Of a stretch of 64,000 nt of DNA, positions 1 to 64,000 are shown piece by piece. Every line of letters starts with the position of its first letter. Positions within the stretch are counted from its first letter, which is position 1. This stretch comes from Gracilimonas mengyeensis. GTDB taxonomy: Bacteria > Bacteroidota > Rhodothermia > Balneolales > Balneolaceae. The notes below the pieces were generated by a model. It ran no database searches, had not been told where the DNA came from, and worked only from the letters and a program-made list of their open reading frames with translations. Made by a program: the position numbers and the translations under genes. The stretch lies in contig NZ_FXTP01000010.1 of NCBI RefSeq assembly GCF_900182705.1, forward strand, positions 124,001-188,000, given 5' to 3'.

Positions 1-657
1 CCCTACAAACAGCAAATTATGCAGGTGGTTGGTGTAGTGGCCGCTGCCTTAGTGATTGCTCCTATTTTGAGTTTACTCTTTAACGCGTATGGCCTTGGTG
101 GCGTGTTTCCGCGAGAAGGAATGAATCCCGAAGAGATGCTCACCGCTCCACAGGCTACACTCATGCAATCGGTTGCAGAAGGTGTTTTTGCGAGAAACCT
201 GGAATGGTCGATGATTATTATTGGCGGGCTGATTGCAGTGGCGATCATCATTATGGATGAAATTCTAAAAAGAAAAGGCAGCGAATTCCGTACGCCGGTT
301 CTGGCAGTTGCTGTGGGGATTTACTTGCCGGTTGAGTTATCAGTTCCCATCTTTTTAGGGGGAATGATTGCCTGGGGAGCAGCGAAGGTGGTCAGGAGTC
401 GTGCAGTTGCTAAGGGAGATAATCCCGAAGAAGCCGAGACCAATGCGGAACGTAAGGGACTATTGTTTTCTTCCGGCTTGATTACCGGGGAGGCCTTAAT
501 TGGTATTATTCTGGCGATCCCATTTGCACTCTTTGAAAGCACCGATGCCCTTAGAATTATGCCCGAGGGATTAGGATGGTTAACCAGCTTGTTAGGTGCC
601 GGTGCGGCAGTATGCTTTATGATATGGTTATACAAGGTAGCCGTTAAGAAAGACTAA
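1..657 (+). CDS. OPT family oligopeptide transporter, C-terminal part
   Basis: The 5' end is cut by the window: the frame is open from base 1 and the first Met (base 19) lies inside a hydrophobic helix, so it is not the start. About 218 residues remain, with five or so membrane segments. The stretch RKGLLFSSGLITGEALIGI followed by LAIPFAL is typical of the last helices of OPT/YSL-type transporters, proton-coupled inner-membrane importers of small peptides or metal chelates. The substrate cannot be told from this part. The gene ends at a strong hairpin shared with the convergent amidohydrolase gene. Family call is from motif memory; substrate is unknown. Confidence 0.75.
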   Translation, partial: PYKQQIMQVVGVVAAALVIAPILSLLFNAYGLGGVFPREGMNPEEMLTAPQATLMQSVAEGVFARNLEWSMIIIGGLIAVAIIIMDEILKRKGSEFRTPVLAVAVGIYLPVELSVPIFLGGMIAWGAAKVVRSRAVAKGDNPEEAETNAERKGLLFSSGLITGEALIGIILAIPFALFESTDALRIMPEGLGWLTSLLGAGAAVCFMIWLYKVAVKKD

Positions 658-687
658 CCGCTCTACCTATTTTGATAGTATGGAAAT

Positions 688-724
688 AAAAAGGTTCAGG
701 TGTTTAACTACCTGAACCTTTTTT
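688..724. terminator. bidirectional intrinsic terminator
   Basis: A perfect stem AAGGTTCAGG / CCTGAACCTT (691-700 with 711-720) is extended by A/T pairs on both sides and flanked by a T-run on the plus strand and an A-run that reads as T on the minus strand. It sits between the convergent transporter and amidohydrolase genes and can stop both. Confidence 0.85.
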
Positions 725-751
725 TATACCGTTAATATTTGGGCAGGAGTA

Positions 752-3700
752 TTAGTGCCTTCCAAAGCAGGTGCACTGCAGTCCGGCCGGGGCAATAGGA
801 TTGGCGTGCCAGTCAAAGCGTTTGTCGTAGCCATCACGCTCCCACCAGAAGGGTAGCCGTTCTTGTGGCTGGTTGCCTACTTCATTCATGGTAGTGGCAT
901 CAAATAAGCGCCCGTTAACCATGGTGTACACTACAGAATCAGTGTTGCGGATATTTTCCAACGGGTTCTTATCCAAAACTACCAGATCAGCCAGCTTGCC
1001 TTCTTCTAGGGACCCGATTTCATGATCCATACCCAGGTAATGAGCTCCGTTTATAGTTGCAACGCGGAGAGCTTCCATGTTACTCATGCCACCTTGCTCA
1101 AACATCCAAAGCTCCCAGTGAGCGCCAAGACCCTGTAACTGCCCGTGCGCGCCAAGGTTTACTTTAACGCCGGCATCGGCCAGTTTTTTATCAGATTCGG
1201 CGGTAAGGATGTGCCCATTCTCATATTCTTCATCGGGAATCATCGTGCGGTGGCGGGAACGCGGATCAATCACACTGCGTGGGGTAAAAGTTAGCAGACG
1301 TTCGTTTTCCCACACATTGTTTTTTTGATACCAGTAATATTCGCCGCTCATGCTTCCATAATTCACTACATGAGTTGGCGTGTAGCCGGTTTCACTGGCT
1401 GCCCATAATTCAACCACATCATTATACAGAGGCGCTACCGGAATATTATGCTCGATACCGGTATGACCGTCTAAAATCATACTCATGTTATGAGTGAAGA
1501 AAGAGCCTCCTTCGGGCATCACCATCATTTCCAGTTCTTTGGCTGCTTTGATGATCTGTTGCCGCTGATTTCTTCTGGGTTGATTATAACTCTTCACAGA
1601 AAAAGCACCCCAGGCTTTGGTTCGTTTCAAAGCGAACAGTGCATCATCATAACTATTGATTTCGGTTTTGATGGAACCATCGGCCCCGTACAAAATCACC
1701 CCGGTAGAAAAAACGCGCGGGCCTACCATATTGCCTGCTTTAATGGCTTCGGAGTGGGAGAATATCATCTCAGAGTTGGAAGATGGGTCGTGAACGGTTG
1801 TGACCCCATACGCCAGGTTGGCAAAGTACTCCCATTGCTGTTGAGGACTAATCCCCAAGCGAAAGTTACCCACGTGTGCATGCACATCTACCAGTCCGGG
1901 AATGATGGTTTTGCCACTGGCATCAATGACTTTGGCTCCTTCAGGGATTGTCACATCGGTACCTATGGTAGCAATGCGATTCCCTTCCACCACAATGGTA
2001 CCATTTTCAATTACCGAATCTTCTGCCATAGTGATAATACGGGCATTGGTAAAGGCGATGGTGCCTTCAGGTACATAGCTGGGAAGACTCAACTCAAGGT
2101 TTCTCCCTTGAGAGGGCGGGGTAGGGAGAGAGTCAGGCGCGCCTTCTACAAAAGAGAAAGTATTCTCCAGATCTACGGTAAAATATTCTTCGCCGAGGGT
2201 CCAGTGCAGTTTATCGCTATCTGCTGACCAGTGCATGTGATACCCGGCTTCAGACGAAACTTGTTTTACCGGAACCGATTTAGTGTTAGGATTCAGTTCA
2301 ATGGTTTTTCCTGTTTTCGGGATGGGGGCCAGGTACACTTTATGCAAGTTCGAGAAAGCCATCCATTTTCCATCCGGGCTGGGAGCAAATTCATGCCCGT
2401 AGTTGGATGTGAAGTGGGTACGCTCGTCTTCACCACGCAGGTTTATACTTTTGTATTGTTTCTCAATCGCACCGAATATATACCCTCCGGTTTGATAATA
2501 AATTCGGTTTCCATCAGCGCTGAAGCGTGGAAGGGCTCCTTCATCTGTGATTTGGTTGATGTTGGCTCCGCTGGCATTCATGATGTAAATACCCGGATTT
2601 AGCGTATGCGTAAATCCTTGCTGACCATTGCCGCTTTCTTTACGGAATACAATGTTCTTGCCATCCGGCGAGTAGGAAGGCTCGCGGTAGATGCCTTTCT
2701 GGGAAGTGATTTTCTTTGGAGTGGATGGGTTGGGAGTTTCATTCAATGCTACCGTGTTGATGGCGCCCATATCGGTATCGCTCCAGGAAACATATACGAT
2801 AGATTCCCCGTCAGGAGCAAAGGAAGGTTCGAATTCAAAATGGTCGGAATTGGTCACTCGTTTTGGAGTGCCATCGGGCAGCATCTTGCTCCAGAGTTTT
2901 CCAGCGGCGCTCCAAACCAGGATGCGTCCATCAGGGGAGGTTCGTAACTGCCGAACGGCTTTGACCCGGAATTCCTCCGGCGCTATGTCTTGCTGGTAGC
3001 GAACCGCATCATATATGGTATGGCTGGATTCTACCTCAAATGGAATGACTTCTGCCTGTCCTGTTTCAGTATCAATTTTGTTGATTTTTCCGTTGGCCCA
3101 AACCACTACGTGCCGGTTATCAGGCAGCCAGTTAAAGTTGGTGTAAACTCCAAAAATAGCCCAGGCTTCCTGCTGATCTTTACTCAGGTTATCATACACG
3201 GGCCATTCGCGGCCGGTCTCGAGATCTCGCAAAAACAAAACGGATTTGGTGCGAACACGGCGCACAAAAGCCAATTTTTCCCCATTGGGGGAAATTTGAG
3301 AACGCACCGCACCGCCATTGCCCCCAGTTACGGTTTCGATGTCGCCATCTTCCCGGTCATAGCGTTTGATTGCGTAAATCTGGCTGTTTGGATCTTTGTT
3401 GTACTGGAAATATCCTCCGGGATAAACCGCCTGGCTGTAATATACATACTGTCCGTCGGGAGAAACCCATGGTTCGCCGATGTCTTGCTGTTCGTTTGCC
3501 TTTTCAACCAACTGGATGCCTGCACCTCCACTTTTATGATACATCCAGATTTCCCCGGCGCCTAACGAACGGGTTGAGCTAAAATGCTTTTTAGCGATGA
3601 TGTATTCACCATCCGGTGTCCACACGGCATTATTCAGTAGTCGAAATGATTCTTCTGTAATTTGGGAAGCGTTCTCACCATCGGCATCCATCACCCAAAT

Positions 3701-4030
3701 ATTATCGCCTCCGCCTGCATCGCTGGTAAACAATATTTTTGAACCATCCGGGCTAAAACGGGGTTGCACCTCGTACGCATGGCCGCCACGTAGTAGTTCA
3801 GCTTGACCACCTTCAATAGGCAATTTATAAATATCACCCAAAAGGTCGATAACAATGGTACGGCCATCCGGACTTACATCCAGGTTCATCCAGGTACCTT
3901 CGTCCGTAGTAAAAGAATGCGTGGTGCTGTCTCCCAATTGAGGATTGGAGACGTCCCAGGAGTCACTTTGCCGGGCAGATACCGTGGTTATCATAAAAAG
4001 GAAAGGGAACAAAAAAACGAATAATCTCAT
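752..4030 (-). CDS. secreted TolB-like propeller / amidohydrolase fusion
   Basis: 1092 residues. A signal peptide (residues 1-19, ending VSA-RQ) exports it. Residues about 40-640 hold repeated PD40/TolB beta-propeller blades of the type SPDGxxIxF and FAPDGESIVYVS. Residues about 665-1070 are a metal-dependent amidohydrolase: VHAHVG supplies the HxH metal ligands, and LGAHGQLQGLGAHWELW and DLVVLDKNPL are typical of imidazolonepropionase-like members. These periplasmic fusions are usually annotated amidohydrolase family protein; the substrate is unknown, perhaps a dipeptide or cyclic amide. Start is ATG with the signal peptide directly behind it. It stands alone, divergent from the sensor kinase and convergent with the OPT gene. 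Confidence 0.85.
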   Translation of the reverse strand: MRLFVFLFPFLFMITTVSARQSDSWDVSNPQLGDSTTHSFTTDEGTWMNLDVSPDGRTIVIDLLGDIYKLPIEGGQAELLRGGHAYEVQPRFSPDGSKILFTSDAGGGDNIWVMDADGENASQITEESFRLLNNAVWTPDGEYIIAKKHFSSTRSLGAGEIWMYHKSGGAGIQLVEKANEQQDIGEPWVSPDGQYVYYSQAVYPGGYFQYNKDPNSQIYAIKRYDREDGDIETVTGGNGGAVRSQISPNGEKLAFVRRVRTKSVLFLRDLETGREWPVYDNLSKDQQEAWAIFGVYTNFNWLPDNRHVVVWANGKINKIDTETGQAEVIPFEVESSHTIYDAVRYQQDIAPEEFRVKAVRQLRTSPDGRILVWSAAGKLWSKMLPDGTPKRVTNSDHFEFEPSFAPDGESIVYVSWSDTDMGAINTVALNETPNPSTPKKITSQKGIYREPSYSPDGKNIVFRKESGNGQQGFTHTLNPGIYIMNASGANINQITDEGALPRFSADGNRIYYQTGGYIFGAIEKQYKSINLRGEDERTHFTSNYGHEFAPSPDGKWMAFSNLHKVYLAPIPKTGKTIELNPNTKSVPVKQVSSEAGYHMHWSADSDKLHWTLGEEYFTVDLENTFSFVEGAPDSLPTPPSQGRNLELSLPSYVPEGTIAFTNARIITMAEDSVIENGTIVVEGNRIATIGTDVTIPEGAKVIDASGKTIIPGLVDVHAHVGNFRLGISPQQQWEYFANLAYGVTTVHDPSSNSEMIFSHSEAIKAGNMVGPRVFSTGVILYGADGSIKTEINSYDDALFALKRTKAWGAFSVKSYNQPRRNQRQQIIKAAKELEMMVMPEGGSFFTHNMSMILDGHTGIEHNIPVAPLYNDVVELWAASETGYTPTHVVNYGSMSGEYYWYQKNNVWENERLLTFTPRSVIDPRSRHRTMIPDEEYENGHILTAESDKKLADAGVKVNLGAHGQLQGLGAHWELWMFEQGGMSNMEALRVATINGAHYLGMDHEIGSLEEGKLADLVVLDKNPLENIRNTDSVVYTMVNGRLFDATTMNEVGNQPQERLPFWWERDGYDKRFDWHANPIAPAGLQCTCFGRH

Positions 4031-4195
4031 ATATATCTGTCGTTGCTTTAATTGAGGCTGATTATACTAATTGTGCAGGATAATTGCGGTAATTAGTACC
4101 ATCAGAAAATACCTTTCCAAAATACGTTAGATATTTCTATTATAAATAGTAAAGGTTTCAGTAAAAGAGTTTAAGGGTGTGTAATAGTAGTTATT

Positions 4196-7174
4196 TTGAA
4201 TAGAAGTGCATCAAAAATAGGAATACTTGGGCTGATATTGCTTAGTACGAGCTCAGTTTATGCCCAGAAATTCGACATCAAGCGGTTGTCTACCAACGAA
4301 GGTTTGCCAGCTGGCCAAATCGGATATGTGGTAGAAGACCAGGAAGGCTACATTTGGATGTCATCGTATTACGGGTTAATACGTTATGACGGCATTGATA
4401 TTAAAACCTACACTACGGAAGACGGGCTAAGAAATAATCTTGTTTATCACTTATATGCCGGGGATGATGATCGTATTTGGTTATCTACGGAAGAGGCAGG
4501 CGTGGGGTACTTTTACGAAGATTCTGTCTATTACCCCAAGGAGTTTTCGTTTTTAGATAGTTTGACGGTTACGTATATCTCGCAAGCAGAAAATGGAGAT
4601 TTCTGGTTTTCGACATTTAGCCAAGGAGTTTTTATTTGGGATGGAGACTCTTATACCAATCTAAATGAGGAGAAGGGTCTGCCTTCAAATATCGCCTGGC
4701 ACACTCGTATGGATGATTCCGGGGATACATGGATAGCAACTCAAAGAGGGCTGGCTATATATGATGGGGACTCTCTGCGTGTAGTAGATGAAACCAACGG
4801 GTTGAGTGGCAGGGCAGCTTACAGTTTTGCGGATGACATTGACGGCTCCATTTGGATTTCTACAAGCAAGGGCATTACTAAATTTAAAGACGGTAAGTGG
4901 GAACAAATCACCGAAATTAACGGAAAGCCCCTTGGATATATTTACGATGTGAAAGTAGATTATCAGGGCTTGGTTTGGATTGCCACAGAGCGCTATGGGA
5001 TGTATTGGTACGACGGGGAGGAGTTTACCCATATTGATAAGCAAAACGGTCTGAGCTCCAATTATGTATACACTTTTAATAAAGACCGCAGCGGCAGGAT
5101 CTGGGTAGCTACTGACGAAAACGGGGTAAATATTGTCCGCGATAAACATATTCGTATTTATGACGAGGCAACGCATGTAGATGGGAAATCAGTTAATGTA
5201 TTGTTTGAGCATGGAAAAATGCTGTGGCTGGGAACCGAGAATGGCATAACCAGATTTAGTGAAGACGGCAATTCAACCTACTATAAATTGCCAGACAGTA
5301 TCGCCTCCTATAAAGAAATTTGGGATATAGACAGTTTAGCAAACGGTAACCTGTTGATTCTAAATAGCAATTCGCGCTTATATGAATTTGACGGACGATC
5401 GTTTACGGATTTCAGTAAAGAACATACAATACCGTGGGTTTTTTATAATGATGTTTTGGTTGATGGTAACACGATCTGGCTAGCTTCTGAATCAGGCTTG
5501 GTTAAATATGATCAAGAAAAAGTGACGACTTATGACGAAAATGACGGTCTGGAAGACGATTTCATCAGTTCACTATATAAAGATCACGAAGGGTCAATTT
5601 GGGCCGTTAGTGAGTTTGGGATTAATAAAATTGTAGAAAGTGATTCTATCGTATCCTTTTCTTTTAGTGATGGTATTGCCGGCAGTTCTCTCAATTTAAT
5701 TACCCAATCTCCGGATAATGATTATTGGATTGGATCCAATGAAGGGTTTACTCGCGTGGTGATGGATGAGATAAATAAACCAGTGCGTATTTCAAATTAC
5801 AAACTGGAGGCAGAGTTCCTTCAAGAACCTCAATTTATGCAGTTCGATAATGAGGGTAATCTTTGGTTGGGGACCAGCGGTGGACTCCATTTTTTTAGTG
5901 AGAATATGCTTGATGAACAACAAGAGAGCGAAGAGCTAAACGGGGTGTTCATGCCTTTACAGGATTACGGAAAAGGCATGGAAATGAATTATTTAGCTTC
6001 TCTGCAAGATCATGCCGGAAATATGTGGTTTGGTTCCTATACAAATGGTTTGATAAAATATGAAGCTGGATTTATTCCGAAATTACGGAATGCCCCGGAT
6101 GTATTTATTAAAGAGCTTATTGTTGAAGGAGAGAGCAACAGGAAGAACATCTTGGAAAAAGTACGTCTTCAGCATGATCAGAACCATTTGACGATAAAAT
6201 TCGGAGCGTTTAATTATGAGTATCCGGGAAGAGTATACTACGAGTACCGGTTGAAGGGATTTGATGAAGACTGGCAAATAGAATATGGTAAAAATGAAGT
6301 GAATTACACCAATCTGCCCCCCGGAGACTATGAATTTGAGCTACGGGCCAAAAGCATCGATTCAGATTGGGGGAACCGTGCTTCCCTTGCCGCTTTCCAA
6401 ATAGCAAAACCCTATTGGGAAACCTCTTGGTTCTATCTTTTCATGATATTTTTGTTGGTATTATTGATAGCAGGAGTAATAAAAATCATGCTGGTGTACT
6501 TCGAAAAGAGGAAGCTCAGTTTAGTAGTAGACGAACGTACCAGCCAGCTGATGAAAACTTTGGGAGAGAAAGATGTACTCATTAAAGAAATTCATCACCG
6601 TGTAAAAAATAATTTAGCTGTTGTATCTGGTTTGTTGGATTTACAAAGCTGGCAGATTCAGGATAAACAGGCAAAAGCTGCCATTCAGAACAGTAAGTTG
6701 CGCATACAAACCATGTCCGCTATTCATGAGAAACTGTACCGCAGTGATGATTTAACCAATATTGAGTTTCGAAAATTTGCGGTTGAATTGATTGAACAAA
6801 TTTCAAAGTCACTAACCAGCGGAAATAGAGATATTGAAGTGAACATTGACATTGATCAGGTGGAATTGGACATCCATACGGCTATACCGTGTGGACTTAT
6901 TTTAAATGAGGCGGTGAGTAACAGCTTTGAACATGCATTTCAGCAGAAGAAGTCAGGCGAAGTCAACATCTCTTTTAAAAACGCTGATAAAAATCAGTTT
7001 GAACTGATTGTCCAGGATAATGGTGACGGGATTCCTGAACATATCATACAGGGAGAAAGAAACTCCCTGGGAGTAACCCTTATCCAATCTCTTGCCGAGC
7101 AGGTAGGGGGTAAAGCTGAAATTATAAATAGGAATGGCACCACTATTAAAGTAAACATGCCTAAAAGTGCATAG
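4196..7174 (+). CDS. propeller/Y_Y_Y sensor histidine kinase (HisKA_2 type)
   Basis: 992 residues. The N-terminus is a signal peptide or anchor ending VYA-QKF. Residues about 25-620 are two-component-regulator propeller repeats (IWxST, GLxxNxVY blades), followed by a Y_Y_Y domain near 640-725 (YRLKGFDEDW, NYTNLPPGDYEF), one membrane helix near 745-770 and a short linker. The kinase core follows: EIHHRVKNNLAVVSGLLDLQ is the HisKA_2 phospho-acceptor box, and NEAVSNSFEHAF with DNGDGIPE are ATPase N and G boxes. It thus senses a periplasmic ligand and phosphorylates a separate regulator, which is not adjacent. No ATG exists at the head: the frame opens after a stop at 4172, and TTG at 4196 is the only good start before the signal peptide; its ribosome site is weak. 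Confidence 0.85.
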   Translation: MNRSASKIGILGLILLSTSSVYAQKFDIKRLSTNEGLPAGQIGYVVEDQEGYIWMSSYYGLIRYDGIDIKTYTTEDGLRNNLVYHLYAGDDDRIWLSTEEAGVGYFYEDSVYYPKEFSFLDSLTVTYISQAENGDFWFSTFSQGVFIWDGDSYTNLNEEKGLPSNIAWHTRMDDSGDTWIATQRGLAIYDGDSLRVVDETNGLSGRAAYSFADDIDGSIWISTSKGITKFKDGKWEQITEINGKPLGYIYDVKVDYQGLVWIATERYGMYWYDGEEFTHIDKQNGLSSNYVYTFNKDRSGRIWVATDENGVNIVRDKHIRIYDEATHVDGKSVNVLFEHGKMLWLGTENGITRFSEDGNSTYYKLPDSIASYKEIWDIDSLANGNLLILNSNSRLYEFDGRSFTDFSKEHTIPWVFYNDVLVDGNTIWLASESGLVKYDQEKVTTYDENDGLEDDFISSLYKDHEGSIWAVSEFGINKIVESDSIVSFSFSDGIAGSSLNLITQSPDNDYWIGSNEGFTRVVMDEINKPVRISNYKLEAEFLQEPQFMQFDNEGNLWLGTSGGLHFFSENMLDEQQESEELNGVFMPLQDYGKGMEMNYLASLQDHAGNMWFGSYTNGLIKYEAGFIPKLRNAPDVFIKELIVEGESNRKNILEKVRLQHDQNHLTIKFGAFNYEYPGRVYYEYRLKGFDEDWQIEYGKNEVNYTNLPPGDYEFELRAKSIDSDWGNRASLAAFQIAKPYWETSWFYLFMIFLLVLLIAGVIKIMLVYFEKRKLSLVVDERTSQLMKTLGEKDVLIKEIHHRVKNNLAVVSGLLDLQSWQIQDKQAKAAIQNSKLRIQTMSAIHEKLYRSDDLTNIEFRKFAVELIEQISKSLTSGNRDIEVNIDIDQVELDIHTAIPCGLILNEAVSNSFEHAFQQKKSGEVNISFKNADKNQFELIVQDNGDGIPEHIIQGERNSLGVTLIQSLAEQVGGKAEIINRNGTTIKVNMPKSA

Positions 7175-7182
7175 CCTTTCCT

Positions 7183-7213
7183 AATCCTGAGGAATTCGAT
7201 TCAGGATTTTTCT
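7183..7213 (+). terminator. intrinsic terminator of sensor kinase
   Basis: AATCCTGA (7183-7190) pairs with TCAGGATT (7201-7208) and is followed by a T-rich run. The hairpin lies just behind the kinase stop and overlaps the last codons of the convergent enoyl-CoA hydratase gene. Confidence 0.65.
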
Positions 7214-7968
7214 TTAAACTTTTTGATGAAATTTTTAGTGAAATCGGATAATACCAGTCTCCCGCTGATTTCAGCACGTTGTTCAAGCAACAAGTCCCAA
7301 TCACCAGTGCCTTTCCAAAGTACAGCTTTCAGGTTTTTCATGGCTTCAGGACTGCTTTTTGCTAACTGTTGACCCAGATTTTGAACGGCTTCATCGAGTT
7401 CTTCCGTGGTATCAAAAACTTTATTGAACATTCCCTTTTCTTCGGCAAAATCGGAACCATACCAGTTGGCGGCATCAATGGACATGGCTGAGAAAGCACT
7501 GGTGCCTACCTTACGTTCTACCGCGGGCCCAACCACAAAGGGCCCAATACCCAGAGCTAATTCACTGAGTTTAACAGCAGCATCTGCATGGGCAAAAGTG
7601 TAATCACCGGCTGAGGCAATACCCACACCGCCGCCAACCGTTTTGCCATGAACTCTGACGATAATCAGCTTGGGACAGGTCCGCATGGCGTTTAATACCA
7701 GCGCAAATCCCATAAAGAATTCTTTGCCTGTTTCGTAGTCTTCAATAGCGATGAGTTCATCAAAAGAGGCCCCTGCGCAAAAAGCCCCCTCGCCCCGGCT
7801 TTTGATAATTACCACTCGAATCTCATCATTTTCACCGGCATCGGTAATTGTTTGTGCCAACTCCCGTAGCAATTTTCCAGGCAGAGAATTTCCCTTGGGG
7901 TGATAGAACTCGATGGTTCCAATGTGATTTTCGATGGTAAGGTTTACAGTACCGTTTTGTTCTGACAT
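7201..7968 (-). CDS. enoyl-CoA hydratase/isomerase family protein (possible PaaF role)
   Basis: 255 residues, the usual crotonase length. The oxyanion-hole segments are visible as GEGAFCAGASFDE (near 58-70) and HGKTVGGGVGIASAGDYTFA (near 108-127). It is the last gene of the minus-strand phenylacetate cluster. PaaG is clearly another gene (15980-16759), so this one could be the 2,3-dehydroadipyl-CoA hydratase PaaF, but the sequence is divergent from typical PaaF and that role is inferred from place only. Cytoplasmic. Alternative: an unrelated acyl-CoA hydratase. Confidence 0.75.
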   Translation of the reverse strand: MSEQNGTVNLTIENHIGTIEFYHPKGNSLPGKLLRELAQTITDAGENDEIRVVIIKSRGEGAFCAGASFDELIAIEDYETGKEFFMGFALVLNAMRTCPKLIIVRVHGKTVGGGVGIASAGDYTFAHADAAVKLSELALGIGPFVVGPAVERKVGTSAFSAMSIDAANWYGSDFAEEKGMFNKVFDTTEELDEAVQNLGQQLAKSSPEAMKNLKAVLWKGTGDWDLLLEQRAEISGRLVLSDFTKNFIKKFKEKS

Positions 7969-8017
7969 GTTTGTATGTTGATTAATTTGGACAATAGAAT
8001 TTAAAAGAATTCAGAAC

Positions 8018-8395
8018 TCAGGATTCTGAATTCAGAATGGCCTTGTAATAACCGTCCAGCAGGCGGCTTACTTCTTCCAAAAGATCATTCAATTGTTTTG
8101 AGTTACCATAGCTTAGATCTTTAGCAAGGATGATGTAATATCTGCATTCCTCTAAACTGCCATGCGAGATATTCAAAAATCGCATAGTATCCTTTGGACT
8201 GCGTTTTTTGAATCCTTCAGCGATGTTTGCAGGAATGGACACAGCTGCTCGTCTAAATTGAGAGCTCAATCCATAGAGTTCATATTTAGGAAAACTTTGG
8301 GTGTACTTATAAGTGTTTAGTACAAATTGATGGGCTTTTTGCCACACGATTAAATCCTGGAAGGTTTTAGCTGGTTTTCTCATTGTTTTCAACAT
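8018..8395 (-). CDS. four-helix bundle protein (S23 / IVP family)
   Basis: 125 residues with the hallmarks of the family first seen in 23S rRNA intervening sequences: FQDLIVWQKAH at the head, RRAAVSIPANIAEG in the second helix and GSLEECRYYIILAKDL in the third. The family forms pentameric helical bundles; its cellular role is unsettled. Start is ATG 8395 (a second ATG is at 8383). The C-terminus ILNSES is encoded by the degenerate word repeat GAATTCAGAATCC that also lies outside the gene on both sides, which suggests that the gene and the words travelled together. It interrupts the phenylacetate cluster between paaZ and an enoyl-CoA hydratase. Confidence 0.8.
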   Translation of the reverse strand: MLKTMRKPAKTFQDLIVWQKAHQFVLNTYKYTQSFPKYELYGLSSQFRRAAVSIPANIAEGFKKRSPKDTMRFLNISHGSLEECRYYIILAKDLSYGNSKQLNDLLEEVSRLLDGYYKAILNSES

Positions 8396-8460
8396 TTAAT
8401 TCTGATTTCTGAATTCTTTCATAGTAAGAGCAATGAAACCAGAAAGCCTTACAAAATTTC

Positions 8461-10506
8461 CTACCCTTCATCAATATCCAGCTTATGCTTTCGCTTCATC
8501 AACGTGAGGATAGTGTATTCGGCCACCAGAACATTTTCCTGGTTAGTAACTTCCACATCCCAGTACACTACGCCAAATGGGAAGGGATCGTCTTTCTTTT
8601 GCTGGCGGACATTCTTTCGTTTCAGGATTAACTTCGCCTGTATGGTATCGCCTGGTGCAACGGGTGCCACAAATCGTAGGTTTTCCAATCCATAATTCAA
8701 CATCACCGGGCCTTCATCAGGATGCACAAACAAGCCGGCTGTGGCTGAGAGTACGAAATATCCATGCGCCACAATCTTTCCAAAGAGGGAGCGAGCAGCA
8801 GCGTCCGGATCCGTATGGGCGTAGAAATGATCGCCGCTTAATTCGGCAAATTCTTCAACGTCCTGTTCGGTCACAGTGCGCTTTTCAGTGGTCAAAGCTT
8901 CCCCGATTTCCAGTTCTTCAAAATATTTCTGGAAGGGATGCTTTTCAGATTCTTGCGTTTCCGCCCCTTTAATGTGCTGCTTCACGATGTTGCGCAGGGT
9001 GGTGGGAGAGCCCTGCAGTGCAATCCGTTGCATATGATGAAGTACCGAACGGGCTCCCCCAAGTTCCTCACCGCCGCCGGCATGTCCCGGGCCACCGTGT
9101 ACCAGCGAGGCAATAGGGGAACCATGCCCCGTGGATTCACCTGCCGAATGGCGATTGATCACCATAAAACGTCCGTGGTAAGGCGCGCAACCCATGGTGA
9201 TGGTATGTGCCAATTCATCATCGGCCGTAAAAAGAGATCCTACCAAAGAGCCGTTTGCCTTATTGGCCAGTTCAATGGCTTCCTGTGGATTTTTGTAGGG
9301 CATAACGGTGGTCATGGGACCAAATGCTTCCAGCCGATGCACTTCATCCACTTGCATGGGCTGATGACACACCAGCACTCTTGGATTAGTAAAAGCACCA
9401 TTCTTGTTGCTGGTAGAAGCATAAACTGTATCTGTGATCTCAGAAAGCTGCTGTAGTTGTTCTTCAAATCGCTCGGCTTGTTGAGAACTGGCCAAAGGTC
9501 CCATGCGGGTTTCTTTTTGGGCCGGATCGCCGATGGTGGTTTTCTCCAGGCGAGCTTTGAGCGCTACAATCACTTCATCTACACGCTTCTCTGGAACGAT
9601 GGTTCGGCGTATGGCCGTACATTTTTGCCCGGTTTTGACGGTCATCTCTCGGGCTACTTCTTTCACAAAAAGGTCAAATTCCTCCATGTCGGGAGTAACA
9701 TCTTCGCCGAGAATAGAGCAGTTCAGAGAATCGGCCTCCAGGTTAAAAGGTATATTTTTGGCAATAATGTTGGGGTGTGACTTGAGCTTCTTGCCGGTGT
9801 GGGCCGAACCGGTAAAAGCCACCATATCCTGGCTGTTAAGGTGATCCAACAAGTCTCCGGGCTTGTCGGCGGCGATATATTGAAAGGAGCCTTCGGGCAA
9901 AATACCGGATTCAATGATATCCTTGAACACTTCCCATGCAAGGTAGGAACCAATTGGAGAGGGCTTCACTATCACCGGCATACCAGAAATAATAGCCGGT
10001 GCCATTTTTTCCAGCATCCCCCAAACCGGGAAATTAAATGCGTTGATATGAACAGCTACACCATGACGCGGCACGCAAATGTGTTGTCCCATAAAGCTGC
10101 CTTTGCGGGAAAGTCGTTCTACATCGCCTTCCACATGCCACGGAAGATCGGAAAGATGTCGCCGTGATTTACTGGATATTCCAAAAGCCGTTATGATGCC
10201 CCCTTCAATATCAATCCAGGAATCGGTTCTTGTAGCCCCGGTATGGGTGGAAATTTCATAGTACTTCTCCTTGTGCTCCATCAGGTACTGCCCCAGGAAT
10301 TTGATCTTAAAGGCCCGCTCGTGGATGGACATTTCCCGAAGCGTTGGTCCGCCCACATTTCTGGCGTACTCTAAGGCTGACTGATAATCAATATCCGCTT
10401 CAACCAATTGGGCAACCGGCTCATTAGTTACGGCACTGATGAGGTTGGTCTCTGCGCCTTCGGTCAGCCATTCACCTTGTATATAACTCGTTACTTTCAT
10501 TTCCAT
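8461..10506 (-). CDS. paaZ: bifunctional oxepin-CoA hydrolase / aldehyde dehydrogenase PaaZ
   Basis: 681 residues, the normal length of PaaZ. Residues 1 to about 520 are an NADP-type aldehyde dehydrogenase: NAFNFPVWGMLEKMAPA, the Glu in NLEADSLN and the nucleophile Cys in KTGQKCTAIRR. Residues about 530-670 are a MaoC/R-hydratase domain with SGDHFYAHTDP and FGKIVAHGYF, which carry the Asp/His pair. The enzyme opens the oxepin-CoA ring and oxidises the resulting aldehyde to 3-oxo-5,6-dehydrosuberyl-CoA. Cytoplasmic. ATG codons at 10506 and 10500 are both possible. It follows paaY by 36 bases of word-like repeat (AATTCAACATT). Confidence 0.95.
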   Translation of the reverse strand: MEMKVTSYIQGEWLTEGAETNLISAVTNEPVAQLVEADIDYQSALEYARNVGGPTLREMSIHERAFKIKFLGQYLMEHKEKYYEISTHTGATRTDSWIDIEGGIITAFGISSKSRRHLSDLPWHVEGDVERLSRKGSFMGQHICVPRHGVAVHINAFNFPVWGMLEKMAPAIISGMPVIVKPSPIGSYLAWEVFKDIIESGILPEGSFQYIAADKPGDLLDHLNSQDMVAFTGSAHTGKKLKSHPNIIAKNIPFNLEADSLNCSILGEDVTPDMEEFDLFVKEVAREMTVKTGQKCTAIRRTIVPEKRVDEVIVALKARLEKTTIGDPAQKETRMGPLASSQQAERFEEQLQQLSEITDTVYASTSNKNGAFTNPRVLVCHQPMQVDEVHRLEAFGPMTTVMPYKNPQEAIELANKANGSLVGSLFTADDELAHTITMGCAPYHGRFMVINRHSAGESTGHGSPIASLVHGGPGHAGGGEELGGARSVLHHMQRIALQGSPTTLRNIVKQHIKGAETQESEKHPFQKYFEELEIGEALTTEKRTVTEQDVEEFAELSGDHFYAHTDPDAAARSLFGKIVAHGYFVLSATAGLFVHPDEGPVMLNYGLENLRFVAPVAPGDTIQAKLILKRKNVRQQKKDDPFPFGVVYWDVEVTNQENVLVAEYTILTLMKRKHKLDIDEG

Positions 10507-10542
10507 CCCTGCAATTCAACATTTAAAATTCAACATTCAACA

Positions 10543-11133
10543 TTACTTCGTCTTACCCCACGTCTCATACCCCATTTCCTGATCTTCTCGACCTTCTGGT
10601 ATTTCCCGCAGAGGTTCACATTCTTTCAGGGTATTATGTAATTCTCCAGGTAGATTTTGGTAAAGCTCTGTGCCTTTAGTTTTCCATTCGGCCATTTCAC
10701 CCGAAACATCCTTCACGATTTTAGCAGGATTTCCAACCACTACTTTTCGATCCGGGATTTCCATGCTTTCTGGTACAAAAGCCAAAGCACCTATGATGGA
10801 TTCTTTCCCAACTTTCACATTATCCATGATCACCGCATTCATACCAATCAGGCAATTTTCTCCAAGATGTGCCCCGTGGATGATAGCCCCGTGTCCCACA
10901 TGGGCAGCTTCCTCCAGGGTCACCGTAATACCGGGAAACATATGGATGGTACAATTTTCCTGTACGTTGCATCCATCTTTGATGACAATCTTTCCCCAAT
11001 CCCCGCGAATAGCCGCTCCGGGACCGATATATACATCTTTTCCGATAATCACATTGCCGGTCACTGCCGCTTGCGGATGTACATAAGCCGTCTCGTGGAC
11101 TACTGGTTTATATCCGTTAAATTTGTAGATCAT
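10543..11133 (-). CDS. paaY: PaaY-like gamma-carbonic-anhydrase fold thioesterase
   Basis: 196 residues of left-handed parallel beta-helix: hexapeptide repeats run from GNVIIGKDVYIGPGAAIRGD through to KVVVGNPAKIVKDV, with the metal-ligand histidines in HMFPG and HVGHGAIIHG. In phenylacetate clusters this is PaaY, a thioesterase that removes dead-end ring-hydroxylated CoA esters; length fits PaaY (about 196) rather than shorter YrdA proteins. Its ATG overlaps the TGA of the upstream PemK-like toxin gene (ATGA at 11130-11133), so the two are translationally coupled. The C-terminal 30 residues are charged and variable. Confidence 0.85.
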   Translation of the reverse strand: MIYKFNGYKPVVHETAYVHPQAAVTGNVIIGKDVYIGPGAAIRGDWGKIVIKDGCNVQENCTIHMFPGITVTLEEAAHVGHGAIIHGAHLGENCLIGMNAVIMDNVKVGKESIIGALAFVPESMEIPDRKVVVGNPAKIVKDVSGEMAEWKTKGTELYQNLPGELHNTLKECEPLREIPEGREDQEMGYETWGKTK

Positions 11134-11471
11134 TTTGACTGATTAAGATGAGCGACCAAATTGTTGATCAGACTTTGATATCTGCTTTTGGAGATTGTAC
11201 CAATAATGCCAGGTAAATCTTTGGAGGGCAGGGTTGCAAGAAATCCGGTTCTAATTACAGAAGAAACTTGAAGTCCTGATTCGGAAAAATCATCATCAGT
11301 AAATTGAACAATGCTATCCAAGTCGGGAACGGCATGCCTTATTTGTGAGCTAATTCCACAGACAAGCCAATCACCAAAAGGAGGAAAAGAAGTCAATAGC
11401 AACACCGGTCTGAGCTTAAGTTGCCCGTCAGCTTGTTGTAATCTTGCTAATGCAATATCACTGGCTTTCAT
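11130..11471 (-). CDS. PemK/MazF-like toxin of a type II toxin-antitoxin pair
   Basis: 113 residues. The SH3-like fold of PemK/MazF endoribonucleases is suggested by KLRPVLLLTSFPPFGDWLVCGISSQ, by SVIRTGFLATL and by the closing helix. Members cleave mRNA when the antitoxin is lost. The gene overlaps the 3' end of its antitoxin by 14 bases and is coupled to paaY by an ATGA overlap, so the pair lies inside the phenylacetate operon. No N-terminal truncation is seen; the classic RPxLVL region lies at residues 21-26. Confidence 0.75.
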   Translation of the reverse strand: MKASDIALARLQQADGQLKLRPVLLLTSFPPFGDWLVCGISSQIRHAVPDLDSIVQFTDDDFSESGLQVSSVIRTGFLATLPSKDLPGIIGTISKSRYQSLINNLVAHLNQSK

Positions 11472-11676
11472 AGGCAGGATTAGGCTCTTTTACCATGGAT
11501 AGTTTGTACTCCGGCTCATCTTCTTCATAAGCCCTGTTTATACTTTTTGCTGAAACATCTGTCCACTCATCTTCTTCATCCAACAGAATCACCAGCAGTT
11601 TACTATCCTTTTTCAACTTTACATCTTCTTCTAATTGAATCTGTTCTCCATCATATGTTCCTTTGAGAGCTTTCAT
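11458..11676 (-). CDS. antitoxin partner of PemK-like toxin
   Basis: 72 residues, acidic. MKALKGTYDGEQIQLEEDVKL resembles the N-terminal beta strands of small antitoxins and DUF104/DUF2281-like proteins that sit before PemK toxins; the C-terminal part (DEEDEWTDVSA and on) is rich in Asp/Glu, as expected for a disordered toxin-wrapping tail. It overlaps the toxin gene by 14 bases. The family name is not certain; the antitoxin role is inferred from size, charge and gene order. Confidence 0.65.
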   Translation of the reverse strand: MKALKGTYDGEQIQLEEDVKLKKDSKLLVILLDEEDEWTDVSAKSINRAYEEDEPEYKLSMVKEPNPAYESQ

Positions 11677-11771
11677 AATATTCTTGAGTTTAAATAAATA
11701 TTGTTCAATTTTGCTTAATCTTCAACTTCATTAAAATACTTAGCGCTCTTAGCGTCTTTGCGGTTTCATCA

Positions 11772-12980
11772 TTAAGTTTTTTGCAAGATGACAGCCATCC
11801 CTTGTCCCACGCCCACACACAGCATACAAAGTGCATATTGGTGTGATTCCTTCTCATGAAGCTCAACCGTAGCGGTTTGTAACAGCCTTTGCCCTGTCAT
11901 TCCAAGTGGGTGACCTAAAGCAATAGCTCCGCCATTTGGATTGAGCCGGGAATCGGCATCATCCATTTCCAACAGGCGGGTTACTCCCAAAGATTGTCCA
12001 GCAAAGGCCTCGTTGAGTTCAATCACATCCATGTCGTCCAACTTTAATCCGGCGCGTTTCAGTACTTTTTGGGCGGCTTCCACTGGGCCCAATCCCATAA
12101 TTCTTGGTTCTATCCCAGAAACAGCATGAGCTACAATGCGGGCTTTTGGTTTTAAGTCAAAGTCTTTGACGGCTTGATCAGAGGCGACCAACAAAGCACC
12201 GGCTCCATCATTTAAACCAGAGGCATTTCCCGCCGTTACCGAGCCATTTTTACGGAAAGCGGGGCGGAGTTTGGCCAAAACTTCCGGGGTCGTATCCGGG
12301 CGCATAAACTCATCATGTTCAAAAAGAAAGGGATCCTGTTTTCTGCGGGGAATTTCTACAGGTACAATCTCTTTGGCAAGTCGTCCTGAATCACGGGCTG
12401 CTCCTGCTTTCTGCTGACTCCAGGCGGCAAATTTATCCTGATCTTCACGGCTGATATCGTATTTCTGTACCACGTTCTCGGCCGTCATTCCCATGCCGTC
12501 GGTGCCATACATTTCCTCCATTTTCGGGTTGATGAAGCGCCAACCGAAGGTAGAATCGTGCATTTCTGTAGTTCCGGAATAGGGAGAAGATCCCTTGCCC
12601 AAAACCATAGGCCCGCGGGTCATGTGCTCTATACCACCGGAGATAAACAAATCTCCTTCGCCAGCCTTTATGGCATGATAGGCTTTCACGGTAGCACTCA
12701 TGCCGGAGGCACATAAGCGGTTCACTGTTTCGCCGGGAACGGATACCGGGACACCGGCCAGTAGTGATGCCATACGGGCCACATTTCGGTTGTCTTCGCC
12801 GGCCTGGTTGGCACAACCAAGAATCACATCCTCGATGGCTTCTAATTCAATTTCAGGGTTTCTCTTGATGAGCTCCTTGATAGGTATGGCGGCCAAATCA
12901 TCGGCGCGAATGGGAGATAAGGCTCCTTTTAGTTTACCGATGGGAGTTCGGATTCCATCTATGATATATGCTTCTGGCAT
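11772..12980 (-). CDS. paaJ: 3-oxoadipyl-CoA / 3-oxo-5,6-dehydrosuberyl-CoA thiolase PaaJ
   Basis: 402 residues, typical thiolase. Active-site parts are visible: NRLCASGMSA with the acylated Cys near residue 90, ELNEAFAGQS, GGAIALGHPLGMTG with the His, and a final CVGVGQGMA with the second Cys. PaaJ acts twice in the pathway, cleaving the C8 intermediate and then 3-oxoadipyl-CoA to succinyl-CoA and acetyl-CoA. Its place between paaI and paaY supports PaaJ over a general acetyl-CoA acetyltransferase. Between it and the antitoxin gene (11677-11771) is a half copy of a repeat of the form CTTAGCGCTCTTAGCG. Confidence 0.9.
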   Translation of the reverse strand: MPEAYIIDGIRTPIGKLKGALSPIRADDLAAIPIKELIKRNPEIELEAIEDVILGCANQAGEDNRNVARMASLLAGVPVSVPGETVNRLCASGMSATVKAYHAIKAGEGDLFISGGIEHMTRGPMVLGKGSSPYSGTTEMHDSTFGWRFINPKMEEMYGTDGMGMTAENVVQKYDISREDQDKFAAWSQQKAGAARDSGRLAKEIVPVEIPRRKQDPFLFEHDEFMRPDTTPEVLAKLRPAFRKNGSVTAGNASGLNDGAGALLVASDQAVKDFDLKPKARIVAHAVSGIEPRIMGLGPVEAAQKVLKRAGLKLDDMDVIELNEAFAGQSLGVTRLLEMDDADSRLNPNGGAIALGHPLGMTGQRLLQTATVELHEKESHQYALCMLCVGVGQGMAVILQKT

Positions 12981-13009
12981 GGAAATTTTAAATGTTAAAT
13001 TTTAAATTC

Positions 13010-13432
13010 TTAATTCTCTGAATCATGTTTCTGCCCGGTTCTGTATACCGTACCGCGGAATTCTGCTATCAGATCTTCATGCTGGTTAGTTACACGGACT
13101 TTATAAACGCCAATAGTACGTCCGTTTTGGAGCTCTTCAGTTTCTGCAAAAAGTATATCATCAACCTGCACTTTTTTAGTGTAGTTGATGTTGTTTTCTA
13201 ACGCCAGTGAAACGGAGCCTCGGGAGTTGGAGGCAAAAGCCAGTGCACTATCAGCCAGCGAAAAGGTGATGCCGCCATGGCAAACCCCAAAACCATTCGT
13301 CATCTCTTCGCGCACTTTCATTGAAAGCTTACAGTAGCCGGGTTCGGATGCCTTTACTTCAATGCCCATCCATTGGGAGAAGGGATCGTTGGACAGCATG
13401 TTTTGTATAATGGGATGTGATTCTTTACTCAT
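13010..13432 (-). CDS. paaI: hotdog-fold acyl-CoA thioesterase PaaI
   Basis: 140 residues. The hotdog thioesterase motif GFGVCHGGITFSLADSALAFASNS (catalytic Asp region) and the NINYTKKVQVDD strand are typical of PaaI, which hydrolyses hydroxyphenylacetyl-CoA and related dead-end thioesters to free CoA. Cytoplasmic tetramer in the family. Start is ATG 13432. It lies between paaH and paaJ, 29 bases from paaJ, with AT-rich word repeats on both sides. Confidence 0.9.
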   Translation of the reverse strand: MSKESHPIIQNMLSNDPFSQWMGIEVKASEPGYCKLSMKVREEMTNGFGVCHGGITFSLADSALAFASNSRGSVSLALENNINYTKKVQVDDILFAETEELQNGRTIGVYKVRVTNQHEDLIAEFRGTVYRTGQKHDSEN

Positions 13433-13507
13433 AGCGATGTATTTAAGAAATCAGGAATCAGAATTCAGAATATGAAAACCTGAGTTCTGGATTCTGAGTT
13501 CTGACGA

Positions 13508-14683
13508 CTATTGCTCATAAAAATTCGTTTGCTCGGCCACCATTTTCTTCAATAGCGGATTGGGACGATAGCGGTCTTCGCGGTATTCAACTTGCAGGGC
13601 GGTCATGCGGTCCAGTACGTTTTTGAGCCCGATTTCATCTGCCCATTTGAGCAATCCTTTGGGATAGTTAACCCCATTTTGCATGGCGAGGTCCACATCT
13701 TCCACCGAGGCAATGTTCATAAATACAGCATCGCAGGCTTCATTAATCAGCATAGTGAGAATACGATCAAAGATCACCTGTCCAAGTTCTTCATCTTTAT
13801 TGGGGGAGGGATTTTTGGCTCCTTCACGATAATCGTAGAAACCACGACCTGATTTGCGTCCCAGCCAGCCGGCTTCCACCATTCGTTTTTGGGCGAAAGA
13901 AGGCTTGAATCTGGGATCATAATAAAAAGCCTCAAACACCGTGCTGGTTACTTCATAGTTCACATCGTGACCGATCAGATCCATCAATTCAAAAGGTCCC
14001 ATACGGAAGCCTCCGATTTCCTTCATGGCCCAATCGATGGTAGGGGCATCGGCAATCCCTTCTTCATAAATGCGGAGGGCTTCCCCGTAAAAGGGGCGCG
14101 CCACGCGGTTAACGATGAATCCGGGGGTGTCTTTGCCTGAAACTGTGATTTTGTCCCACCCCTTGATGAATGCTTTGGTTTTATCAAATACCTGATTATC
14201 AGTTGCAATACCCGGTATGATTTCTACCAGTTTCATCAACGGAGCAGGATTGAAGAAATGCACGCCTAAAAACCGTTCAGGCTTTTTTAAGGCGGCAGAG
14301 ATAGCAGCTACGGAAAGGGAAGAGGTGTTGGATGCCAATATACAATCCTTGGATACAATGCCTTCCAGGCGGGCAAAGGCATCTTTTTTTACTTCTAAAT
14401 CTTCCACAATAGCCTCAATCACAAAACCACATTCCCCAAAACTGGTGATATTATCTACAAACTCGATACGGTTTAGAATACCATCAATTTCTTCTTGAGT
14501 CATGCGCTCCTTTTCAACCTGCCGGGCGAGTATACTTTCCAGCCCTTCTCTGGATTTTTCCAGTTGATGAGGGTAAGCATCATATAAATACACCTGGTGC
14601 CCCTGAGTAGCAGCTACTTGTGCAATTCCTGTTCCCATGGTGCCGGCGCCGACCACGCCAATCTTAGCATCTTTTGATATCAT
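13508..14683 (-). CDS. paaH: 3-hydroxyadipyl-CoA dehydrogenase PaaH
   Basis: 391 residues from ATG 14683; the frame reads upstream to a TTG at 14722, but the Rossmann motif IGVVGAGTMGTGIA starts just behind the ATG, which fits family starts. NAD-binding domain at 1-185 with HFFNPAPLMKLVEIIPG, then the C-terminal helical 3HCDH domains (DTPGFIVNRVARPFYGEALRI; GRGFYDY; a second half-domain after residue 285). It oxidises (S)-3-hydroxyadipyl-CoA to 3-oxoadipyl-CoA with NAD. Position next to paaI and paaJ supports the name. Word repeats based on GAATTC fill the gap to paaI. Confidence 0.9.
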   Translation of the reverse strand: MISKDAKIGVVGAGTMGTGIAQVAATQGHQVYLYDAYPHQLEKSREGLESILARQVEKERMTQEEIDGILNRIEFVDNITSFGECGFVIEAIVEDLEVKKDAFARLEGIVSKDCILASNTSSLSVAAISAALKKPERFLGVHFFNPAPLMKLVEIIPGIATDNQVFDKTKAFIKGWDKITVSGKDTPGFIVNRVARPFYGEALRIYEEGIADAPTIDWAMKEIGGFRMGPFELMDLIGHDVNYEVTSTVFEAFYYDPRFKPSFAQKRMVEAGWLGRKSGRGFYDYREGAKNPSPNKDEELGQVIFDRILTMLINEACDAVFMNIASVEDVDLAMQNGVNYPKGLLKWADEIGLKNVLDRMTALQVEYREDRYRPNPLLKKMVAEQTNFYEQ

Positions 14684-14796
14684 AGAATAATCTTTATTTA
14701 GCGTCTGAAAAATCGCTTCCAAGATAAGGAATCTGGAGCGGAATGCGTTGTAAATTGAGCTAAAATTTTATGATTGTATGTCATTTACGAAAATGT

Positions 14797-14813
14797 TATC
14801 ATAATGATATCAT
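14797..14813. promoter_or_regulatory. palindromic operator candidate of the FitA/VapB-PIN pair
   Basis: TATCAT-A-ATGATA (14797-14809) is a perfect inverted repeat and overlaps a second palindrome ATGATATCAT (14804-14813). It lies 21 bases before the antitoxin start. Ribbon-helix-helix antitoxins bind such sites to repress their own operon; the link here is inference. Confidence 0.45.
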
Positions 14814-14833
14814 GTAATCAATCAGGAGGAGAT

Positions 14834-15070
14834 ATGCCTGACGTTTTAGTAAGAAATATTGAAGAAAAAACCCTCAACAACCTAAAGAAAAGAGCAGAGA
14901 GAAATAACCGCTCTCTACAAGCAGAGCTTAAATCTCTGCTTGAATTATATGCCGGGCCAGAGTTAGAGGAAACCAAAAGCATGGTCAGAGACGTGTATAT
15001 GAGGTACAAGGCCACAGGTAAAAAGTTCTCGGATAGTGCTGAAGATCTTTCGAAAGACAGGGAAGGATGA
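14834..15070 (+). CDS. FitA/VapB-like ribbon-helix-helix antitoxin
   Basis: 78 residues from ATG 14834, chosen because AGGAGG (14824-14829) stands four bases before it; upstream ATGs in the frame lack such a site. MPDVLVRNIEEKTLNNLKKRAERNNRSLQAELKSLLE is a typical FitA-type ribbon-helix-helix DNA-binding and dimer domain, and the remaining tail should bind the toxin. The stop overlaps the toxin ATG by four bases (ATGA at 15067-15070). It is one of three toxin-antitoxin pairs in the phenylacetate region and the only one on the plus strand. Confidence 0.85.
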   Translation: MPDVLVRNIEEKTLNNLKKRAERNNRSLQAELKSLLELYAGPELEETKSMVRDVYMRYKATGKKFSDSAEDLSKDREG

Positions 15071-15486
15071 AAATACCTGTGATAGATGCATGCTTCGCTG
15101 TAAAATGGTTTTTACCAGAAGATGGGAGTGAAAATGCACGCCGGTTTTTTTCCGGATTGGATAACTTTGTGGTTCCGGACCTTTTCTTAATTGAGATTGA
15201 CAATATTTTATCGAAGAAAGTGAGACGAAAAGAGTTGGACATTTCTGGCGCTGAAAAAATCTTTTCCATCATTAGAAACCTTCCGTTCATTACCGTGCCT
15301 TATGAGAAACTGAGTAAAGAAGTTTTTTTTATATCTACTCGCTTTCCGGTTACCCAGTATGATGCATGTTATTTGGCGTTAGCTGTTGAATATGATGGAA
15401 GATTCTATACGGCAGATAAAAGGTTTCTGAGGGGAGTGGAAAATACAGCTTATTCAGAATTCGTAATTGGACTGGATGAACTTTGA
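15067..15486 (+). CDS. PIN-domain toxin (VapC/FitB family)
   Basis: 139 residues, full PIN length. Acidic active-site residues are in place: Asp in IPVIDACFAVKWF (near residue 6), Glu in PDLFLIEIDNIL (near 40) and the C-terminal TQYDACYLALAVEYDG and FYTADKRFL with the third and fourth Asp. PIN toxins are Mg-dependent ribonucleases that cut tRNA or rRNA. The gene is coupled to the antitoxin by ATGA. Its stop codon is the base directly before the stop of the convergent DUF4260 pseudogene (15487), at a TTGATCAA palindrome. Confidence 0.88.
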   Translation: MKIPVIDACFAVKWFLPEDGSENARRFFSGLDNFVVPDLFLIEIDNILSKKVRRKELDISGAEKIFSIIRNLPFITVPYEKLSKEVFFISTRFPVTQYDACYLALAVEYDGRFYTADKRFLRGVENTAYSEFVIGLDEL

Positions 15487-15860
15487 TCAATTCTGGACGC
15501 CAATCCAACCCAAATGCGTATGCCTGAAATCATCGGGGAATTTGAGTCCGTAGCCAAAAACCCTATCAAAAGCAGCATGACCAAGAAATACGACCCCGAT
15601 AGCTACCAGTAATTTTACTTCCGCAAAATAGCCAGCTAATATCAGTCCGATCATCACACCTTTATGATGCAGCAGGTTATAACTCCAGATGTATTGATCA
15701 AGTAAGCTGCAAAGGAAACATCAGGAAGAAAGAAAAGGAGAGCGAACATCCACCAGCTGTAGCTAGTGGCCAATCCGAATAAGATGACGGAGCCAAGGAA
15801 AAGCCCAAGATTTTCGAGGAGTAACAGATTTTTTAAGGTAGAATTGAGTTTGATGTTCAT
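15487..15860 (-). pseudogene. DUF4260 membrane protein gene broken by a frameshift
   Basis: The first 51 residues (LLLLENLGLFLGSVILFG, then SYSWWMFALLFFLPDVSFAAYLIN) match the DUF4260 pattern of a small four-helix membrane protein. The annotated frame then ends at 15654 with an unrelated tail. In the next frame, from about 15688 down to a stop at 15487-15489, the family continues as WSYNLLHHKGVMIGLILAG and ends FDRVFGYGLKFPDD and HTHLGWIG, which is the usual DUF4260 end. One missing base near 15690-15700 explains both. Restored length is about 124 residues, normal for the family. A sequencing error is the main alternative to real decay. Confidence 0.8.
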
Positions 15861-15892
15861 AATGAAGAGCCTTGTGGTTAGCTAAATAAGTC

Positions 15893-15979
15893 GATCACAG
15901 ATTACGCGGATTACGCTGATTGGTTGTCAATCCTACTAAAAAATCAGCGAAATCTGTGTAATCAAAATAATCTGTGATC
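15893..15979. repeat. imperfect inverted repeat abutting paaG
   Basis: Left arm GATCACAGATTACGCGGATT (15893-15912) and on to CGCTGATT; right arm AATCAGCGAAATCTGTG through to AATCTGTGATC (15942-15979). The arms pair imperfectly around a spacer of about 20 bases and the right arm ends one base before the paaG stop codon. Similar CAGATTACGCGGATTACGC words occur as dispersed repeats in many Bacteroidota. Confidence 0.7.
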
Positions 15980-16759
15980 CTATTGTCCCTTAAACTCGGG
16001 TTTCCTTTTCTCCAAAAAAGCCTGTACTCCCTCATTATAATCGTGGGTTTTGCCTGCTTCAGCCTGTAACTCAGCTTCCAGTTTTAGTTGGCTTTCAAGA
16101 TCGTTAGAATAGCCAGCATTGAAGCTGCGTTTAGTGAGTCCGAGACCTTTTGTCGGCATCTTGGCCAGTTTTTGAGCGATGGCTTGGGCCTCATCCATGA
16201 AGGAGTCGGCGGGATAGGCCTTCCAGATCATGCCCATATCTACGGCATCTTTTGCGGATACTTTTTCACCCAAAAAGGTAAGAGCTGTGGCGAGTGCCTG
16301 ACCGATGAGCCGGGGCAGAATGTAGGTGCCGCCGCTGTCAGGGATCAAACCAATTTGGGAGAAAGACTGGATGAATTTGGCCTCCTCACTGGCTATCACA
16401 ATATCGCAGGCAAGGGCGATGTTGGCTCCAGCTCCGGCAGCCGTTCCGTTTACAGCGCATACAACGGGTTTCTCCAGTTCCCGAATGCCTTTTATGATAG
16501 GCATGTAGGTGTGGTACACAATCTCACTTAAGTCCCTTTCGGGATCTTCCGAAACTTCCGTAGCCTCTGCCAAATCCTGTCCCGCGCAAAAGGCCCGGCC
16601 CTTGCCGGTCAGCAATACACAGCGGATCTCATTATTGGACTCGGCTTTCATCAGGGCTTCTTTCATTTGGTCGGCCATTTCAAAGTTGAAACTGTTGAGC
16701 TTTTCGGGCCGGTTTAGTGTGATGGTGAAGATGCCGTTGTTTAATGTTGTCTGAATCAC
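15980..16759 (-). CDS. paaG: 1,2-epoxyphenylacetyl-CoA isomerase PaaG
   Basis: 259 residues. Crotonase fold: GKGRAFCAGQDLAEA and NGTAAGAGANIALACDIV form the oxyanion hole, QIGLIPDSGGTYILPRLIG holds the catalytic Asp, and the ending THDYNEGVQAFLEKRKPEFKGQ is the signature PaaG tail. It converts the ring epoxide to oxepin-CoA. Start is GTG at 16759, directly before the first beta strand; no ATG lies before it in frame. It is separated from paaH by the PIN-toxin pair and the DUF4260 pseudogene, and from paaABCD by a propeller gene on the other strand. Confidence 0.93.
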   Translation of the reverse strand: MIQTTLNNGIFTITLNRPEKLNSFNFEMADQMKEALMKAESNNEIRCVLLTGKGRAFCAGQDLAEATEVSEDPERDLSEIVYHTYMPIIKGIRELEKPVVCAVNGTAAGAGANIALACDIVIASEEAKFIQSFSQIGLIPDSGGTYILPRLIGQALATALTFLGEKVSAKDAVDMGMIWKAYPADSFMDEAQAIAQKLAKMPTKGLGLTKRSFNAGYSNDLESQLKLEAELQAEAGKTHDYNEGVQAFLEKRKPEFKGQ

Positions 16760-16946
16760 GGATTTGGCAGATTTATAGATTTCAGAGATTAATTTATTCA
16801 GGAATGTAGAGAAAGGTATTCAATTCACAAAAGATTAGTAAAAGCGCTTTTTTGAAATTAAACCTATATCAATGCACAGTTGAAATTTAAAATCTATTGA
16901 TGTATCTAAATTCAGAATAAAGATAATTCAATTTTCGGGTGATAAG

Positions 16947-18029
16947 ATGATAAGAGATCTAATGTGTAAAAGGAGCATAGTATTTGAGTATTGCCAGGCT
17001 TTGAGAAGGAGCCTGGCAGTTATCCTGCTTGTGATGTTTTATGGAAATACGGTTTCGGCGCAAATCGGGGAAATGATATATGATCCTTACAATATGTGGT
17101 TGGTTGGAGATCATGGCGTTGTAATTAATGATATAGCAGATGAGCAACGGACTTTGAAACTTTTTGACTTCTCAAGTGGGAGCTTAATACAAGCTATGCG
17201 AAGTGGACGGGGCCCCGGAGAGGTGAGTCCGGTTTATTATAAGAGAAGCACTTCTTTTTCAAACGGGGATATTTTTCTCTGGGATGCAGGACGGAAACGT
17301 ATGACACGCTATTCCTCTGATCTGGAGTACAAAACGGATATTAGAGGGAATCAATCTATCACTGGAAGTATATATCAAGCCGGACTGATCAACGACAGTA
17401 CACTTTTTACGGTTGATTTTACAGAGGAGGTTTTCAAAGCCTGGAGAATTCGAAAGGGTGGTATAAAGGGAAAAACTCCACTGTGGAGCATTAACAGGAC
17501 AGAGCAAACCGAATTTGATCCTCTGGCAAATTTCACGTTGTTGCAAACCCTGTTTTACTCAAATTTTGATGGGGTGCTGTATATCGCATTCGAATTCTCT
17601 TCACAGGTCATGGCAGTGGATGAAGAAGGAATCGTCTTCATCAATAGTGAGCCGGATAATATACCATTGCCTCCCAATGATGAACAATCGGAACAAAGTG
17701 GAAGGTATAGTTTACCCGAAATGGGCAAATATCCGGAAGGAGCAAGAGACATTACAGTGGATAGTAGCTATATGTATCTATTAATGCATGGGGGAAGTAT
17801 TAGTAAATGGCAGCAGCTGAGATACGCTACGAATTTTGATGCTTTGATAGAAAAGGTTAATCACACCAAAAGATTATTAATTTATGACAGATACAGCGGA
17901 GCTTTTTTGGAAGAGAAGAAATTGCCGATACTTTCCCGGCAGGCAAAAGTCAGAGGAGATAGTATTTATTTGCTGAAAACCTTGGGAAGAAATCCAGAGA
18001 TAAGAAAAGTAAAGCTTGCCGAATTATGA
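16947..18029 (+). CDS. secreted six-bladed beta-propeller protein
   Basis: 360 residues. A long N-region is followed by a hydrophobic signal (SLAVILLVMFYGNTVSA-Q), so it is exported. The body has NHL/6-bladed-propeller style repeats with the marker GRGPGE and DIFLWDAGRKRMTRYSSDLE. It is a paralogue of the propeller at 23201-24217: both have G-x-GPGE, W-D-x-G-x-x-R and a C-terminal pattern of LLxYDxxxGxF ending at EL. Function is unknown; such proteins are common in Bacteroidota and may bind peptides or cell-surface ligands. It sits alone on the plus strand within the phenylacetate cluster, in AT-rich surroundings. A shorter start inside the N-region is possible. Confidence 0.7.
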   Translation: MIRDLMCKRSIVFEYCQALRRSLAVILLVMFYGNTVSAQIGEMIYDPYNMWLVGDHGVVINDIADEQRTLKLFDFSSGSLIQAMRSGRGPGEVSPVYYKRSTSFSNGDIFLWDAGRKRMTRYSSDLEYKTDIRGNQSITGSIYQAGLINDSTLFTVDFTEEVFKAWRIRKGGIKGKTPLWSINRTEQTEFDPLANFTLLQTLFYSNFDGVLYIAFEFSSQVMAVDEEGIVFINSEPDNIPLPPNDEQSEQSGRYSLPEMGKYPEGARDITVDSSYMYLLMHGGSISKWQQLRYATNFDALIEKVNHTKRLLIYDRYSGAFLEEKKLPILSRQAKVRGDSIYLLKTLGRNPEIRKVKLAEL

Positions 18030-18070
18030 GAGTGGCTTTTTAACGGGTTAAAGTAAAAGTAGCAAATTAG

Positions 18071-18439
18071 TTACCGATCAAAATAAATCGAATACCTTTC
18101 CGCAAGGGCATTGTACTCGGAAGCAGATCTTGTAGTAAAATCAGCCATGCTTTCTACGGGTGGATAAAAACCGAACTCATCAAATTTGCTGTGGAGAAAT
18201 ATATTTTTCATCAACCAGCCGGCCCTTCTAAATGTTTTATTGGAATTTACTTGCTGGTCTTTTATATCGTCAATGTTTATTTCCTGTAGAAACTGTCCAT
18301 AGTTGACAGGTACAAAGGTTAAATGGGTGGTACTATCGATATGTGAGGCAGGTGGCTGATAAAATTCACCCGATCTGAGCTGTGCATAAGCGGAAGTGGT
18401 GAGTATCATACCAAACAGAAGAAGAAAGAAACGTTTCAT
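18071..18439 (-). CDS. small secreted protein of unknown function
   Basis: 122 residues from ATG 18439, which is the base but one after the paaD stop; the longer frame up to 18517 would overlap paaD, and a signal peptide (RFFLLLFGMILTTSAYA-Q) starts right at this ATG. The mature part, about 102 residues, has no motif I recognise; KTFRRAGWLMKNIFLHSKFDEF is the most ordered stretch. Its one-base spacing from paaD suggests co-transcription with paaABCD, though an extracellular protein has no clear part in phenylacetate breakdown. Confidence 0.6.
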   Translation of the reverse strand: MKRFFLLLFGMILTTSAYAQLRSGEFYQPPASHIDSTTHLTFVPVNYGQFLQEINIDDIKDQQVNSNKTFRRAGWLMKNIFLHSKFDEFGFYPPVESMADFTTRSASEYNALAERYSIYFDR

Positions 18440-18440
18440 A

Positions 18441-18956
18441 TCAAATGCACTTAAAATGTTCGAACGGCTGTTCGCAATTTTTGCAAAAATACTGAGCTTT
18501 GCAAGCTGTAGAACCAAACTGACTGACTAATTCGGTTTCAAAAGAATCGCAAAACGGACAAGGGACTACCTTGGTTGTTGACAGACTTTTGAGAAAATCG
18601 TCTTCACTGTCACCGGTTTCATCGGGCGGGGCAATGCCATAGTTTTTGAGTTTGATTTTGGCTTCGTCGGTCATCCAGTCGGTGGTCCAGGTCTCGGCAA
18701 AATCCAGCTTAACCACAAAGTCTTCTACATTACGCTCTGCCAGCTTCTCTTTCACCAGCTTTTCAATGGCATTCATCGCCGGGCAACCGGAATAAGTGGG
18801 GGTGATTTTGACCAACACTTTACCCTTTTCATCTACATCTATTTTGCGGGCAATTCCCATTTCCACAATATTGAGCACAGGAATTTCCGGATCCGTCACT
18901 TCCCTCAGGAAATCCCAGATTTGTGCTTCGGTATGTAGGGTTTTCGAAATTGCCAT
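18441..18956 (-). CDS. paaD: phenylacetyl-CoA epoxidase maturation subunit PaaD
   Basis: 171 residues. The N-terminal half is a MIP18/DUF59 domain (EVTDPEIPVLNIVEMGIARK and TPTYSGCPAMNAIEK). The C-terminal part has a zinc-binding cluster, CPFC and CKNC with further Cys, as in PaaD. PaaD is needed for iron or Fe-S assembly of the PaaABCE monooxygenase. It lies downstream of paaC in the usual order paaA-B-C-D. A linker of word-like repeats (18957-19046) separates it from paaC. Confidence 0.93.
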   Translation of the reverse strand: MAISKTLHTEAQIWDFLREVTDPEIPVLNIVEMGIARKIDVDEKGKVLVKITPTYSGCPAMNAIEKLVKEKLAERNVEDFVVKLDFAETWTTDWMTDEAKIKLKNYGIAPPDETGDSEDDFLKSLSTTKVVPCPFCDSFETELVSQFGSTACKAQYFCKNCEQPFEHFKCI

Positions 18957-19046
18957 AGGTTAGCTTATATGAATAAGAAGCAAGTGACAAGGTTCAAGGT
19001 GTAAAGAAGACTTGCTCCTTATAACTTGAGCCTTGCAACTAATTTT

Positions 19047-19829
19047 CTATTTCCATTCTGCATCGGGATAAGAGCGGCGCAAAAACTGCATCTGTGCCAG
19101 TAAATGTCCCAAGTGCTCGGTGTGGATACCTTTGCGGCTACCGCTCATCATAAACTGATCCCAGTCGGGCACCGTTAACGTAGCTTCCGTTAGAGTATTT
19201 TCAACCAGTCCTTTCCAATCTTCTTTAAACGTAGAAGAATCAACGCCAAGACCTTCCTTAATCATCCATTCATCTACTTCATCCATGTAAAAAAGCTCGC
19301 CGGTGTACATCCAGAGCTCGTCAAAGGATTCCTGTATGCGCTGGTGACTTTCCTCGGTCCCGTCACCCAATCGCAATACCCATTCGCGGGTGTGTCTAAG
19401 GTGATATTTGATCTCCTTCAGATGCTTATTCACCATTCCGGCAAATTGTTCGTCTTTGGCATTTTTAAGTCTTTCATATTGAAAGTAGCTGAAGGCGCTA
19501 AATAAAAAATGGCGGGCAATGGTAAAGCCAAAATCACCTTTCGGGAGTTCGCAAAGCTGTAGGTTTGTGAAATTACGGTCATCCCTAAAAAAAGCAAAGT
19601 AATCTTCATCATGCCCTTTATCTTCGATTTCAGCCGCATATTCATACAATGCTGTGGCGTGGCCGATCATATCCAGCGAGATATTGGCAAGGGCCAGGTC
19701 CTCTTCCAGTTGGGGCCCATGCCCGCACCACTCAGAGTTGCGTTGCCCCAGTATCAACCGATCGTCAGCAAGACGAAGGAGGTAGGTGAGAAAGGCTTCT
19801 TGTTTGGTAAGTTCTTTGGTTGTTATCAT
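19047..19829 (-). CDS. paaC: phenylacetyl-CoA epoxidase structural subunit PaaC
   Basis: 260 residues, ferritin-like helical fold. LGQRNSEWCGHGPQLEEDLALANISLDMIGHA matches the PaaC head (given here in two parts: LGQRNSEWCGHGP and EEDLALANISLDMIGHA), and HLGHLLAQMQFLRRSYPDAEW the normal tail. PaaC pairs with PaaA in the diiron monooxygenase core without binding the metal itself. Start ATG 19829. A RelE-type toxin pair sits between paaC and paaB. Confidence 0.94.
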   Translation of the reverse strand: MITTKELTKQEAFLTYLLRLADDRLILGQRNSEWCGHGPQLEEDLALANISLDMIGHATALYEYAAEIEDKGHDEDYFAFFRDDRNFTNLQLCELPKGDFGFTIARHFLFSAFSYFQYERLKNAKDEQFAGMVNKHLKEIKYHLRHTREWVLRLGDGTEESHQRIQESFDELWMYTGELFYMDEVDEWMIKEGLGVDSSTFKEDWKGLVENTLTEATLTVPDWDQFMMSGSRKGIHTEHLGHLLAQMQFLRRSYPDAEWK

Positions 19830-19858
19830 AGTAAGTTATCAGAATTCTTGTAAAACAT

Positions 19859-20161
19859 TTAACTACCGAAGTTTTGAGCAGTATGTAACACATTCATTAT
19901 TTCCACTACATCATCATCGTTGTTTGGCGGCATGTAAATAATGCGCCAAGTATTATTCCAAATAATTTCTCTGAAGTTTGGATCATTAATCTCTGGTACA
20001 ATTCGGCCAGAACTTGGATGCTTAATTAATTTTTCAGTTGCCTCGAAAATTCCAAGTAAAAAATTATCAATGGTTTCTTCATCAATCCCGGCATCCAGGT
20101 AATATGACTTAATGGAACGCAGGTTCTCTTGAGCCTGTGGATTCCAAATAATGGTATGCAT
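19859..20161 (-). CDS. RelE/ParE-family toxin
   Basis: 100 residues. Typical ParE/RelE shape: IIWNPQAQENLRSIKSYYLD at the head, LIKHPSSGRIVPE in the middle and WRIIYMPPNNDDDVVEIMNVLHTAQNF at the end. Members either cut mRNA on the ribosome or poison gyrase. It starts one base inside the antitoxin stop (20161). It separates paaC from paaB inside an otherwise colinear operon. Confidence 0.88.
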   Translation of the reverse strand: MHTIIWNPQAQENLRSIKSYYLDAGIDEETIDNFLLGIFEATEKLIKHPSSGRIVPEINDPNFREIIWNNTWRIIYMPPNNDDDVVEIMNVLHTAQNFGS

Positions 20162-20343
20162 TAACTTTTATTTAAAAGCTGCTTTTTAACTTCATCCTGT
20201 GATTTTTTTTCACCGGAATGGCTCAAAGCTTTACTTACCTGATCCAGTACATAGAGCTTGTATATCGCTTGTTCTACTGTCGCATCTTCAGGCAGTTCTT
20301 CCATGGCTTTTATGATGCGTTTTTTATCAATGGTAGATTCCAT
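20161..20343 (-). CDS. antitoxin partner of RelE/ParE-like toxin
   Basis: 60 residues. IIKAMEELPEDATVEQAIYKLYVLDQVSKAL resembles the short helical antitoxins (YefM-unrelated, addiction-module component type) that precede ParE toxins in Bacteroidota and Cyanobacteria. The gene shares one base with the toxin gene. The role follows from size and order; I cannot name the family with certainty. Confidence 0.7.
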   Translation of the reverse strand: MESTIDKKRIIKAMEELPEDATVEQAIYKLYVLDQVSKALSHSGEKKSQDEVKKQLLNKS

Positions 20344-20417
20344 ATTCTTAAAACTTAGATTACAAGGAAATTCTTAGATTTAATTTAATTAATACAGCAT
20401 TAACAAATAACCTTTAA

Positions 20418-20720
20418 CTAAGATCGTTTCTTCACAGCCCTTGGCACGCTATAAAATTGCGGATGCCGGTAGGGTTTATCATTGGCCGGATCAAAAAATG
20501 GTCCCATATCATCCGGAGTTGAGGCAGTAATATGTTTGGATTGAACTACCCAGATGCTCACCCCTTCGTTTCGTCGGGCATAGGTATCCCGCGCATTTTG
20601 AAGAGCCATTTCTTCATCGGGGGCGTGCAAGCTGCCGGCATGCTCATGAGGCTTACCGGATTTGGGCTGGGTGAATACTTCCCAGAGGGGCCAGTTGTCA
20701 TTGTTGTTTTTATCTGTCAT
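20418..20720 (-). CDS. paaB: phenylacetyl-CoA epoxidase subunit PaaB
   Basis: 100 residues. WPLWEVFTQPKSGKPHEHAGS, then HAPDEEMALQNARDTYARR and VWVVQS-like strands, match PaaB, the small bridging subunit that joins PaaAC heterodimers. The C-terminus has the Bacteroidota form ending FYSVPRAVKKRS. It lies between paaA and the inserted toxin pair; the gap to paaA (20721-20983) is filled by a palindromic repeat element. Confidence 0.93.
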   Translation of the reverse strand: MTDKNNNDNWPLWEVFTQPKSGKPHEHAGSLHAPDEEMALQNARDTYARRNEGVSIWVVQSKHITASTPDDMGPFFDPANDKPYRHPQFYSVPRAVKKRS

Positions 20721-20754
20721 GAATGTTTTGTCGATTTATACATTAATTTCGAAT

Positions 20755-20936
20755 CCACCACTTCCCTCTCACTGAATGATGCAGCGAGCTGCACATTCTG
20801 TCTCTCTCCAAAGAGAGATAAATTTCTGGCCAATGCTAAGTATTATATCCTTGAGAAACTTTATACCATTGGCCAGAATCTGTGTCCCTCATGGAGGGAC
20901 CGTAAAATCAGCTTGTTGATTTTACAGGGAGGGGAG
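20755..20936. repeat. palindrome-rich dispersed element, copy 1
   Basis: About 180 bases made of several hairpins: TCTCTCTCCAAAGAGAGA, GTCCCTCATGGAGGGAC, AAAATCAGCTTGTTGATTTT and a longer GGCCAATG/CATTGGCC pair, framed by CCACCACTTCCCTCTC and CAGGGAGGGGA. The reverse complement of this element matches 54809-54985 in order and spacing. It lies between paaA and paaB without breaking a gene. Confidence 0.8.
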
Positions 20937-20983
20937 TCAGAATATTCTGAGTTCTGACTCCTGTTTTCTGAATTCTATCTTAC

Positions 20984-21928
20984 TTAAGATGCTTTCTCTT
21001 GGCGCAATTTCTTCTTCCTCGCATATTCCGCAGCCGCCTCACGCACCCATTCGCCCTCCTCATGGGCTTTCCGGCGAGCCTTCATGCGCTCACGGTTCAT
21101 GATGCCGTTGCCTTTTACCACATTCCAGAATTCATTCCAGGGAATCTCACCAAAGTCCCAATGGCCAGTTTCTTCGTTGTATTCCAGATTCGGATCGGGG
21201 AGAGTTACTCCAATAGCTTCCGCTTCCATCACCATTCGGTCTACAAAATGCTGACGGAGCTCGTCATTGGTTTTCAGTTTCACTTGCCACTTGATAAGCT
21301 CAGCGCTGTTGGGCGAGTCGGAATCGTGCGGGCCAAACATCATAAGGCTTGGCCACCACCAGCGGTTTACGGCATCCTGGGCCATTTCCTGCTGTTCGGG
21401 CGTTCCATCTGCCATTTTTGCCAGCATCTCGTATCCCTGCTTTTTGTGAAAGCTTTCTTCCTTGCAGATACGAATGTTTGCACGTGAATACGGTCCATAG
21501 GAAGAGCGGGCCAGCATGGTTTGGTTGACAATAGCGGCTCCATCCACCAGCCAGCCAATGGCGCAGATGTCGGCGTAAGTCATGGTGGGATAATTGAAAA
21601 TGCTGGAGTACTTGGCACTCCCATACAGATATTGATCTACCAATTCATCCCGGCTAATGCCCAGTGTTTCGGTGGCGCTGTAAAGATACAGGCCGTGACC
21701 GGCTTCATCCTGAACCTTGGCCAGTAATACCAATTTTCTTTTCAGAGATGGAGCTCGTTGAATCCAGTTGCCTTCAGGTAGCATGCCCACAATTTCAGAG
21801 TGTGCGTGCTGACTCATCATGCGGATGAGCTGCTGACGATACCTGTCTGGCATCCAGTCTTTGGGTTCAATTTTTTCTCCCGCTTCAATGCGGTTCTGAA
21901 ACTCGTCTAACTTTTCTTGATTTTCCAT
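20984..21928 (-). CDS. paaA: phenylacetyl-CoA epoxidase catalytic subunit PaaA
   Basis: 314 residues. Ferritin-like diiron protein; ligands lie in [30 protein letters not shown] (ExxH) and [14 protein letters not shown] (ExxH). PaaA activates oxygen and epoxidises phenylacetyl-CoA. It is the first gene of the minus-strand cluster. A perfect TAnnTTTG element lies four bases before its ATG (21933-21940), which would give a leaderless message. Upstream is not the usual regulator but the 3' end fragment of rlmN, so the original neighbour was rlmN. Confidence 0.95.
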
Positions 21929-21932
21929 GGCT

Positions 21933-21940
21933 CAAATATA
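21933..21940 (-). promoter_or_regulatory. TATATTTG -7 element before paaA
   Basis: Reading the minus strand, TATATTTG stands four bases before the paaA ATG (TATATTTGAGCCATG). It fits the Bacteroidota -7 consensus TAnnTTTG. No clear -33 TTTG is found at the right distance. The same arrangement stands before rlmN. Confidence 0.45.
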
Positions 21941-22030
21941 AGATATTTTTTGGAAGCGCTTTTCTGCTTGAACAGGAATTTACTAAGAGAAGTTCGGATA
22001 TAGAAATGCCAAGGCTTTAAGAAAAGTAAA

Positions 22031-22216
22031 TTAATTCTTCCGGTCAGCGATCGACTTCCCTTTCTCGCCGCCTTCACGGATGGCCAGCTGACCACAGCCG
22101 GCATCAATATCATCACCCCGGCTTCTGCGAACGGTGGCGTGTACATCATTTCGTATGAGTTCCCGCATAAAGTTATCGAGGCGTTCTTCACGGGCACGTT
22201 TTAGCTCAACACCGGC
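22031..22216 (-). pseudogene. duplicated 3' end of rlmN (fragment)
   Basis: These 186 bases align without gaps to rlmN codons 312 to stop (24671-24856): 16 mismatches, about 91% identity. The translated fragment keeps an open frame of 61 residues with only two changes (D to N in RLDNFM and R to H in NDVHATV), including the catalytic Cys in GDDIDAGCGQLA. Homology stops abruptly at 22217 upstream and at the stop codon downstream. Most differences are silent, so the two copies diverged while both were part of working genes. There is no start here, so it is a fragment. Confidence 0.9.
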
Positions 22217-22338
22217 ATTTTATTAGTTAGAATTAATTGTACAAAGTCATAAATAATTAGAAAAAACTTATAATTGTAACAATAATGTGTATTTGTACTC
22301 TTTAAAAATAATTGGGTGAACAAAAAATAGGGGTACTA

Positions 22339-22710
22339 ATGACTGTTGATGAAAAGAGAAAGATGCTTGCGAGAATTGAAGCTAACAAGATAAAAAAAAT
22401 ACTATCGGAAGAGATTTCCCAAATTAGGCATGTAAAAGACTGGGCAGAGTTTGCTAATTGTTCAACTACAAAATTGAATAAGACAGTTAAAATTCATTTT
22501 GGTATTTCGGCAAAAAAGATGATGAAAGAGGTGCGGTTTATTAGTATTAAAACCGTTCTAAGCAATGCCCCCTATTGTGGAAGTTATAATCTTGCACAAA
22601 TAAGTGGTCTTTCAAATGAACAAGAATTGTATAAATTTTTAAAAATAAATTTTAATACGACTTATACCGATTTAAAATATGAAATACTGATAAATAGAAT
22701 GTATATATGA
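22339..22710 (+). CDS. stand-alone AraC-type DNA-binding domain protein (divergent)
   Basis: 123 residues from ATG 22339; a TTG at 22312 is in frame but AGGGG (22329-22333) is well placed for this ATG. After a basic helix, two helix-turn-helix units follow the AraC pattern: VKDWAEFANCSTTKLNKTVKIHFGIS-AKKMMKEVRFISIKTVL and YNLAQISGLSNEQELYKFLKINFNTTYTDLKYEI (quoted in parts; key marks are the FGIS-like turn and LAQISGLSNEQELYKFLK). No ligand domain. First gene of the island and probable regulator of the peptide-propeller genes behind it. Assignment is by pattern and may be weak in a domain search. Confidence 0.6.
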   Translation: MTVDEKRKMLARIEANKIKKILSEEISQIRHVKDWAEFANCSTTKLNKTVKIHFGISAKKMMKEVRFISIKTVLSNAPYCGSYNLAQISGLSNEQELYKFLKINFNTTYTDLKYEILINRMYI

Positions 22711-22765
22711 AAATCATTTTGGATATAATCTTTTTAAAATGGATATGAAAATATATTGATTTATG

Positions 22766-22788
22766 CTTCATATCTCATAATTATGAAG
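22766..22788. promoter_or_regulatory. inverted repeat before the peptide gene
   Basis: CTTCATA (22766-22772) and TATGAAG (22782-22788) form a perfect 7-base inverted repeat with a 9-base spacer, 44 bases before the peptide ATG. It could be an operator for the AraC-like protein or part of the promoter; nothing more can be said from sequence. Confidence 0.3.
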
Positions 22789-22831
22789 TAGGTAATTTCG
22801 GTACAATAACGTTAATAAAAGGAGAATTACT

Positions 22832-23116
22832 ATGAATAATCGAATAAATAAGTTGCTAAAGATAATGTTCATTTTGACAGTAGCATTTTTTTCTTTCCAA
22901 ACTACATCATCAGAAGTAAATGCAGAATCAGCAATACAGCAACAATCAAGTTGTACAATTAAGATGGGTTCTTTCAAATTTTTAGGATGCTGGGGAAACA
23001 CTGATCAGTTTTGTAAATCAAAAGGTGATTGTGATGATGATTTAAGAGCTATTAAAAATGAGATAAGAATCAGGTTTAACTTATGGCATTGCATAGCCGA
23101 TATTTTTCTTGAATAG
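22832..23116 (+). CDS. secreted Cys-rich small protein
   Basis: 94 residues; ATG 22832 follows AAAAGGAGA (22816-22824). A signal peptide of about 31 residues (LLKIMFILTVAFFSF then SSEVNA-ES) leaves a mature chain of about 63 residues with five Cys (41, 53, 61, 67, 87) and two Trp (54, 85). The EVNA-ES junction recalls the NVEALA-type peptides of Bacteroidota that also lie next to six-bladed propeller proteins, but the match is loose. Disulfide bonding is likely in the periplasm. It lies between the AraC-like gene and the propeller gene. Function unknown. Confidence 0.6.
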   Translation: MNNRINKLLKIMFILTVAFFSFQTTSSEVNAESAIQQQSSCTIKMGSFKFLGCWGNTDQFCKSKGDCDDDLRAIKNEIRIRFNLWHCIADIFLE

Positions 23117-23200
23117 TGTGAATATCACTTCAATTATCAAATTTGAGATGAGTTTTTGGTTATGTAATGCCTTTCTATAATTATGTAAAATATTTAAGAT

Positions 23201-24217
23201 ATGATCAGATATTTAGCGATAGTCTTAGTTCTTTTGATTTGTGAAAATGTAAATGCACAGGAAAACTTTATCTATGACAAAGTTTATAATCCAGAAAATA
23301 TTTATGTGGTAGACGATTCATTAGTATTGATAGCTGATCTATCTAGAGTGGATGAAGAACTTTGCCTTGTCAACATATACACTGAGCACAATATTGGATG
23401 TACTAGAATTGGGTATGGACCGGGAGAGTTTAGTGGGAATGTTACGAGTATATTAATCGATCAATTAACAAGGGAAATAATTATTTGGGATGGCGGAAAC
23501 CAACGAATCAGCACATTTTCATCCAGTATGGAATTACTCAAAGAAAGTCCCCCCGCAGGAGGTTTTAGTGGTGGGTTATTTGCATTTCCTTTAAAGAATG
23601 GGAAACAATTGGTTTTAAGAATGAATAGGGATTCATTTGCTGAAATTGTGGATGAGAATAGTAATTCTATTGAGTTTATTATTGAAAATGAAAGTGAATT
23701 GTTACATCCAATAAGGGATAATTTTCTTCTAAAACAAGGAGAGTTCGCTACAGAGAGCGCAAAAAATTCAATTGTCTATGTATCAAAATATTCATCCACA
23801 GTTATAAAAATATCTGAAGATGGGGTAGATTTTATTACATTGGGCAAACCAAACATTCCATTTCCTGAAAGAGAGCAAGAGGATGGTCTTAGTATTCCTT
23901 CAGCCCACAAGTATATTACGTCATCTTTGGATGTATCAATTGCAGAAAGAAACGTTTATGTTCTTCATTCAGGAAAAAAAACCAGTTATAATGAAGGATT
24001 TTGGTATTTGATTAGAGGCAGGATATTAGAGCTTCAGGACAAATTAGAGAAGGGAAAGGTACTCTTGGTTTACAACCTAAACGATGGGAGTTTCGAAAGA
24101 AGTATCGAGCTTCCATTTGAAGCAAAAAAGGCTAAAGTATACAATAATAAAGTATATGCTTTACACGAGACAAAGGGAGGACCTGTAATAACTGTATTAT
24201 CTCTTGAGGAGTTATGA
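23201..24217 (+). CDS. secreted six-bladed beta-propeller protein (island)
   Basis: 338 residues. Signal peptide YLAIVLVLLICENVNA-QE. Propeller blades include YNPENIYVVDDSLVLIADL, GYGPGEFSG, IIIWDGGNQRISTFSSSME and a last blade VYNNKVYALHETKGG. Related to the propeller at 16947-18029 by shared GPGE and WDxGxxR marks and matching C-terminal layout. Its stop overlaps the start of the MauE-like gene by four bases (ATGA at 24214-24217), so the two are translationally coupled. Likely exported partner of the Cys-rich peptide; ligand unknown. Confidence 0.7.
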   Translation: MIRYLAIVLVLLICENVNAQENFIYDKVYNPENIYVVDDSLVLIADLSRVDEELCLVNIYTEHNIGCTRIGYGPGEFSGNVTSILIDQLTREIIIWDGGNQRISTFSSSMELLKESPPAGGFSGGLFAFPLKNGKQLVLRMNRDSFAEIVDENSNSIEFIIENESELLHPIRDNFLLKQGEFATESAKNSIVYVSKYSSTVIKISEDGVDFITLGKPNIPFPEREQEDGLSIPSAHKYITSSLDVSIAERNVYVLHSGKKTSYNEGFWYLIRGRILELQDKLEKGKVLLVYNLNDGSFERSIELPFEAKKAKVYNNKVYALHETKGGPVITVLSLEEL

Positions 24218-24645
24218 AAGTATATTATTCAAAATGGTTTGTGTGGATCATCTCTGGGTTTTTACTTTTTTCAGCTATCAGAAAATTGGTATATATCTTT
24301 TCAGAGGTATATATAGATATTCCTCTCATATCTTACCTTACAGATCATCCCTATGTTGCTATTTGGGTGCTTTTTGTTATTTCAGTGGTGGAATTAACTG
24401 CAGTGTTCATATTGTTATTTGGAAATAATCATATACAAGATTTTATACTTATGATATTGGTTAACTTTGTGATTATTGGAATAATATTTAGTGTTGTTGA
24501 ACTGATTTATTTTGGGGAATCTTGTTTTTGTGGTATTTCAAAAACACCAGTTATTTCTATCTCAGTTAAAGTTGGATTACTACTATTATTGTTAGCTTAC
24601 CGTAGAACAGGAAGAAAAACTTTAGTTTTGAAAGAAATAAGATGA
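24214..24645 (+). CDS. MauE/DoxX-like membrane protein
   Basis: 143 residues with four hydrophobic helices (about 8-28, 46-70, 77-98, 112-130), the size and topology of MauE/DoxX proteins. A Cys-x-Cys pair (C104, C106 in GESCFCGIS) lies on the loop between helices 3 and 4, where such redox-linked members carry it. MauE helps form disulfides in the small subunit of methylamine dehydrogenase; here it is coupled to a propeller gene and follows a Cys-rich exported peptide, so a similar oxidising role is inferred. It ends 25 bases before the stop of convergent rlmN. Confidence 0.65.
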   Translation: MKVYYSKWFVWIISGFLLFSAIRKLVYIFSEVYIDIPLISYLTDHPYVAIWVLFVISVVELTAVFILLFGNNHIQDFILMILVNFVIIGIIFSVVELIYFGESCFCGISKTPVISISVKVGLLLLLLAYRRTGRKTLVLKEIR

Positions 24646-24670
24646 GTCTTACAAATCAAATGGATAATAC

Positions 24671-25789
24671 CTAATTCTTCCGGTCCGCAATTGATTTCCC
24701 TTTCTCGCCGCCTTCGCGGATGGCCAGTTGACCACAGCCGGCATCGATGTCATCACCCCGGCTTCTGCGAACGGTGGCGCGTACATCATTCCGTATGAGT
24801 TCCCGCATAAAATCATCAAGGCGTTCTTCACGGGCACGTTTTAGCTCCACACCAGCCACGTTGTTATACATGATGATATTCACTTTGCTGGGCACCCATT
24901 TTACAATTTTAGCCAGATCGCGGGCGTCCTGTTTGCTGTCATTAAAGTTATCAAACAGCAAATATTCGTAGGTAATGGGACGCTCGGTAGCTTTGTAATA
25001 ATATTTTACGGCTTCTTCCAGGCTTTCCAGGTTCATAGAGGCGTTGATGGGCATAATCTTGTCACGCTTCTCATCGGTGGGGGCGTGCAAAGAAATAGCC
25101 AGATTGAATTCCTCCTGGTCGTCAGCCAGCTGTTTAATTTGCTTGGTGAGACCAACCGTTGATACCGTGACTCTTTTTGGAGAAAGATCGATACTTAACG
25201 GATCTGTGATGATGTGCGCGGAATTTACAATCGCTTTGTAATTATGCAGGGGCTCGCCCATCCCCATATACACAATGTTGGTGATTTTCTTCCCATACTT
25301 CTCTTCAGCCAAATCATTGATGTACTGAACCTGATCTACAATTTCACCATGGGTGAGATTACGAAAAAGCCCCATTTTACCGGTGGCACAAAAGCTACAT
25401 CCAAACACACATCCTACCTGTGAAGAGACACAAACCGTCAAGCGGCGCGCCACTCCATCTGCAAAAAAATCAGGGATGAGTACGGCTTCTACCTTATAAT
25501 CCTTCTCAGGATCATTAAGTTTAAACAAAAACTTGATGGTGCCATCTTTTGACTCTTGCTGCTGAACCGGCTTAATGCGGTTGATGGTGGCAATATCGTG
25601 AAGTTTCTCCCTTAAATCTTTCGAGAGATTAGTCATTTCATCAAAATTAGAAACGCCTTTTTGATAGAGCCATTGAAAAATTTGATCGGCCCGGAAACTC
25701 TGCAACCCCAGCTCTTCACAAAAATGGGTGAGTTCTTTCTTACTGAGGGCTTTTAGGTCGGTTTTGGTAGAAGTCGTTGTAGTTTGCAT
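24671..25789 (-). CDS. rlmN: 23S rRNA A2503 / tRNA A37 C2-methyltransferase RlmN
   Basis: 372 residues, complete. Radical-SAM cluster Cys 127, 131 and 134 in CVFGCSFC; the methyl-carrying Cys 352 in RGDDIDAGCGQLA; GMGEPLHNYKA and SLHAPTDEKRDKIMP are family marks. It methylates A2503 in the peptidyl-transferase centre and A37 of some tRNAs. Its last 186 bases occur again at 22031-22216, so this gene was the site where the neighbouring island entered. A TATCTTTG element lies four bases before the ATG. Position 25790-26025 upstream holds only repeat words such as CGCCAAGAGCGCAAAG. Confidence 0.97.
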   Translation of the reverse strand: MQTTTTSTKTDLKALSKKELTHFCEELGLQSFRADQIFQWLYQKGVSNFDEMTNLSKDLREKLHDIATINRIKPVQQQESKDGTIKFLFKLNDPEKDYKVEAVLIPDFFADGVARRLTVCVSSQVGCVFGCSFCATGKMGLFRNLTHGEIVDQVQYINDLAEEKYGKKITNIVYMGMGEPLHNYKAIVNSAHIITDPLSIDLSPKRVTVSTVGLTKQIKQLADDQEEFNLAISLHAPTDEKRDKIMPINASMNLESLEEAVKYYYKATERPITYEYLLFDNFNDSKQDARDLAKIVKWVPSKVNIIMYNNVAGVELKRAREERLDDFMRELIRNDVRATVRRSRGDDIDAGCGQLAIREGGEKGKSIADRKN

Positions 25790-25793
25790 GTCT

Positions 25794-25801
25794 CAAAGAT
25801 A
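25794..25801 (-). promoter_or_regulatory. TATCTTTG -7 element before rlmN
   Basis: On the minus strand TATCTTTG stands four bases before the rlmN ATG (TATCTTTGAGACATG), the same spacing as at paaA. It fits TAnnTTTG. If used, transcription would begin at or next to the start codon. Confidence 0.45.
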
Positions 25802-26025
25802 CGCATTTATAGCCCGAACATCGAATAGTTGCTGATTAACCGCCAAGGCCGCCAAGAGCGCAAAGTTTTAGAGTTATGCTCCAAGGCCTGTCCGCAGGGT
25901 TGTTAATATCCGGCTCGCTTTGTAAATCAACCGTTTTGTCTCAATTCCACTTGAACCGAAAGTGGAGAAAGATAGACGGTATTTCTTCCTTATAACCTTA
26001 TGTACTCATCTCCTTTTTCACCCTT

Positions 26026-26538
26026 TTACTTCCTCTCATGTCCTCGCCGTTGCTCTCTTTTGCCATTGTGCCTCCCTCGTATAAAAGTTTCTTTCATAAG
26101 TTCTTTGTAGCGAGGCTTTTGGTCGTCATCGAGTACATTTCCCACTTCCGAAATATGGCGGTACAACATTCTTTCAACTTGCAAATACCGGCTGGTTAAT
26201 TCATTAGAAAGGCTGTCTTTGATATCAGAATTACCCTGTCCTGAATTCGTCATAGCCTCAAAATACTCATTGCGTGTTTCGCCAAGATCTCCCATTAGCT
26301 GGCGTACTTCCCGGAAGTGTCGGCCGCGAATGGTTCGGATCGTATCAGCCTGAGCATCGGTAAGATTCAGTTCTTTTTTCATGAACTGCTGCATATGATC
26401 ACGCGGAGGACGCTCAACATCCTCCTGCAAAATTTGATCGGGCCGGTCAAACCAAATCGCTCCAAGGGTGATGGCATTCAAGAGTATCATCACCACAAGT
26501 CCGGTCACGGCCCAGCGGTATTTTTGTTGATATTCCAT
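26026..26538 (-). CDS. membrane-anchored CpxP/Spy-like LTxxQ protein
   Basis: 170 residues. One N-terminal membrane helix (WAVTGLVVMILLNAITLGAIW) anchors a periplasmic helical domain with the family mark LNLTDAQADTIRTIRGRH and a long charged helix. Such heavy-metal-sensor/CpxP relatives act as periplasmic sensors or chaperones. Third gene of an operon with an ECF sigma factor and a putative anti-sigma factor (5-base gap), so it probably feeds an envelope signal to them. The C-terminus is very basic (GKREQRRGHERK). Confidence 0.75.
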   Translation of the reverse strand: MEYQQKYRWAVTGLVVMILLNAITLGAIWFDRPDQILQEDVERPPRDHMQQFMKKELNLTDAQADTIRTIRGRHFREVRQLMGDLGETRNEYFEAMTNSGQGNSDIKDSLSNELTSRYLQVERMLYRHISEVGNVLDDDQKPRYKELMKETFIRGRHNGKREQRRGHERK

Positions 26539-26543
26539 AGGTT

Positions 26544-26906
26544 TTATTCCTCTTCAGTCGTTTCGGCAGATTCGTAGTAGCTGGGGTCAATAACCTGGTA
26601 GTCAGCGGCCAGCTGTTCCATAAAATTTTCGCGATCAACGGTAGCTTCTGCTTCCAGAATATCCGGAGATTGGGTGAGCACCAGTACATTCAGTGAAACA
26701 AAGATCAAAACAATGGCAGCTGCGGCAGCAAAGCCGAATTCAAGATGCCATCCCTGTCTGGGCTCAGTCTGTTCTCGGTTTTCAATCCTGGCCTGCAGGC
26801 GGCTATAGAAAAAAGAATCAGTAGTGGCACGTTCCATCTCGTCCAGTACTTGCATGGTTTTCTTTATTTCATGCTCGGTATGTTGCTTAGATTCCTTCAT
26901 TTTCAA
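26544..26906 (-). CDS. putative anti-sigma factor (single-pass membrane protein)
   Basis: 120 residues: an N-terminal cytoplasmic helical part of about 55 residues, one membrane helix (FAAAAAIVLIFVSLNVLVL) and a short acidic periplasmic tail. No clear zinc HxxxCxxC motif is present. The ATG overlaps the sigma-factor stop (26903-26906), and this order sigma, single-pass protein, CpxP-like protein is the usual layout of an ECF sigma/anti-sigma unit. Role inferred from topology and place. Confidence 0.65.
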   Translation of the reverse strand: MKMKESKQHTEHEIKKTMQVLDEMERATTDSFFYSRLQARIENREQTEPRQGWHLEFGFAAAAAIVLIFVSLNVLVLTQSPDILEAEATVDRENFMEQLAADYQVIDPSYYESAETTEEE

Positions 26907-27529
26907 TCAATTTCATTTTGTTGATAATAGGAAGCAAGTCCCTTTTGCAGGTTTTGCTTAGCGCGGTGTATTAGTGATTCCACCGCAGGCAATTTCAGTT
27001 CCATCACTTTGGCTACTTCTTTGTAGCTTAAGCCTTCCACTTTATGCAGGGTAAAAGCCACACGTTGTTTCTCGGTCAGTTTATCAATTTCCCGGAATAA
27101 CACTTTGCCCCGTTCTTTGTTTTCAAGGGCCAGACCGGGATGCATAAATCCGGATTCATCCTCAGCCTCATCCGGTTCATTGAACATGGCATTCAATGCC
27201 TGAAAAAAACCGGAACGCTTTTTTCGTTTTCGATACCGTTGCAGCTCCAGTGATTTGGTTACCGCAATCCGGTAAATCCATGTAGACAGTTCCGCTTCTT
27301 CCCGGAAATCCCCAATAGAATCATACACCTGTATAAACACTTCCTGGGCTACATCTTCGGCATCGTGGGGATTCTTCAAAAAACCCAGACAAGTATTATA
27401 GACACGATCCTTGTAATCGTTTACCAGGGTTTTGAAGGCGGCTTCATCCCCCTGTGTCAGGCGCGTTATAAAGTCCGGATTTTCGATAAATCCCTTATCC
27501 GTTTTTGTTATGGGGATCTGTTGACTCAA
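26903..27529 (-). CDS. ECF-type RNA polymerase sigma factor
   Basis: 208 residues. Region 2 is seen in AFKTLVNDYKDRVYNTCLGFL, DAEDVAQEVFIQVYDSIGDF and STWIYRIAVTKSLELQRYRKRKK; region 4 in LTEKQRVAFTLHKVEGLSYKEVAKVM and AVESLIHRAKQNL. The insert between the regions (FFQALNAMFNEPDEAEDE) is somewhat long. Start is TTG 27529; a stop lies three codons upstream and no ATG is available. It heads the operon and is separated from the Spy-like gene by a strong terminator. Confidence 0.9.
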   Translation of the reverse strand: MSQQIPITKTDKGFIENPDFITRLTQGDEAAFKTLVNDYKDRVYNTCLGFLKNPHDAEDVAQEVFIQVYDSIGDFREEAELSTWIYRIAVTKSLELQRYRKRKKRSGFFQALNAMFNEPDEAEDESGFMHPGLALENKERGKVLFREIDKLTEKQRVAFTLHKVEGLSYKEVAKVMELKLPAVESLIHRAKQNLQKGLASYYQQNEID

Positions 27530-27553
27530 AATTAGCTATTATATATGGAAAAG

Positions 27554-27590
27554 AACATGGGAGGTAATCTCGGTACCTCCCATGTTTAAG
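27554..27590 (-). terminator. intrinsic terminator behind Spy-like gene
   Basis: Perfect 13-base stem AACATGGGAGGTA (27554-27566) with TACCTCCCATGTT (27574-27586), seven-base loop, and a T-rich run on the minus strand (TTCTTTTCC). It ends the Spy-like transcript and insulates the sigma-factor operon. Confidence 0.85.
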
Positions 27591-27601
27591 CTACTTTCAA
27601 C

Positions 27602-28132
27602 TTATCGGTTTCTCGGACTAAATCCTCCGCAACTGCCGTAGCCGCGCATGCCTTGGCCGCGGCCACCATTGCGGAATGGTCTGTTGTCGAACAGTATGCG
27701 TTGCTCGTCCGTGAGCAAGTTGCGTACTTCCTGATGATGCTCGTTACGTTTGATGCTCATTTCAGTACGCAAAGCACCAATTTCTTCTAAAAGATCATTC
27801 ACGGCACCGGCATCATAGTTTGCAGATATTTGCAGTGTTCTGAGCCGTGCTTGTTTTTCCCGAAGTTCATTACGCAGTGGCAGCATTTCTTGCTGGTTCT
27901 CTACATACAGCTCATCGATTTGGGTGCGCTGTTCATCGCTTAGGTTTAAGCGGGCCATCATCATATCATGTCGATTACCAAATGCGCCGCGATCAAATTG
28001 TGCTTGTTGATTAAAGCGTTGTCCCCGGTGCCAGTCTCTGCTGTACTGCTGTGCCAGCACAGGCAAGGAGAGGGAGGATATCAATACCGTTACAAAAAGA
28101 AAGTTCAATAGTCGTTTCATGGTGTTCTCCAT
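27602..28132 (-). CDS. periplasmic Spy/CpxP-like LTxxQ protein
   Basis: 176 residues. Signal peptide (LLNFLFVTVLISSLSLPVLA-QQ) and a helical body with two LTxxQ-type marks, LNLSDEQRTQIDEL and LLTDEQRILFD, flanking long charged helices. The tail is Gly/Arg-rich with one Cys. The family binds unfolded proteins or metals in the periplasm. It lies directly upstream of the sigma/anti-sigma/CpxP operon with its own terminator, so it may be a target of that sigma factor (inference). ATG 28132 or 28120. Confidence 0.78.
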   Translation of the reverse strand: MENTMKRLLNFLFVTVLISSLSLPVLAQQYSRDWHRGQRFNQQAQFDRGAFGNRHDMMMARLNLSDEQRTQIDELYVENQQEMLPLRNELREKQARLRTLQISANYDAGAVNDLLEEIGALRTEMSIKRNEHHQEVRNLLTDEQRILFDNRPFRNGGRGQGMRGYGSCGGFSPRNR

Positions 28133-28242
28133 TATTGGGTGTTCAGATAGTTAGATGACACCGATGGAAAAAACTTTCTGTTGAGGTAAAAATTTTTAAA
28201 TGAGAGTAGAAAAGATTCTAATCGTAGATACGCAACCCTGCT

Positions 28243-28330
28243 TGCCACAAGGACACGAAAGCACGAAGTGTCACAAAGGCTTTATGGTTAATTCTTAGTG
28301 ATACTTGGTGTCCTTGTGCCTTCGTGGTAT
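28243..28330. repeat. imperfect inverted repeat of CCACxAAGGxAC words
   Basis: Left arm GCCACAAGGACACGAAAGCA and following; right arm AGTGATACTTGGTGTCCTTG and following, pairing imperfectly around a 20-base centre. It fills most of the 256-base gap between the Spy-like gene and the metalloprotease. A relative is at 31001-31097. Confidence 0.65.
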
Positions 28331-28388
28331 TAATTTATTAGACCAAAGCTTTCTCTATTTTTTTAATGATAGAAACAGATACTACCCA

Positions 28389-30848
28389 CTAAATTCTATT
28401 TAATGTCTGCTCAATGCGGTGCTTTACATATTTTAAGTGAGCGTTGTTATAGCGCTCATCGGTATTTTGAAGGGCGTATTCTACCTCCTTTTTAAGGATG
28501 GAAAGCTGTTCAAACAGCAGGGCCCGGATGTCGGATTGCTGTATATGGAAATCGGTGCGCAACTCCACGTAGCCAATATCGGGACGATAGTCACCGGGCG
28601 GATTTCCGGCCTCAGCTTCAGCTTCCAAAAGCAGATAGCTAACCTGATCTAACCACGCATTTTGCAGGTTCCGGCGGAAGGGGTCGATTTCTTCGTTATT
28701 GTTTAACTCTTTCCAGATGCTGCCTCGTACATCATCCAACATCTCGGCCGGACCGTAAGCTTCCTCTCCCAAAAGTGCCCGCTGTTCTACCAGGCGTTCC
28801 AGCCGGTGCGGTGCCATTAAATCCTTCAGGCTGGAGGCCTGGAACCACCGGATGCGTTCCACCACGCCTACATGCTCAAACGTTCTCAGAAGCTCATGAT
28901 CAATCAGCCATTTGGGAGTGGCAAAAAGATGCTCATCCAAAAAAGCCATAGAGCGTTGCTGTTCTTCTTTTGAAATCTCGTTATAGATTACGCCGGGCTG
29001 ACCGTAGGTTTTTAATTCTTCCGTTGAGCCTCCAATGGCTGCAATCACCCGCTCAGTCAGGCGCCCCCATTGCATGTACATTTGCATGTAGCGCATCATC
29101 ACTTCCTCGTAGTCTTCGCCTTCAACGCCCATCCAGTCGATGAGATTGGGCACAATGCGATGCAGGTTTTTCATGCCCAGTTCGCTGGCTTCCACCCAAT
29201 CATCGCCAATGGATTCGGTTATTTGTGTGGGGTCAAAATCATCCCTGCCATAGCCAAACTGCCGGGCGGGATTGTCACCCCGCTCCGCCACCCATTCGTT
29301 AAGAATTTCCTTTTCTTCTTCCGGTGAGTTCGCATCAGGAAAGGCTGTGTAAGCCCATTTCAGTGCCCATGCATCGTACTCTCCGTAACCGCGGTGAACA
29401 CGCACGTCGCCATCTTCAGGCTGAGCTACATAATTGAAACGGGTACGTCCCACCACCGAGGCTGAGTTGCCATTCTCGTTGGTAAATTCCGGTGAGCGTA
29501 ACTGTTCGATGGTATAAGCTGCATTGGCTCGTTGGTTATGGGGATATCCGAGGGCATGAGCCATCTCGTGGGAAACCACATATTGTAGGTATCTCCCCAT
29601 TTCTTCCGTGGAAAGATGCGGCTTTTGTACTTCAGGATTTCGGGGGCCGGTCTGACTGAGGGAGAGCCAGTGCATTCGTTTCATGATATTCTGATGCATA
29701 TTCATGTGGGCGCGGATGGTTTGGCCGGAGCGGGGATCCACTACATCGGGGCCGGCGTTAGCGGAGTGTACGGGACTTGCAATATACCGGATGACGGAAT
29801 AACGGGCATCCAGCAGGCTGAAGTTGGGATCATCTTCAGGAGCCATTTCGGCACGGATGGCATTTTTAAAACCGGCCGCTTCAAAAGCTTCGACCCACTG
29901 ATTCACACCTTCCATAAAATAGGGACGCCATTTTTCGGGCGTTGCCGGGTCAATGTAAAAGATGATGGGCTTTTTGGGTTCTACCAGTTCGCCGCGCTTG
30001 TAAGCTTCGGGATCTTTGGGTTCCAGCCGGAAGCGGGTTACGTATTCTTTTACTTTGCTGAATTGGGCGTCGTCGCTGAAGTCGGTTTGGGAAACGCTCA
30101 TCATAGCCACGCGTTCATCATAAAAGCGAGGACGCATGGGCTCTTTGGGTAACAGGATCATGCTGTGGTTTACCTCCAATGATACAGCCCCGGTGCGTTC
30201 CTGCGAAGGTGGTTCGGCGGCTTCGTAGGTTAGTACGGTTCGAATTTCGATATTGGTGGGAAAAGTTTTGGCAAATTCTAGGTAGGAACGGTTGCGGTCT
30301 AGCCGGCTAATTTTGTAGCGGCTGCGATCACGGTTTTGCAGCCCAAATGTTTTGGAATCCTCCAGGTATAAATCGGTTACATCGATCATGGAGCTGTTAT
30401 CTTTGCTTTCCAGGATATCAAAGGCGGCAATAATGGTGGGGAAGTTGGAATTTTGGACGGCGCGGTACACGGGATCATCGTGGTTGGCGCTGTTATCATA
30501 AGAGATGCCCCTCAGGAAAATCCGCCCGTTTTTCTTCTCCCAGCGCACTACTTGTTGGGGCGCTATTCGGTCGCCGCCCCAGCCCAGTCCTTGTGCGGTT
30601 TTGGCAATCCGGCTCAGTATGATCATATCCCGACCCAGCAGGGAATCCGGAATTTCATAAAACAATTTTCCATCGGATTGATGGAGAGTGAACAAGCCCT
30701 CGGAAGTTTCCATATTGGAAGAAGGGCTGCTGTTTTGCTGGCTGGATGATGATTGATTGACCGCTTGGGAAGAACTACAGGCAGAGAGTATCATCACCCC
30801 AAAAAACAAGAGCACAGAAGGAAGGCGACAAACAGTAGAGTATGACAT
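28389..30848 (-). CDS. zinc-dependent metalloprotease lipoprotein (DUF5117/DUF4953)
   Basis: 819 residues from ATG 30848, chosen because a lipoprotein signal (LPSVLLFFGVMILSAC) starts there; the frame runs on to 30977 without a signal. After the lipobox Cys comes a Ser/Gln-rich linker, then the DUF5117 region (DSLLGRDMIILSRIAKT), and a protease domain with HEMAHALGYPHN (HExxH zinc motif) and later DUF4953 sequence. Such proteins are outer-membrane-anchored and widespread in Bacteroidota; substrate unknown. Single gene, flanked on both sides by word-repeat palindromes. Confidence 0.85.
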   Translation of the reverse strand: MSYSTVCRLPSVLLFFGVMILSACSSSQAVNQSSSSQQNSSPSSNMETSEGLFTLHQSDGKLFYEIPDSLLGRDMIILSRIAKTAQGLGWGGDRIAPQQVVRWEKKNGRIFLRGISYDNSANHDDPVYRAVQNSNFPTIIAAFDILESKDNSSMIDVTDLYLEDSKTFGLQNRDRSRYKISRLDRNRSYLEFAKTFPTNIEIRTVLTYEAAEPPSQERTGAVSLEVNHSMILLPKEPMRPRFYDERVAMMSVSQTDFSDDAQFSKVKEYVTRFRLEPKDPEAYKRGELVEPKKPIIFYIDPATPEKWRPYFMEGVNQWVEAFEAAGFKNAIRAEMAPEDDPNFSLLDARYSVIRYIASPVHSANAGPDVVDPRSGQTIRAHMNMHQNIMKRMHWLSLSQTGPRNPEVQKPHLSTEEMGRYLQYVVSHEMAHALGYPHNQRANAAYTIEQLRSPEFTNENGNSASVVGRTRFNYVAQPEDGDVRVHRGYGEYDAWALKWAYTAFPDANSPEEEKEILNEWVAERGDNPARQFGYGRDDFDPTQITESIGDDWVEASELGMKNLHRIVPNLIDWMGVEGEDYEEVMMRYMQMYMQWGRLTERVIAAIGGSTEELKTYGQPGVIYNEISKEEQQRSMAFLDEHLFATPKWLIDHELLRTFEHVGVVERIRWFQASSLKDLMAPHRLERLVEQRALLGEEAYGPAEMLDDVRGSIWKELNNNEEIDPFRRNLQNAWLDQVSYLLLEAEAEAGNPPGDYRPDIGYVELRTDFHIQQSDIRALLFEQLSILKKEVEYALQNTDERYNNAHLKYVKHRIEQTLNRI

Positions 30849-31000
30849 AAAGGCAAGGCTAATGTTAAAAGACGAGCTTAAATACTCATAAAAGCCGGCT
30901 TTCTCAAAAAGCTTGCAAGTTTTTACGAATGGTAACGGGGAATTATATTCAGGCCGGGTGGTTCGAAGTGAGTACAATGGCAGTAGTACTCAGTTCTTTA

Positions 31001-31097
31001 TCGCCACAAAGTCACGAAGGCATTAAGTAGTACGAAGGTTTTGAATGAGTAATATTTTGTGAGGCTTGGTGTCCTTGTACCTTCTTGGCATTCATCT
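31001..31097. repeat. imperfect inverted repeat, second CCACxAAGGxAC element
   Basis: TCGCCACAAAGTCACGAAGG on the left and CTTGGTGTCCTTGTACCTTC on the right pair imperfectly. The same words build the element at 28243-28330. These two copies flank the metalloprotease gene. Confidence 0.6.
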
Positions 31098-31250
31098 GAG
31101 AAAGATAACTTTTAGAGGTGCAGATTGGGTAATTGTGAATGAGTAAAAAGCTAACAATCGACAAGGCTTTATTTTGGCCTGAAGAAAGGAGGGTTATTAA
31201 AACGTTCACATAGCAGTTCAATTTCAATTACAGCCTATTTTATGAAGTTG

Positions 31251-31281
31251 TTTGAACATTAATGTTTAACCGATATATTTA
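31251..31281 (+). promoter_or_regulatory. Bacteroidota-type promoter before Old Yellow Enzyme gene
   Basis: TTTG (31251-31254), 19 bases, then TATATTTA (31274-31281), one base off TAnnTTTG. The ATG is 38 bases further on. Spacing and sequence suit the -33/-7 promoter of Bacteroidota primary sigma. Confidence 0.4.
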
Positions 31282-31319
31282 GCCCAAAGAAAATCATCTA
31301 CAGAAGGTTCTAATTAAAT

Positions 31320-32390
31320 ATGAGTAAGCTCTTCTCGGAAGTAGCGTTGCGATCGCTAACCAGCCGGAACCGCATCATGGTTTCGCCGATGTGTCAATAT
31401 TCTTCGGAAGATGGCTTTGCCACGAACTGGCACCTGGTACATTTGGGTTCAAGAGCCGTTGGCGGGGCCGGCATTGTGATGAGTGAAGCCACAGCGGTTT
31501 CCCCCGAAGGACGCATCTCCTACGCCGACCTGGGCATCTGGAAAGACGAACATCTGCCAAAGCTAAAGCAAATAACGGAATTTGTTAAAGACCAGGGCGC
31601 GATCCCGGCCATACAGCTGGCACACGCCGGACGCAAAGCCAGCAAAAATAAGCCATGGGAAGGAAACGAATACATCACCCCAGAAAAAGAGGGTTGGGAT
31701 ATTGTGGCACCAAGTGCCATCCCTTTTAAGGAAGATGCTCCGGTTCCCAAAGAGATGGAAAAGCATGATATCGAAAAAGTGATTGAGGATTTTGTAGCGG
31801 CGGCGAAACGTGCCCTGAAGGCCGGTTTTGAGATTGCGGAGATTCATGCTGCCCATGGATATTTGTTGCACGAATTTTGCTCGCCTGTGTCCAATGACCG
31901 AAGCGATAAATATGGCGGGAGCTTTGAAAACCGCATCCGGCTGGTGCTGGAAGTAACGGAAGCCGTCCGTGAAGTGTGGCCGGCCGAGTTGCCCTTATTT
32001 GTACGCATTTCTGCTACCGACTGGCTGCCTGAACGTGAATCCTGGACTATTGAGGATTCGGTGAATCTATCCAAAGAATTAAAAAAGCGGGGAGTGGATT
32101 TGATTGATGTTTCCTCGGGCGGACTGGTACCGGAACAAAAAGTGGATGGCGGTCCGGGGTTTCAAATGCCTTTTGCGGAACAGATTAAACGGGAAGCTGA
32201 GATTGCCACCGGCGCAGTAGGCATCATCACCCAAGCCCAGCAGGCAGAAACAATTTTGCGAACAGAACAAGCGGATTTAATCATTATGGCGCGGGAGTTT
32301 TTACGCGATCCTTATTTCCCGTTGCACGCCGCCGATAATTTACGTGACAATATAGAATGGCCCAATCAATACAAACGAGCAAAACCATGA
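31320..32390 (+). CDS. namA: Old Yellow Enzyme, YqjM/NamA-like NADPH dehydrogenase
   Basis: 356 residues. TIM-barrel flavoprotein of the YqjM type: MVSPMCQYSSEDGFATNWHLVHLGSRA carries the FMN-binding head with the redox-tuning Cys (quoted key part: SPMCQYSSEDG), EIHAAHGYLLHEFCSPVSN is the substrate-binding HxxH-like segment, and MAREFLRDPYFPLHAA closes the barrel. It reduces activated C=C bonds with NAD(P)H. It forms an operon with a MarR regulator by an ATGA overlap, as is common for electrophile-responsive reductases. Confidence 0.93.
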   Translation: MSKLFSEVALRSLTSRNRIMVSPMCQYSSEDGFATNWHLVHLGSRAVGGAGIVMSEATAVSPEGRISYADLGIWKDEHLPKLKQITEFVKDQGAIPAIQLAHAGRKASKNKPWEGNEYITPEKEGWDIVAPSAIPFKEDAPVPKEMEKHDIEKVIEDFVAAAKRALKAGFEIAEIHAAHGYLLHEFCSPVSNDRSDKYGGSFENRIRLVLEVTEAVREVWPAELPLFVRISATDWLPERESWTIEDSVNLSKELKKRGVDLIDVSSGGLVPEQKVDGGPGFQMPFAEQIKREAEIATGAVGIITQAQQAETILRTEQADLIIMAREFLRDPYFPLHAADNLRDNIEWPNQYKRAKP

Positions 32391-32830
32391 GCACAGCTAC
32401 AGCAACCGCTACCGATCAAAACATTTGGCAAGAACTGCGCGATAACATCTGCGAGACGGAAGTCTGGCTGCGTACCACCCTGAAGGATTTCCTGGAGGAA
32501 TACGGAATCACACAGCAGCAATTCAACATCCTGCGGATTTTACGAGATGCCAATAACGAGCCGATGAGTACCAAAGAGATCAAAGCGAAGATGATCGATA
32601 AAAACTCGGATGCTTCCAGATTAGTGGATCGCTTGGTGGATAAAGAGCTGGTGCGCAAGCGTCAGTCGCCCGAAGATGGGCGTTTGATACAAGTGTTTAT
32701 CAATTACGAGGGCATCAAGTTGCTGGCAAAGATTGACGACAAATTGCATGAGCTGGATGATCAGTTTGAGCTGTTATCAGAGGATGAAGCTGAACAGCTG
32801 AATGCACTCCTGGAAAAAGTTAGGGTGTAG
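32387..32830 (+). CDS. MarR family transcriptional regulator
   Basis: 147 residues from ATG 32387, which overlaps the reductase stop as ATGA; the frame could start at 32357 but that ATG lies deep in the reductase gene. Winged helix: ITQQQFNILRILRDANNEPMS, then MIDKNSDASRLVDRLVDKELVRKRQSPEDGRLIQVFI with the Asp-Gly-Arg wing (key DGR). It probably represses its own operon and responds to the compounds the reductase handles. Confidence 0.9.
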   Translation: MSTATATATDQNIWQELRDNICETEVWLRTTLKDFLEEYGITQQQFNILRILRDANNEPMSTKEIKAKMIDKNSDASRLVDRLVDKELVRKRQSPEDGRLIQVFINYEGIKLLAKIDDKLHELDDQFELLSEDEAEQLNALLEKVRV

Positions 32831-32913
32831 GGAGATGTGAGTTGCGTGTTTCAGGTTGCGGGTTTCGTGATTCCAAAGGTTAACATGGAAAATTACTGCT
32901 AATTACGAAGCTT

Positions 32914-32978
32914 CAGCACACAGCACACAGCACACAGCACACAGCACACAGCACACAGCACACAGCACACAGCACACA
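32914..32978. repeat. heptanucleotide tandem array (CAGCACA)9
   Basis: Nine perfect copies of CAGCACA followed by CA, in the 212-base gap between the MarR gene and the VOC gene, ending 64 bases before the VOC start. The flanking bases hold word-like repeats (GTTGCG, GTTTCG). Confidence 0.95.
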
Positions 32979-33042
32979 ATTTGTAATTAATCCTCCCAAC
33001 TGCTACTATCCCCAAACAACCACAATCAAACAGGGGGATGGT

Positions 33043-33423
33043 ATGATGAAAGGTGCAATTAGCTGGTTTGAGATTCCGGTGAAAGATATCCAGAGAGCTA
33101 AAGATTTTTACGAGGATATTTTCGGCTTCGAGATGTTTAGCATGGATTTGGGTGATGATCTACAAATGGCTCTTTTCCCGGTAGAAGAACAGACGGTAGG
33201 TGGGGCCCTGATTGAACATTCCGATTGGTATGTACCCAGCAATAAGAAAGGTCCGCTTGTTTACCTGAATGCCAATCCCGATTTGGAGAAAGTGCAGGAG
33301 CGAGTAAAGCCAGCTGGAGGGGAAGTACAAATCGCTAAAAGATTGATATCTGAAGATCACGGTTACATGGCGGTTATTTTGGATAGCGAGGGGAATCGTA
33401 TTGCCTTGCATTCAGATGAGTGA
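33043..33423 (+). CDS. VOC family protein (glyoxalase fold)
   Basis: 126 residues. Two beta-alpha-beta-beta-beta units: AISWFEIPVKDIQRAKDFYEDIFGFEM at the head (start key AISWFEIPVKD) and GPLVYLNANPDLEKVQERV in the second half, ending MAVILDSEGNRIALHS. Members bind a metal and act on small molecules or bind antibiotics; this group is often annotated as VOC protein of unknown substrate. Two ATGs stand in tandem at 33043 and 33046 behind AGGGGGATGG. Monocistronic, preceded by a heptamer array. Confidence 0.88.
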   Translation: MMKGAISWFEIPVKDIQRAKDFYEDIFGFEMFSMDLGDDLQMALFPVEEQTVGGALIEHSDWYVPSNKKGPLVYLNANPDLEKVQERVKPAGGEVQIAKRLISEDHGYMAVILDSEGNRIALHSDE

Positions 33424-33542
33424 GAATTGGCTATGGGTTACGGGTTACGAGGTTCAGGTTGCGTGTTTTGTGAACGCATTTTCAAACTTCTGATAGGATA
33501 AATTGGAAAAGTAGTTACCGGACGCGAACGTTCAGCACTCAT

Positions 33543-34307
33543 TCACCCTTTATAAAACTCTTTCTTATCTACCTGAACAGAAGCTGCATAATAGGCTGCT
33601 CCTACAATACTGGCATTATTCAACAAACTGGCGGCTTTGAATTTGGTTTTAATTTTGATGTAGGGAAAGGTTTTGTCGGCTTTTTTGGAAAGCTGTCCGC
33701 CCAGGATAAAGAGGTCGGGATGGAAAAGATGTTCGTAATGTTCCAATACCAGTTGAAGCCGTTTGCCCCAGGTTTTTTTGCGGATGCCTTCTTCTTTGCG
33801 CACCCGGTTGGAAGCCCGCTCCTCAATGGAGATGCCCTTTATTTCAATTTGCCCTAATTCAGTATTGGGTACCAGTATACCGTCTACAAAAAGGGAGGAG
33901 CCAATACCTGTGCCTACGGTTAATACAATCACGGTGCCACGCTGATCTTTACCTACGCCAAAGTTGACTTCGGCCAGTCCGGTGGCGTCAGCATCATTGA
34001 TGGTGCTCACTTTACAACCGGTGATTTCCGAGAAGAGGTGGTCGGCATCAGCATCCACCCAACCTTGGTCAATTCGAGTGGTAGAAAGTACAATGCCTTT
34101 GCTGGTAGCGGCAGGAAAGGCACAACCAATAGGACCATCCCATTCAAACTTTTTTACGACTTTGTGCAATTTCGAGATAAGCTTGTGCGGACGTGTATCT
34201 TCAATTTTTTGGGTAGTACGTTTTTTAGAAACGATTTCTCCTTTTTCAACATCAACAATGGCACCTTTAATACCATAACTGCCAATATCAATTCCCAAAA
34301 CTTCCAC
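33543..34307 (-). CDS. ppgK: polyphosphate glucokinase-like ROK kinase
   Basis: 254 residues. ROK/ASKHA fold: LGIDIGSYGIKGAIVDVEKG (phosphate 1), GCAFPAATSKGIV, the catalytic Asp in INDADATGLAEVNFG, and VLTVGTGIGSSLFVDG (phosphate 2). This order and length are typical of polyphosphate/ATP glucokinases, which phosphorylate glucose using polyphosphate. The zinc ROK cluster is absent, as in PpgK. The C-terminus (FPYIKIKTKFKAASLLNNASIVGAA) also fits. Monocistronic on the minus strand, divergent from ispH. Confidence 0.85.
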   Translation of the reverse strand: MEVLGIDIGSYGIKGAIVDVEKGEIVSKKRTTQKIEDTRPHKLISKLHKVVKKFEWDGPIGCAFPAATSKGIVLSTTRIDQGWVDADADHLFSEITGCKVSTINDADATGLAEVNFGVGKDQRGTVIVLTVGTGIGSSLFVDGILVPNTELGQIEIKGISIEERASNRVRKEEGIRKKTWGKRLQLVLEHYEHLFHPDLFILGGQLSKKADKTFPYIKIKTKFKAASLLNNASIVGAAYYAASVQVDKKEFYKG

Positions 34308-34429
34308 GGCTGCTTTCCTGTATTAATACAAAATTAACTGCGCGTAAACTTAGCGAAAGAAATGAATAAAGAAAGAAGTTTTTTAGGTGAAATGGTGTTA
34401 CAGTGTTAAAGTGCTATGGTTATATATTC

Positions 34430-34516
34430 AAAGCACAAAGCACAAAGCACAAAGCACAAAGCACAAAGCACCATAACACCATAACACCGAAACACTGTAA
34501 CACCGAAACACTGTAA
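34430..34516. repeat. heptamer array (AAAGCAC)6 plus 8- and 16-base tandem words
   Basis: Six perfect AAAGCAC units (34430-34471) run into two ATAACACC units and then two copies of GAAACACTGTAACACC. The block fills the 298-base space between ppgK and ispH, about 90 bases before the ispH start. Apparent minus-strand frames here translate as repeated CFVLCAL and are artefacts. Confidence 0.92.
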
Positions 34517-34605
34517 CACCCTTCCCTCCAAATATAAATGGAACGCTTTGCCATACTTTTGGTATTTTTGAGGGTAGAAAGTTCATCATAAAAGCAGAGA
34601 AAAAC

Positions 34606-35859
34606 GTGGCCCGTAAGAAATTCGACATCCCGGAAATGTATCAGTCTCCCGTAATCAGAACGGTGAAGGAGGCGACCAAAGTCATGGATCCCATGAAGAA
34701 AGACCTGGAGCCTACCAAGCTCGATTTTGGCCCGGTACAATTTTACATCCCCCGTTTTTTTGGATTCTGTTATGGAGTAGAAAATGCCATCGACATTGCC
34801 TATCGAACGGTGGCTGAAAACCCTGACAAGAATATTTATTTACTTAGTGAGATGATCCATAATCCCACCGTAAATGAAGATTTACAAAAACGCGGGGTGC
34901 AATTTTTGTTTGATACGGATGGCACTGAGCGCATTCCCATTTCATCTCTTAGTTCTGATGACATTGTGATTGTTCCCGCATTTGGAACCACCCTGGAAAT
35001 ACAGGAAGAGCTAAAAGAGGTGGGTATCGATCCATATCAGTACAATACCACCTGCCCGTTTGTGGAGAAAGTGTGGAAGCGTGGCAAGCAGCTGGGCAAA
35101 AAGGATTACAGCTTGGTAGTACATGGAAAACATCGCCATGAGGAAACACGGGCAACCTTCTCACATAGCGCCGATCATTCCGCAACCGTAGTGGTGCTAA
35201 ATCCTGAAGAAGCACAAATACTGGCGGATATCATGGTGGGTGATCGTCCATTATCTGACTTTGAGAAATACTTTGGCCACAAAGCGACGGAAGGCTTTGA
35301 TCCCATTGAAGACATGAAGCGTTTTGGGGTGATCAACCAAACGACGATGCTGGCTACCGAAACGCAGGAAGTGATGGACATTCTGAAAGAAGCGGCTATC
35401 AAGCGCTTTGGGGAATCTGATATTATTAACCACTTTGCTGATACTTCCGATACCCTGTGCTATGCCACCAATGAGAATCAGTCGGCCACTATTGCGCTGT
35501 CGGAGACGGATGCCGATTTGGCCATTGTAGTGGGTGGATACAATTCCTCAAACACCATGCACCTGGTGGAAATTCTGGAGCATCAGTTCCCAACCTATCA
35601 TGTGCGGGATGCCTCCGAGCTAAAATCACCCAAAAAAATTCACCATTTTGATCAATGGAAAAAAGAGATTCTGGAAACAGAGAACTGGATCCCCGAAAAA
35701 GACGGACCGTTGAAAGTGGCACTAACCTCAGGCGCATCTTGCCCCGATGTACTGGTGGATGAAGTATTGCTGGAGATTCTGAAATACTTTGGAGGATCAA
35801 AATCTGTACAGGAAGTCATTGCCCCTTACGAAAATCCCGAAGCTCTCGAAAAAGCCTAA
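34606..35859 (+). CDS. ispH: 4-hydroxy-3-methylbut-2-enyl diphosphate reductase IspH
   Basis: 417 residues, the long IspH form found in Bacteroidota and plants. Cluster Cys lie in GFCYGVENAID, NTTCPFVEKVW and SGASCPDVLVDEVL; VHGKHRHEETRATFSH and QTTMLATETQEVMD hold the substrate-binding residues. It makes isopentenyl and dimethylallyl diphosphate in the last MEP-pathway step. GTG at 34606 is the most upstream start that keeps the conserved head; ATG codons come only at RKKFDIPEMY. Monocistronic. Confidence 0.96.
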   Translation: MARKKFDIPEMYQSPVIRTVKEATKVMDPMKKDLEPTKLDFGPVQFYIPRFFGFCYGVENAIDIAYRTVAENPDKNIYLLSEMIHNPTVNEDLQKRGVQFLFDTDGTERIPISSLSSDDIVIVPAFGTTLEIQEELKEVGIDPYQYNTTCPFVEKVWKRGKQLGKKDYSLVVHGKHRHEETRATFSHSADHSATVVVLNPEEAQILADIMVGDRPLSDFEKYFGHKATEGFDPIEDMKRFGVINQTTMLATETQEVMDILKEAAIKRFGESDIINHFADTSDTLCYATNENQSATIALSETDADLAIVVGGYNSSNTMHLVEILEHQFPTYHVRDASELKSPKKIHHFDQWKKEILETENWIPEKDGPLKVALTSGASCPDVLVDEVLLEILKYFGGSKSVQEVIAPYENPEALEKA

Positions 35860-35935
35860 TTACCCAAAACCTTAACACGGCAACACTGAAGCACCCTAAA
35901 ATTGTAACACCATCACACTTTAACACCCTAACACC

Positions 35936-36946
35936 CTAATTCAACACCGTAAAATAAGCCACGGCTTTAGGCTGAAAACTTCTCAGGCGTAGCTCAAATT
36001 GGTCAGCAGTCAGCTCGATATCAGGCGTTACAAAACCGGTGGAGTCTTCCACAATTTTGGAATAGGGGATATACACTTCGTAAGGCTCTATCTTCGCCAC
36101 TTCGTTGAATTGCTCGATCGGTACGTCGTACTTAATAGTGACCGAAGAAGGATTGTAGTTTACATTTTGTCCCCGTGGCAGTCCCCTGGTTCGGATATAG
36201 ACAGTTGTTTGCCCTTCTGTAAATTCAGAAACATTAGCGGTAAAAGTCACCTGTTCAGCAGAAAGCTCAATGACGCCATTCGAACCACTTATTGGAATGA
36301 TTCGGGTGATGTCTTCCCGGATGTTATTCATGCGCAAGGTGTCTTCAATAACCCATTCGTTTACCTGCTGGATGTTGGATTGAGCCCCTGTGATAGTGAT
36401 ACTATCCGGGCGGAGTACCGGGTCACCTACCAAACCAAATCGGTTCTGAAAATTGAGATCACTATATATACGCACCGGTACTTTCTTAGATACTTTAGGT
36501 TCCATATCAACAGAAAGTAAAAGGGGCTGAACCTTGGCGATGTCAATATCCTGGAGATAGCTTAGTCGCTGGCGAACCTGGTCAAAGAGGTTTATTTCAT
36601 TGTCTTCCACATTAATGGAAACGGTGGGGGGATCACTGTACAAATTCATGAGTTGCCAGCCATCGCCGGAGATTCCCACCTGTACAAATTCGGGTAGCTC
36701 TTCCGTCAGCGCCATATTTTCGGGCACGTTGCCGGGCTCAATAGGAACATTAAGGTTGATGTTAAAGCTGTCACTCAGGTTTACGATAAACCACAGGCAT
36801 ACGGCCATGATGTATGCGGCTATGAAGACAATCACTTTTTCCCGGCGCAATATCCTTACCTCGGTTTCCTCCGCACCAGGGGTGGTGCCGGGTTTAACCG
36901 TGTTTTTGATACGGGTAAATATGGGATGATTGAAAAATTCAGACAT
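35936..36946 (-). CDS. YbbR/CdaR-like protein
   Basis: 336 residues. A cytoplasmic head, one membrane helix (VIVFIAAYIMAVCLWFIVNL), then extracytoplasmic YbbR repeats of about 85 residues each (seen at NVPIEPGNVPENMAL, VPVRIYSDLNFQNRFG and TVYIRTRGLPRGQNV). In other phyla YbbR proteins regulate diadenylate cyclase CdaA; no cdaA is in view. It follows dciA-recF on the minus strand with a 34-base gap and converges with ispH across word repeats of the form TAACACCC. Confidence 0.85.
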   Translation of the reverse strand: MSEFFNHPIFTRIKNTVKPGTTPGAEETEVRILRREKVIVFIAAYIMAVCLWFIVNLSDSFNINLNVPIEPGNVPENMALTEELPEFVQVGISGDGWQLMNLYSDPPTVSINVEDNEINLFDQVRQRLSYLQDIDIAKVQPLLLSVDMEPKVSKKVPVRIYSDLNFQNRFGLVGDPVLRPDSITITGAQSNIQQVNEWVIEDTLRMNNIREDITRIIPISGSNGVIELSAEQVTFTANVSEFTEGQTTVYIRTRGLPRGQNVNYNPSSVTIKYDVPIEQFNEVAKIEPYEVYIPYSKIVEDSTGFVTPDIELTADQFELRLRSFQPKAVAYFTVLN

Positions 36947-36980
36947 ACTTTAATATAGAGGGGAAGGGTTGCTTAGTCAA

Positions 36981-37274
36981 TTAGCTGCGTACAACAATAT
37001 CGCCTACGACATCACTTTTAACTTTGCTATTTAATCGTTTTGCAATACTGAAACGATTCGCATGAATTTCGTGTCGCCAGGATGGATTTTTGACTTTCAT
37101 AACCAGTTTGTTGCCCTCAAAATGCAAGTCTTCGGCTTCCTGGGCAATACGCTTGCCCACCACTTCTTCAAATGCGGACAGAACCATACCCTGACGCAAT
37201 TTTCTTTTTTGGGGAAATTTGTCGAGAAAATCTTGCAGAACAGAACTCAATGACTGTGGAGTATCAAATCTCAT
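36981..37274 (-). CDS. DciA-like (DUF721) replicative helicase loader
   Basis: 97 residues. The KH-like DUF721 core is clear: FEEVVGKRIAQEAEDLHFEGNKLVMKVKNPSWRHEI with the conserved W and R of the PSWRHE mark. DciA proteins help load the DnaB helicase in bacteria lacking DnaC. The ATG overlaps the recF stop by four bases (37271-37274), so both are translated together. The pair is 9 kb from dnaA here. Confidence 0.85.
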   Translation of the reverse strand: MRFDTPQSLSSVLQDFLDKFPQKRKLRQGMVLSAFEEVVGKRIAQEAEDLHFEGNKLVMKVKNPSWRHEIHANRFSIAKRLNSKVKSDVVGDIVVRS

Positions 37275-38404
37275 GGCGAAACTTCGGTTACGGTTCCTTT
37301 TTCTACTTTATAGAATCGGTTGTCGGTACCATCAAAGGTAACATAATTTTCAAAAGGAACCGGATTGGCGGATGTGATAAATATTTGGCCGTGATGTTGT
37401 TGCAGAGCATCCAGCAAAATTTCGGTTTTATTAAGGTCCAAATCACCAAAAACATCGTCCAGCATCAGGATGGGTAAGTCGTCCAGTTCATCCGAGTAAT
37501 AATGCAGTTGAGCCATTTTCAGCGACAGGGCAAAAAGCCGGTGTTGACCCTGAGAGCCATATCGACGCAATTCAAAATCATCCAGGAGAAAAACCACTTC
37601 ATCCCGGTGGGGACCAATAGTTGTGATCTCCCGGTCAATTTCCTTGGGCTGAGCCTCCTCCAGCTGTCGGTAATATTCCTTTTCGATGGCTTCCACATCA
37701 CTGGTAGGTTCGCAGAAAGTTTGATATTCCAGTCCTGCCGTCAGCTCCATGCCCGATATCATCGCATAATCTTTATCCAGGTAATCCTTGAGATTTTCAA
37801 GCACGCTGTGCCGTTTGGCTACAATGCGTGCCCCCGTTTCAACCAGCTGCACATTCCAGGGTTCCAGGTAAGCTTCCAAAACTGAAACAGGTCCCCGGTA
37901 CTCCTGAAGCAGTGAATTCCGTTGTTTGCGGATGCGGCGATAGTCAATGAGATCACGCAGGTATTTTGGGGATATTTGGCTGATGAAGGAATCGATATAA
38001 GATCGGCGCTCAGCGGGGCCCTCAAGGGTCAGCTTTTTATCATCGGGGGTGAGGGTTACGACCGGCACCATCCCAATGAGGTCGGAAAGACGTTCCAGAG
38101 GGGAGTCGTTTACAAAAATCTTTTTTCCATCCCCACGGGAATAGGAACACGACACCTCAAACTCCGAGCGGATTTGCCCCTCGAAATGCCCTTTTATCAT
38201 AAAATAACTTTCATCCTGATTGACCACATACATATCAGAATTAGACACAAAACTGCGCGACATGCATAAATAATGAATGGCGTCAATTAGGCTTGTTTTG
38301 CCTGAGCCATTGGGCCCGGTGATTACATTCAGGTGAGGGGCCCATTCCACACGGGTTTCTATGTGATTTCGAAAATTCCGAAGATCGGTATAGGTGTTTA
38401 GCAT
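37271..38404 (-). CDS. recF: DNA replication and repair protein RecF
   Basis: 377 residues. SMC-like ATPase: Walker A in VITGPNGSGKTSLIDAIHYL, signature RYGSQGQHRLFALSLKMAQL and Walker B PILMLDDVFGDLDLNK. RecF with RecO and RecR loads RecA at gapped DNA. Start ATG 38404. The usual dnaA-dnaN-recF order is not kept: dciA follows recF, and dnaA is separate. Confidence 0.96.
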   Translation of the reverse strand: MLNTYTDLRNFRNHIETRVEWAPHLNVITGPNGSGKTSLIDAIHYLCMSRSFVSNSDMYVVNQDESYFMIKGHFEGQIRSEFEVSCSYSRGDGKKIFVNDSPLERLSDLIGMVPVVTLTPDDKKLTLEGPAERRSYIDSFISQISPKYLRDLIDYRRIRKQRNSLLQEYRGPVSVLEAYLEPWNVQLVETGARIVAKRHSVLENLKDYLDKDYAMISGMELTAGLEYQTFCEPTSDVEAIEKEYYRQLEEAQPKEIDREITTIGPHRDEVVFLLDDFELRRYGSQGQHRLFALSLKMAQLHYYSDELDDLPILMLDDVFGDLDLNKTEILLDALQQHHGQIFITSANPVPFENYVTFDGTDNRFYKVEKGTVTEVSP

Positions 38405-38549
38405 GGGCCTATGGTACGCATTCTGTGACTTTTAAGCAGATAGATTTGGCGTTGGATAAAGATTGATAGAGAAAATCTTGTTGATTGTAATCAGTCATTG
38501 ATAAAGAAAAAATTTAGGTAAAAGCTCAGGCTGAAAATTCACAAAAAAA

Positions 38550-38578
38550 AGCCGCTCCCTTAAAAAAGGAGAGCGGCT
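38550..38578 (-). terminator. intrinsic terminator behind CotH gene
   Basis: AGCCGCTC (38550-38557) pairs with GAGCGGCT (38571-38578), extended by CCTT/AAGG with one bulged A. On the minus strand it is followed by eight T residues. It ends transcription of the CotH/T9SS gene about 110 bases after its stop. Confidence 0.85.
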
Positions 38579-38689
38579 GAAAAGCTACTATCACACTAAG
38601 TAAGAGCAGCTTCAAAGCCATTCCTTACAAAATTTTTTGAAAAATCCTGCAATAAGCAGATATAACCCTTATTTCCTGATACTCTAAAA

Positions 38690-41600
38690 CTATTTAGCGA
38701 GCAGCATTTTCTTAATAAGAACGGTTTCTCCTGCTTGCAGGCGATACATATACACCCCGGATGCCAGATTGCCCGCATCAAAGCTTGCGTGATGTGTTCC
38801 TGCAGATTGCCTTCCGTTTACCAAAGTGGCCACTTTTCTTCCCAGTACATCAAACACATCCAGGCTAACCAAAGAGTTTTCCTTCAAGTGGTAGGTAATG
38901 TTTGTATTGGGATTAAAGGGGTTTGGATAATTCTGCTCCAAAGCAATAGCTGAGGGTAGGGCAAGTTCTTCTTCGGATGAAGTGGCAATCCTGTTCTCGG
39001 AGCCGGGCGTTCCTCCTGCTTTTACGGATGCCGCCCAGTTTTCGGCAAGTGCGTTGTCTGAGGAGGGATCGGTCAGTTCCAGTGAATAGCCTCCGCCATC
39101 TGCTTCCAGGGGCCAGGGAGCTTCATCTGTATATTCCAGGGAATCAACGAGTATTCCGTTTTGATCATACACACGCACCTGGTCGCCACCACCACCAAGT
39201 CCAAAATCCATAGAGCCAATAACGTTATTTCGGGAACCGTAGATTTCCTGAAAAGCTCCAAGGTTTTGAGAGATTACCAGGTAGCCGGTTTCAGCAATCA
39301 GAGTATTTTCGGGGAGGATGAAAGTGTGTTCATCATCATCGTCCTTTATGGTCCAGCCACCTATATTCATGGCAAAGTCGTTGGGATTGTACAGTTCAAT
39401 CCAGTCTTCCGGATCTTCCTCATCCGGCGCATTATACATGATTTCATTGATGACGATTTCGGAAGTTTCTGTTGGCAGTTCTTCGAAAGTAGCCGTCAGG
39501 TCAGGTCGGTCTTCCGCTTGTATTGTGATGTCTCGGCTTGTTGAACTTGAGCTTCCACTCCAGCCGGTAAAGCGGTAACCGGGAGCGGGGAGAGCACTAA
39601 TGGTAACCGGTAAGCCGCCAAAATACTCACCAGTCCAGGGATAGCTATCCGGTATAACTCGGTTTACCTGTACCTGACCTCCGGCACTTGCTTCTACGGT
39701 TACTGGGTTTCGAGCCTCAATATCAAAATAGTTAATGACTTGAGAGGCTATGTATCCCTGCCGGTTTTCCCCAAAATTCTTCAGTACGTTGATCTGATTT
39801 TCCCAGTTTCCAACCGAGCGATTCCAGCGACTTTGATGCGCCCCGATTTCCGGTTCAATCCGCTGGGCCAATGAATCTATCACACTTACAATATGGTCTG
39901 CCGAAAAAGTGGTGTTGAGCAAATCCGCGAAACGATTTACAAAAGCATGCTGAAAAGATTCATTCTCCAGCAATTTCCGAAACATATAAGTTGACCACGC
40001 CGGGTTGGGCCAATAATCTGGGTCTGTATGGGAACCATCGGTAGCAAAGTTCATCATTTCTTCTTCCGGTGGACGGTTGCCATACAGGTTAAATCCAAAG
40101 TCGGTATCATAAATAATCCATCGGAATTTAGCACCATCCCTGCGTTCTCTCCAGTAGCGCACATTGTTGCCGGGCCAATCCTGGTTGGCGAAAAATATCT
40201 CAGAAACCTGGTAGTCAATAAAGCTTTCCACATCCACGTATTGTAGTACCGACTGATAGCCGGCTTCAGTTTCCATATCAGCGTTTCCAAAGGCTTCTAT
40301 CATGGCATTATAGGCATCGCTTTCGCCGTGCTTTATTTGGCCGTTATTCTCGATAAGATCGATATCGTCAGAATCTACATTGTGATTGGAAGCCACGAAA
40401 TGTTCATTAATCTTTTCACGGACGTTATGGATACCCCAATACTCACCATTTCTATACATGACTACTGGCTGATAAGCTTGGTAATCCAATTTGGTATGAT
40501 CTTCGATCAGTGTAGTCATCATGGCATCGCGAAGATGGGCTCCACCAAAATCGTTACCGCCGTTTCTTAGTATGAAAGCCTGGAAGGTGTCAATGTCTTT
40601 CTCTTCAAAAAGCTTGTATTGCAGTTCCGGATTTCCGTAATTGCCCCGAAAGAAAACAGACAAGGATTTTTGGGGGTTCTGTCGGCTGCACCCACCAAAT
40701 ATTTTGGTGCCAATGTTAGAGCTGAAACCAAGGCTTTGGTTCTTTTCATAAAACTCCATATGAGCTGGAATTTCCCAATCCTGGTTCCAGTTAGCAGGGA
40801 AGTTCTCGCAGTTTCCTGTAATACCATTGGTGCCCCTCACATAAATTCCACGCTCATCGCTTTCCCATAAATCAGGTTCGGCTACCATTGAAATAACAGG
40901 CAATTCGTGCTGTACATCTACAAAGTAAGTGTAAGTTTCAACATCTGAGGAAAGCCTTCCATTTTGAATGGCTCGCAGGCGGAGCACGGTGGTTTCATCA
41001 AAAGTGTAGGGAGGTGAAAACACCAGGTCAGACTTACCGGGAACGCTTCCATCGGTAGTGTAGTAAATATTATCCGAGCTAGAATTTGCAAAACCAACAC
41101 TTACGCTTCCATTATAAAACCCGCCGGTATTAGTAAGCGGAGGCACCGTAAGGCGTTCAGCAAAACCATCGGCACTGTTGGCCTCCATGGGGGTTGTTTC
41201 GGTAAAGATTACCCAATTTTCGGGATCATCGGTTGAACGTCCATAAGATTCATCTGGATTTAAGGGCGGATAACTGACAGAATCCACGACGGTTTCATCC
41301 GGATGTGTAAGAACGACGGTTTCCCCATCGGAACTTAATTTAAAGTTGGTATGTGGATAAGTGAGTTGAGTGAGTTCCAGGTTGGTTTCATTCGCTACTC
41401 CTCGTGTTTCTTCAGGATTTACTGTTCTGCCAATACTAAGAAATGGGATGAGGCTTAAATCAGAGGAACTTTGGGTTACATTGTGGACCTGTATGGCCAA
41501 CACGTTTTTGCCCTCTTTCAACAAGTAGGTGAACTCATGCAAGGGTATAGGCGATAATGACTGGCCTTGATATAATAAAGCTTCAGAATCGGTGGTGGCG

Positions 41601-42250
41601 GTGTTATTAGAAGCCGAACCGTTCATGTTTTCCCGCGAAATTTCTTCACCGTTCAAATAGGCGATGTAGCCATCGTCGAAGTCAATATGAAGCAGCATGC
41701 GCTTAACATTCTCCGGGTCTTCGAGGTTGAAGAAGCTTCGGGTGAATACGGAGACGGTACGAATATTAGTTTCCGTGGCATCGTCTCCGTCACCATAGCC
41801 AATGCCGTAAGTGCCTTCTCCCCAGGCGCTGTCATTGAAATCTGGTTGAACCCATTCCGGCGTTAAAAGTGAAGAAGGGGAGTGATAGCGGATACTATCA
41901 CCTTGCCTTACAACGGTTTCCCAATAGGCGGTAAAGCCTTCGTGATTTTTATCCGAGGCAAAAAGGAGGTAATAACCACCGGCAGCCAGTTCCGTTTCGG
42001 GGAATTCCCATTGAAAAGGGTCCTCAGGATCGTCAGAGATGCCAAAGCCAGTAAGGTCTACCGGTTCATCTCCGGCATTATACAGTTCAATCCAGTCGGG
42101 GAAGTCGCCGTCTTCATCCGGTAGGCCTTCCTGGTTGCTGGATACCAGCTCGTTGATAACTACTTGTCCATTTACCGGTGAGATGAGAAAAAAAAGCAGT
42201 GAAAAAGAAAGGCAAAGCAAAGGTATGCTGTGAAAAATTGATTTCTTCAT
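38690..42250 (-). CDS. CotH-kinase, lamin-tail and T9SS sorting-domain protein
   Basis: 1186 residues. Signal peptide at 1-28 (ending VNG-QV). Domains in order: lamin-tail (VINELVSSNQEG, DWIELYNAGDEPVDLTGF); a jelly-roll-like part; chitobiase-type CHB_HEX_C_1 (YYTTDGSVPGKSD); CotH kinase-like core (GGNDFGGAHLRDAMM, GEYWGIHNVREKIN, WIIYDTDFGFNLYG); InlB-type B-repeat (YRFTGWSGSSSS); a second lamin-tail (IVINEIMYNAPDEED); and a type A T9SS sorting domain (LEQNYPNPFNPNTNITYHL to the end). It is thus secreted by the type IX system and attached to the surface or released. CotH domains phosphorylate proteins in spores; the role here is unknown. Confidence 0.92.
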   Translation of the reverse strand: MKKSIFHSIPLLCLSFSLLFFLISPVNGQVVINELVSSNQEGLPDEDGDFPDWIELYNAGDEPVDLTGFGISDDPEDPFQWEFPETELAAGGYYLLFASDKNHEGFTAYWETVVRQGDSIRYHSPSSLLTPEWVQPDFNDSAWGEGTYGIGYGDGDDATETNIRTVSVFTRSFFNLEDPENVKRMLLHIDFDDGYIAYLNGEEISRENMNGSASNNTATTDSEALLYQGQSLSPIPLHEFTYLLKEGKNVLAIQVHNVTQSSSDLSLIPFLSIGRTVNPEETRGVANETNLELTQLTYPHTNFKLSSDGETVVLTHPDETVVDSVSYPPLNPDESYGRSTDDPENWVIFTETTPMEANSADGFAERLTVPPLTNTGGFYNGSVSVGFANSSSDNIYYTTDGSVPGKSDLVFSPPYTFDETTVLRLRAIQNGRLSSDVETYTYFVDVQHELPVISMVAEPDLWESDERGIYVRGTNGITGNCENFPANWNQDWEIPAHMEFYEKNQSLGFSSNIGTKIFGGCSRQNPQKSLSVFFRGNYGNPELQYKLFEEKDIDTFQAFILRNGGNDFGGAHLRDAMMTTLIEDHTKLDYQAYQPVVMYRNGEYWGIHNVREKINEHFVASNHNVDSDDIDLIENNGQIKHGESDAYNAMIEAFGNADMETEAGYQSVLQYVDVESFIDYQVSEIFFANQDWPGNNVRYWRERRDGAKFRWIIYDTDFGFNLYGNRPPEEEMMNFATDGSHTDPDYWPNPAWSTYMFRKLLENESFQHAFVNRFADLLNTTFSADHIVSVIDSLAQRIEPEIGAHQSRWNRSVGNWENQINVLKNFGENRQGYIASQVINYFDIEARNPVTVEASAGGQVQVNRVIPDSYPWTGEYFGGLPVTISALPAPGYRFTGWSGSSSSTSRDITIQAEDRPDLTATFEELPTETSEIVINEIMYNAPDEEDPEDWIELYNPNDFAMNIGGWTIKDDDDEHTFILPENTLIAETGYLVISQNLGAFQEIYGSRNNVIGSMDFGLGGGGDQVRVYDQNGILVDSLEYTDEAPWPLEADGGGYSLELTDPSSDNALAENWAASVKAGGTPGSENRIATSSEEELALPSAIALEQNYPNPFNPNTNITYHLKENSLVSLDVFDVLGRKVATLVNGRQSAGTHHASFDAGNLASGVYMYRLQAGETVLIKKMLLAK

Positions 42251-42394
42251 TGAGTGAGTACCCTGTACATAAAGTGATTGAGTGGTTAGGTACCAGCAAT
42301 GTATATCAAATTAAGTTCAATAGAAAAAGGAAATAGCGCTTTAAGATTAAGGCCGGCAACAGGGTAAGTAAACAGGAAAACAGAAGCTATTAAA

Positions 42395-42427
42395 AAGCCG
42401 CGGGCCTTTACAAAAGACCAGCGGCTT
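42395..42427 (-). terminator. intrinsic terminator behind enolase
   Basis: AAGCCGC (42395-42401) pairs with GCGGCTT (42421-42427), with a further imperfect inner stem; the minus strand continues with five T residues. It lies 27 bases after the eno stop. Confidence 0.75.
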
Positions 42428-42453
42428 AGAGGGTGGTTGCTATGAAATGTTAT

Positions 42454-43794
<1,341 letters not shown>

Positions 43795-43963
43795 TTAACA
43801 TGTACTTAAAGCCATTTCACGTGAAGTTTCGTAACTTTGTTGAAGATTGTATTAAATTTTAGGCAATCCATATTAATTTAGGGTCAATTTCTCACAACCG
43901 TCCTAAATAATGACTCTGTGGAAGTATTTGACCTGGTAAATTTTTCATAAAAACTCATTCATC

Positions 43964-44665
43964 TTGCAGAATCAAAAACCCCATCCGTGGGTTATCCTTT
44001 TTGATATCGACGGAACCCTCCTGAAAGTAAACAGCAAATACAACCGCGGTCATCTTCGCAGAATTTTGGATGAACTGGATATTGATTATCCCGATATGGA
44101 AACCGATTCCTTCTCAGGACGCACCGATCATGATATCTTTACTTCCTTTTTGGTGAACCATGATTATGACGAGGAGCTGTACCAGGAATACAAAGTCAGG
44201 TACCTGCACTACATGCAAAACGTGCTCTTGAAAGAAAGAGAACAAGTGACACGGCATGACGATATTGATGAAGCCCTCGAGTTCTTTTTTGAAGGGGATT
44301 TCATTTGCGGACTGTTAACAGGTAATTACTCGCAGGCTGCAGACATAAAACTGGAAGCTGCTGATATCGACCGTGATTTTACCTTTGGTGCTTTTGGTGA
44401 ATTCGAAAAAGACCGAAATAAGTTGCCGCAATTAGCCATAGATAAAGTAAAGGAACTCTATGACTTCACCCCCGAACCCTCTCGTTTTCTAATTATCGGG
44501 GATACTCCCAGAGATGTTCAGTGTGCAAAGAATGCAGGAATGAAATGCGTCGCCGTGACAACAGGTCGCTATGATCGCCAGGAGCTGGCAGAACATGGCC
44601 CCGATGTTATTATCGACAGTTTGGCGAATCCCAAAGAATGGTTTGCTGAGGTAACTACCTCTTAA
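43964..44665 (+). CDS. HAD superfamily hydrolase (phosphoglycolate phosphatase-like)
   Basis: 233 residues. Motif I VILFDIDGTLLKV with the nucleophile Asp, a helical cap (residues 20-100), motif II in LLTGNYSQA and motifs III/IV in FEKDRNK and FLIIGDTPRDVQCAKNAG. Fits the Gph/PGP subgroup of small phosphate-ester hydrolases; substrate not assignable. The only start near the motif I head is TTG at 43964; no ATG stands in frame before it. Monocistronic, divergent from eno. Confidence 0.85.
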   Translation: MQNQKPHPWVILFDIDGTLLKVNSKYNRGHLRRILDELDIDYPDMETDSFSGRTDHDIFTSFLVNHDYDEELYQEYKVRYLHYMQNVLLKEREQVTRHDDIDEALEFFFEGDFICGLLTGNYSQAADIKLEAADIDRDFTFGAFGEFEKDRNKLPQLAIDKVKELYDFTPEPSRFLIIGDTPRDVQCAKNAGMKCVAVTTGRYDRQELAEHGPDVIIDSLANPKEWFAEVTTS

Positions 44666-44743
44666 GGAGTGATTAGTTTGGGTGAGGAGTGTTGAGTTAC
44701 TATTTCGATAACTAACACCTAAAAACTCAAACCTAAAAACTAT

Positions 44744-45553
44744 TTACCACATCCAGCCAAATACGAAACTTATCTGTGCAGTGCCGAAATAGCTGCGGCG
44801 GCCATTGGCTTCAACTGTAATGAGATTATCGTTGTCATCATACTGGGGTTGGCCGCCAGGAGTGAGATCTGCTTCCCGGGGTTGCAGTACCTGTATGCCT
44901 TTGGCAAAGTAGTTCATGGTGTAGCCAAACTGTACGGTGGAGAGGTTAGCGAAATTGTCGCCAAAGTCTATACCGATACCCACTTCGCCACCATAGCCCC
45001 AGTGAGTTTTAGACTCTTTCCAGCCGGAAAACACATCGTATACCGGTTCAATGTAATTTCTGTATAAGAAACGGTCGTTCTCTCTGAATTGATTGTTGTT
45101 GGCATCGTTGAAGTAGGCGTAAGACCAGGCAAAAACAGGTCCGCCACTAATGGTGCCAAAGACCCGGAAGTTATCAGAAATCTGTTGGGCAAAGAACCTT
45201 TGCTTAAGACCAATGAAAAGTGGTACGGAAACAACCCGCTGATATTTGTCGGGGATCGTGCGGTAGCCTAGAAAATCAATAAAAGTTTGTTCGGTTGGAT
45301 CTTTCAGAGCTGAGATTCTGAGTGTAGCAATGGCTTCGGTATATTGGTTGAGGCCAAAACGAAACTGACCTCCCGCGCCAAATCCAAAATCATTTAGAAA
45401 AGGGTTGAAACCAAAGCCGGTTCGGTATCCTTCGTCATAAAGGCTGCGCGGGTTCTCTTTTTCCTGAACATCGGGCTCACCAAACTGGGCAAATACCTGC
45501 TCTCCTGACAATAACAGGGTGAAGACAAGGGAAATAAAAATCAATTTTTTCAT
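44744..45553 (-). CDS. outer-membrane beta-barrel protein
   Basis: 269 residues. Signal peptide KLIFISLVFTLLLSGEQVFA-QF. The body is rich in alternating aromatic strands (AGGQFRFGLNQYTEAIATLRI, WGYGGEVGIGIDFGDNFANL) and ends in a strand closing on Trp (TAQISFVFGWMW), as expected of an outer-membrane barrel recognised by BamA. No specific family recognised; not a TonB receptor. Single gene, convergent with the HAD hydrolase gene. Confidence 0.65.
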   Translation of the reverse strand: MKKLIFISLVFTLLLSGEQVFAQFGEPDVQEKENPRSLYDEGYRTGFGFNPFLNDFGFGAGGQFRFGLNQYTEAIATLRISALKDPTEQTFIDFLGYRTIPDKYQRVVSVPLFIGLKQRFFAQQISDNFRVFGTISGGPVFAWSYAYFNDANNNQFRENDRFLYRNYIEPVYDVFSGWKESKTHWGYGGEVGIGIDFGDNFANLSTVQFGYTMNYFAKGIQVLQPREADLTPGGQPQYDDNDNLITVEANGRRSYFGTAQISFVFGWMW

Positions 45554-45710
45554 TCAAAAAGGGCTTTATACGTGTATATGGACGGAATTTGTACTGTTCA
45601 ACGAATTTTTCTGCTTTTTCTTATTGCCTTAAAGCAATATCCTGTTATTTTCAGCACAAATTTTTGATAAATAAAATTCCACCAAAAATAATCAATTCAA
45701 GCTATAAAGC

Positions 45711-46097
45711 ATGAATTCACATACAACTTATTTCGTATTTGGCCCAACTGCAACGCTACGCAGGATGTCATCCAAAATGTTCAAAGAACATGCTCCCAAG
45801 TTTCTCTATGAGTATTCACCTGAGGAGAGTAAAGAAACAATTTACGTAGCGGTGTACGAGGAATACGAGAAACAGATAAATTCGAGTGTAACCCTTACTT
45901 GTATTGTTGAGAGTTTAGGTAAGCACAATAAAATTGTGCTCAAGAAAACCGGCGGAAGAATGGGATTTCGTGGAAGTTCGCTTTCGGAAGAGCGAAATGT
46001 AGAATCCAACATCATTGATTTTATTCTGGATTTTGCGAAGCGCCACGGCCTGACCCTTCAGGAAGAAAAGCCACCCAAACCTTCAGAGGAAGAATAA
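45711..46097 (+). CDS. conserved small cytoplasmic protein, function unknown
   Basis: 128 residues, no signal or membrane helix. IYVAVYEEYEKQINSSVTLTCIVE and a Gly-rich turn (KKTGGRMGFRGSS) faintly recall DUF6054-type proteins, but I would not name the family on that. The C-terminal tail is acidic with PPKPSEEE. It stands three bases before prmC and is probably translated with it. Confidence 0.7.
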   Translation: MNSHTTYFVFGPTATLRRMSSKMFKEHAPKFLYEYSPEESKETIYVAVYEEYEKQINSSVTLTCIVESLGKHNKIVLKKTGGRMGFRGSSLSEERNVESNIIDFILDFAKRHGLTLQEEKPPKPSEEE

Positions 46098-46100
46098 CAG

Positions 46101-46961
46101 ATGCCTCAAACTCCTTCCATTTGGACGGTTTTGAGCATGCTGGAATGGGCAACCGAATATTTTGAGGAAAGACAAGTAAAGTCACCCCGCTTTAGTATAG
46201 AGTGGTTGTTGGCGGATGTTCTGGACATCAAGCGCCTTGATTTGTACCTGTCATACGATCGTCCCTTATCTTCTGACGAATTGGATTTGCTGCGCCCAAT
46301 GGTTAAACGCCGGGCTGCTCATGAGCCACTGCAATACATTACCGGTGAAACGGATTTCCATCACATCAAAGTGAAAGTGAAACCGGGAGTATTAATTCCC
46401 CGGCAGGAGACCGAGCAGCTGGTAGAGCTCATCTTAAATGAATACAATCAGGAAGAACCCAAAAAAGTACTGGATGTAGGTACTGGTTCCGGTTGTATCC
46501 CGGTTGCACTAAAAAAGGCACGGGAATCCTGGGAGGTTTATGCTTCTGATATTTCTGAGGAAGCCCTTCAGCAAGCTAAAATAAATGCAGAGTATAATGA
46601 GGCTGAAGTGCATTTTGCCAAAGATGATTTATTTGTTCCTAAGGCTTTTTCTGATAACCGCTTCAATATCATCGTTTCAAACCCACCTTATATACTTAAC
46701 GATGAAAAAGAGGGGCTGGACAAAGAAGTAAAAGAGTACGAACCGGAGTCGGCACTATTCTGTGAGTCAACGGAAAAAATGTATGGGGCTCTCGAAAAAT
46801 TATGCAGCGAAAAATTGCAGCCAGAGGGAGTGGTTTATCTTGAGCTGCATGAAGACCATGCGAAGGAAGTACTTGATTTATTTTTAACGCGAAATTGGAA
46901 GGCGGAATTAAAAGAAGACTATAGCGATAAGCTCCGTTTTTTAATAGCAAAAAAGGCTTGA
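46101..46961 (+). CDS. prmC: release factor N5-glutamine methyltransferase PrmC
   Basis: 286 residues. N-terminal helical domain to about 75, then a Rossmann methyltransferase: VLDVGTGSGCIPVALKKA binds AdoMet and NIIVSNPPYIL is the NPPY catalytic motif; the RxxxxPLQYITGETDF segment of the family is present. It methylates the GGQ glutamine of release factors 1 and 2. It is the gene just left of the dnaA origin region. Confidence 0.95.
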   Translation: MPQTPSIWTVLSMLEWATEYFEERQVKSPRFSIEWLLADVLDIKRLDLYLSYDRPLSSDELDLLRPMVKRRAAHEPLQYITGETDFHHIKVKVKPGVLIPRQETEQLVELILNEYNQEEPKKVLDVGTGSGCIPVALKKARESWEVYASDISEEALQQAKINAEYNEAEVHFAKDDLFVPKAFSDNRFNIIVSNPPYILNDEKEGLDKEVKEYEPESALFCESTEKMYGALEKLCSEKLQPEGVVYLELHEDHAKEVLDLFLTRNWKAELKEDYSDKLRFLIAKKA

Positions 46962-47341
46962 TTTTACCCAAAAATTTTTGCGTTTAGTCTCCCAAAATAA
47001 TTCACAGGTAAAATGTGGAAAACTTGTGGAAAAAAATTTATCCCACCTATCATGCATTTATGATTTAGGTTAATTGAGTGTTACGGCATTGTTAAGCGGT
47101 GTCAAGTGAAATTTTATACTTTTCCGGGAAAAATCATATCTCACTGTCTGTCAGTGGTTTACAGGTATTTGAGGAATGTGGATAACTTTTTGATAACCCT
47201 TGTTAATGGGTTTGACAAGTGTGGAATAAATTGCCATTTTCTCAGCGGAACGAAGCCAGCACCACTTTGCCAACGTGTGGATAACTGGCGATGAAATGGA
47301 CTTAAAACACTAAATTTTACACCTGAGGGGGAATTGTAAAA
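46962..47341. other. candidate oriC / dnaA control region
   Basis: A 380-base space without a gene before dnaA. It has two exact DnaA boxes on the minus strand (TGTGGATAA at 47177-47185 and 47276-47284, i.e. TTATCCACA) and three near boxes (47014-47022, 47025-47033, 47220-47228), within AT-rich sequence. No palindromic terminator is evident. The boxes could serve replication initiation, dnaA autoregulation, or both. Confidence 0.65.
47325..47333 (+). promoter_or_regulatory. ribosome binding site deciding the dnaA TTG start
   Basis: GAGGGGGAA stands eight bases before TTG 47342. Together with the family head (SAWDECLDIIKDNI), it fixes TTG as the dnaA start. Confidence 0.7.
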
Positions 47342-48787
47342 TTGCACGATCTATCGGTTGAATCAGCTTGGGATGAATGTCTCGATATTATAAAAGACAA
47401 TATTAGCTATCAGAAGTATAAATCCTGGTTCGAGCCAATAAAGCCGGTATCCTTACAGAATGGTACACTCACCATACAAGTACCCAGCCAGTTCTGGTAC
47501 GAATGGCTGGAAGAGCACTACTATAATATGCTGCGTTCAACGCTGGCAAAAGTATTGGGGCCTGAGGGTAAACTGGAATACTCCATAGTAATGGAGAAAT
47601 CGGATCAATTTGAAAACAATCGTTCGGTGCGTATGCCGCAGCGTCCTATGGGACCTGTGCAACCACAGGAAACCAACGGTTATCCTGAGTCTCAGCCCGA
47701 GCGTATTGAGAATCCTTTTGTGATACCGGGTATCCGCAAGACCAAGATTGACTCTAATCTTAATACCAATTACGTATTCGAACGTTTTATAGAAGGCGAC
47801 TGTAATCGGCTGGCACGTTCAGCAGCCATGGCTATTGCCGACAATCCGGGAAGTAATTCTTTTAACCCGTTTTTTGTTTACGGACCTACCGGTTTGGGGA
47901 AAACGCACCTGGTGCAAAGCATCGGGAATAAGATTAAGGAGAAGTATGGCGATGAGAAATCGGTACTCTATATTTCTTCTGAAGCTTTCACTAATGAGTT
48001 TGTGCATGCCATCCGGAATAACCGGGCCAGTGAATTCTCCATGTTTTACCGCAATATTGATGTGTTGATGGTAGATGATATTCAATTCTTCAGTGGTAAA
48101 GAAAAAACCCAGGAAGAGTTTTTCCACATCTTTAATGCCCTGCATCAAGACGGAAAGCAAATTATTTTAAGCAGTGACCGTGCACCCAAAGACGTACCTG
48201 ATATCGAAGAACGCCTGATTTCCCGATTTGGCTGGGGACTAAGTGCCGATCTTAAAATGCCGGAATACGAGACCCGTTATGCAATCCTTGAACGGAAGGC
48301 CAACGATAACGGTATCGAGATTGATCCGCAGATCATTGAGTTCATCGCTCACAATTTCAAATCAAATGTACGTGATTTGGAAGGGGCCATCATTAAGCTG
48401 CTGGCTCATGCTTCTTTGCAGAATATAGATGACATTGATCTGGCAATGGCCAAGCGTGTGCTTAAGGACATGGTGAAAGAATCAAACACACAGATTTCTA
48501 TCGAATCTATTCAAAATTATGTGTGTGATTACTTTGGTATCGATACCAACAAAGTACGTGAGAAAACCAGGAAGCAAGAGATAGTAGAAGCCCGGCAAAT
48601 TGCGATGTATCTTTCCAAAAAATTCACCAAATCAAGCCTTAAAACGATCGGACTTCATTTTGGCGGACGTGATCACTCTACTGTAATTCACGCTATTTCT
48701 ACGGTGGAAGAGCGTATTTCTACCAGTCCCAAGCACAAAAAGATGGTAGAAGAGTTACATCAACGCATTGAAGTAGCCAGCCTGTAA
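47342..48787 (+). CDS. dnaA: chromosomal replication initiator DnaA
   Basis: 481 residues. Domain I (1-85) with WFEPIKPVSL; a short Pro/Gln-rich linker; AAA+ domain III with Walker A FVYGPTGLGKTHLVQSIG, Walker B VLMVDDIQFFSG and Arg finger SRFGWGL; domain IV with RKQEIVEARQIAMYLSKKFT and the DnaA signature GGRDHSTVIHA. It opens oriC and loads the helicase. TTG start with a strong ribosome site. First gene of a run with folB, folK, a deoxynucleoside kinase, a small membrane protein and a TPR protein at spacings of 5, -16, 3, 5 and 15 bases. dnaN is not next to it. Confidence 0.98.
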   Translation: MHDLSVESAWDECLDIIKDNISYQKYKSWFEPIKPVSLQNGTLTIQVPSQFWYEWLEEHYYNMLRSTLAKVLGPEGKLEYSIVMEKSDQFENNRSVRMPQRPMGPVQPQETNGYPESQPERIENPFVIPGIRKTKIDSNLNTNYVFERFIEGDCNRLARSAAMAIADNPGSNSFNPFFVYGPTGLGKTHLVQSIGNKIKEKYGDEKSVLYISSEAFTNEFVHAIRNNRASEFSMFYRNIDVLMVDDIQFFSGKEKTQEEFFHIFNALHQDGKQIILSSDRAPKDVPDIEERLISRFGWGLSADLKMPEYETRYAILERKANDNGIEIDPQIIEFIAHNFKSNVRDLEGAIIKLLAHASLQNIDDIDLAMAKRVLKDMVKESNTQISIESIQNYVCDYFGIDTNKVREKTRKQEIVEARQIAMYLSKKFTKSSLKTIGLHFGGRDHSTVIHAISTVEERISTSPKHKKMVEELHQRIEVASL

Positions 48788-48792
48788 GTACA

Positions 48793-49155
48793 ATGGACAC
48801 CCTCACTATAAAAGGTATGCAATTTCGTGGTTATCACGGGGTACATGCGCATGAAAAAAGTGAGGGCAATGATTTTGAGGTTGATGTCATTCTAAAAACG
48901 GATCTTACCGCGCCCGCCTCGTCAGATAAGCTGTCGTATGCTATTGACTATACCAAAATACATGATATTGCTAAGGAGGTACTAGCTGGTGAATCAGTGG
49001 ATCTGATTGAGCACCTTTGCTATAAGATTGGCTCTGCTATTGAAACGAAGTTGGCCAATATCGATTCATTTGAGGTTCGGGTGCGTAAACTTGGTCCACC
49101 ATTATCAACCCAAACCGAGTATACTGAGGCGAGGATGTCATGGCCCAGGTCGTAA
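48793..49155 (+). CDS. folB: dihydroneopterin aldolase FolB
   Basis: 120 residues. MQFRGYHGVHAHEKSEGNDFEVDVIL carries the FolB head with the conserved Glu, and YAIDYTKIHDIAKEVL and DLIEHLCYKIGSAI (catalytic Lys/Glu region) follow. It converts dihydroneopterin to hydroxymethyldihydropterin in folate synthesis. The 3' end overlaps folK by 16 bases. Confidence 0.93.
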   Translation: MDTLTIKGMQFRGYHGVHAHEKSEGNDFEVDVILKTDLTAPASSDKLSYAIDYTKIHDIAKEVLAGESVDLIEHLCYKIGSAIETKLANIDSFEVRVRKLGPPLSTQTEYTEARMSWPRS

Positions 49156-49628
49156 TAGCTCTGGGTTCCAATCTCAATGATCCGCATCAACAGCTAAAAG
49201 AAGCAGCAAGCTTTTTGGAGGAAATCTCTGAAGAAAACATCAGGAAATCTGCGATTTATCGCTCCGAACCGGTGGGGCCATCCGAACAGGAATTTTTAAA
49301 TGCCGTAGCTGTTATCGAAACAGAAAAAAAACCGCAAGAACTGTTTGAACAGCTGAAAGAACAGGAACGGAGGCAAGGCCGGCCTTCCCGATATCCCAAA
49401 TGGACGGCCCGAACTATAGATTTGGATATTATTGCCTGGGATCGCTTGGTCATTGAAACAGATAGCCTTATCATTCCCCATCAAGAATACACCCGGCGTT
49501 TGTTTGTGCTATTGCCGCTAAAGGATGTTTTTCCAAATTGGAAAGACCCGGTTTCCGCTCAAACTGTGGATGAACTCATCAGGCAGGCCCCGGATTTGGA
49601 AATTGCCAAAACAACCCTGAATTGGTGA
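49140..49628 (+). CDS. folK: HPPK, hydroxymethyldihydropterin pyrophosphokinase
   Basis: 162 residues. ALGSNLNDPHQQLKEA at the head, SAIYRSEPVGPSEQEFLNAV binding the pterin, RYPKWTARTIDLDIIAWD with the catalytic DxD, and IPHQEYTRRLFVLLPL are standard HPPK features. It follows FolB in the pathway and in the operon (16-base overlap). Confidence 0.95.
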   Translation: MAQVVIALGSNLNDPHQQLKEAASFLEEISEENIRKSAIYRSEPVGPSEQEFLNAVAVIETEKKPQELFEQLKEQERRQGRPSRYPKWTARTIDLDIIAWDRLVIETDSLIIPHQEYTRRLFVLLPLKDVFPNWKDPVSAQTVDELIRQAPDLEIAKTTLNW

Positions 49629-49631
49629 CTG

Positions 49632-50273
49632 ATGCCCAATAATTTTGATTTTATTGCCATAGAAGGCGTGATTGGAGCCGGTAAAACCTCGCTGGCCAGG
49701 TTACTTGCTGAACGGCGAAATGCACGGCTCGTTCTCGAGGAATTCGAGGACAACCCTTTTCTCCCCAAATTTTATGAAGACCGGGAGCGCTATGCTTTTC
49801 AAACCCAACTGGCATTTTTGGCTAGCCGGTTTAAGCAGCAGCAAAACATGATGAGCCAGGATTTATTCCACGAGCTCACTATTTCGGATTATATTTTTGA
49901 TAAGGACCGCATTTTCGCGCGCCTGAATTTGGATTCCGACGAGATGGCACTGTATGATAATATCTTTAATATCATGACAGGTATTGCGGCTCAGCCGGAT
50001 TTGATTATTTTTATACAGTCGTCGGTGGATCGCCTGATGGAAAATATTGAACAAAGGGGACGGGATTACGAGCGGAACATCACCCCGGAATATTTGAAAG
50101 AACTTAACGACGCGTATAACCACTTTTTTTACCACTACAACAGGGCGCCGTTGATTATACTGAATGCTACCGAGATGGATTTTGTAAACAATAAAGACCA
50201 TCTGCTGTACATTGAAGAACAAATATTTGAAAAGCCGGTACACACCAATACCCATATTCACATTGCACCCTGA
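49632..50273 (+). CDS. deoxynucleoside kinase
   Basis: 213 residues. P-loop IEGVIGAGKTSLARLLAERR, the nucleoside-binding FEDNPFLPKFYEDRERYAFQ, the DRx motif in DYIFDKDRIFARLNL and the lid YERNITPEYLKEL. This is the Dck/Dgk-like deoxyadenosine/deoxyguanosine kinase family of the nucleotide salvage path, common next to folK in Bacteroidota. Which nucleoside is preferred cannot be told. It starts three bases after folK. Confidence 0.92.
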   Translation: MPNNFDFIAIEGVIGAGKTSLARLLAERRNARLVLEEFEDNPFLPKFYEDRERYAFQTQLAFLASRFKQQQNMMSQDLFHELTISDYIFDKDRIFARLNLDSDEMALYDNIFNIMTGIAAQPDLIIFIQSSVDRLMENIEQRGRDYERNITPEYLKELNDAYNHFFYHYNRAPLIILNATEMDFVNNKDHLLYIEEQIFEKPVHTNTHIHIAP

Positions 50274-50278
50274 GCATC

Positions 50279-50467
50279 ATGCTTAAGTTTTTATTTTTTA
50301 TTGTAATATTTTTCTTTTTGGTAAGATATATCAATCGATTGTTCTTACCTTCCAAGAAGCGGAACAGCCAGTTTAATCCTTTTAATTACAAACCGGGCAA
50401 CCGCGGTAAGAATTTCGACGAAATCGAAGAAGCTGAATACGAAGACCTTTCTAATAACGAAAAGTAA
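50279..50467 (+). CDS. small membrane protein (DUF4834-like)
   Basis: 62 residues. One N-terminal membrane helix (LKFLFFIVIFFFLVRYI) and a polar tail rich in Asn/Asp/Glu. Size, topology and place after the kinase fit the DUF4834-type proteins found in this spot in Bacteroidota; function unknown. Spacing of five bases to the kinase gene supports translation. Confidence 0.7.
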   Translation: MLKFLFFIVIFFFLVRYINRLFLPSKKRNSQFNPFNYKPGNRGKNFDEIEEAEYEDLSNNEK

Positions 50468-50482
50468 AGACCAACATACTCC

Positions 50483-51031
50483 ATGAATTTTGAAGAGAAA
50501 CTAAACAAGGGATTTGAACTTTTACAAGAAAAGGACATTGACTATGCCTTAGACGTAGCCCGTGAGCTACAAAAGGAGTATCCCGAGTCGCATGAGGCTT
50601 TTTACCTGGAAGCCTTGGTTATGCAACAACTGAACCAGTTTGACCATAGCCAGAAAGCTATCGAAAAAGCTCTTGAGTTGACTTCTGAAGAAAATGCGGC
50701 GTATTACAACCTGCGGGGTAACATTCGTATGCAGCTCGAAAAGCTGGATGAAGCCGAAGAAGATTTTGATAAAGCGATTGAAGTTAACGACAGCTCAGCC
50801 GCACACCGTAACAAAGTGCTGTTAATGCTGATGACCGATCGCGGACAGGATGCGATTCCTTACCTGATTAATCGTATCAAAAATGATCCCAAAGATGCCG
50901 AGAACTGGATCCTTATGGGAGACATGATTCAAAAAGGCGGTCAGCCCGATAAAGCCCGTACCTACTACGAGCAAGCCCTGAAAATTGATCCGGATAACGA
51001 ATACGCCCAACGCCAGCTTGAGGAAGAGTAG
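50483..51031 (+). CDS. tetratricopeptide repeat protein
   Basis: 182 residues, no signal peptide. At least four TPR units can be read, for example AAYYNLRGNIRMQLEKLDEAEEDFDKAIE and AENWILMGDMIQKGGQPDKARTYYEQAL (key turns NLRGNI, LDEAEEDF, PDKARTYY). A cytoplasmic protein-protein interaction scaffold; partner unknown. Last gene of the dnaA run. Behind it lie word repeats of ATTGAATG (51032-51065). Confidence 0.88.
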   Translation: MNFEEKLNKGFELLQEKDIDYALDVARELQKEYPESHEAFYLEALVMQQLNQFDHSQKAIEKALELTSEENAAYYNLRGNIRMQLEKLDEAEEDFDKAIEVNDSSAAHRNKVLLMLMTDRGQDAIPYLINRIKNDPKDAENWILMGDMIQKGGQPDKARTYYEQALKIDPDNEYAQRQLEEE

Positions 51032-51297
51032 AACATTGAGCAAAGAACATTCAACATTGAATGTTGAAGTTTGCTTCAGTTCTATGTGGGTGAAATAATC
51101 ATAGCACCCAAACGATCAGGTTGGTAACCGGTTGGCGGAAAGTAAAATACTGTCTTTTCAGTATTGCTTATGTGGGTTTATTGTAGCACGATAAACTGAT
51201 ACCTGCGTCTGTCATCGATTCTTCAGAAGCGATAATGATGGCGGGCGCTTCTTATCAGAGCATGTGCACTAAACTTTCCACCAACAAGGAGCTCGCC

Positions 51298-51807
51298 ATG
51301 AAAACAAATGCCTTGCCAATTTATGATATGAGCGATAATCCCACCGGATGCTGTCCTCGGTTTAAAGCGGAAGGGTGGGATGGGCAGGATCTTCACTTTG
51401 ATCACAAACGGTTTGTGAAAGCCACTACCCGCAGCTTTCTGCATATTCCATTGAATATGGGATCGGTGTTCACAAAAACGATGAAAGCTATTGAAGAAGG
51501 CAAAGCTTTTAATGATAAGGAAGTCATTATTTTGTCCAATGATGTATCCCCCTGGAAATCTGAACATTTATTTGCAGTCACCAAAGATGTGAAAGGACAG
51601 CAAATGACCGAACTCAGCGGGGATTATATCACCAAAGTATTTGAGGGACCTTACAGAAATGCTAAAAAATGGATGCGCGATCTGCAAAGTGTTGTAGAGG
51701 AAAAGGGAAAAACATTCAAAAAACCCTATTTCTTTTATACAACTTGTCCTAAATGTGCCAAGTACTACGGCAAAAATTACGTGGTTGGTGTAGCAGAAGT
51801 AGAATAG
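51298..51807 (+). CDS. conserved hydrolase-like protein with Cys pair
   Basis: 169 residues from ATG 51298, which has AGGAG at 51287-51291; the frame reads to 51235 without a ribosome site. NPTGCCPRFKAEGWDGQDLHFD at the head and FFYTTCPKCAKYYGKNYVVGVAEV at the tail (CPKC) are invariant marks of a conserved family often labelled hydrolase, without proof; GyrI-like folds are an alternative. The CPKC pair may hold a metal. Monocistronic. Confidence 0.8.
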   Translation: MKTNALPIYDMSDNPTGCCPRFKAEGWDGQDLHFDHKRFVKATTRSFLHIPLNMGSVFTKTMKAIEEGKAFNDKEVIILSNDVSPWKSEHLFAVTKDVKGQQMTELSGDYITKVFEGPYRNAKKWMRDLQSVVEEKGKTFKKPYFFYTTCPKCAKYYGKNYVVGVAEVE

Positions 51808-51831
51808 TAACCGTTTCTTCTATACCTCATA

Positions 51832-52257
51832 TTATTCCGTTTCTCCATTCAACGTAACCACCAGCCGGCGGGAACCTCCGCGATTGCGGTGTTCGCACAG
51901 GTATACTCCTTGCCAGGTTCCCAGGTTAAAGCGTCCGTTGGTGATCGGAATGCTTACGGAGGAGCCGAGAATAGAGCTTTTGATGTGAGAGGTCATGTCA
52001 TCGGTACCCTCCAGTGTGTGCTAATAGAGTGAGGTATCTTCAGGAACTGCACGGCTGAAGTGGGATTCAAAATCTCGCCGTACGGAAGGGTCGGCATTTT
52101 CATTTATGGTGAGCCCGGCGCTGGTGTGCTGTATAAAAATATGGGCCAATCCGGTTTTTATATTTTTGATTTCCGGGATTTCCCGCAGAATCTCATCGGT
52201 GATGATATGATATCCGCGGGATTTTGGAGATAACGAAATTTCTTTTTGATGCCACAT
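51832..52257 (-). pseudogene. YjbQ / UPF0047 gene with an in-frame TAG
   Basis: The YjbQ family (thiamin-phosphate-synthase-like, about 135-140 residues) is coded from ATG 52257 down to a TAA at 51832-51834. The first 78 residues include IFIQHTSAGLTINENADPSVRRDFESHFS and are fine (key HTSAGLTINENADP). A TAG at 52021-52023 then stands where the family has Lys or Arg in the YxHTLEG motif; the same frame goes on with [19 protein letters not shown] and ends [19 protein letters not shown], exactly as the family should. One base change explains it. Either a recent nonsense mutation, a sequencing error or read-through. Confidence 0.85.
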
Positions 52258-52339
52258 GGGTTACAGTGATCAGTTTGCAGTTATCGTTGAATAATTATGG
52301 GCATAGTCTATAAAATTATCGAGGCAAAGCGAAGCTTTT

Positions 52340-54709
52340 TTAGAAATTGAGTACGATGCCAAAAGAAGGCAACACCTGGCCGTCATCACTATCGCTTACC
52401 TGTACCAGTTTTCTTGGGGTGATGATTTCTCCGCTTTCATTTCGCTCTAAACCATAACGGGGCTCAGAGGGGCCTTCCTGGGCCAGGGCATTTTGTACTT
52501 CGAGGAATACGTCCAGGCTCAGGTTATCGAAGTTGAATTTTTTATCAATTCGAATATCCAGCTGACTGAGAGGATCGAGGCGAACGGTGCCAAGGCGATC
52601 AAAATCGCGGAACACGGCTGGGTAGTTTTCTTCTGTTTTATCCTGATCAACCGGCGCGTAAGGTGCTTTTCCAAGAAAACGATAGCGTCCGCTTACTTCC
52701 CAGTTGTTGCCAAATTTGTAGCCGCCCAACAGCGAAACCAATACGCCATTATCCCAAACGGCTGGCTTGTACTCAGCATCGCGCAAGTTGGTGAATTCAC
52801 TTTTATAAAAAGTGAAAGCCGCTACGCCATAAAACTTACCCGTGAATTTTTGCTGGTACAACAATTCCAATCCATAGGTACGCCCTTGCCCCGCACTGAT
52901 TACCGGCTCGCTCCCAAACACTTCAAAATCGCCGCCTTTGTTGGCGAGGGAAACACTGTCGGTGGTAGAAATGGGGTAATCATCATACCACTTGAAAAAG
53001 CCCTCGGCAGAGATACGGGCGCGCTCGTTCAACAAGTATTCCAGTCCCACCACGGCATGATCACTTCGGATATATTCCGTGTCCTTATTGGGGAAATTGC
53101 CCACATTATCCTGGAAACCAAGGGTTGTATAGGGCAGAATTTTGTAATAGCGGCCTACCGAACCATTAACCGTCCATTTTTGATCTGGCGTTAAATCGTA
53201 AGCAAGTCCCACGCGTGGGCTGAGGGTTCGCCACAGTTCATTGCCGGTTTCGGTGAAGGTATTTCCATCGGCGCGGAGGCCCATTGTGAATGAAAGCCGG
53301 TTTTGCAAGAAATCGGCGGAAGCCTGTCCAAACAGTCCATAGCGGAAAAAGTTGATATCACTTCGAAAACTGCGATTGTTGATGAAATCCCGGGTCGAAT
53401 TGTAATAGTCGGAGTTGATGAGTTGAAATCCGCCGGTAGCAGTCCAGTTGTCGATAAATTTGGTGAGGCGATAGCGCAGATGGGTTTCCGTTTCGCGGGA
53501 TTCATTTTCCAGGAATAAGCCCGTTTCATTTACATTATCATCGTACCGGTAAAAGAAATTGCCCAGCGTATTGTTGCTCACCACGGTTTCCATGAAGCCG
53601 CTGTTGTCTTGAAACTGACGTCTCCAGCCAATACCTACTGTGTTGCTGTTTTGGCGGATCACGGGAATTTGGTTTTGGGTAGCCTCCTGCTCGGGATCGA
53701 GATCGTCCATATCGTTGATAGCCAGATCATCGATAGAACCGATGCCGGTAATGTAGAGGGTGTTGTACTTGTCAAAGCGGTGATTAATTTTGTATTGATA
53801 ATCCCAGTAATCCGGTAAAAAGGGCAGGCCGATAACCTGGAACAGGAGCTGTAAATAGGAACGGCGGACGGAAGCGATGTAGGTAGTTTTTGCTTCGGTA
53901 TCATTCCCCTTAAAAAGCGGACCTTCTACGGTTAAAGCAGCTTCGCTGGAACTCAGGCGCAGGTTCCCGACGAACTCGCGATCATTGCCGGTACGCTGAT
54001 TGAACTGCAATACGCCAGAGAGCACGTTTTCATACTGGGCACCAAAAGAGCTGGCGGTAAGCGATACGCCCTCAAAAAAAGATACGTTGAGCAAACTCAC
54101 CGGTCCACCTGCACTACCCTGGGTTGAGAAGTGATTGATGTTAGGGATAGGCACACCGTCCAGGTAATACACATTCTCATTGGGTGCTCCGCCGCGAATG
54201 ATCACATCGTTGCGAAAACCGCCCACCGATCCGGAAACTCCGGGCAGTGATTGTACCACTTTGGCAATGTCGTTATTGCCGCCGGGATAAGAAGTGATTT
54301 CTTCCTGGCTGAATTTTTGAATGGATATGGGAGATTCCTGTGATTTGGCAAAGGGGTTTGGTGTGATAGTCACGTCGTCCAACTCACTAACTTGTTCCTC
54401 CAGCTCAAAATTAAGGTCGATATTGCCTTCTGAACGCACCACCACGTTAAAGCGGGTTTGGGTAACAAATCCCACATAAGAAGCTTTTACATTATAGGTT
54501 TTGGTGGGGATGTCGTCAATAGTAAAGCGACCATCCGGGTTGGTGGCATCTCCCAGTTCCGTTCCTTCCAAAACAACGGTGGCGCCTATTAAGGGTTCAC
54601 CTGTTTTGGCATCGGTTACCCGCCCGGTGATAGTGCCGGTGGATTGAGCAAAAATAGGGGAGGTGAAAATACAGAAAGAGAAAATGATGAATAGTTTGGT
54701 AGAGCCCAC
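52340..54709 (-). CDS. TonB-dependent receptor with carboxypeptidase-like N-domain
   Basis: 789 residues. Signal peptide (LFIIFSFCIFTSPIFA-QS); carboxypeptidase regulatory-like domain 22-100 (GTITGRVTDAKTGEPLIGAT); plug with SYPGGNNDIAKVVQSLPGVSG and NVYYLDGVPIPNINHFS; then a beta barrel ending SFGIVLNF with a terminal Phe. It imports an unknown ligand across the outer membrane with TonB energy. Start is GTG 54709, directly before the signal peptide. No SusD partner is next to it, so a glycan-uptake pair is not indicated. Confidence 0.93.
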   Translation of the reverse strand: MGSTKLFIIFSFCIFTSPIFAQSTGTITGRVTDAKTGEPLIGATVVLEGTELGDATNPDGRFTIDDIPTKTYNVKASYVGFVTQTRFNVVVRSEGNIDLNFELEEQVSELDDVTITPNPFAKSQESPISIQKFSQEEITSYPGGNNDIAKVVQSLPGVSGSVGGFRNDVIIRGGAPNENVYYLDGVPIPNINHFSTQGSAGGPVSLLNVSFFEGVSLTASSFGAQYENVLSGVLQFNQRTGNDREFVGNLRLSSSEAALTVEGPLFKGNDTEAKTTYIASVRRSYLQLLFQVIGLPFLPDYWDYQYKINHRFDKYNTLYITGIGSIDDLAINDMDDLDPEQEATQNQIPVIRQNSNTVGIGWRRQFQDNSGFMETVVSNNTLGNFFYRYDDNVNETGLFLENESRETETHLRYRLTKFIDNWTATGGFQLINSDYYNSTRDFINNRSFRSDINFFRYGLFGQASADFLQNRLSFTMGLRADGNTFTETGNELWRTLSPRVGLAYDLTPDQKWTVNGSVGRYYKILPYTTLGFQDNVGNFPNKDTEYIRSDHAVVGLEYLLNERARISAEGFFKWYDDYPISTTDSVSLANKGGDFEVFGSEPVISAGQGRTYGLELLYQQKFTGKFYGVAAFTFYKSEFTNLRDAEYKPAVWDNGVLVSLLGGYKFGNNWEVSGRYRFLGKAPYAPVDQDKTEENYPAVFRDFDRLGTVRLDPLSQLDIRIDKKFNFDNLSLDVFLEVQNALAQEGPSEPRYGLERNESGEIITPRKLVQVSDSDDGQVLPSFGIVLNF

Positions 54710-54808
54710 GTTAGGAAATCCGGTATAATTAAGTTTGTTTAGCTTGGGGTGAACAACATGAGGGTAGCGGTGTTACGTTCCGGAGGAATCTGGAAATGTT
54801 ATTGTGAC

Positions 54809-54985
54809 TCTCCTCCCTGCAAAATCAATAAATTGATTTTCCGGTCCCTCCTTGAGGGACACAGGTTTTTGGCTCTGGCTAAATTGTAGACTTAGGTTGA
54901 CATATGTTATTTCGGAAAGAATTTATCTCTCTTTGGAGAGAGACCGGATTTAGCTCTGCTACAATCCAGAGAGAGGGAAGTGGTG
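54809..54985. repeat. palindrome-rich dispersed element, copy 2
   Basis: TCCTCCCTGCAAAATCAATA, GGTCCCTCCTTGAGGGAC, a variable middle, then TTTATCTCTCTTTGGAGAGA, CGGATTTAGCTCTGCTAC and CAGAGAGAGGGAAGTGGTG. Order and hairpins match the reverse complement of 20755-20936. It lies directly before the decayed DUF559 gene. Confidence 0.8.
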
Positions 54986-55048
54986 ACAAGGCCAAAACTG
55001 CTTTTATCACCGCAAATCACTACAATCTAAAAAAACATCGGGGTACCA

Positions 55049-55324
55049 ATGCAAAAAGATCCATCTTATCATTACTACAACAAAAAACTAAAACCAGTAG
55101 CTAAAAGCCTTCGCCAGCGAATGACAAAGGCAGAAGCCTGCCTCTGGAAGTACGCCCTAAAAAATCGTCAGCACAGAGGATACACGTTCAACCGCCAGCG
55201 ACCTGTTTTAGATTACGTAGCTGATTTTATGTGTAAAGAATTAAAGCTAATTATCGAAGTTGATGGCAGCTCGCATGATCATCCTTTAACATAAGAAAGT
55301 GATAGACTAAGAGACCGGATTTAG
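55049..55324 (+). pseudogene. DUF559 endonuclease-domain gene, truncated
   Basis: 81 residues are open from ATG 55049: LRQRMTKAEACLWKYALKNRQHRGYTFNRQRPVLDYVADFMC with LKLIIEVDGSSHD (the DUF559/Vsr-like core, key EVDGSSHD). The family should run to about 115-125 residues. Here a TAA (55292-55294) interrupts HPLT-ESDRLRDRI, and after 55310 the coding part runs into a copy of the flanking repeat. The gene lies between two direct copies of the repeat end (54939-54985 and 55310-55358), so it looks like cargo of a decayed repeat-flanked unit. Confidence 0.75.
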
Positions 55325-55358
55325 CTCTGCTATAATACAGAGAGTGGGAAGTGGTGGA
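55310..55358. repeat. partial copy of the palindromic element behind DUF559
   Basis: AGAGACCGGATTTAGCTCTG then CTATAATACAGAGAGTGGGA and AGTGGTGGA repeats 54939-54985 in the same orientation with few changes. It is the right border of the DUF559 unit. Confidence 0.8.
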
Positions 55359-55372
55359 TTAGACCCCACTTA

Positions 55373-56149
55373 TCACCCAAAAAGCCCTTTAATATTACCG
55401 CCATCGTGGCTGATGGTTTGGCCGGTTACGTAGCCTGCATGCGGAGAGAGTAGCCAGCTGGCCAGCGAAGCAAATTCCTCAGCAGTGCCCATCCGTCCTA
55501 CCGGCACCTGTTTCTCCATTTCTTTTTTAGCCTCATCGTAGCTTATATCCTTAGATTCGCTGTTATTTTTGATGACCCGCTCAATAGCAGGTGTTTCATG
55601 CGAGCCGGGGGCCAGCACGTTCACCGTAACCCCATCCGGGGCAATTTCCAGTGCCAGTGATTTGGCAAAGCCAACAATACCGGCGCGGAAGCTGTTGCTG
55701 AGCGTTAAGGCAGGCAGGGGTTGTTTCACCGATTGGCTTTCAACAAACAGCATTCTGCCATATTCTTTATCCCTGAGCAGCGGGGCGACCCGCAGGGCCA
55801 AATCTACTTTCCATCGCATCACCAGCTGCCAGGCCGAATCCCAGTCTTTCATGTCGGTTTGGAGCGGGGTACCTGTGGGTGGACCTCCGGCGTTGAAGAC
55901 AATGCCGTGGGTATCTTTTTGCTTCACAGCTTTTTCAATAGCGTCGAGTGTTTCATTGTAAATCAGGCTGCCTCCAATGATTTCAATTTGATCCTCAAAA
56001 TGCCCAAATTTTTCCTGCAAAAGATTTCCCCGTCTTGCTACCAATACCACGTGGGCACCCTCAATTAAAAGTTGACGGGCAATGGCTTCCCCAAATCCGC
56101 TGGATGCTCCGCATACTACAAAACGTTGGTCGGTAATATTTAAGTCCAT
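55373..56149 (-). CDS. short-chain dehydrogenase/reductase
   Basis: 258 residues. Rossmann motif VVCGASSGFGEAIARQL; NAGG in FNAGGPPTG; the catalytic segment has Ser in FVESQSVKQPLPALTLSNSFRA, where the usual YxxxK Tyr is replaced (LSNSFRAG), as in some SDR subgroups; C-terminal GYVTGQTISHDGG. Substrate unknown; the missing Tyr leaves catalysis in doubt. It starts two bases after rsgA and is probably in the same transcript. A short piece of repeat lies behind it. Confidence 0.82.
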   Translation of the reverse strand: MDLNITDQRFVVCGASSGFGEAIARQLLIEGAHVVLVARRGNLLQEKFGHFEDQIEIIGGSLIYNETLDAIEKAVKQKDTHGIVFNAGGPPTGTPLQTDMKDWDSAWQLVMRWKVDLALRVAPLLRDKEYGRMLFVESQSVKQPLPALTLSNSFRAGIVGFAKSLALEIAPDGVTVNVLAPGSHETPAIERVIKNNSESKDISYDEAKKEMEKQVPVGRMGTAEEFASLASWLLSPHAGYVTGQTISHDGGNIKGLFG

Positions 56150-56151
56150 GA

Positions 56152-57213
56152 TTATCTTCGTTTATCTTTCTCTTCTTTGATACGTTTGTACAGCTTTCCA
56201 AGCTTCTTGTCTTTAGCCCTTCGTTCGGCCACGGTACTTGAAAAGTGTGCTTGTTCCCGTTTCAGCTTATGATAGTTTTCATAAGTGGATTGATCAAGCC
56301 CACCGGATTCCAGGGCTTCAAGTACGGCACAATCCGGTTCTTCGGTATGCGTACAATCTTTGAATTTACAGTTCCGCGCAAGTATAGAAATCTGGTCAAA
56401 TGTACGGTCTATACTATCGGAATCACCGGCTATACCAAGTTCACGCATACCCGGCGTATCGATGAGAACTCCACCTTCGGGAAGAATCATCAATTCACGA
56501 TGTGTGGTGGTATGCTTGCCTTTGCTGGTACTGTTGCTAATGGCATTCACTTTTAATTTTGGAACGTTTAGCAGATTATTGGCGAGGGAGGATTTCCCTA
56601 CTCCTGAAGAACCAAGAATACAATAAGTGTTTCCTGCAGTGATCGTTTCTTTCAGCTCTTCGTAACCTGTATAGGTTTCATTACTGATAGGATAAACGGA
56701 TACATTGGAGATTCTTTTGTGTATCGATTCTATGATTGCGGTTACTTTTTCTTGTCCAATGAGATCCGTTTTGCTTAGTATGATTACCGGGCGTATGTAT
56801 GAACTTTTGCAGATAGCAATATATCGTTCCAGTCGATTCAAATTAAAATCATGGTCCACAGCTTGCATGATAAAAGCAATATCTACATTGGTGGCAATAA
56901 TCTGTTTTTCCCCAAACTTGTTCACAGCCTGACGTTCAAGCGTGGAATAACGGGGCATCACTTCAATAATGATAGCCGCATTATCATCAAAAACAGAAAA
57001 AGTGACCCAGTCACCTACTGCAGGTAGGTCAGCCCGTGATTCTGCTGAATACCGAAGTTTACCGGTGATTTCAGCCTGATAAATGTTTTCAGGTGTTTGG
57101 ATGAGATATCGTTCTTTATGCTCTACTATCACTCTGCCTACCTTCATACCCTCTCTTTCTAACGAAATAAGCTTTTGAGCAGATTTATTAAATCCGAGAT
57201 CTTTTAAGGTCAT
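56152..57213 (-). CDS. rsgA: ribosome biogenesis GTPase RsgA
   Basis: 353 residues. OB-fold head (GRVIVEHKERYLIQT), then a circularly permuted GTPase: NVDIAFIMQAVD, ILSKTDL (G4) precede GSSGVGKSSLANNLL (G1) and DTPGMRELG (G3); a zinc knuckle CKFKDCTHTEEPDCAV follows. It checks late 30S assembly. The tail is Lys/Arg-rich. Start ATG 57213. First gene of an rsgA-SDR pair. Confidence 0.96.
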   Translation of the reverse strand: MTLKDLGFNKSAQKLISLEREGMKVGRVIVEHKERYLIQTPENIYQAEITGKLRYSAESRADLPAVGDWVTFSVFDDNAAIIIEVMPRYSTLERQAVNKFGEKQIIATNVDIAFIMQAVDHDFNLNRLERYIAICKSSYIRPVIILSKTDLIGQEKVTAIIESIHKRISNVSVYPISNETYTGYEELKETITAGNTYCILGSSGVGKSSLANNLLNVPKLKVNAISNSTSKGKHTTTHRELMILPEGGVLIDTPGMRELGIAGDSDSIDRTFDQISILARNCKFKDCTHTEEPDCAVLEALESGGLDQSTYENYHKLKREQAHFSSTVAERRAKDKKLGKLYKRIKEEKDKRR

Positions 57214-57402
57214 TCTTTATGAGGCTATTTGAATGTGAAACCCAATGGTAACCAAAACCATGGATTGATGCATTACTACTGTCCACGGGGATGATATAAA
57301 TTTATTGTAAAGCTTTAACTTATTGCAGGAAAAAGAAATAATAATGCTGTAGCTTCAAACAAATAATATCAGCACACTTTAAAAATCGAATACAGGTAAC
57401 AA

Positions 57403-58476
57403 ATGAAGAAGCTCACTATAGTAGTGATGGCGGTTTTCACGTCTTTGCTATGCACAGCAGTCGATGCTCAAAACATAAGCGAAAAGTTTCGGGTTGATGG
57501 AGTGATGTTTCTGTCTTTCGAGCACGATATGACAGGTGACTCATTTCATAATCAATTTACTATTAAGCGGGGATATGTCAATTTCAGAAGCAGTTTGACG
57601 GATAAGATAAACGTCAGGATTACCCAGGATGTGACGATTGATGAGGAAGGAGACGGGCTGGGAGATATCGAACTTCGCCTTAAATATGCGTACGTGGAAT
57701 ATGATTTACCCAGTACCGGGCTGTTCAACGAACCGCTCATTTCTGGTGGAGTAACAAGCCGGCCCTGGATCAGTTTTGAGCAGGATGTTAATGACTATCG
57801 TTCCCAAAAAAGCATGTTTATGGATCAAAATGACATCCTGAGTTCAGCGGATTATGGCCTTGCTTTTGAAACGGGTTTTGGTGAAAGTCTGGATGCGCCC
57901 GGTTTAAGTTCAAACGACAGTAAGTATGGAAGTTTTGCCATCGGGGTGTATAACGGAGGCGGATATTCAGCTATAGAGGTAAACAATAACAAATTGGTGG
58001 AAGGCCGGCTTAGTTTAAGGCCCGCTCATAACATCGTACCTGGTTTTCAGGTTAATGTTTTCGGTGCTTTTGGAAAGGGGAATAGTACCAGTAATCCTGA
58101 GTTTAATCTTTTGGGCTCTGCTCTTACATATGAATCAGTACGGGCAAATATGGTTTTGCAGGGGTTCCAATCGGTAGGTGATCAGGAGGCCAATTTCGTC
58201 AATCCAGCCCAACAAGCCTATGAATTACAGGGCTGGAGCATTTTTACGGAATTTCAGCCACTGGCAGATTTACCGATTCATATAAATGCCCGTACGGAAG
58301 AGCTTACAAATTTAGACCAAAACCGTTGGGTGGTTCGTGAAAGTGTAATCGGGATTGCCTATGTATTTCCTAATCGCTCCAAAATAATTTTGGATTATAG
58401 TCACCGAGAATCCCGCACAGAATTTAATCCTACTGATTTCAGCCGTGTGGAAGTAATTGGTGAGATAAGATTTTAA
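57403..58476 (+). CDS. porin-like outer-membrane protein
   Basis: 357 residues. Signal peptide LTIVVMAVFTSLLCTAVDA-QN. The head FTIKRGYVNFRSSLTDKINVRITQDV resembles phosphate-selective porin OprO/OprP-like barrels of Bacteroidota, with amphipathic strands to a final strand ending RF. Ion or solute specificity unknown. It stands alone on the plus strand, divergent from rsgA. Confidence 0.75.
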   Translation: MKKLTIVVMAVFTSLLCTAVDAQNISEKFRVDGVMFLSFEHDMTGDSFHNQFTIKRGYVNFRSSLTDKINVRITQDVTIDEEGDGLGDIELRLKYAYVEYDLPSTGLFNEPLISGGVTSRPWISFEQDVNDYRSQKSMFMDQNDILSSADYGLAFETGFGESLDAPGLSSNDSKYGSFAIGVYNGGGYSAIEVNNNKLVEGRLSLRPAHNIVPGFQVNVFGAFGKGNSTSNPEFNLLGSALTYESVRANMVLQGFQSVGDQEANFVNPAQQAYELQGWSIFTEFQPLADLPIHINARTEELTNLDQNRWVVRESVIGIAYVFPNRSKIILDYSHRESRTEFNPTDFSRVEVIGEIRF

Positions 58477-58536
58477 ATAATCACCACAAAGACCTGAATG
58501 ATAGAGGTCTTGGGTACTCCGTTTTCATACACTGCT

Positions 58537-59028
58537 TTAGCCTTTTGAAGGAGCGTTGGATTTGGTGAAAAATGCGACAATGGCTGAGGTTAGTACTCCC
58601 AATACAAAAGCACCGATGATGCTTTGTTTAACATAATTGGAGAGGCTGAAATAATTTGAGGCATCCTCCTCAGCCATATATCCTTCCTGCACAGAAAATT
58701 CTATCATATTTTGGAAGTAGTCTGGGGCTATAAATGTGGCAGAAAGATACTGGGTAAGAGGACTTAAAACCGTAACGATCACAGTAATAATCAAGCCGGA
58801 AATAAACCCTTGCTTGTAAGTCATATCCCCGCCCAAATCATTTTCTCGCTTATCCCGCAAAGCCAGTACGTAGAGTGTTATGGCTACAATAGCGAATAAA
58901 TTGGTGTAGAGCATGTGTTGCGAAATATGCTCATCGTGTAAACCGGTAACCCGTTCCAACAGCATCCATATTAAGGTTGAACCGGCGAAAATTAAACCCC
59001 ATTTCAATTCAGTTTTATACTTGTTCAT
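58537..59028 (-). CDS. DUF4199 membrane protein
   Basis: 163 residues from ATG 59028, preceded by a G-run (59037-59041) at good distance; the frame reads to a TTG at 59043. Four hydrophobic helices in the DUF4199 pattern: head YKTELKWGLIFAGSTLIWMLLE and the YKQGFISGLIITVIVTVLSP segment. Function unknown. Between it and the porin a hairpin AAGACCT/AGGTCTT (58489-58511) lies but has no T-run. Confidence 0.85.
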   Translation of the reverse strand: MNKYKTELKWGLIFAGSTLIWMLLERVTGLHDEHISQHMLYTNLFAIVAITLYVLALRDKRENDLGGDMTYKQGFISGLIITVIVTVLSPLTQYLSATFIAPDYFQNMIEFSVQEGYMAEEDASNYFSLSNYVKQSIIGAFVLGVLTSAIVAFFTKSNAPSKG

Positions 59029-59140
59029 AGCATTATCCCCCAAGAGGTTAGTTATGTGGGATTATACATATTTCTGAAAATAAGGGCTTAGCTTTTTCGA
59101 TCTTTGACAAATATTACAAACGGGCGTTTAGGAAGTACCT

Positions 59141-60097
59141 TTAAAGTTCTGAAGAAATAAGCATCCAGGTGTAGGCCACAAATATCAATAAAAGTACTCC
59201 GGCTTCCCATCGGTCTAATTTTTTCTTCTGCCCGGTAAACATGCCAGAGAACAGGAGCAGGGTGCCTGCCGCCAATAAAAACAACTCATTGTTAAAAGAG
59301 GGGTTAAAGTGGATGGGACTGACTACGGAACTGATTCCCAAAATCAGGAAAATGTTGAAGATATTGGAGCCGATGATATTTCCAACGGCTATATCTGCAT
59401 TTTTCCGTAAAGCGGCTACGATGGAAGTGGCCAGTTCTGGCAAGGAGGTGCCGGCCGCAATAATGGTCAATCCTATAATTTTTTCGCTTACTCCCATTTG
59501 GGTAGCTATCTCAATGGCATTATTTACAACAAGGCGCCCACCGAAAACCAAGCCGACAAGCCCGAGAACTATAAAGCTCCAAATTTTTAGCTGGGAATAT
59601 TGTTTTTCAGGAGTGGAAATCTCCACGGAATCTCCCGATAGCTGTGTGTATACATAGTAAAGGAAACCGCAAAACAGGATCAGGAAGAGGGCTCCGTCTA
59701 ATCTGGTCAAAGTGAAGGAATCCGGAGTCCAAAAGTCATTGGCTACAATGAATAGCAACAGGGCCGCAAAAAAGGAGAGAGGGATTTCTTTCCATACTGT
59801 ACTGGATTGTACCACAAGAGGAGTAATCATACCCGAAATGCCGAGAATAACGAGCAGGTTGAAGTTGTTACTGCCGATCACATTTGCGAAAACAATTTCG
59901 TGATGCCCCTGTATACTCCCCATCACGTTTACCACCAATTCCGGTGCAGAGGTCCCAAAGGCCACAATGGTAAGACCGATCGCTAAATCTGAAACATTGT
60001 ATTTTTTTGCCAGGGCAGAAGCACCGTCAACAAGCCAGTCGGCTCCTTTAATGAGCAGTACAAGTCCCAATACAAGCCAAAGAATAGGAGTGATCAT
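59141..60097 (-). CDS. calcium/sodium antiporter (YrbG-like)
   Basis: 318 residues, ten membrane helices in two repeats. The two ion-binding alpha motifs are clear: VAFGTSAPELVVNVMGS and IAAGTSLPELATSIVAAL, each followed by IGSNxFN (NVIGSNNFNLLVILG, NIIGSNIFNIFLILG). K-independent or -dependent type is not told apart. Exchanges Na for Ca across the inner membrane. Monocistronic. Confidence 0.93.
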   Translation of the reverse strand: MITPILWLVLGLVLLIKGADWLVDGASALAKKYNVSDLAIGLTIVAFGTSAPELVVNVMGSIQGHHEIVFANVIGSNNFNLLVILGISGMITPLVVQSSTVWKEIPLSFFAALLLFIVANDFWTPDSFTLTRLDGALFLILFCGFLYYVYTQLSGDSVEISTPEKQYSQLKIWSFIVLGLVGLVFGGRLVVNNAIEIATQMGVSEKIIGLTIIAAGTSLPELATSIVAALRKNADIAVGNIIGSNIFNIFLILGISSVVSPIHFNPSFNNELFLLAAGTLLLFSGMFTGQKKKLDRWEAGVLLLIFVAYTWMLISSEL

Positions 60098-60184
60098 ATA
60101 AGTGATGAATGTGTGGATCAGCAGATTACGTACGCATCAAAATAATAACCAAATCGATTGGTAACAATAATGATACTGCCTGAT

Positions 60185-61261
60185 TTAATCTACACGCCAG
60201 GTTTCAGGGCCTCGCAATAATTCATCCAGATTACCTTCGCCCTTACGCTCGATAACCTCATCCATTTGAGCGTTTACGCCGTCATCATAAGTAGGACGTT
60301 CTTCCGCATACAACACGCCAAAAGGGCGGGGCATGTGGTCGTTACCGGCACGCGGCTGATCAAAGAAACGGGACAGGAGGTAGGCTTTGGTTTTATCCTG
60401 CTCATCATGAATCCAGAGATCGTCTTTGCTAACGCCATCTTCTTCCAGATTCACGATTCTGGGAGTTAGGCCATCCAGCCAAATACCCCGGTCATTTTCT
60501 TTTCCGAAGATTAACGGTTCGTCTTGTTCCAGGTAAATAGCTTCCCGAGGACGGGATTTCTTATCGGTGAACAATTCAAAAGCACCATCATTAAAAACGA
60601 TACAGTTTTGATAGATTTCCAGCATGGAAGCTCCCTGGTGAGCGTGCGTTCTTTGCAGCATTTTTTGCAGATGCCGCGGATCCCGATCCATAGCCCGGGC
60701 GATGAACGTGCCATCTGCTCCTAAGCTAAGAGAAAGCGGGTTGAAGGGGTGATCAATAGAACCATAAGGAGTAGATTTTGATACCGAGCCTTCCGGTGCG
60801 GTGGGAGAATACTGTCCTTTGGTAAGTCCGTAAATCTGATTATTGAATAGCAACAAGTTCACATTCACATTGCGGCGCAACAACTGTACAAAGTGGTTAG
60901 CCCCGATGGAAAGTGAATCTCCGTCGCCGGTAATAATCCAAACGCTAAGTTCCGGTCTTGTTGTTTTTAGACCGGTAGCAATAGCGGGAGCGCGCCCGTG
61001 GATAGAATGCATTCCAAAGGTATCCATGTAATACGGAAAGCGGGCAGCACAGCCAATACCTGAAATAAAGACAATGTCTTTTTTGTCTACACCAATCTCG
61101 GGCATAGCATTTTGAACCTGTTTCAGGATGGTATAATCACCACAACCGGGGCACCATCGTACGTCCTGATCAGAGGAAAAATCCTTACCGGAATATTCCT
61201 CGGTTCCCGAATTTCCGTTGCCTTTGGCGGTATGTTCGTCGATGCGTGTTTTTAATAACAT
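60185..61261 (-). CDS. korB: 2-oxoacid:ferredoxin oxidoreductase beta subunit KorB
   Basis: 358 residues from ATG 61261 (an earlier TTG at 61273 directly abuts the korA stop and is possible). VRWCPGCGDYTILKQVQ, FISGIGCAARFPYYMDTFG and ITGDGDSLSIGANHFVQLL bind thiamine diphosphate and the cluster; NNQIYGLTKGQYSPT is the KorB mark. With KorA it makes or uses 2-oxoglutarate with ferredoxin in the reductive direction or the TCA cycle. The C-terminal extension after residue 250 is longer than in short KorB proteins, as usual in Bacteroidota. Confidence 0.93.
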   Translation of the reverse strand: MLLKTRIDEHTAKGNGNSGTEEYSGKDFSSDQDVRWCPGCGDYTILKQVQNAMPEIGVDKKDIVFISGIGCAARFPYYMDTFGMHSIHGRAPAIATGLKTTRPELSVWIITGDGDSLSIGANHFVQLLRRNVNVNLLLFNNQIYGLTKGQYSPTAPEGSVSKSTPYGSIDHPFNPLSLSLGADGTFIARAMDRDPRHLQKMLQRTHAHQGASMLEIYQNCIVFNDGAFELFTDKKSRPREAIYLEQDEPLIFGKENDRGIWLDGLTPRIVNLEEDGVSKDDLWIHDEQDKTKAYLLSRFFDQPRAGNDHMPRPFGVLYAEERPTYDDGVNAQMDEVIERKGEGNLDELLRGPETWRVD

Positions 61262-61273
61262 AGTACTACTCAA

Positions 61274-63136
61274 TTAGGAATTCGTTGAAGAAAGGGCGTC
61301 GTGGATGTTTTGCTTCAGCTCATCCACAAAGAAAGGCCGGCCAGTAATTTTATTGATGCCTTTGGCCGGGATGAAGTATTTGTCGCGCAGCAATTTTACC
61401 AGTTGCCCGTTATTTACTTCAGGGACCAATACATGCTCAAAGCCTTCCATTAATTCGCCCAAGTTTTTGGGGAAGGGATTCAGGTATTTCAGATGCGCAT
61501 GCGAAATATCCATGCCTTCCTCTATGAGCTCACGCACGGCGGTTCGGATACTTCCGTAAGTAGAACCCCAGCCGATAACCAATGCATCACCGGTTTCCTT
61601 ACCGCTGTCAACCTTTTGCTCGGGGATGAATTCGGCGATGGCATCTACCTTTGCCTGACGCAGCTTCGTCATCTTCTGGTGGTTTTCCGGATCGTAAGAA
61701 ACGTCACCGGTCAGGTCTTGCTTTTCAAGTCCACCTACGCGGTGTTCAATACCGGCTGTTCCGGGAATAGCCCAGGAGCGTACATATCGCTCATCCCGTT
61801 TGTAAGGTAAAAACTTGTCGGTTTCTTCTCCGGTGCGTACTGGTTCAAAGTTTACGGTGATTTTTTTTAAATCTTCCTGCTGGGGAAAACGCCAGGGCTC
61901 GGTACCGTTGGCCAGGTAGCCGTCTGATAGCAAGATCACCGGCACCATGTGCTCCAGTGCAATGCGGCAGGCTTCAAAAGCTGCGTCAAAACAGTCAGAG
62001 GGAGTACCGGGGGCAATCACGGCAATCGGGCTTTCCCCGTTACGGCCATAAAGCGCCTGCATTAAATCAGCCTGCTCGTTTTTGGTGGGCATTCCCGTTG
62101 AAGGTCCGGCGCGCTGCACATTCAAGATTACCAATGGCAGCTCTAGCATGGTAGCCAGCCCGATGGCTTCACCTTTGAGGGCGATGCCGGGACCGGAAGA
62201 ACTGGTGATACCTAAACTTCCTCCAAAAGCAGCCCCAATAGCCGATGAAACGGCTGCAATCTCGTCTTCAGCCTGGAAGGTCATCACCCCAAAATTTTTA
62301 AGTTGTGATAATTCGTGCAAAATATCAGAAGCGGGAGTGATAGGGTAGGAACCGAAAAATAGCGGCAAGTTACTTTGCCGGGCGGCAGAAACCAGACCCA
62401 GCACGGTAGCTTTATTTCCAGTCACGCTTCGGTATTCGCCTTTTGCAATAGGGGCTTTTCTAACCGTGTACTTATCGGTGAAAACTTCGGTGGTTTCCCC
62501 GTAGTTAAAGCCTTCTTTCAGCACCTTGATGTTGCCTTCCGCAATATCCGGCTTGTTCTTAAATTTCTTTTCCAAAAACTCGATAGTAGAATCCAGGGGC
62601 CGGTTGTACATCCAATACAGCAATCCCAGCACAAACATGTTCTTGGATCGCTCTATCTCTTTGTAGCCTAAATCAGAATCTTTCAGGCTTTCTTTGGTAA
62701 GCTTGGTGATATCCACCTCAATAACCTGATGATCGCTAAGGGTGCCATCTTCCAGGGGATTATTTTCTTCGCCGTACTTGGCCAGGTTCAGATTCTTTTT
62801 GTCAAAACCGGAGGTGTTGGCAATGATCACACCGTCTTTTTTCAGCATACCCAGGTTGGCTTTCAGTGCGGCAGCGTTCATGGCTACCAGTACGTCGCAA
62901 TTATCACCGGGCGTCATGATCTCGGTACTTCCAAAATTCAACTGAAAAGAGGAAACGCCGGGGACCGTACCAGCTGGGGCTCGGATTTCGGCGGGAAATT
63001 CGGGAAGGGTTCTCAGATCGTTGCCTTCAAGGGCCGTGGTGTTAGTGAAGAGCGAGCCGGTGAGTTGCATGCCGTCACCGGAATCGCCGGCAAAACGAAT
63101 GGTGACTTTTTCACGGACAATGTCCTTTGCGTCCAT
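61274..63136 (-). CDS. korA: 2-oxoacid:ferredoxin oxidoreductase alpha subunit KorA
   Basis: 620 residues. Gamma-type domain fused at the head (IRFAGDSGDGMQLTGSLF; residues 1-190) and alpha domain behind (GSYPITPASDILHEL; EDEIAAVSSAIGAAFGGSLG; SSGPGIALKGEAIGLA; RAGPSTGMPTKNEQADLMQAL). The fused gamma-alpha layout is the two-subunit Kor type. It acts with KorB, whose gene follows with no gap. Start ATG 63136. Confidence 0.95.
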   Translation of the reverse strand: MDAKDIVREKVTIRFAGDSGDGMQLTGSLFTNTTALEGNDLRTLPEFPAEIRAPAGTVPGVSSFQLNFGSTEIMTPGDNCDVLVAMNAAALKANLGMLKKDGVIIANTSGFDKKNLNLAKYGEENNPLEDGTLSDHQVIEVDITKLTKESLKDSDLGYKEIERSKNMFVLGLLYWMYNRPLDSTIEFLEKKFKNKPDIAEGNIKVLKEGFNYGETTEVFTDKYTVRKAPIAKGEYRSVTGNKATVLGLVSAARQSNLPLFFGSYPITPASDILHELSQLKNFGVMTFQAEDEIAAVSSAIGAAFGGSLGITSSSGPGIALKGEAIGLATMLELPLVILNVQRAGPSTGMPTKNEQADLMQALYGRNGESPIAVIAPGTPSDCFDAAFEACRIALEHMVPVILLSDGYLANGTEPWRFPQQEDLKKITVNFEPVRTGEETDKFLPYKRDERYVRSWAIPGTAGIEHRVGGLEKQDLTGDVSYDPENHQKMTKLRQAKVDAIAEFIPEQKVDSGKETGDALVIGWGSTYGSIRTAVRELIEEGMDISHAHLKYLNPFPKNLGELMEGFEHVLVPEVNNGQLVKLLRDKYFIPAKGINKITGRPFFVDELKQNIHDALSSTNS

Positions 63137-63257
63137 AGGATTACTACTTTATGAGTTAGGTCTGCAAACAGGTAATTCAATTTAGACCTTAAAAGTAGGT
63201 GTAAAATTTTCGGTTCTCAACTTATTATCACATTATAGTGAGGGAAAATACTGCAAT

Positions 63258-63999
63258 TTACACAATCAGTTTTTTGATATCGTCGGCATGGGAACGGCTA
63301 ACTTTTACTTCGGCACCGTCGCTCATCTCAGCTATAAAGCCACCGCCACCATCACTCTGCAAATTCTGCAATTCCTTGATGGCCAAAAGGTACGAGCGGT
63401 GCGAGCGCTGGAATAATTCGGGATCGAGTTTGTCTTCCAGATTTCCCAGACCCGTACTGCAAAGATGAGCGCCGTTTTTAGTGTGAATCTTGGAGTAGTC
63501 GCCCTCAGCCTGTATCCAAATAATATCATCCACGGCTATGGGAATAATTTTAACGCCAACACGTACAAAAAGGCGGTCGGGGTAGGAATTCGGCTGTTTA
63601 TATTGTTGAATGATGGACTGAATACGTTCCTGTTCCTGCTCTTTGGATTCCTGCTTGTTCAAGACCCGCTGCAGGGCTTCGTTGAAACGCTGCTGGGTGT
63701 AAGGTTTTAGCAGGTAATCGATGGCATTTACTTCAAAGGCGCGGAGTGCGTAGGCATCGTGAGCAGTAGAAAAGATAACCTGCGGGATGTTATCCAGTTG
63801 GTCCAGAAGTTCGAATCCATCCATTCCGGGCATTTGGATATCCAGAAAAAGTAAGTCCGCCGGGTTACTGTTAAGATAATCCACAGCTTTGGACGGGGCT
63901 CCGAAAGAGGCTACAATTTCTACCTGATCTATATCTTCCAGGTATTCCTCAACAACCGCCCGCCCGGGTTCTTCATCGTCAACAATAACTGCTTTCAGT
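63258..63999 (-). CDS. LytTR response regulator, N-terminus at the window edge
   Basis: Reads off the right edge: the frame is open to the last bases, where KAVIVDDEEPGRAVVEEYL is the receiver head (acidic DDE), so only a few codons are missing. Phospho-acceptor Asp is in LLFLDIQMPGMDGFE; VNAIDYLLKPY ends the receiver. After a Gln/Glu-rich linker comes a LytTR DNA-binding domain (FVRVGVKIIPIAVDDIIWIQ and YLLAIKELQNL). Partners are LytS-type or HisKA_2 kinases; the kinase at 4196-7174 is of such a type but far away. Targets unknown. Confidence 0.92.
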   Translation of the reverse strand, partial: LKAVIVDDEEPGRAVVEEYLEDIDQVEIVASFGAPSKAVDYLNSNPADLLFLDIQMPGMDGFELLDQLDNIPQVIFSTAHDAYALRAFEVNAIDYLLKPYTQQRFNEALQRVLNKQESKEQEQERIQSIIQQYKQPNSYPDRLFVRVGVKIIPIAVDDIIWIQAEGDYSKIHTKNGAHLCSTGLGNLEDKLDPELFQRSHRSYLLAIKELQNLQSDGGGGFIAEMSDGAEVKVSRSHADDIKKLIV

Positions 64000-64000
64000 G

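Follow-up and report, generated by a model that had tools for sequence, protein, structure and literature searches.

A four-gene cassette between two rlmN gene ends in Gracilimonas mengyeensis, probably imported with a donor rlmN end

Gene clusters for secreted peptides and 6-bladed propellers, called NVEALA peptide clusters, exist in Bacteroidota. A literature search retrieved no paper with the word NVEALA and no description of the gene order reported here, while the combination of propeller and MauE gave nothing usable. As for the arrangement of such genes between gene ends, insertion with long target duplication was reported for the restriction-modification genes of Helicobacter pylori (Nobusato et al. 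2000; PMC1643837, PMC4978471). Homology-facilitated illegitimate recombination has also been described (PMC3240628) and is the model for the T6SS immunity arrays of Vibrio cholerae (PMC5361080). The analysed window is a stretch of 64,000 nucleotides of the marine bacterium G. mengyeensis (contig NZ_FXTP01000010.1, positions 124,001 to 188,000). Its rlmN locus resembles the Helicobacter type of insertion in that accessory genes lie between long direct repeats made of neighbouring sequence. The further feature of that type, a single repeat without insert in a relative, is seen here for the cassette of genome G001, with G007 as the relative. In contrast, the cargo is a peptide-propeller cassette instead of restriction-modification genes, and the repeats of rlmN and of an RND gene described below look derived from diverged genomes. 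The Vibrio model and the present locus would share a homologous anchor, an illegitimate end and a displaced old gene part beside the new module. Orphan immunity genes are left in Vibrio, whereas a dead housekeeping gene end is left here, next to a presumed illegitimate joint. Read in this way, the rlmN island adds a further case to a known pattern, with an unusual cargo.

As listed in Table 1, a partial second copy of the rlmN 3′ end lies beside paaA. Alignment of the two copies (170/186 identical bases, no gaps, same orientation, E = 2.65e-71) confirmed the first-pass annotation, which had reported 16 mismatches and a fragment running from codon 312 exactly to the stop codon with 2 of 61 residues changed. 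The changes, from the intact gene to the fragment, are D to N and R to H, and the stop codon is TAG in the intact gene versus TAA in the fragment. The mismatches are scattered along the entire 186 bp, and 14 of the 16 are at third codon positions. A genome search with the fragment gave only these two places, without a third site of similarity, and the rlmN pair was the one repeat pair of this form in 1,009,997 scanned bases of the host genome. While rlmN was found in 83 of the 92 family genomes, an additional rlmN fragment was found only in the window genome (G000); two rlmN matches in G079 are adjoining parts of a single open frame. The segment of 2.4 kb that separates the copies consists of four genes, for an AraC-type regulator, a Cys peptide, a 6-bladed propeller and a MauE-like protein. 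It is AT-rich and opposite in orientation to rlmN, as had been noted before: the GC content of 500-base windows is 27-34% within the segment versus 36-53% around it.

Table 1. Features of the rlmN island and its flanks (window coordinates)
Feature	Position	Strand	Remark
paaA, gene beyond partial rlmN	20984..21928	-	TIGR02156
paaA-proximal upstream block	21929..22007	-	common to five genus relatives
partial rlmN 3′ end	22031..22216	-	codon 312 to stop; orphan next to paaA
cassette left end, regulator upstream region	22217..22338	.	abuts broken end of partial rlmN
short AraC-type regulator, HTH_18-like, 123 aa	22339..22710	+	PF12833 E=4.5e-5
small secreted-looking Cys peptide, 94 aa, FLGCWG...C motif	22832..23116	+	aligned homologues
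6-bladed beta-propeller protein, 338 aa, signal-like start	23201..24217	+	PF17170 E=3.5e-4
MauE-like membrane protein, 143 aa	24214..24645	+	PF07291 E=0.0011
matching 3′ end within intact rlmN	24671..24856	-	counterpart of partial copy
intact rlmN, 372 aa	24671..25789	-	TIGR00048, 395 bits vs cut-off 290

The differing codons of the paired gene ends are mostly synonymous. This holds for 13 of 15 such codons in the rlmN pair (P between 0.0002 and 0.001, assuming that one copy was under no constraint) and for 7 of 8 in an RND gene pair of G025 (P 0.006 to 0.016 on the same assumption). In a homogentisate dioxygenase gene pair of G010, a case without this cassette, it holds for 22/22. Both RND copies of G025 also retain their own diverged upstream region, as expected if two functional genes came from different genomes. 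These patterns indirectly suggest, at the level of sequence, that the repeat copies of rlmN and RND derive from a donor and a recipient rather than from one gene. The partial rlmN copy is read as the old gene end of the recipient, and the 3′ end of the intact gene as donor-derived. A C-terminal tail is common to both rlmN copies and absent from nine genus relatives; thus, donor and recipient would be close. In the G001 pair, the two copies cluster together, and there are three nonsynonymous changes and one deletion. This partial copy arose within the same lineage and decayed freely. Thus, either the donor belonged to the same species or insertion itself duplicated the target there. Self-duplication followed by decay of one copy was rejected for rlmN and RND on the codon pattern, but not for G001. 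A classical long target duplication, in which the insertion duplicated the resident rlmN end itself and the partial copy then decayed freely, fits the G001 case. However, it is improbable for the island in the window in view of the synonymous bias at rlmN and RND and of the homogentisate dioxygenase case.

Is this cassette found elsewhere? The same four-gene order was found at unrelated sites in three other family genomes (G001, G025, and G042). The cassette lies between partial and intact gene ends in G001, with a repeat of 111 bp, and between partial and intact RND gene ends in G025, with a repeat of 192 bp, while no repeat surrounds it in G042. The partial copy sits on the regulator side at all three scarred loci, rlmN included. 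G007, a close relative of G001, has an empty site, in which a single gene end is followed by the flank that lies beyond the partial copy in G001. The first reading had proposed that an insert brought in a foreign rlmN end, and this part of it is supported: the extra fragment occurs in 1 of 83 rlmN-bearing genomes, the differences are almost only silent, and the same kind of scar exists at two other genes, with one empty site. Among 24 cassette-like loci, three of which had short flanks, 3 have a gene-end repeat, 1 has non-coding repeats, 1 has a 35-base match, and 19 have nothing. A repeat scan of 20 loci revealed no additional paired gene ends flanking a cassette. Repeats of G017:C1 and of G043 (paaA locus) were discarded, being non-coding or multi-copy, and those of G047 were left aside because they touch a contig end; short matches of 24-25 bases (G035, G091) and 35 bases (G123) were not counted as scars.

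Two of the three junctions are exactly at a stop codon, which would suit an integrase acting in trans and placing the cassette at a gene end, like genomic islands at the 3′ ends of tRNA and other genes. This is scarcely credible, because the repeats vary in length (111, 186, and 192 bp), the copies are only 92-95% alike, and the targets are unrelated genes, two hit at the 3′ end and one at the 5′ end, among which a common core sequence was not evident by eye. In agreement with the absence of an integrase noted earlier, the Pfam matches to the four cassette proteins included no recognised recombinase family. An integrase or att-type island was rejected for this lack of a recognised recombinase and for the unrelated targets without a single target site.

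With a probability of about 0.68, a recurrent cassette was imported here together with a donor rlmN end and without a recombinase of its own, through recombination anchored in rlmN and an illegitimate left joint. The donor DNA would have come from a related strain in which the cassette lay immediately behind rlmN. It may have recombined with the resident rlmN such that homology inside the gene anchored the right end, and the working gene would therefore now end in the 3′ end of the donor. At the left end, illegitimate joining at codon 312 of the resident rlmN would have left the last 186 bp of the resident gene as a dead fragment beside paaA. Counting against this import are the lack of any relative with rlmN next to paaA and the 21 of 24 cassette-like loci without a gene-end scar; moreover, the presence of the regulator beside paaA in four other genomes remains a coincidence under it. 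As to a candidate donor, propeller matches were found in 14 of the 92 family genomes, and none outside G000 was within 40 kb of rlmN. The same layout of partial copy, cassette and intact gene, with the same silent divergence, would result if repeat recombination in another strain had released the cassette together with a donor rlmN end as a circle, which then entered the resident rlmN by a single RecA-type crossover. The repeats would serve as homologous attachment sites and permit a precise exit; G007 is an example of how a precisely empty site appears. However, the first arrival of the cassette beside three unrelated genes would be unexplained, and the crossover point cannot be placed because mismatches extend over the whole 186 bp; such a circle is unlikely. 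A wider idea can be offered tentatively, namely that the cassette moves among Balneolales as a mobile unit without a recombinase. It would carry along a functional end of the gene behind which it lies, rely on that end as its sole homology arm for entry into this gene in other strains, restore the gene on entry, and be able to leave when the two gene ends recombine.

The probable import of the cassette with a donor gene end is a concrete example of the spread of small accessory gene sets without integrases or transposases, legible here in silent changes, and it ties this process to a single recurrent cassette that encodes a secreted-looking peptide. Scars at gene ends whose differences are mostly synonymous are an easily scanned signature, which would separate donor-derived imports from self-duplications genome by genome.

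The neighbourhoods of rlmN and paaA in relatives did not bear out the first-pass view that the two genes were formerly neighbours. A gene of 302 aa follows rlmN in 9/9 genus relatives (three unrelated ORFs intervene in G003), and it encodes a signal peptidase in the one relative scanned. These relatives have a single rlmN end with a flank unlike that of the window. In the nine other genomes where rlmN and paaA share a contig, the distance between them ranges from about 43 kb to more than 1 Mb, and their adjacency was seen in the window genome only. Likewise, a role of rlmN as a hot spot was not supported: different genes carry the cassette beside them, and more variation is seen upstream of paaA. 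In the window, 23 bp separate the block upstream of paaA from the stop codon of the partial rlmN. Of the 64 genomes that carry paaA, 51 were surveyed; at 4 of 50 other paaA loci (G005, G008, G034, and G062), the closest ORF on the upstream side encodes a homolog of the regulator, and none of the four has an rlmN fragment. The regulator, and perhaps the whole cassette, might already have been upstream of paaA before rearrangement brought rlmN pieces to both sides, and the loss of rlmN from the site held in genus relatives would agree with this. However, this order of events is very improbable, since it requires two rlmN-derived insertions flanking the cassette, and the cassettes of G001 and G025 show the same layout at other genes. 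In a comparison aimed at an inherited adjacency of regulator and paaA, short matches were found between the sequence upstream of the regulator and that of G001, whose cassette is away from paaA. They include an 11-base identical stretch between the left end of the cassette and the region upstream of the G001 regulator (E 0.005). There was no evidence that the whole rlmN operon is foreign; its fast-evolving genes diverged about as within the genus (identity to the genus versus among its members: 47% vs 53%, 42% vs 52%, and 38% vs 46%). A ComEC-type Competence domain was found in 10/10 genus genomes. It was also found in 10/14 control genomes and thus supports transformation only weakly.

The cargo resembles the Bacteroidota propeller clusters (DUF5128, TolB_like, MauE, HTH_18) in that a small Cys peptide, a 6-bladed propeller and a MauE-like protein are adjacent. 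Unlike in those clusters, a short AraC-type regulator leads the cassette, and the members in the window score below the Pfam cut-offs: 24.1 bits versus 33.6 for the regulator (PF12833), 20.3 versus 22.9 for the propeller (DUF5128, PF17170) and 19.6 versus 27 for the MauE-like protein (PF07291). In G005 and G008, proteins encoded divergently from paaA have 41-42% identity to the regulator. The Cys peptide has no Pfam or NCBIfam match and aligns with peptides from G001, G025, G062, and G093; its signal-like start and that of the propeller protein were judged by eye. None of the four proteins matched PADLOC models of anti-phage defence (E up to 0.01), and a defence system was rejected. The cargo may be a regulated, exported, Cys-bearing peptide, possibly bacteriocin-like or signalling, with the propeller in a binding or accessory role and the MauE-like protein in thiol redox. 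One Cys is common to all six aligned MauE-like members. In the propeller family alignment (n=11), TolB_like is matched by 5/11, and the G001 homolog exceeds its cut-off (32.2 vs 29.2). The propeller profile matched four TRIM2/TRIM3 sequences in PDB, with a best E of 2e-4.

The window is part of contig C10 in a 4.67 Mb genome (G000; 33 contigs, 97.5% complete). As listed in the table below, the 3′ end of rlmN occurs twice here, and four genes on one strand lie between the partial copy and the intact gene. The two ends are identical at 170 of 186 positions without a gap, and the coordinates of the first-pass annotation were exact. The partial copy begins at codon 312 and runs to the stop codon. 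Fourteen of the 16 mismatches fall at third codon positions, and 13 of the 15 differing codons are synonymous (TAA/TAG included), which bears out the earlier statement that the copies differ mainly silently. Free decay of one copy would make 55-61% of the changes nonsynonymous, and two or fewer among 15 would then have a P value between 0.0002 and 0.001, according to the assumed transition bias. Of the two residue differences, the N of the fragment is a common state within the genus; the H of the fragment replaces an R conserved in the nine relatives and may reflect later decay. RlmN matches were found in 83 of the 92 family genomes, with an additional piece in G000 only; the two matches in G079 are neighbouring parts of a single open frame, with no extra piece.

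Table. Positions of the gene-end repeats and neighbouring features (window coordinates unless a fetched locus, L, is named)
Feature	Position	Strand	Remarks
rlmN, partial copy	22031-22216		3′ end, beside paaA
rlmN, intact copy	24671-25789		matching end 24671-24856
FitA-type antitoxin and PIN toxin genes	14804-15486	+	VapBC-like pair, same paa gene region
Second propeller gene	16947-18029	+	antisense, with paaD and an enoyl-CoA hydratase gene as neighbours
ParE toxin gene	19859-20343	-	PF05016, E=7e-14; within the paa operon, paaB on one side and a paaC-type gene on the other
Homogentisate dioxygenase 3′ end pair, G010	L206:11069-12139		267-bp pair, 537 bp between
Propeller gene array, G025	L237:3269-9791		ahead of an RND pump gene; two gene-end duplications

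The first of the four genes encodes a short regulator of the AraC type; those of a 94-aa peptide, a 6-bladed propeller protein and a MauE-like membrane protein follow in this order. The peptide has an FLGCWG...C motif and a start that, judged by eye, is signal-like. Pfam matches are weak or absent for all four. The propeller has matches in 14 of the 92 family genomes; searching the whole order with a profile gave matches in 16 of 128 genomes (E up to 1e-15). The identical gene order exists at G001:C35 and G025:C33 and, with weaker similarity, at G042:C12. In variant clusters, the MauE-like protein stands ahead of the peptide (G035), the regulator is missing (G004), or an ABC transporter (G091:C50) or a signal peptidase (G000:C10:90361) is added. 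An alignment of five window-type peptides revealed a shared start Met, two Gly and three Cys. Since similar regulators stand ahead of other small peptides that look secreted or are presumably double-glycine-like, the cassette may be read, from its sequence, as a regulated peptide system. L229 (the G000:C10:90361 cluster), L242 (G000:C8), L234 (G091:C50) and L308 (G045:C9) likewise combine a short AraC-type regulator with a small Cys-bearing peptide and a propeller, and some of them carry a signal peptidase or an ABC transporter.

Is the scar, a cassette between a partial and an intact copy of one gene end, limited to rlmN? The first-pass annotation had suggested that rlmN may be a recombination hot spot, but it was found that the cassette recurs rather than rlmN as a site. 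The left and right flanks were compared at each of 15 cassette-like loci. Besides the window, gene-end repeats were found in G001 (111 bp, 95.5%) and G025 (192 bp, 94.3%); the G017 flanks hold non-coding repeats. A wider flank test of 24 cassette-like loci and a repeat scan of 20 loci gave no additional gene-end case around a cassette. Four loci have exactly this gene order, and three of them carry the scar (G042 has none); a gene-end repeat is missing at 21 of the 24 cassette-like loci. At all three scarred loci, the regulator end of the cassette faces the partial copy, and the MauE end faces the intact gene.

The G001 repeat consists of the 3′ end, through the stop codon, of a gene that encodes a 684-aa helix-hairpin-helix protein. 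In G007, which shows about 95% identity to G001 in this region, the gene end is single, and the flank that follows the partial copy in G001 comes immediately after it; this is an empty site, joined exactly at the stop codon. The partial and intact copies of G001 have three silent states in common against G007, and the partial copy subsequently acquired three nonsynonymous changes and one deletion. The G001 duplication therefore arose within the lineage, which supports duplication of the own gene and not a diverged donor at this locus.

In G025, the repeated sequence comes from an AcrB-type RND gene and covers its 5′ end, beginning near the start codon. Of the eight codon differences between the copies, seven are synonymous; the eighth is a nonsense change, carried by the partial copy. 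Each RND copy has a separate, diverged upstream region. The DNA just inside the partial copy matches the upstream region of the G020 RND gene (71.6% over 334 positions), as if an imported block had ended at this stretch. The array ahead of the G025 pump gene looks as if several insertions had occurred one after another.

How often do gene ends repeat elsewhere? Filtering left 18 direct-repeat rows in 1,009,997 bases of G000. The rlmN pair is the only two-copy repeat among them in which an intact gene end has an orphan counterpart; the others are multi-copy, non-coding, within one gene, or in tandem paralogs. In 1,356,750 bases of 82 fetched loci, partly selected for these cassettes, 27 rows passed. 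Among 15 inspected pairs, six were gene-end cases. Three of them are those of the cassettes; the others are a second pair within the G025 array and the pairs at a thioesterase gene of G017 and at the G010 homogentisate dioxygenase gene. Because such pairs also occur outside the cassette, as in G010, the process is not restricted to it, yet it is rare. Judging from these rates, it is unlikely that chance placed the scar at two of the three other loci of the same gene order. All 22 differing codons of the G010 pair are synonymous, and the gene end is single in the stretches fetched from four relatives. This pair bears a particularly clear signature of recombination with a diverged donor and contains no peptide cassette.

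The simplest single history would be an import of donor DNA anchored in a gene shared by donor and recipient, with the left end joined illegitimately. Such an event would leave the working gene intact, end the identity at the gene border and make the copies differ silently. A circle integrated by one crossover would give the same final layout and is kept as a rival. Several results weigh against the import: G042 has the gene order but no scar, most cassette-like loci (21 of 24) have no gene-end repeat, regulators similar to that of the window adjoin paaA in genomes with no rlmN fragment, G001 points to its own gene as the source, and no donor was found in the family-wide propeller and RlmN searches (92 genomes). 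The anchored import fits homology-facilitated illegitimate recombination, a model outlined for Vibrio cholerae effector-immunity arrays (PMC5361080). It also matches the pattern described as 'insertion with long target duplication' for Helicobacter pylori restriction-modification genes (PMC1643837, PMC4978471). Direct repeats flank 10-18% of small variable segments in the species of PMC2884548.

The repeat had been described correctly and the core of the insertion reading holds; besides the role of rlmN as a site, its proposed ancestral adjacency to paaA needed correction. Among the relatives examined, rlmN directly followed by paaA was found in none. The arrangement is seen only in G000, since the nine other genomes with both genes on one contig have them about 43 kb (G002, G004), 55-56 kb (G009, G017), 91 kb (G012) or more than 200 kb (G018, G028, G030, G037) apart. 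Past the rlmN 3′ end of all nine genus relatives comes a convergent gene of 302 aa, which encodes a signal peptidase in the one scanned; in G003, three unrelated ORFs come in between. In G000 this gene is on a different contig from rlmN and adjoins genes found upstream of rlmN in G002 and G007. Of the 64 family genomes that carry paaA, 51, the window's included, supplied loci for a survey of its surroundings. In 24 of the 50 other loci, and in seven of nine within the genus, a divergent hppD-like dioxygenase gene (Pfam match in G004) lies upstream, either immediately or with additional ORFs in between. Five genus relatives (G004, G005, G006, G008, G009) share a block that includes the 79 bp upstream of paaA; past it, gene content differs, except for a regulator homolog in both G005 and G008. 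The stop codon of the rlmN fragment lies 23 bp beyond this block.

In four of the 50 other paaA loci, the first ORF upstream encodes a similar regulator. Since these four genomes have no rlmN fragment, the paaA neighbourhood seems to attract such genes. The four regulators (G005, G008, G034, G062; L124, L129, L183, L184) are short, divergent from paaA and 32-45% identical to that of the window, and they span three GTDB genera. The region is repeatedly home to AraC-type regulator genes and transposases (IS1595-type in G008, IS200-type in G004).

Within the paa genes of the window, a small ORF upstream of the ParE gene is probably its antitoxin; unlike in the window, paaB and the paaC-type gene are directly adjacent in genus relatives. 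The FitA-type antitoxin is also present in four genus relatives. At the spot of the second propeller gene, G004 has a MauE-like protein, a Cys peptide and a propeller, and thus the window may have lost two of the three genes.
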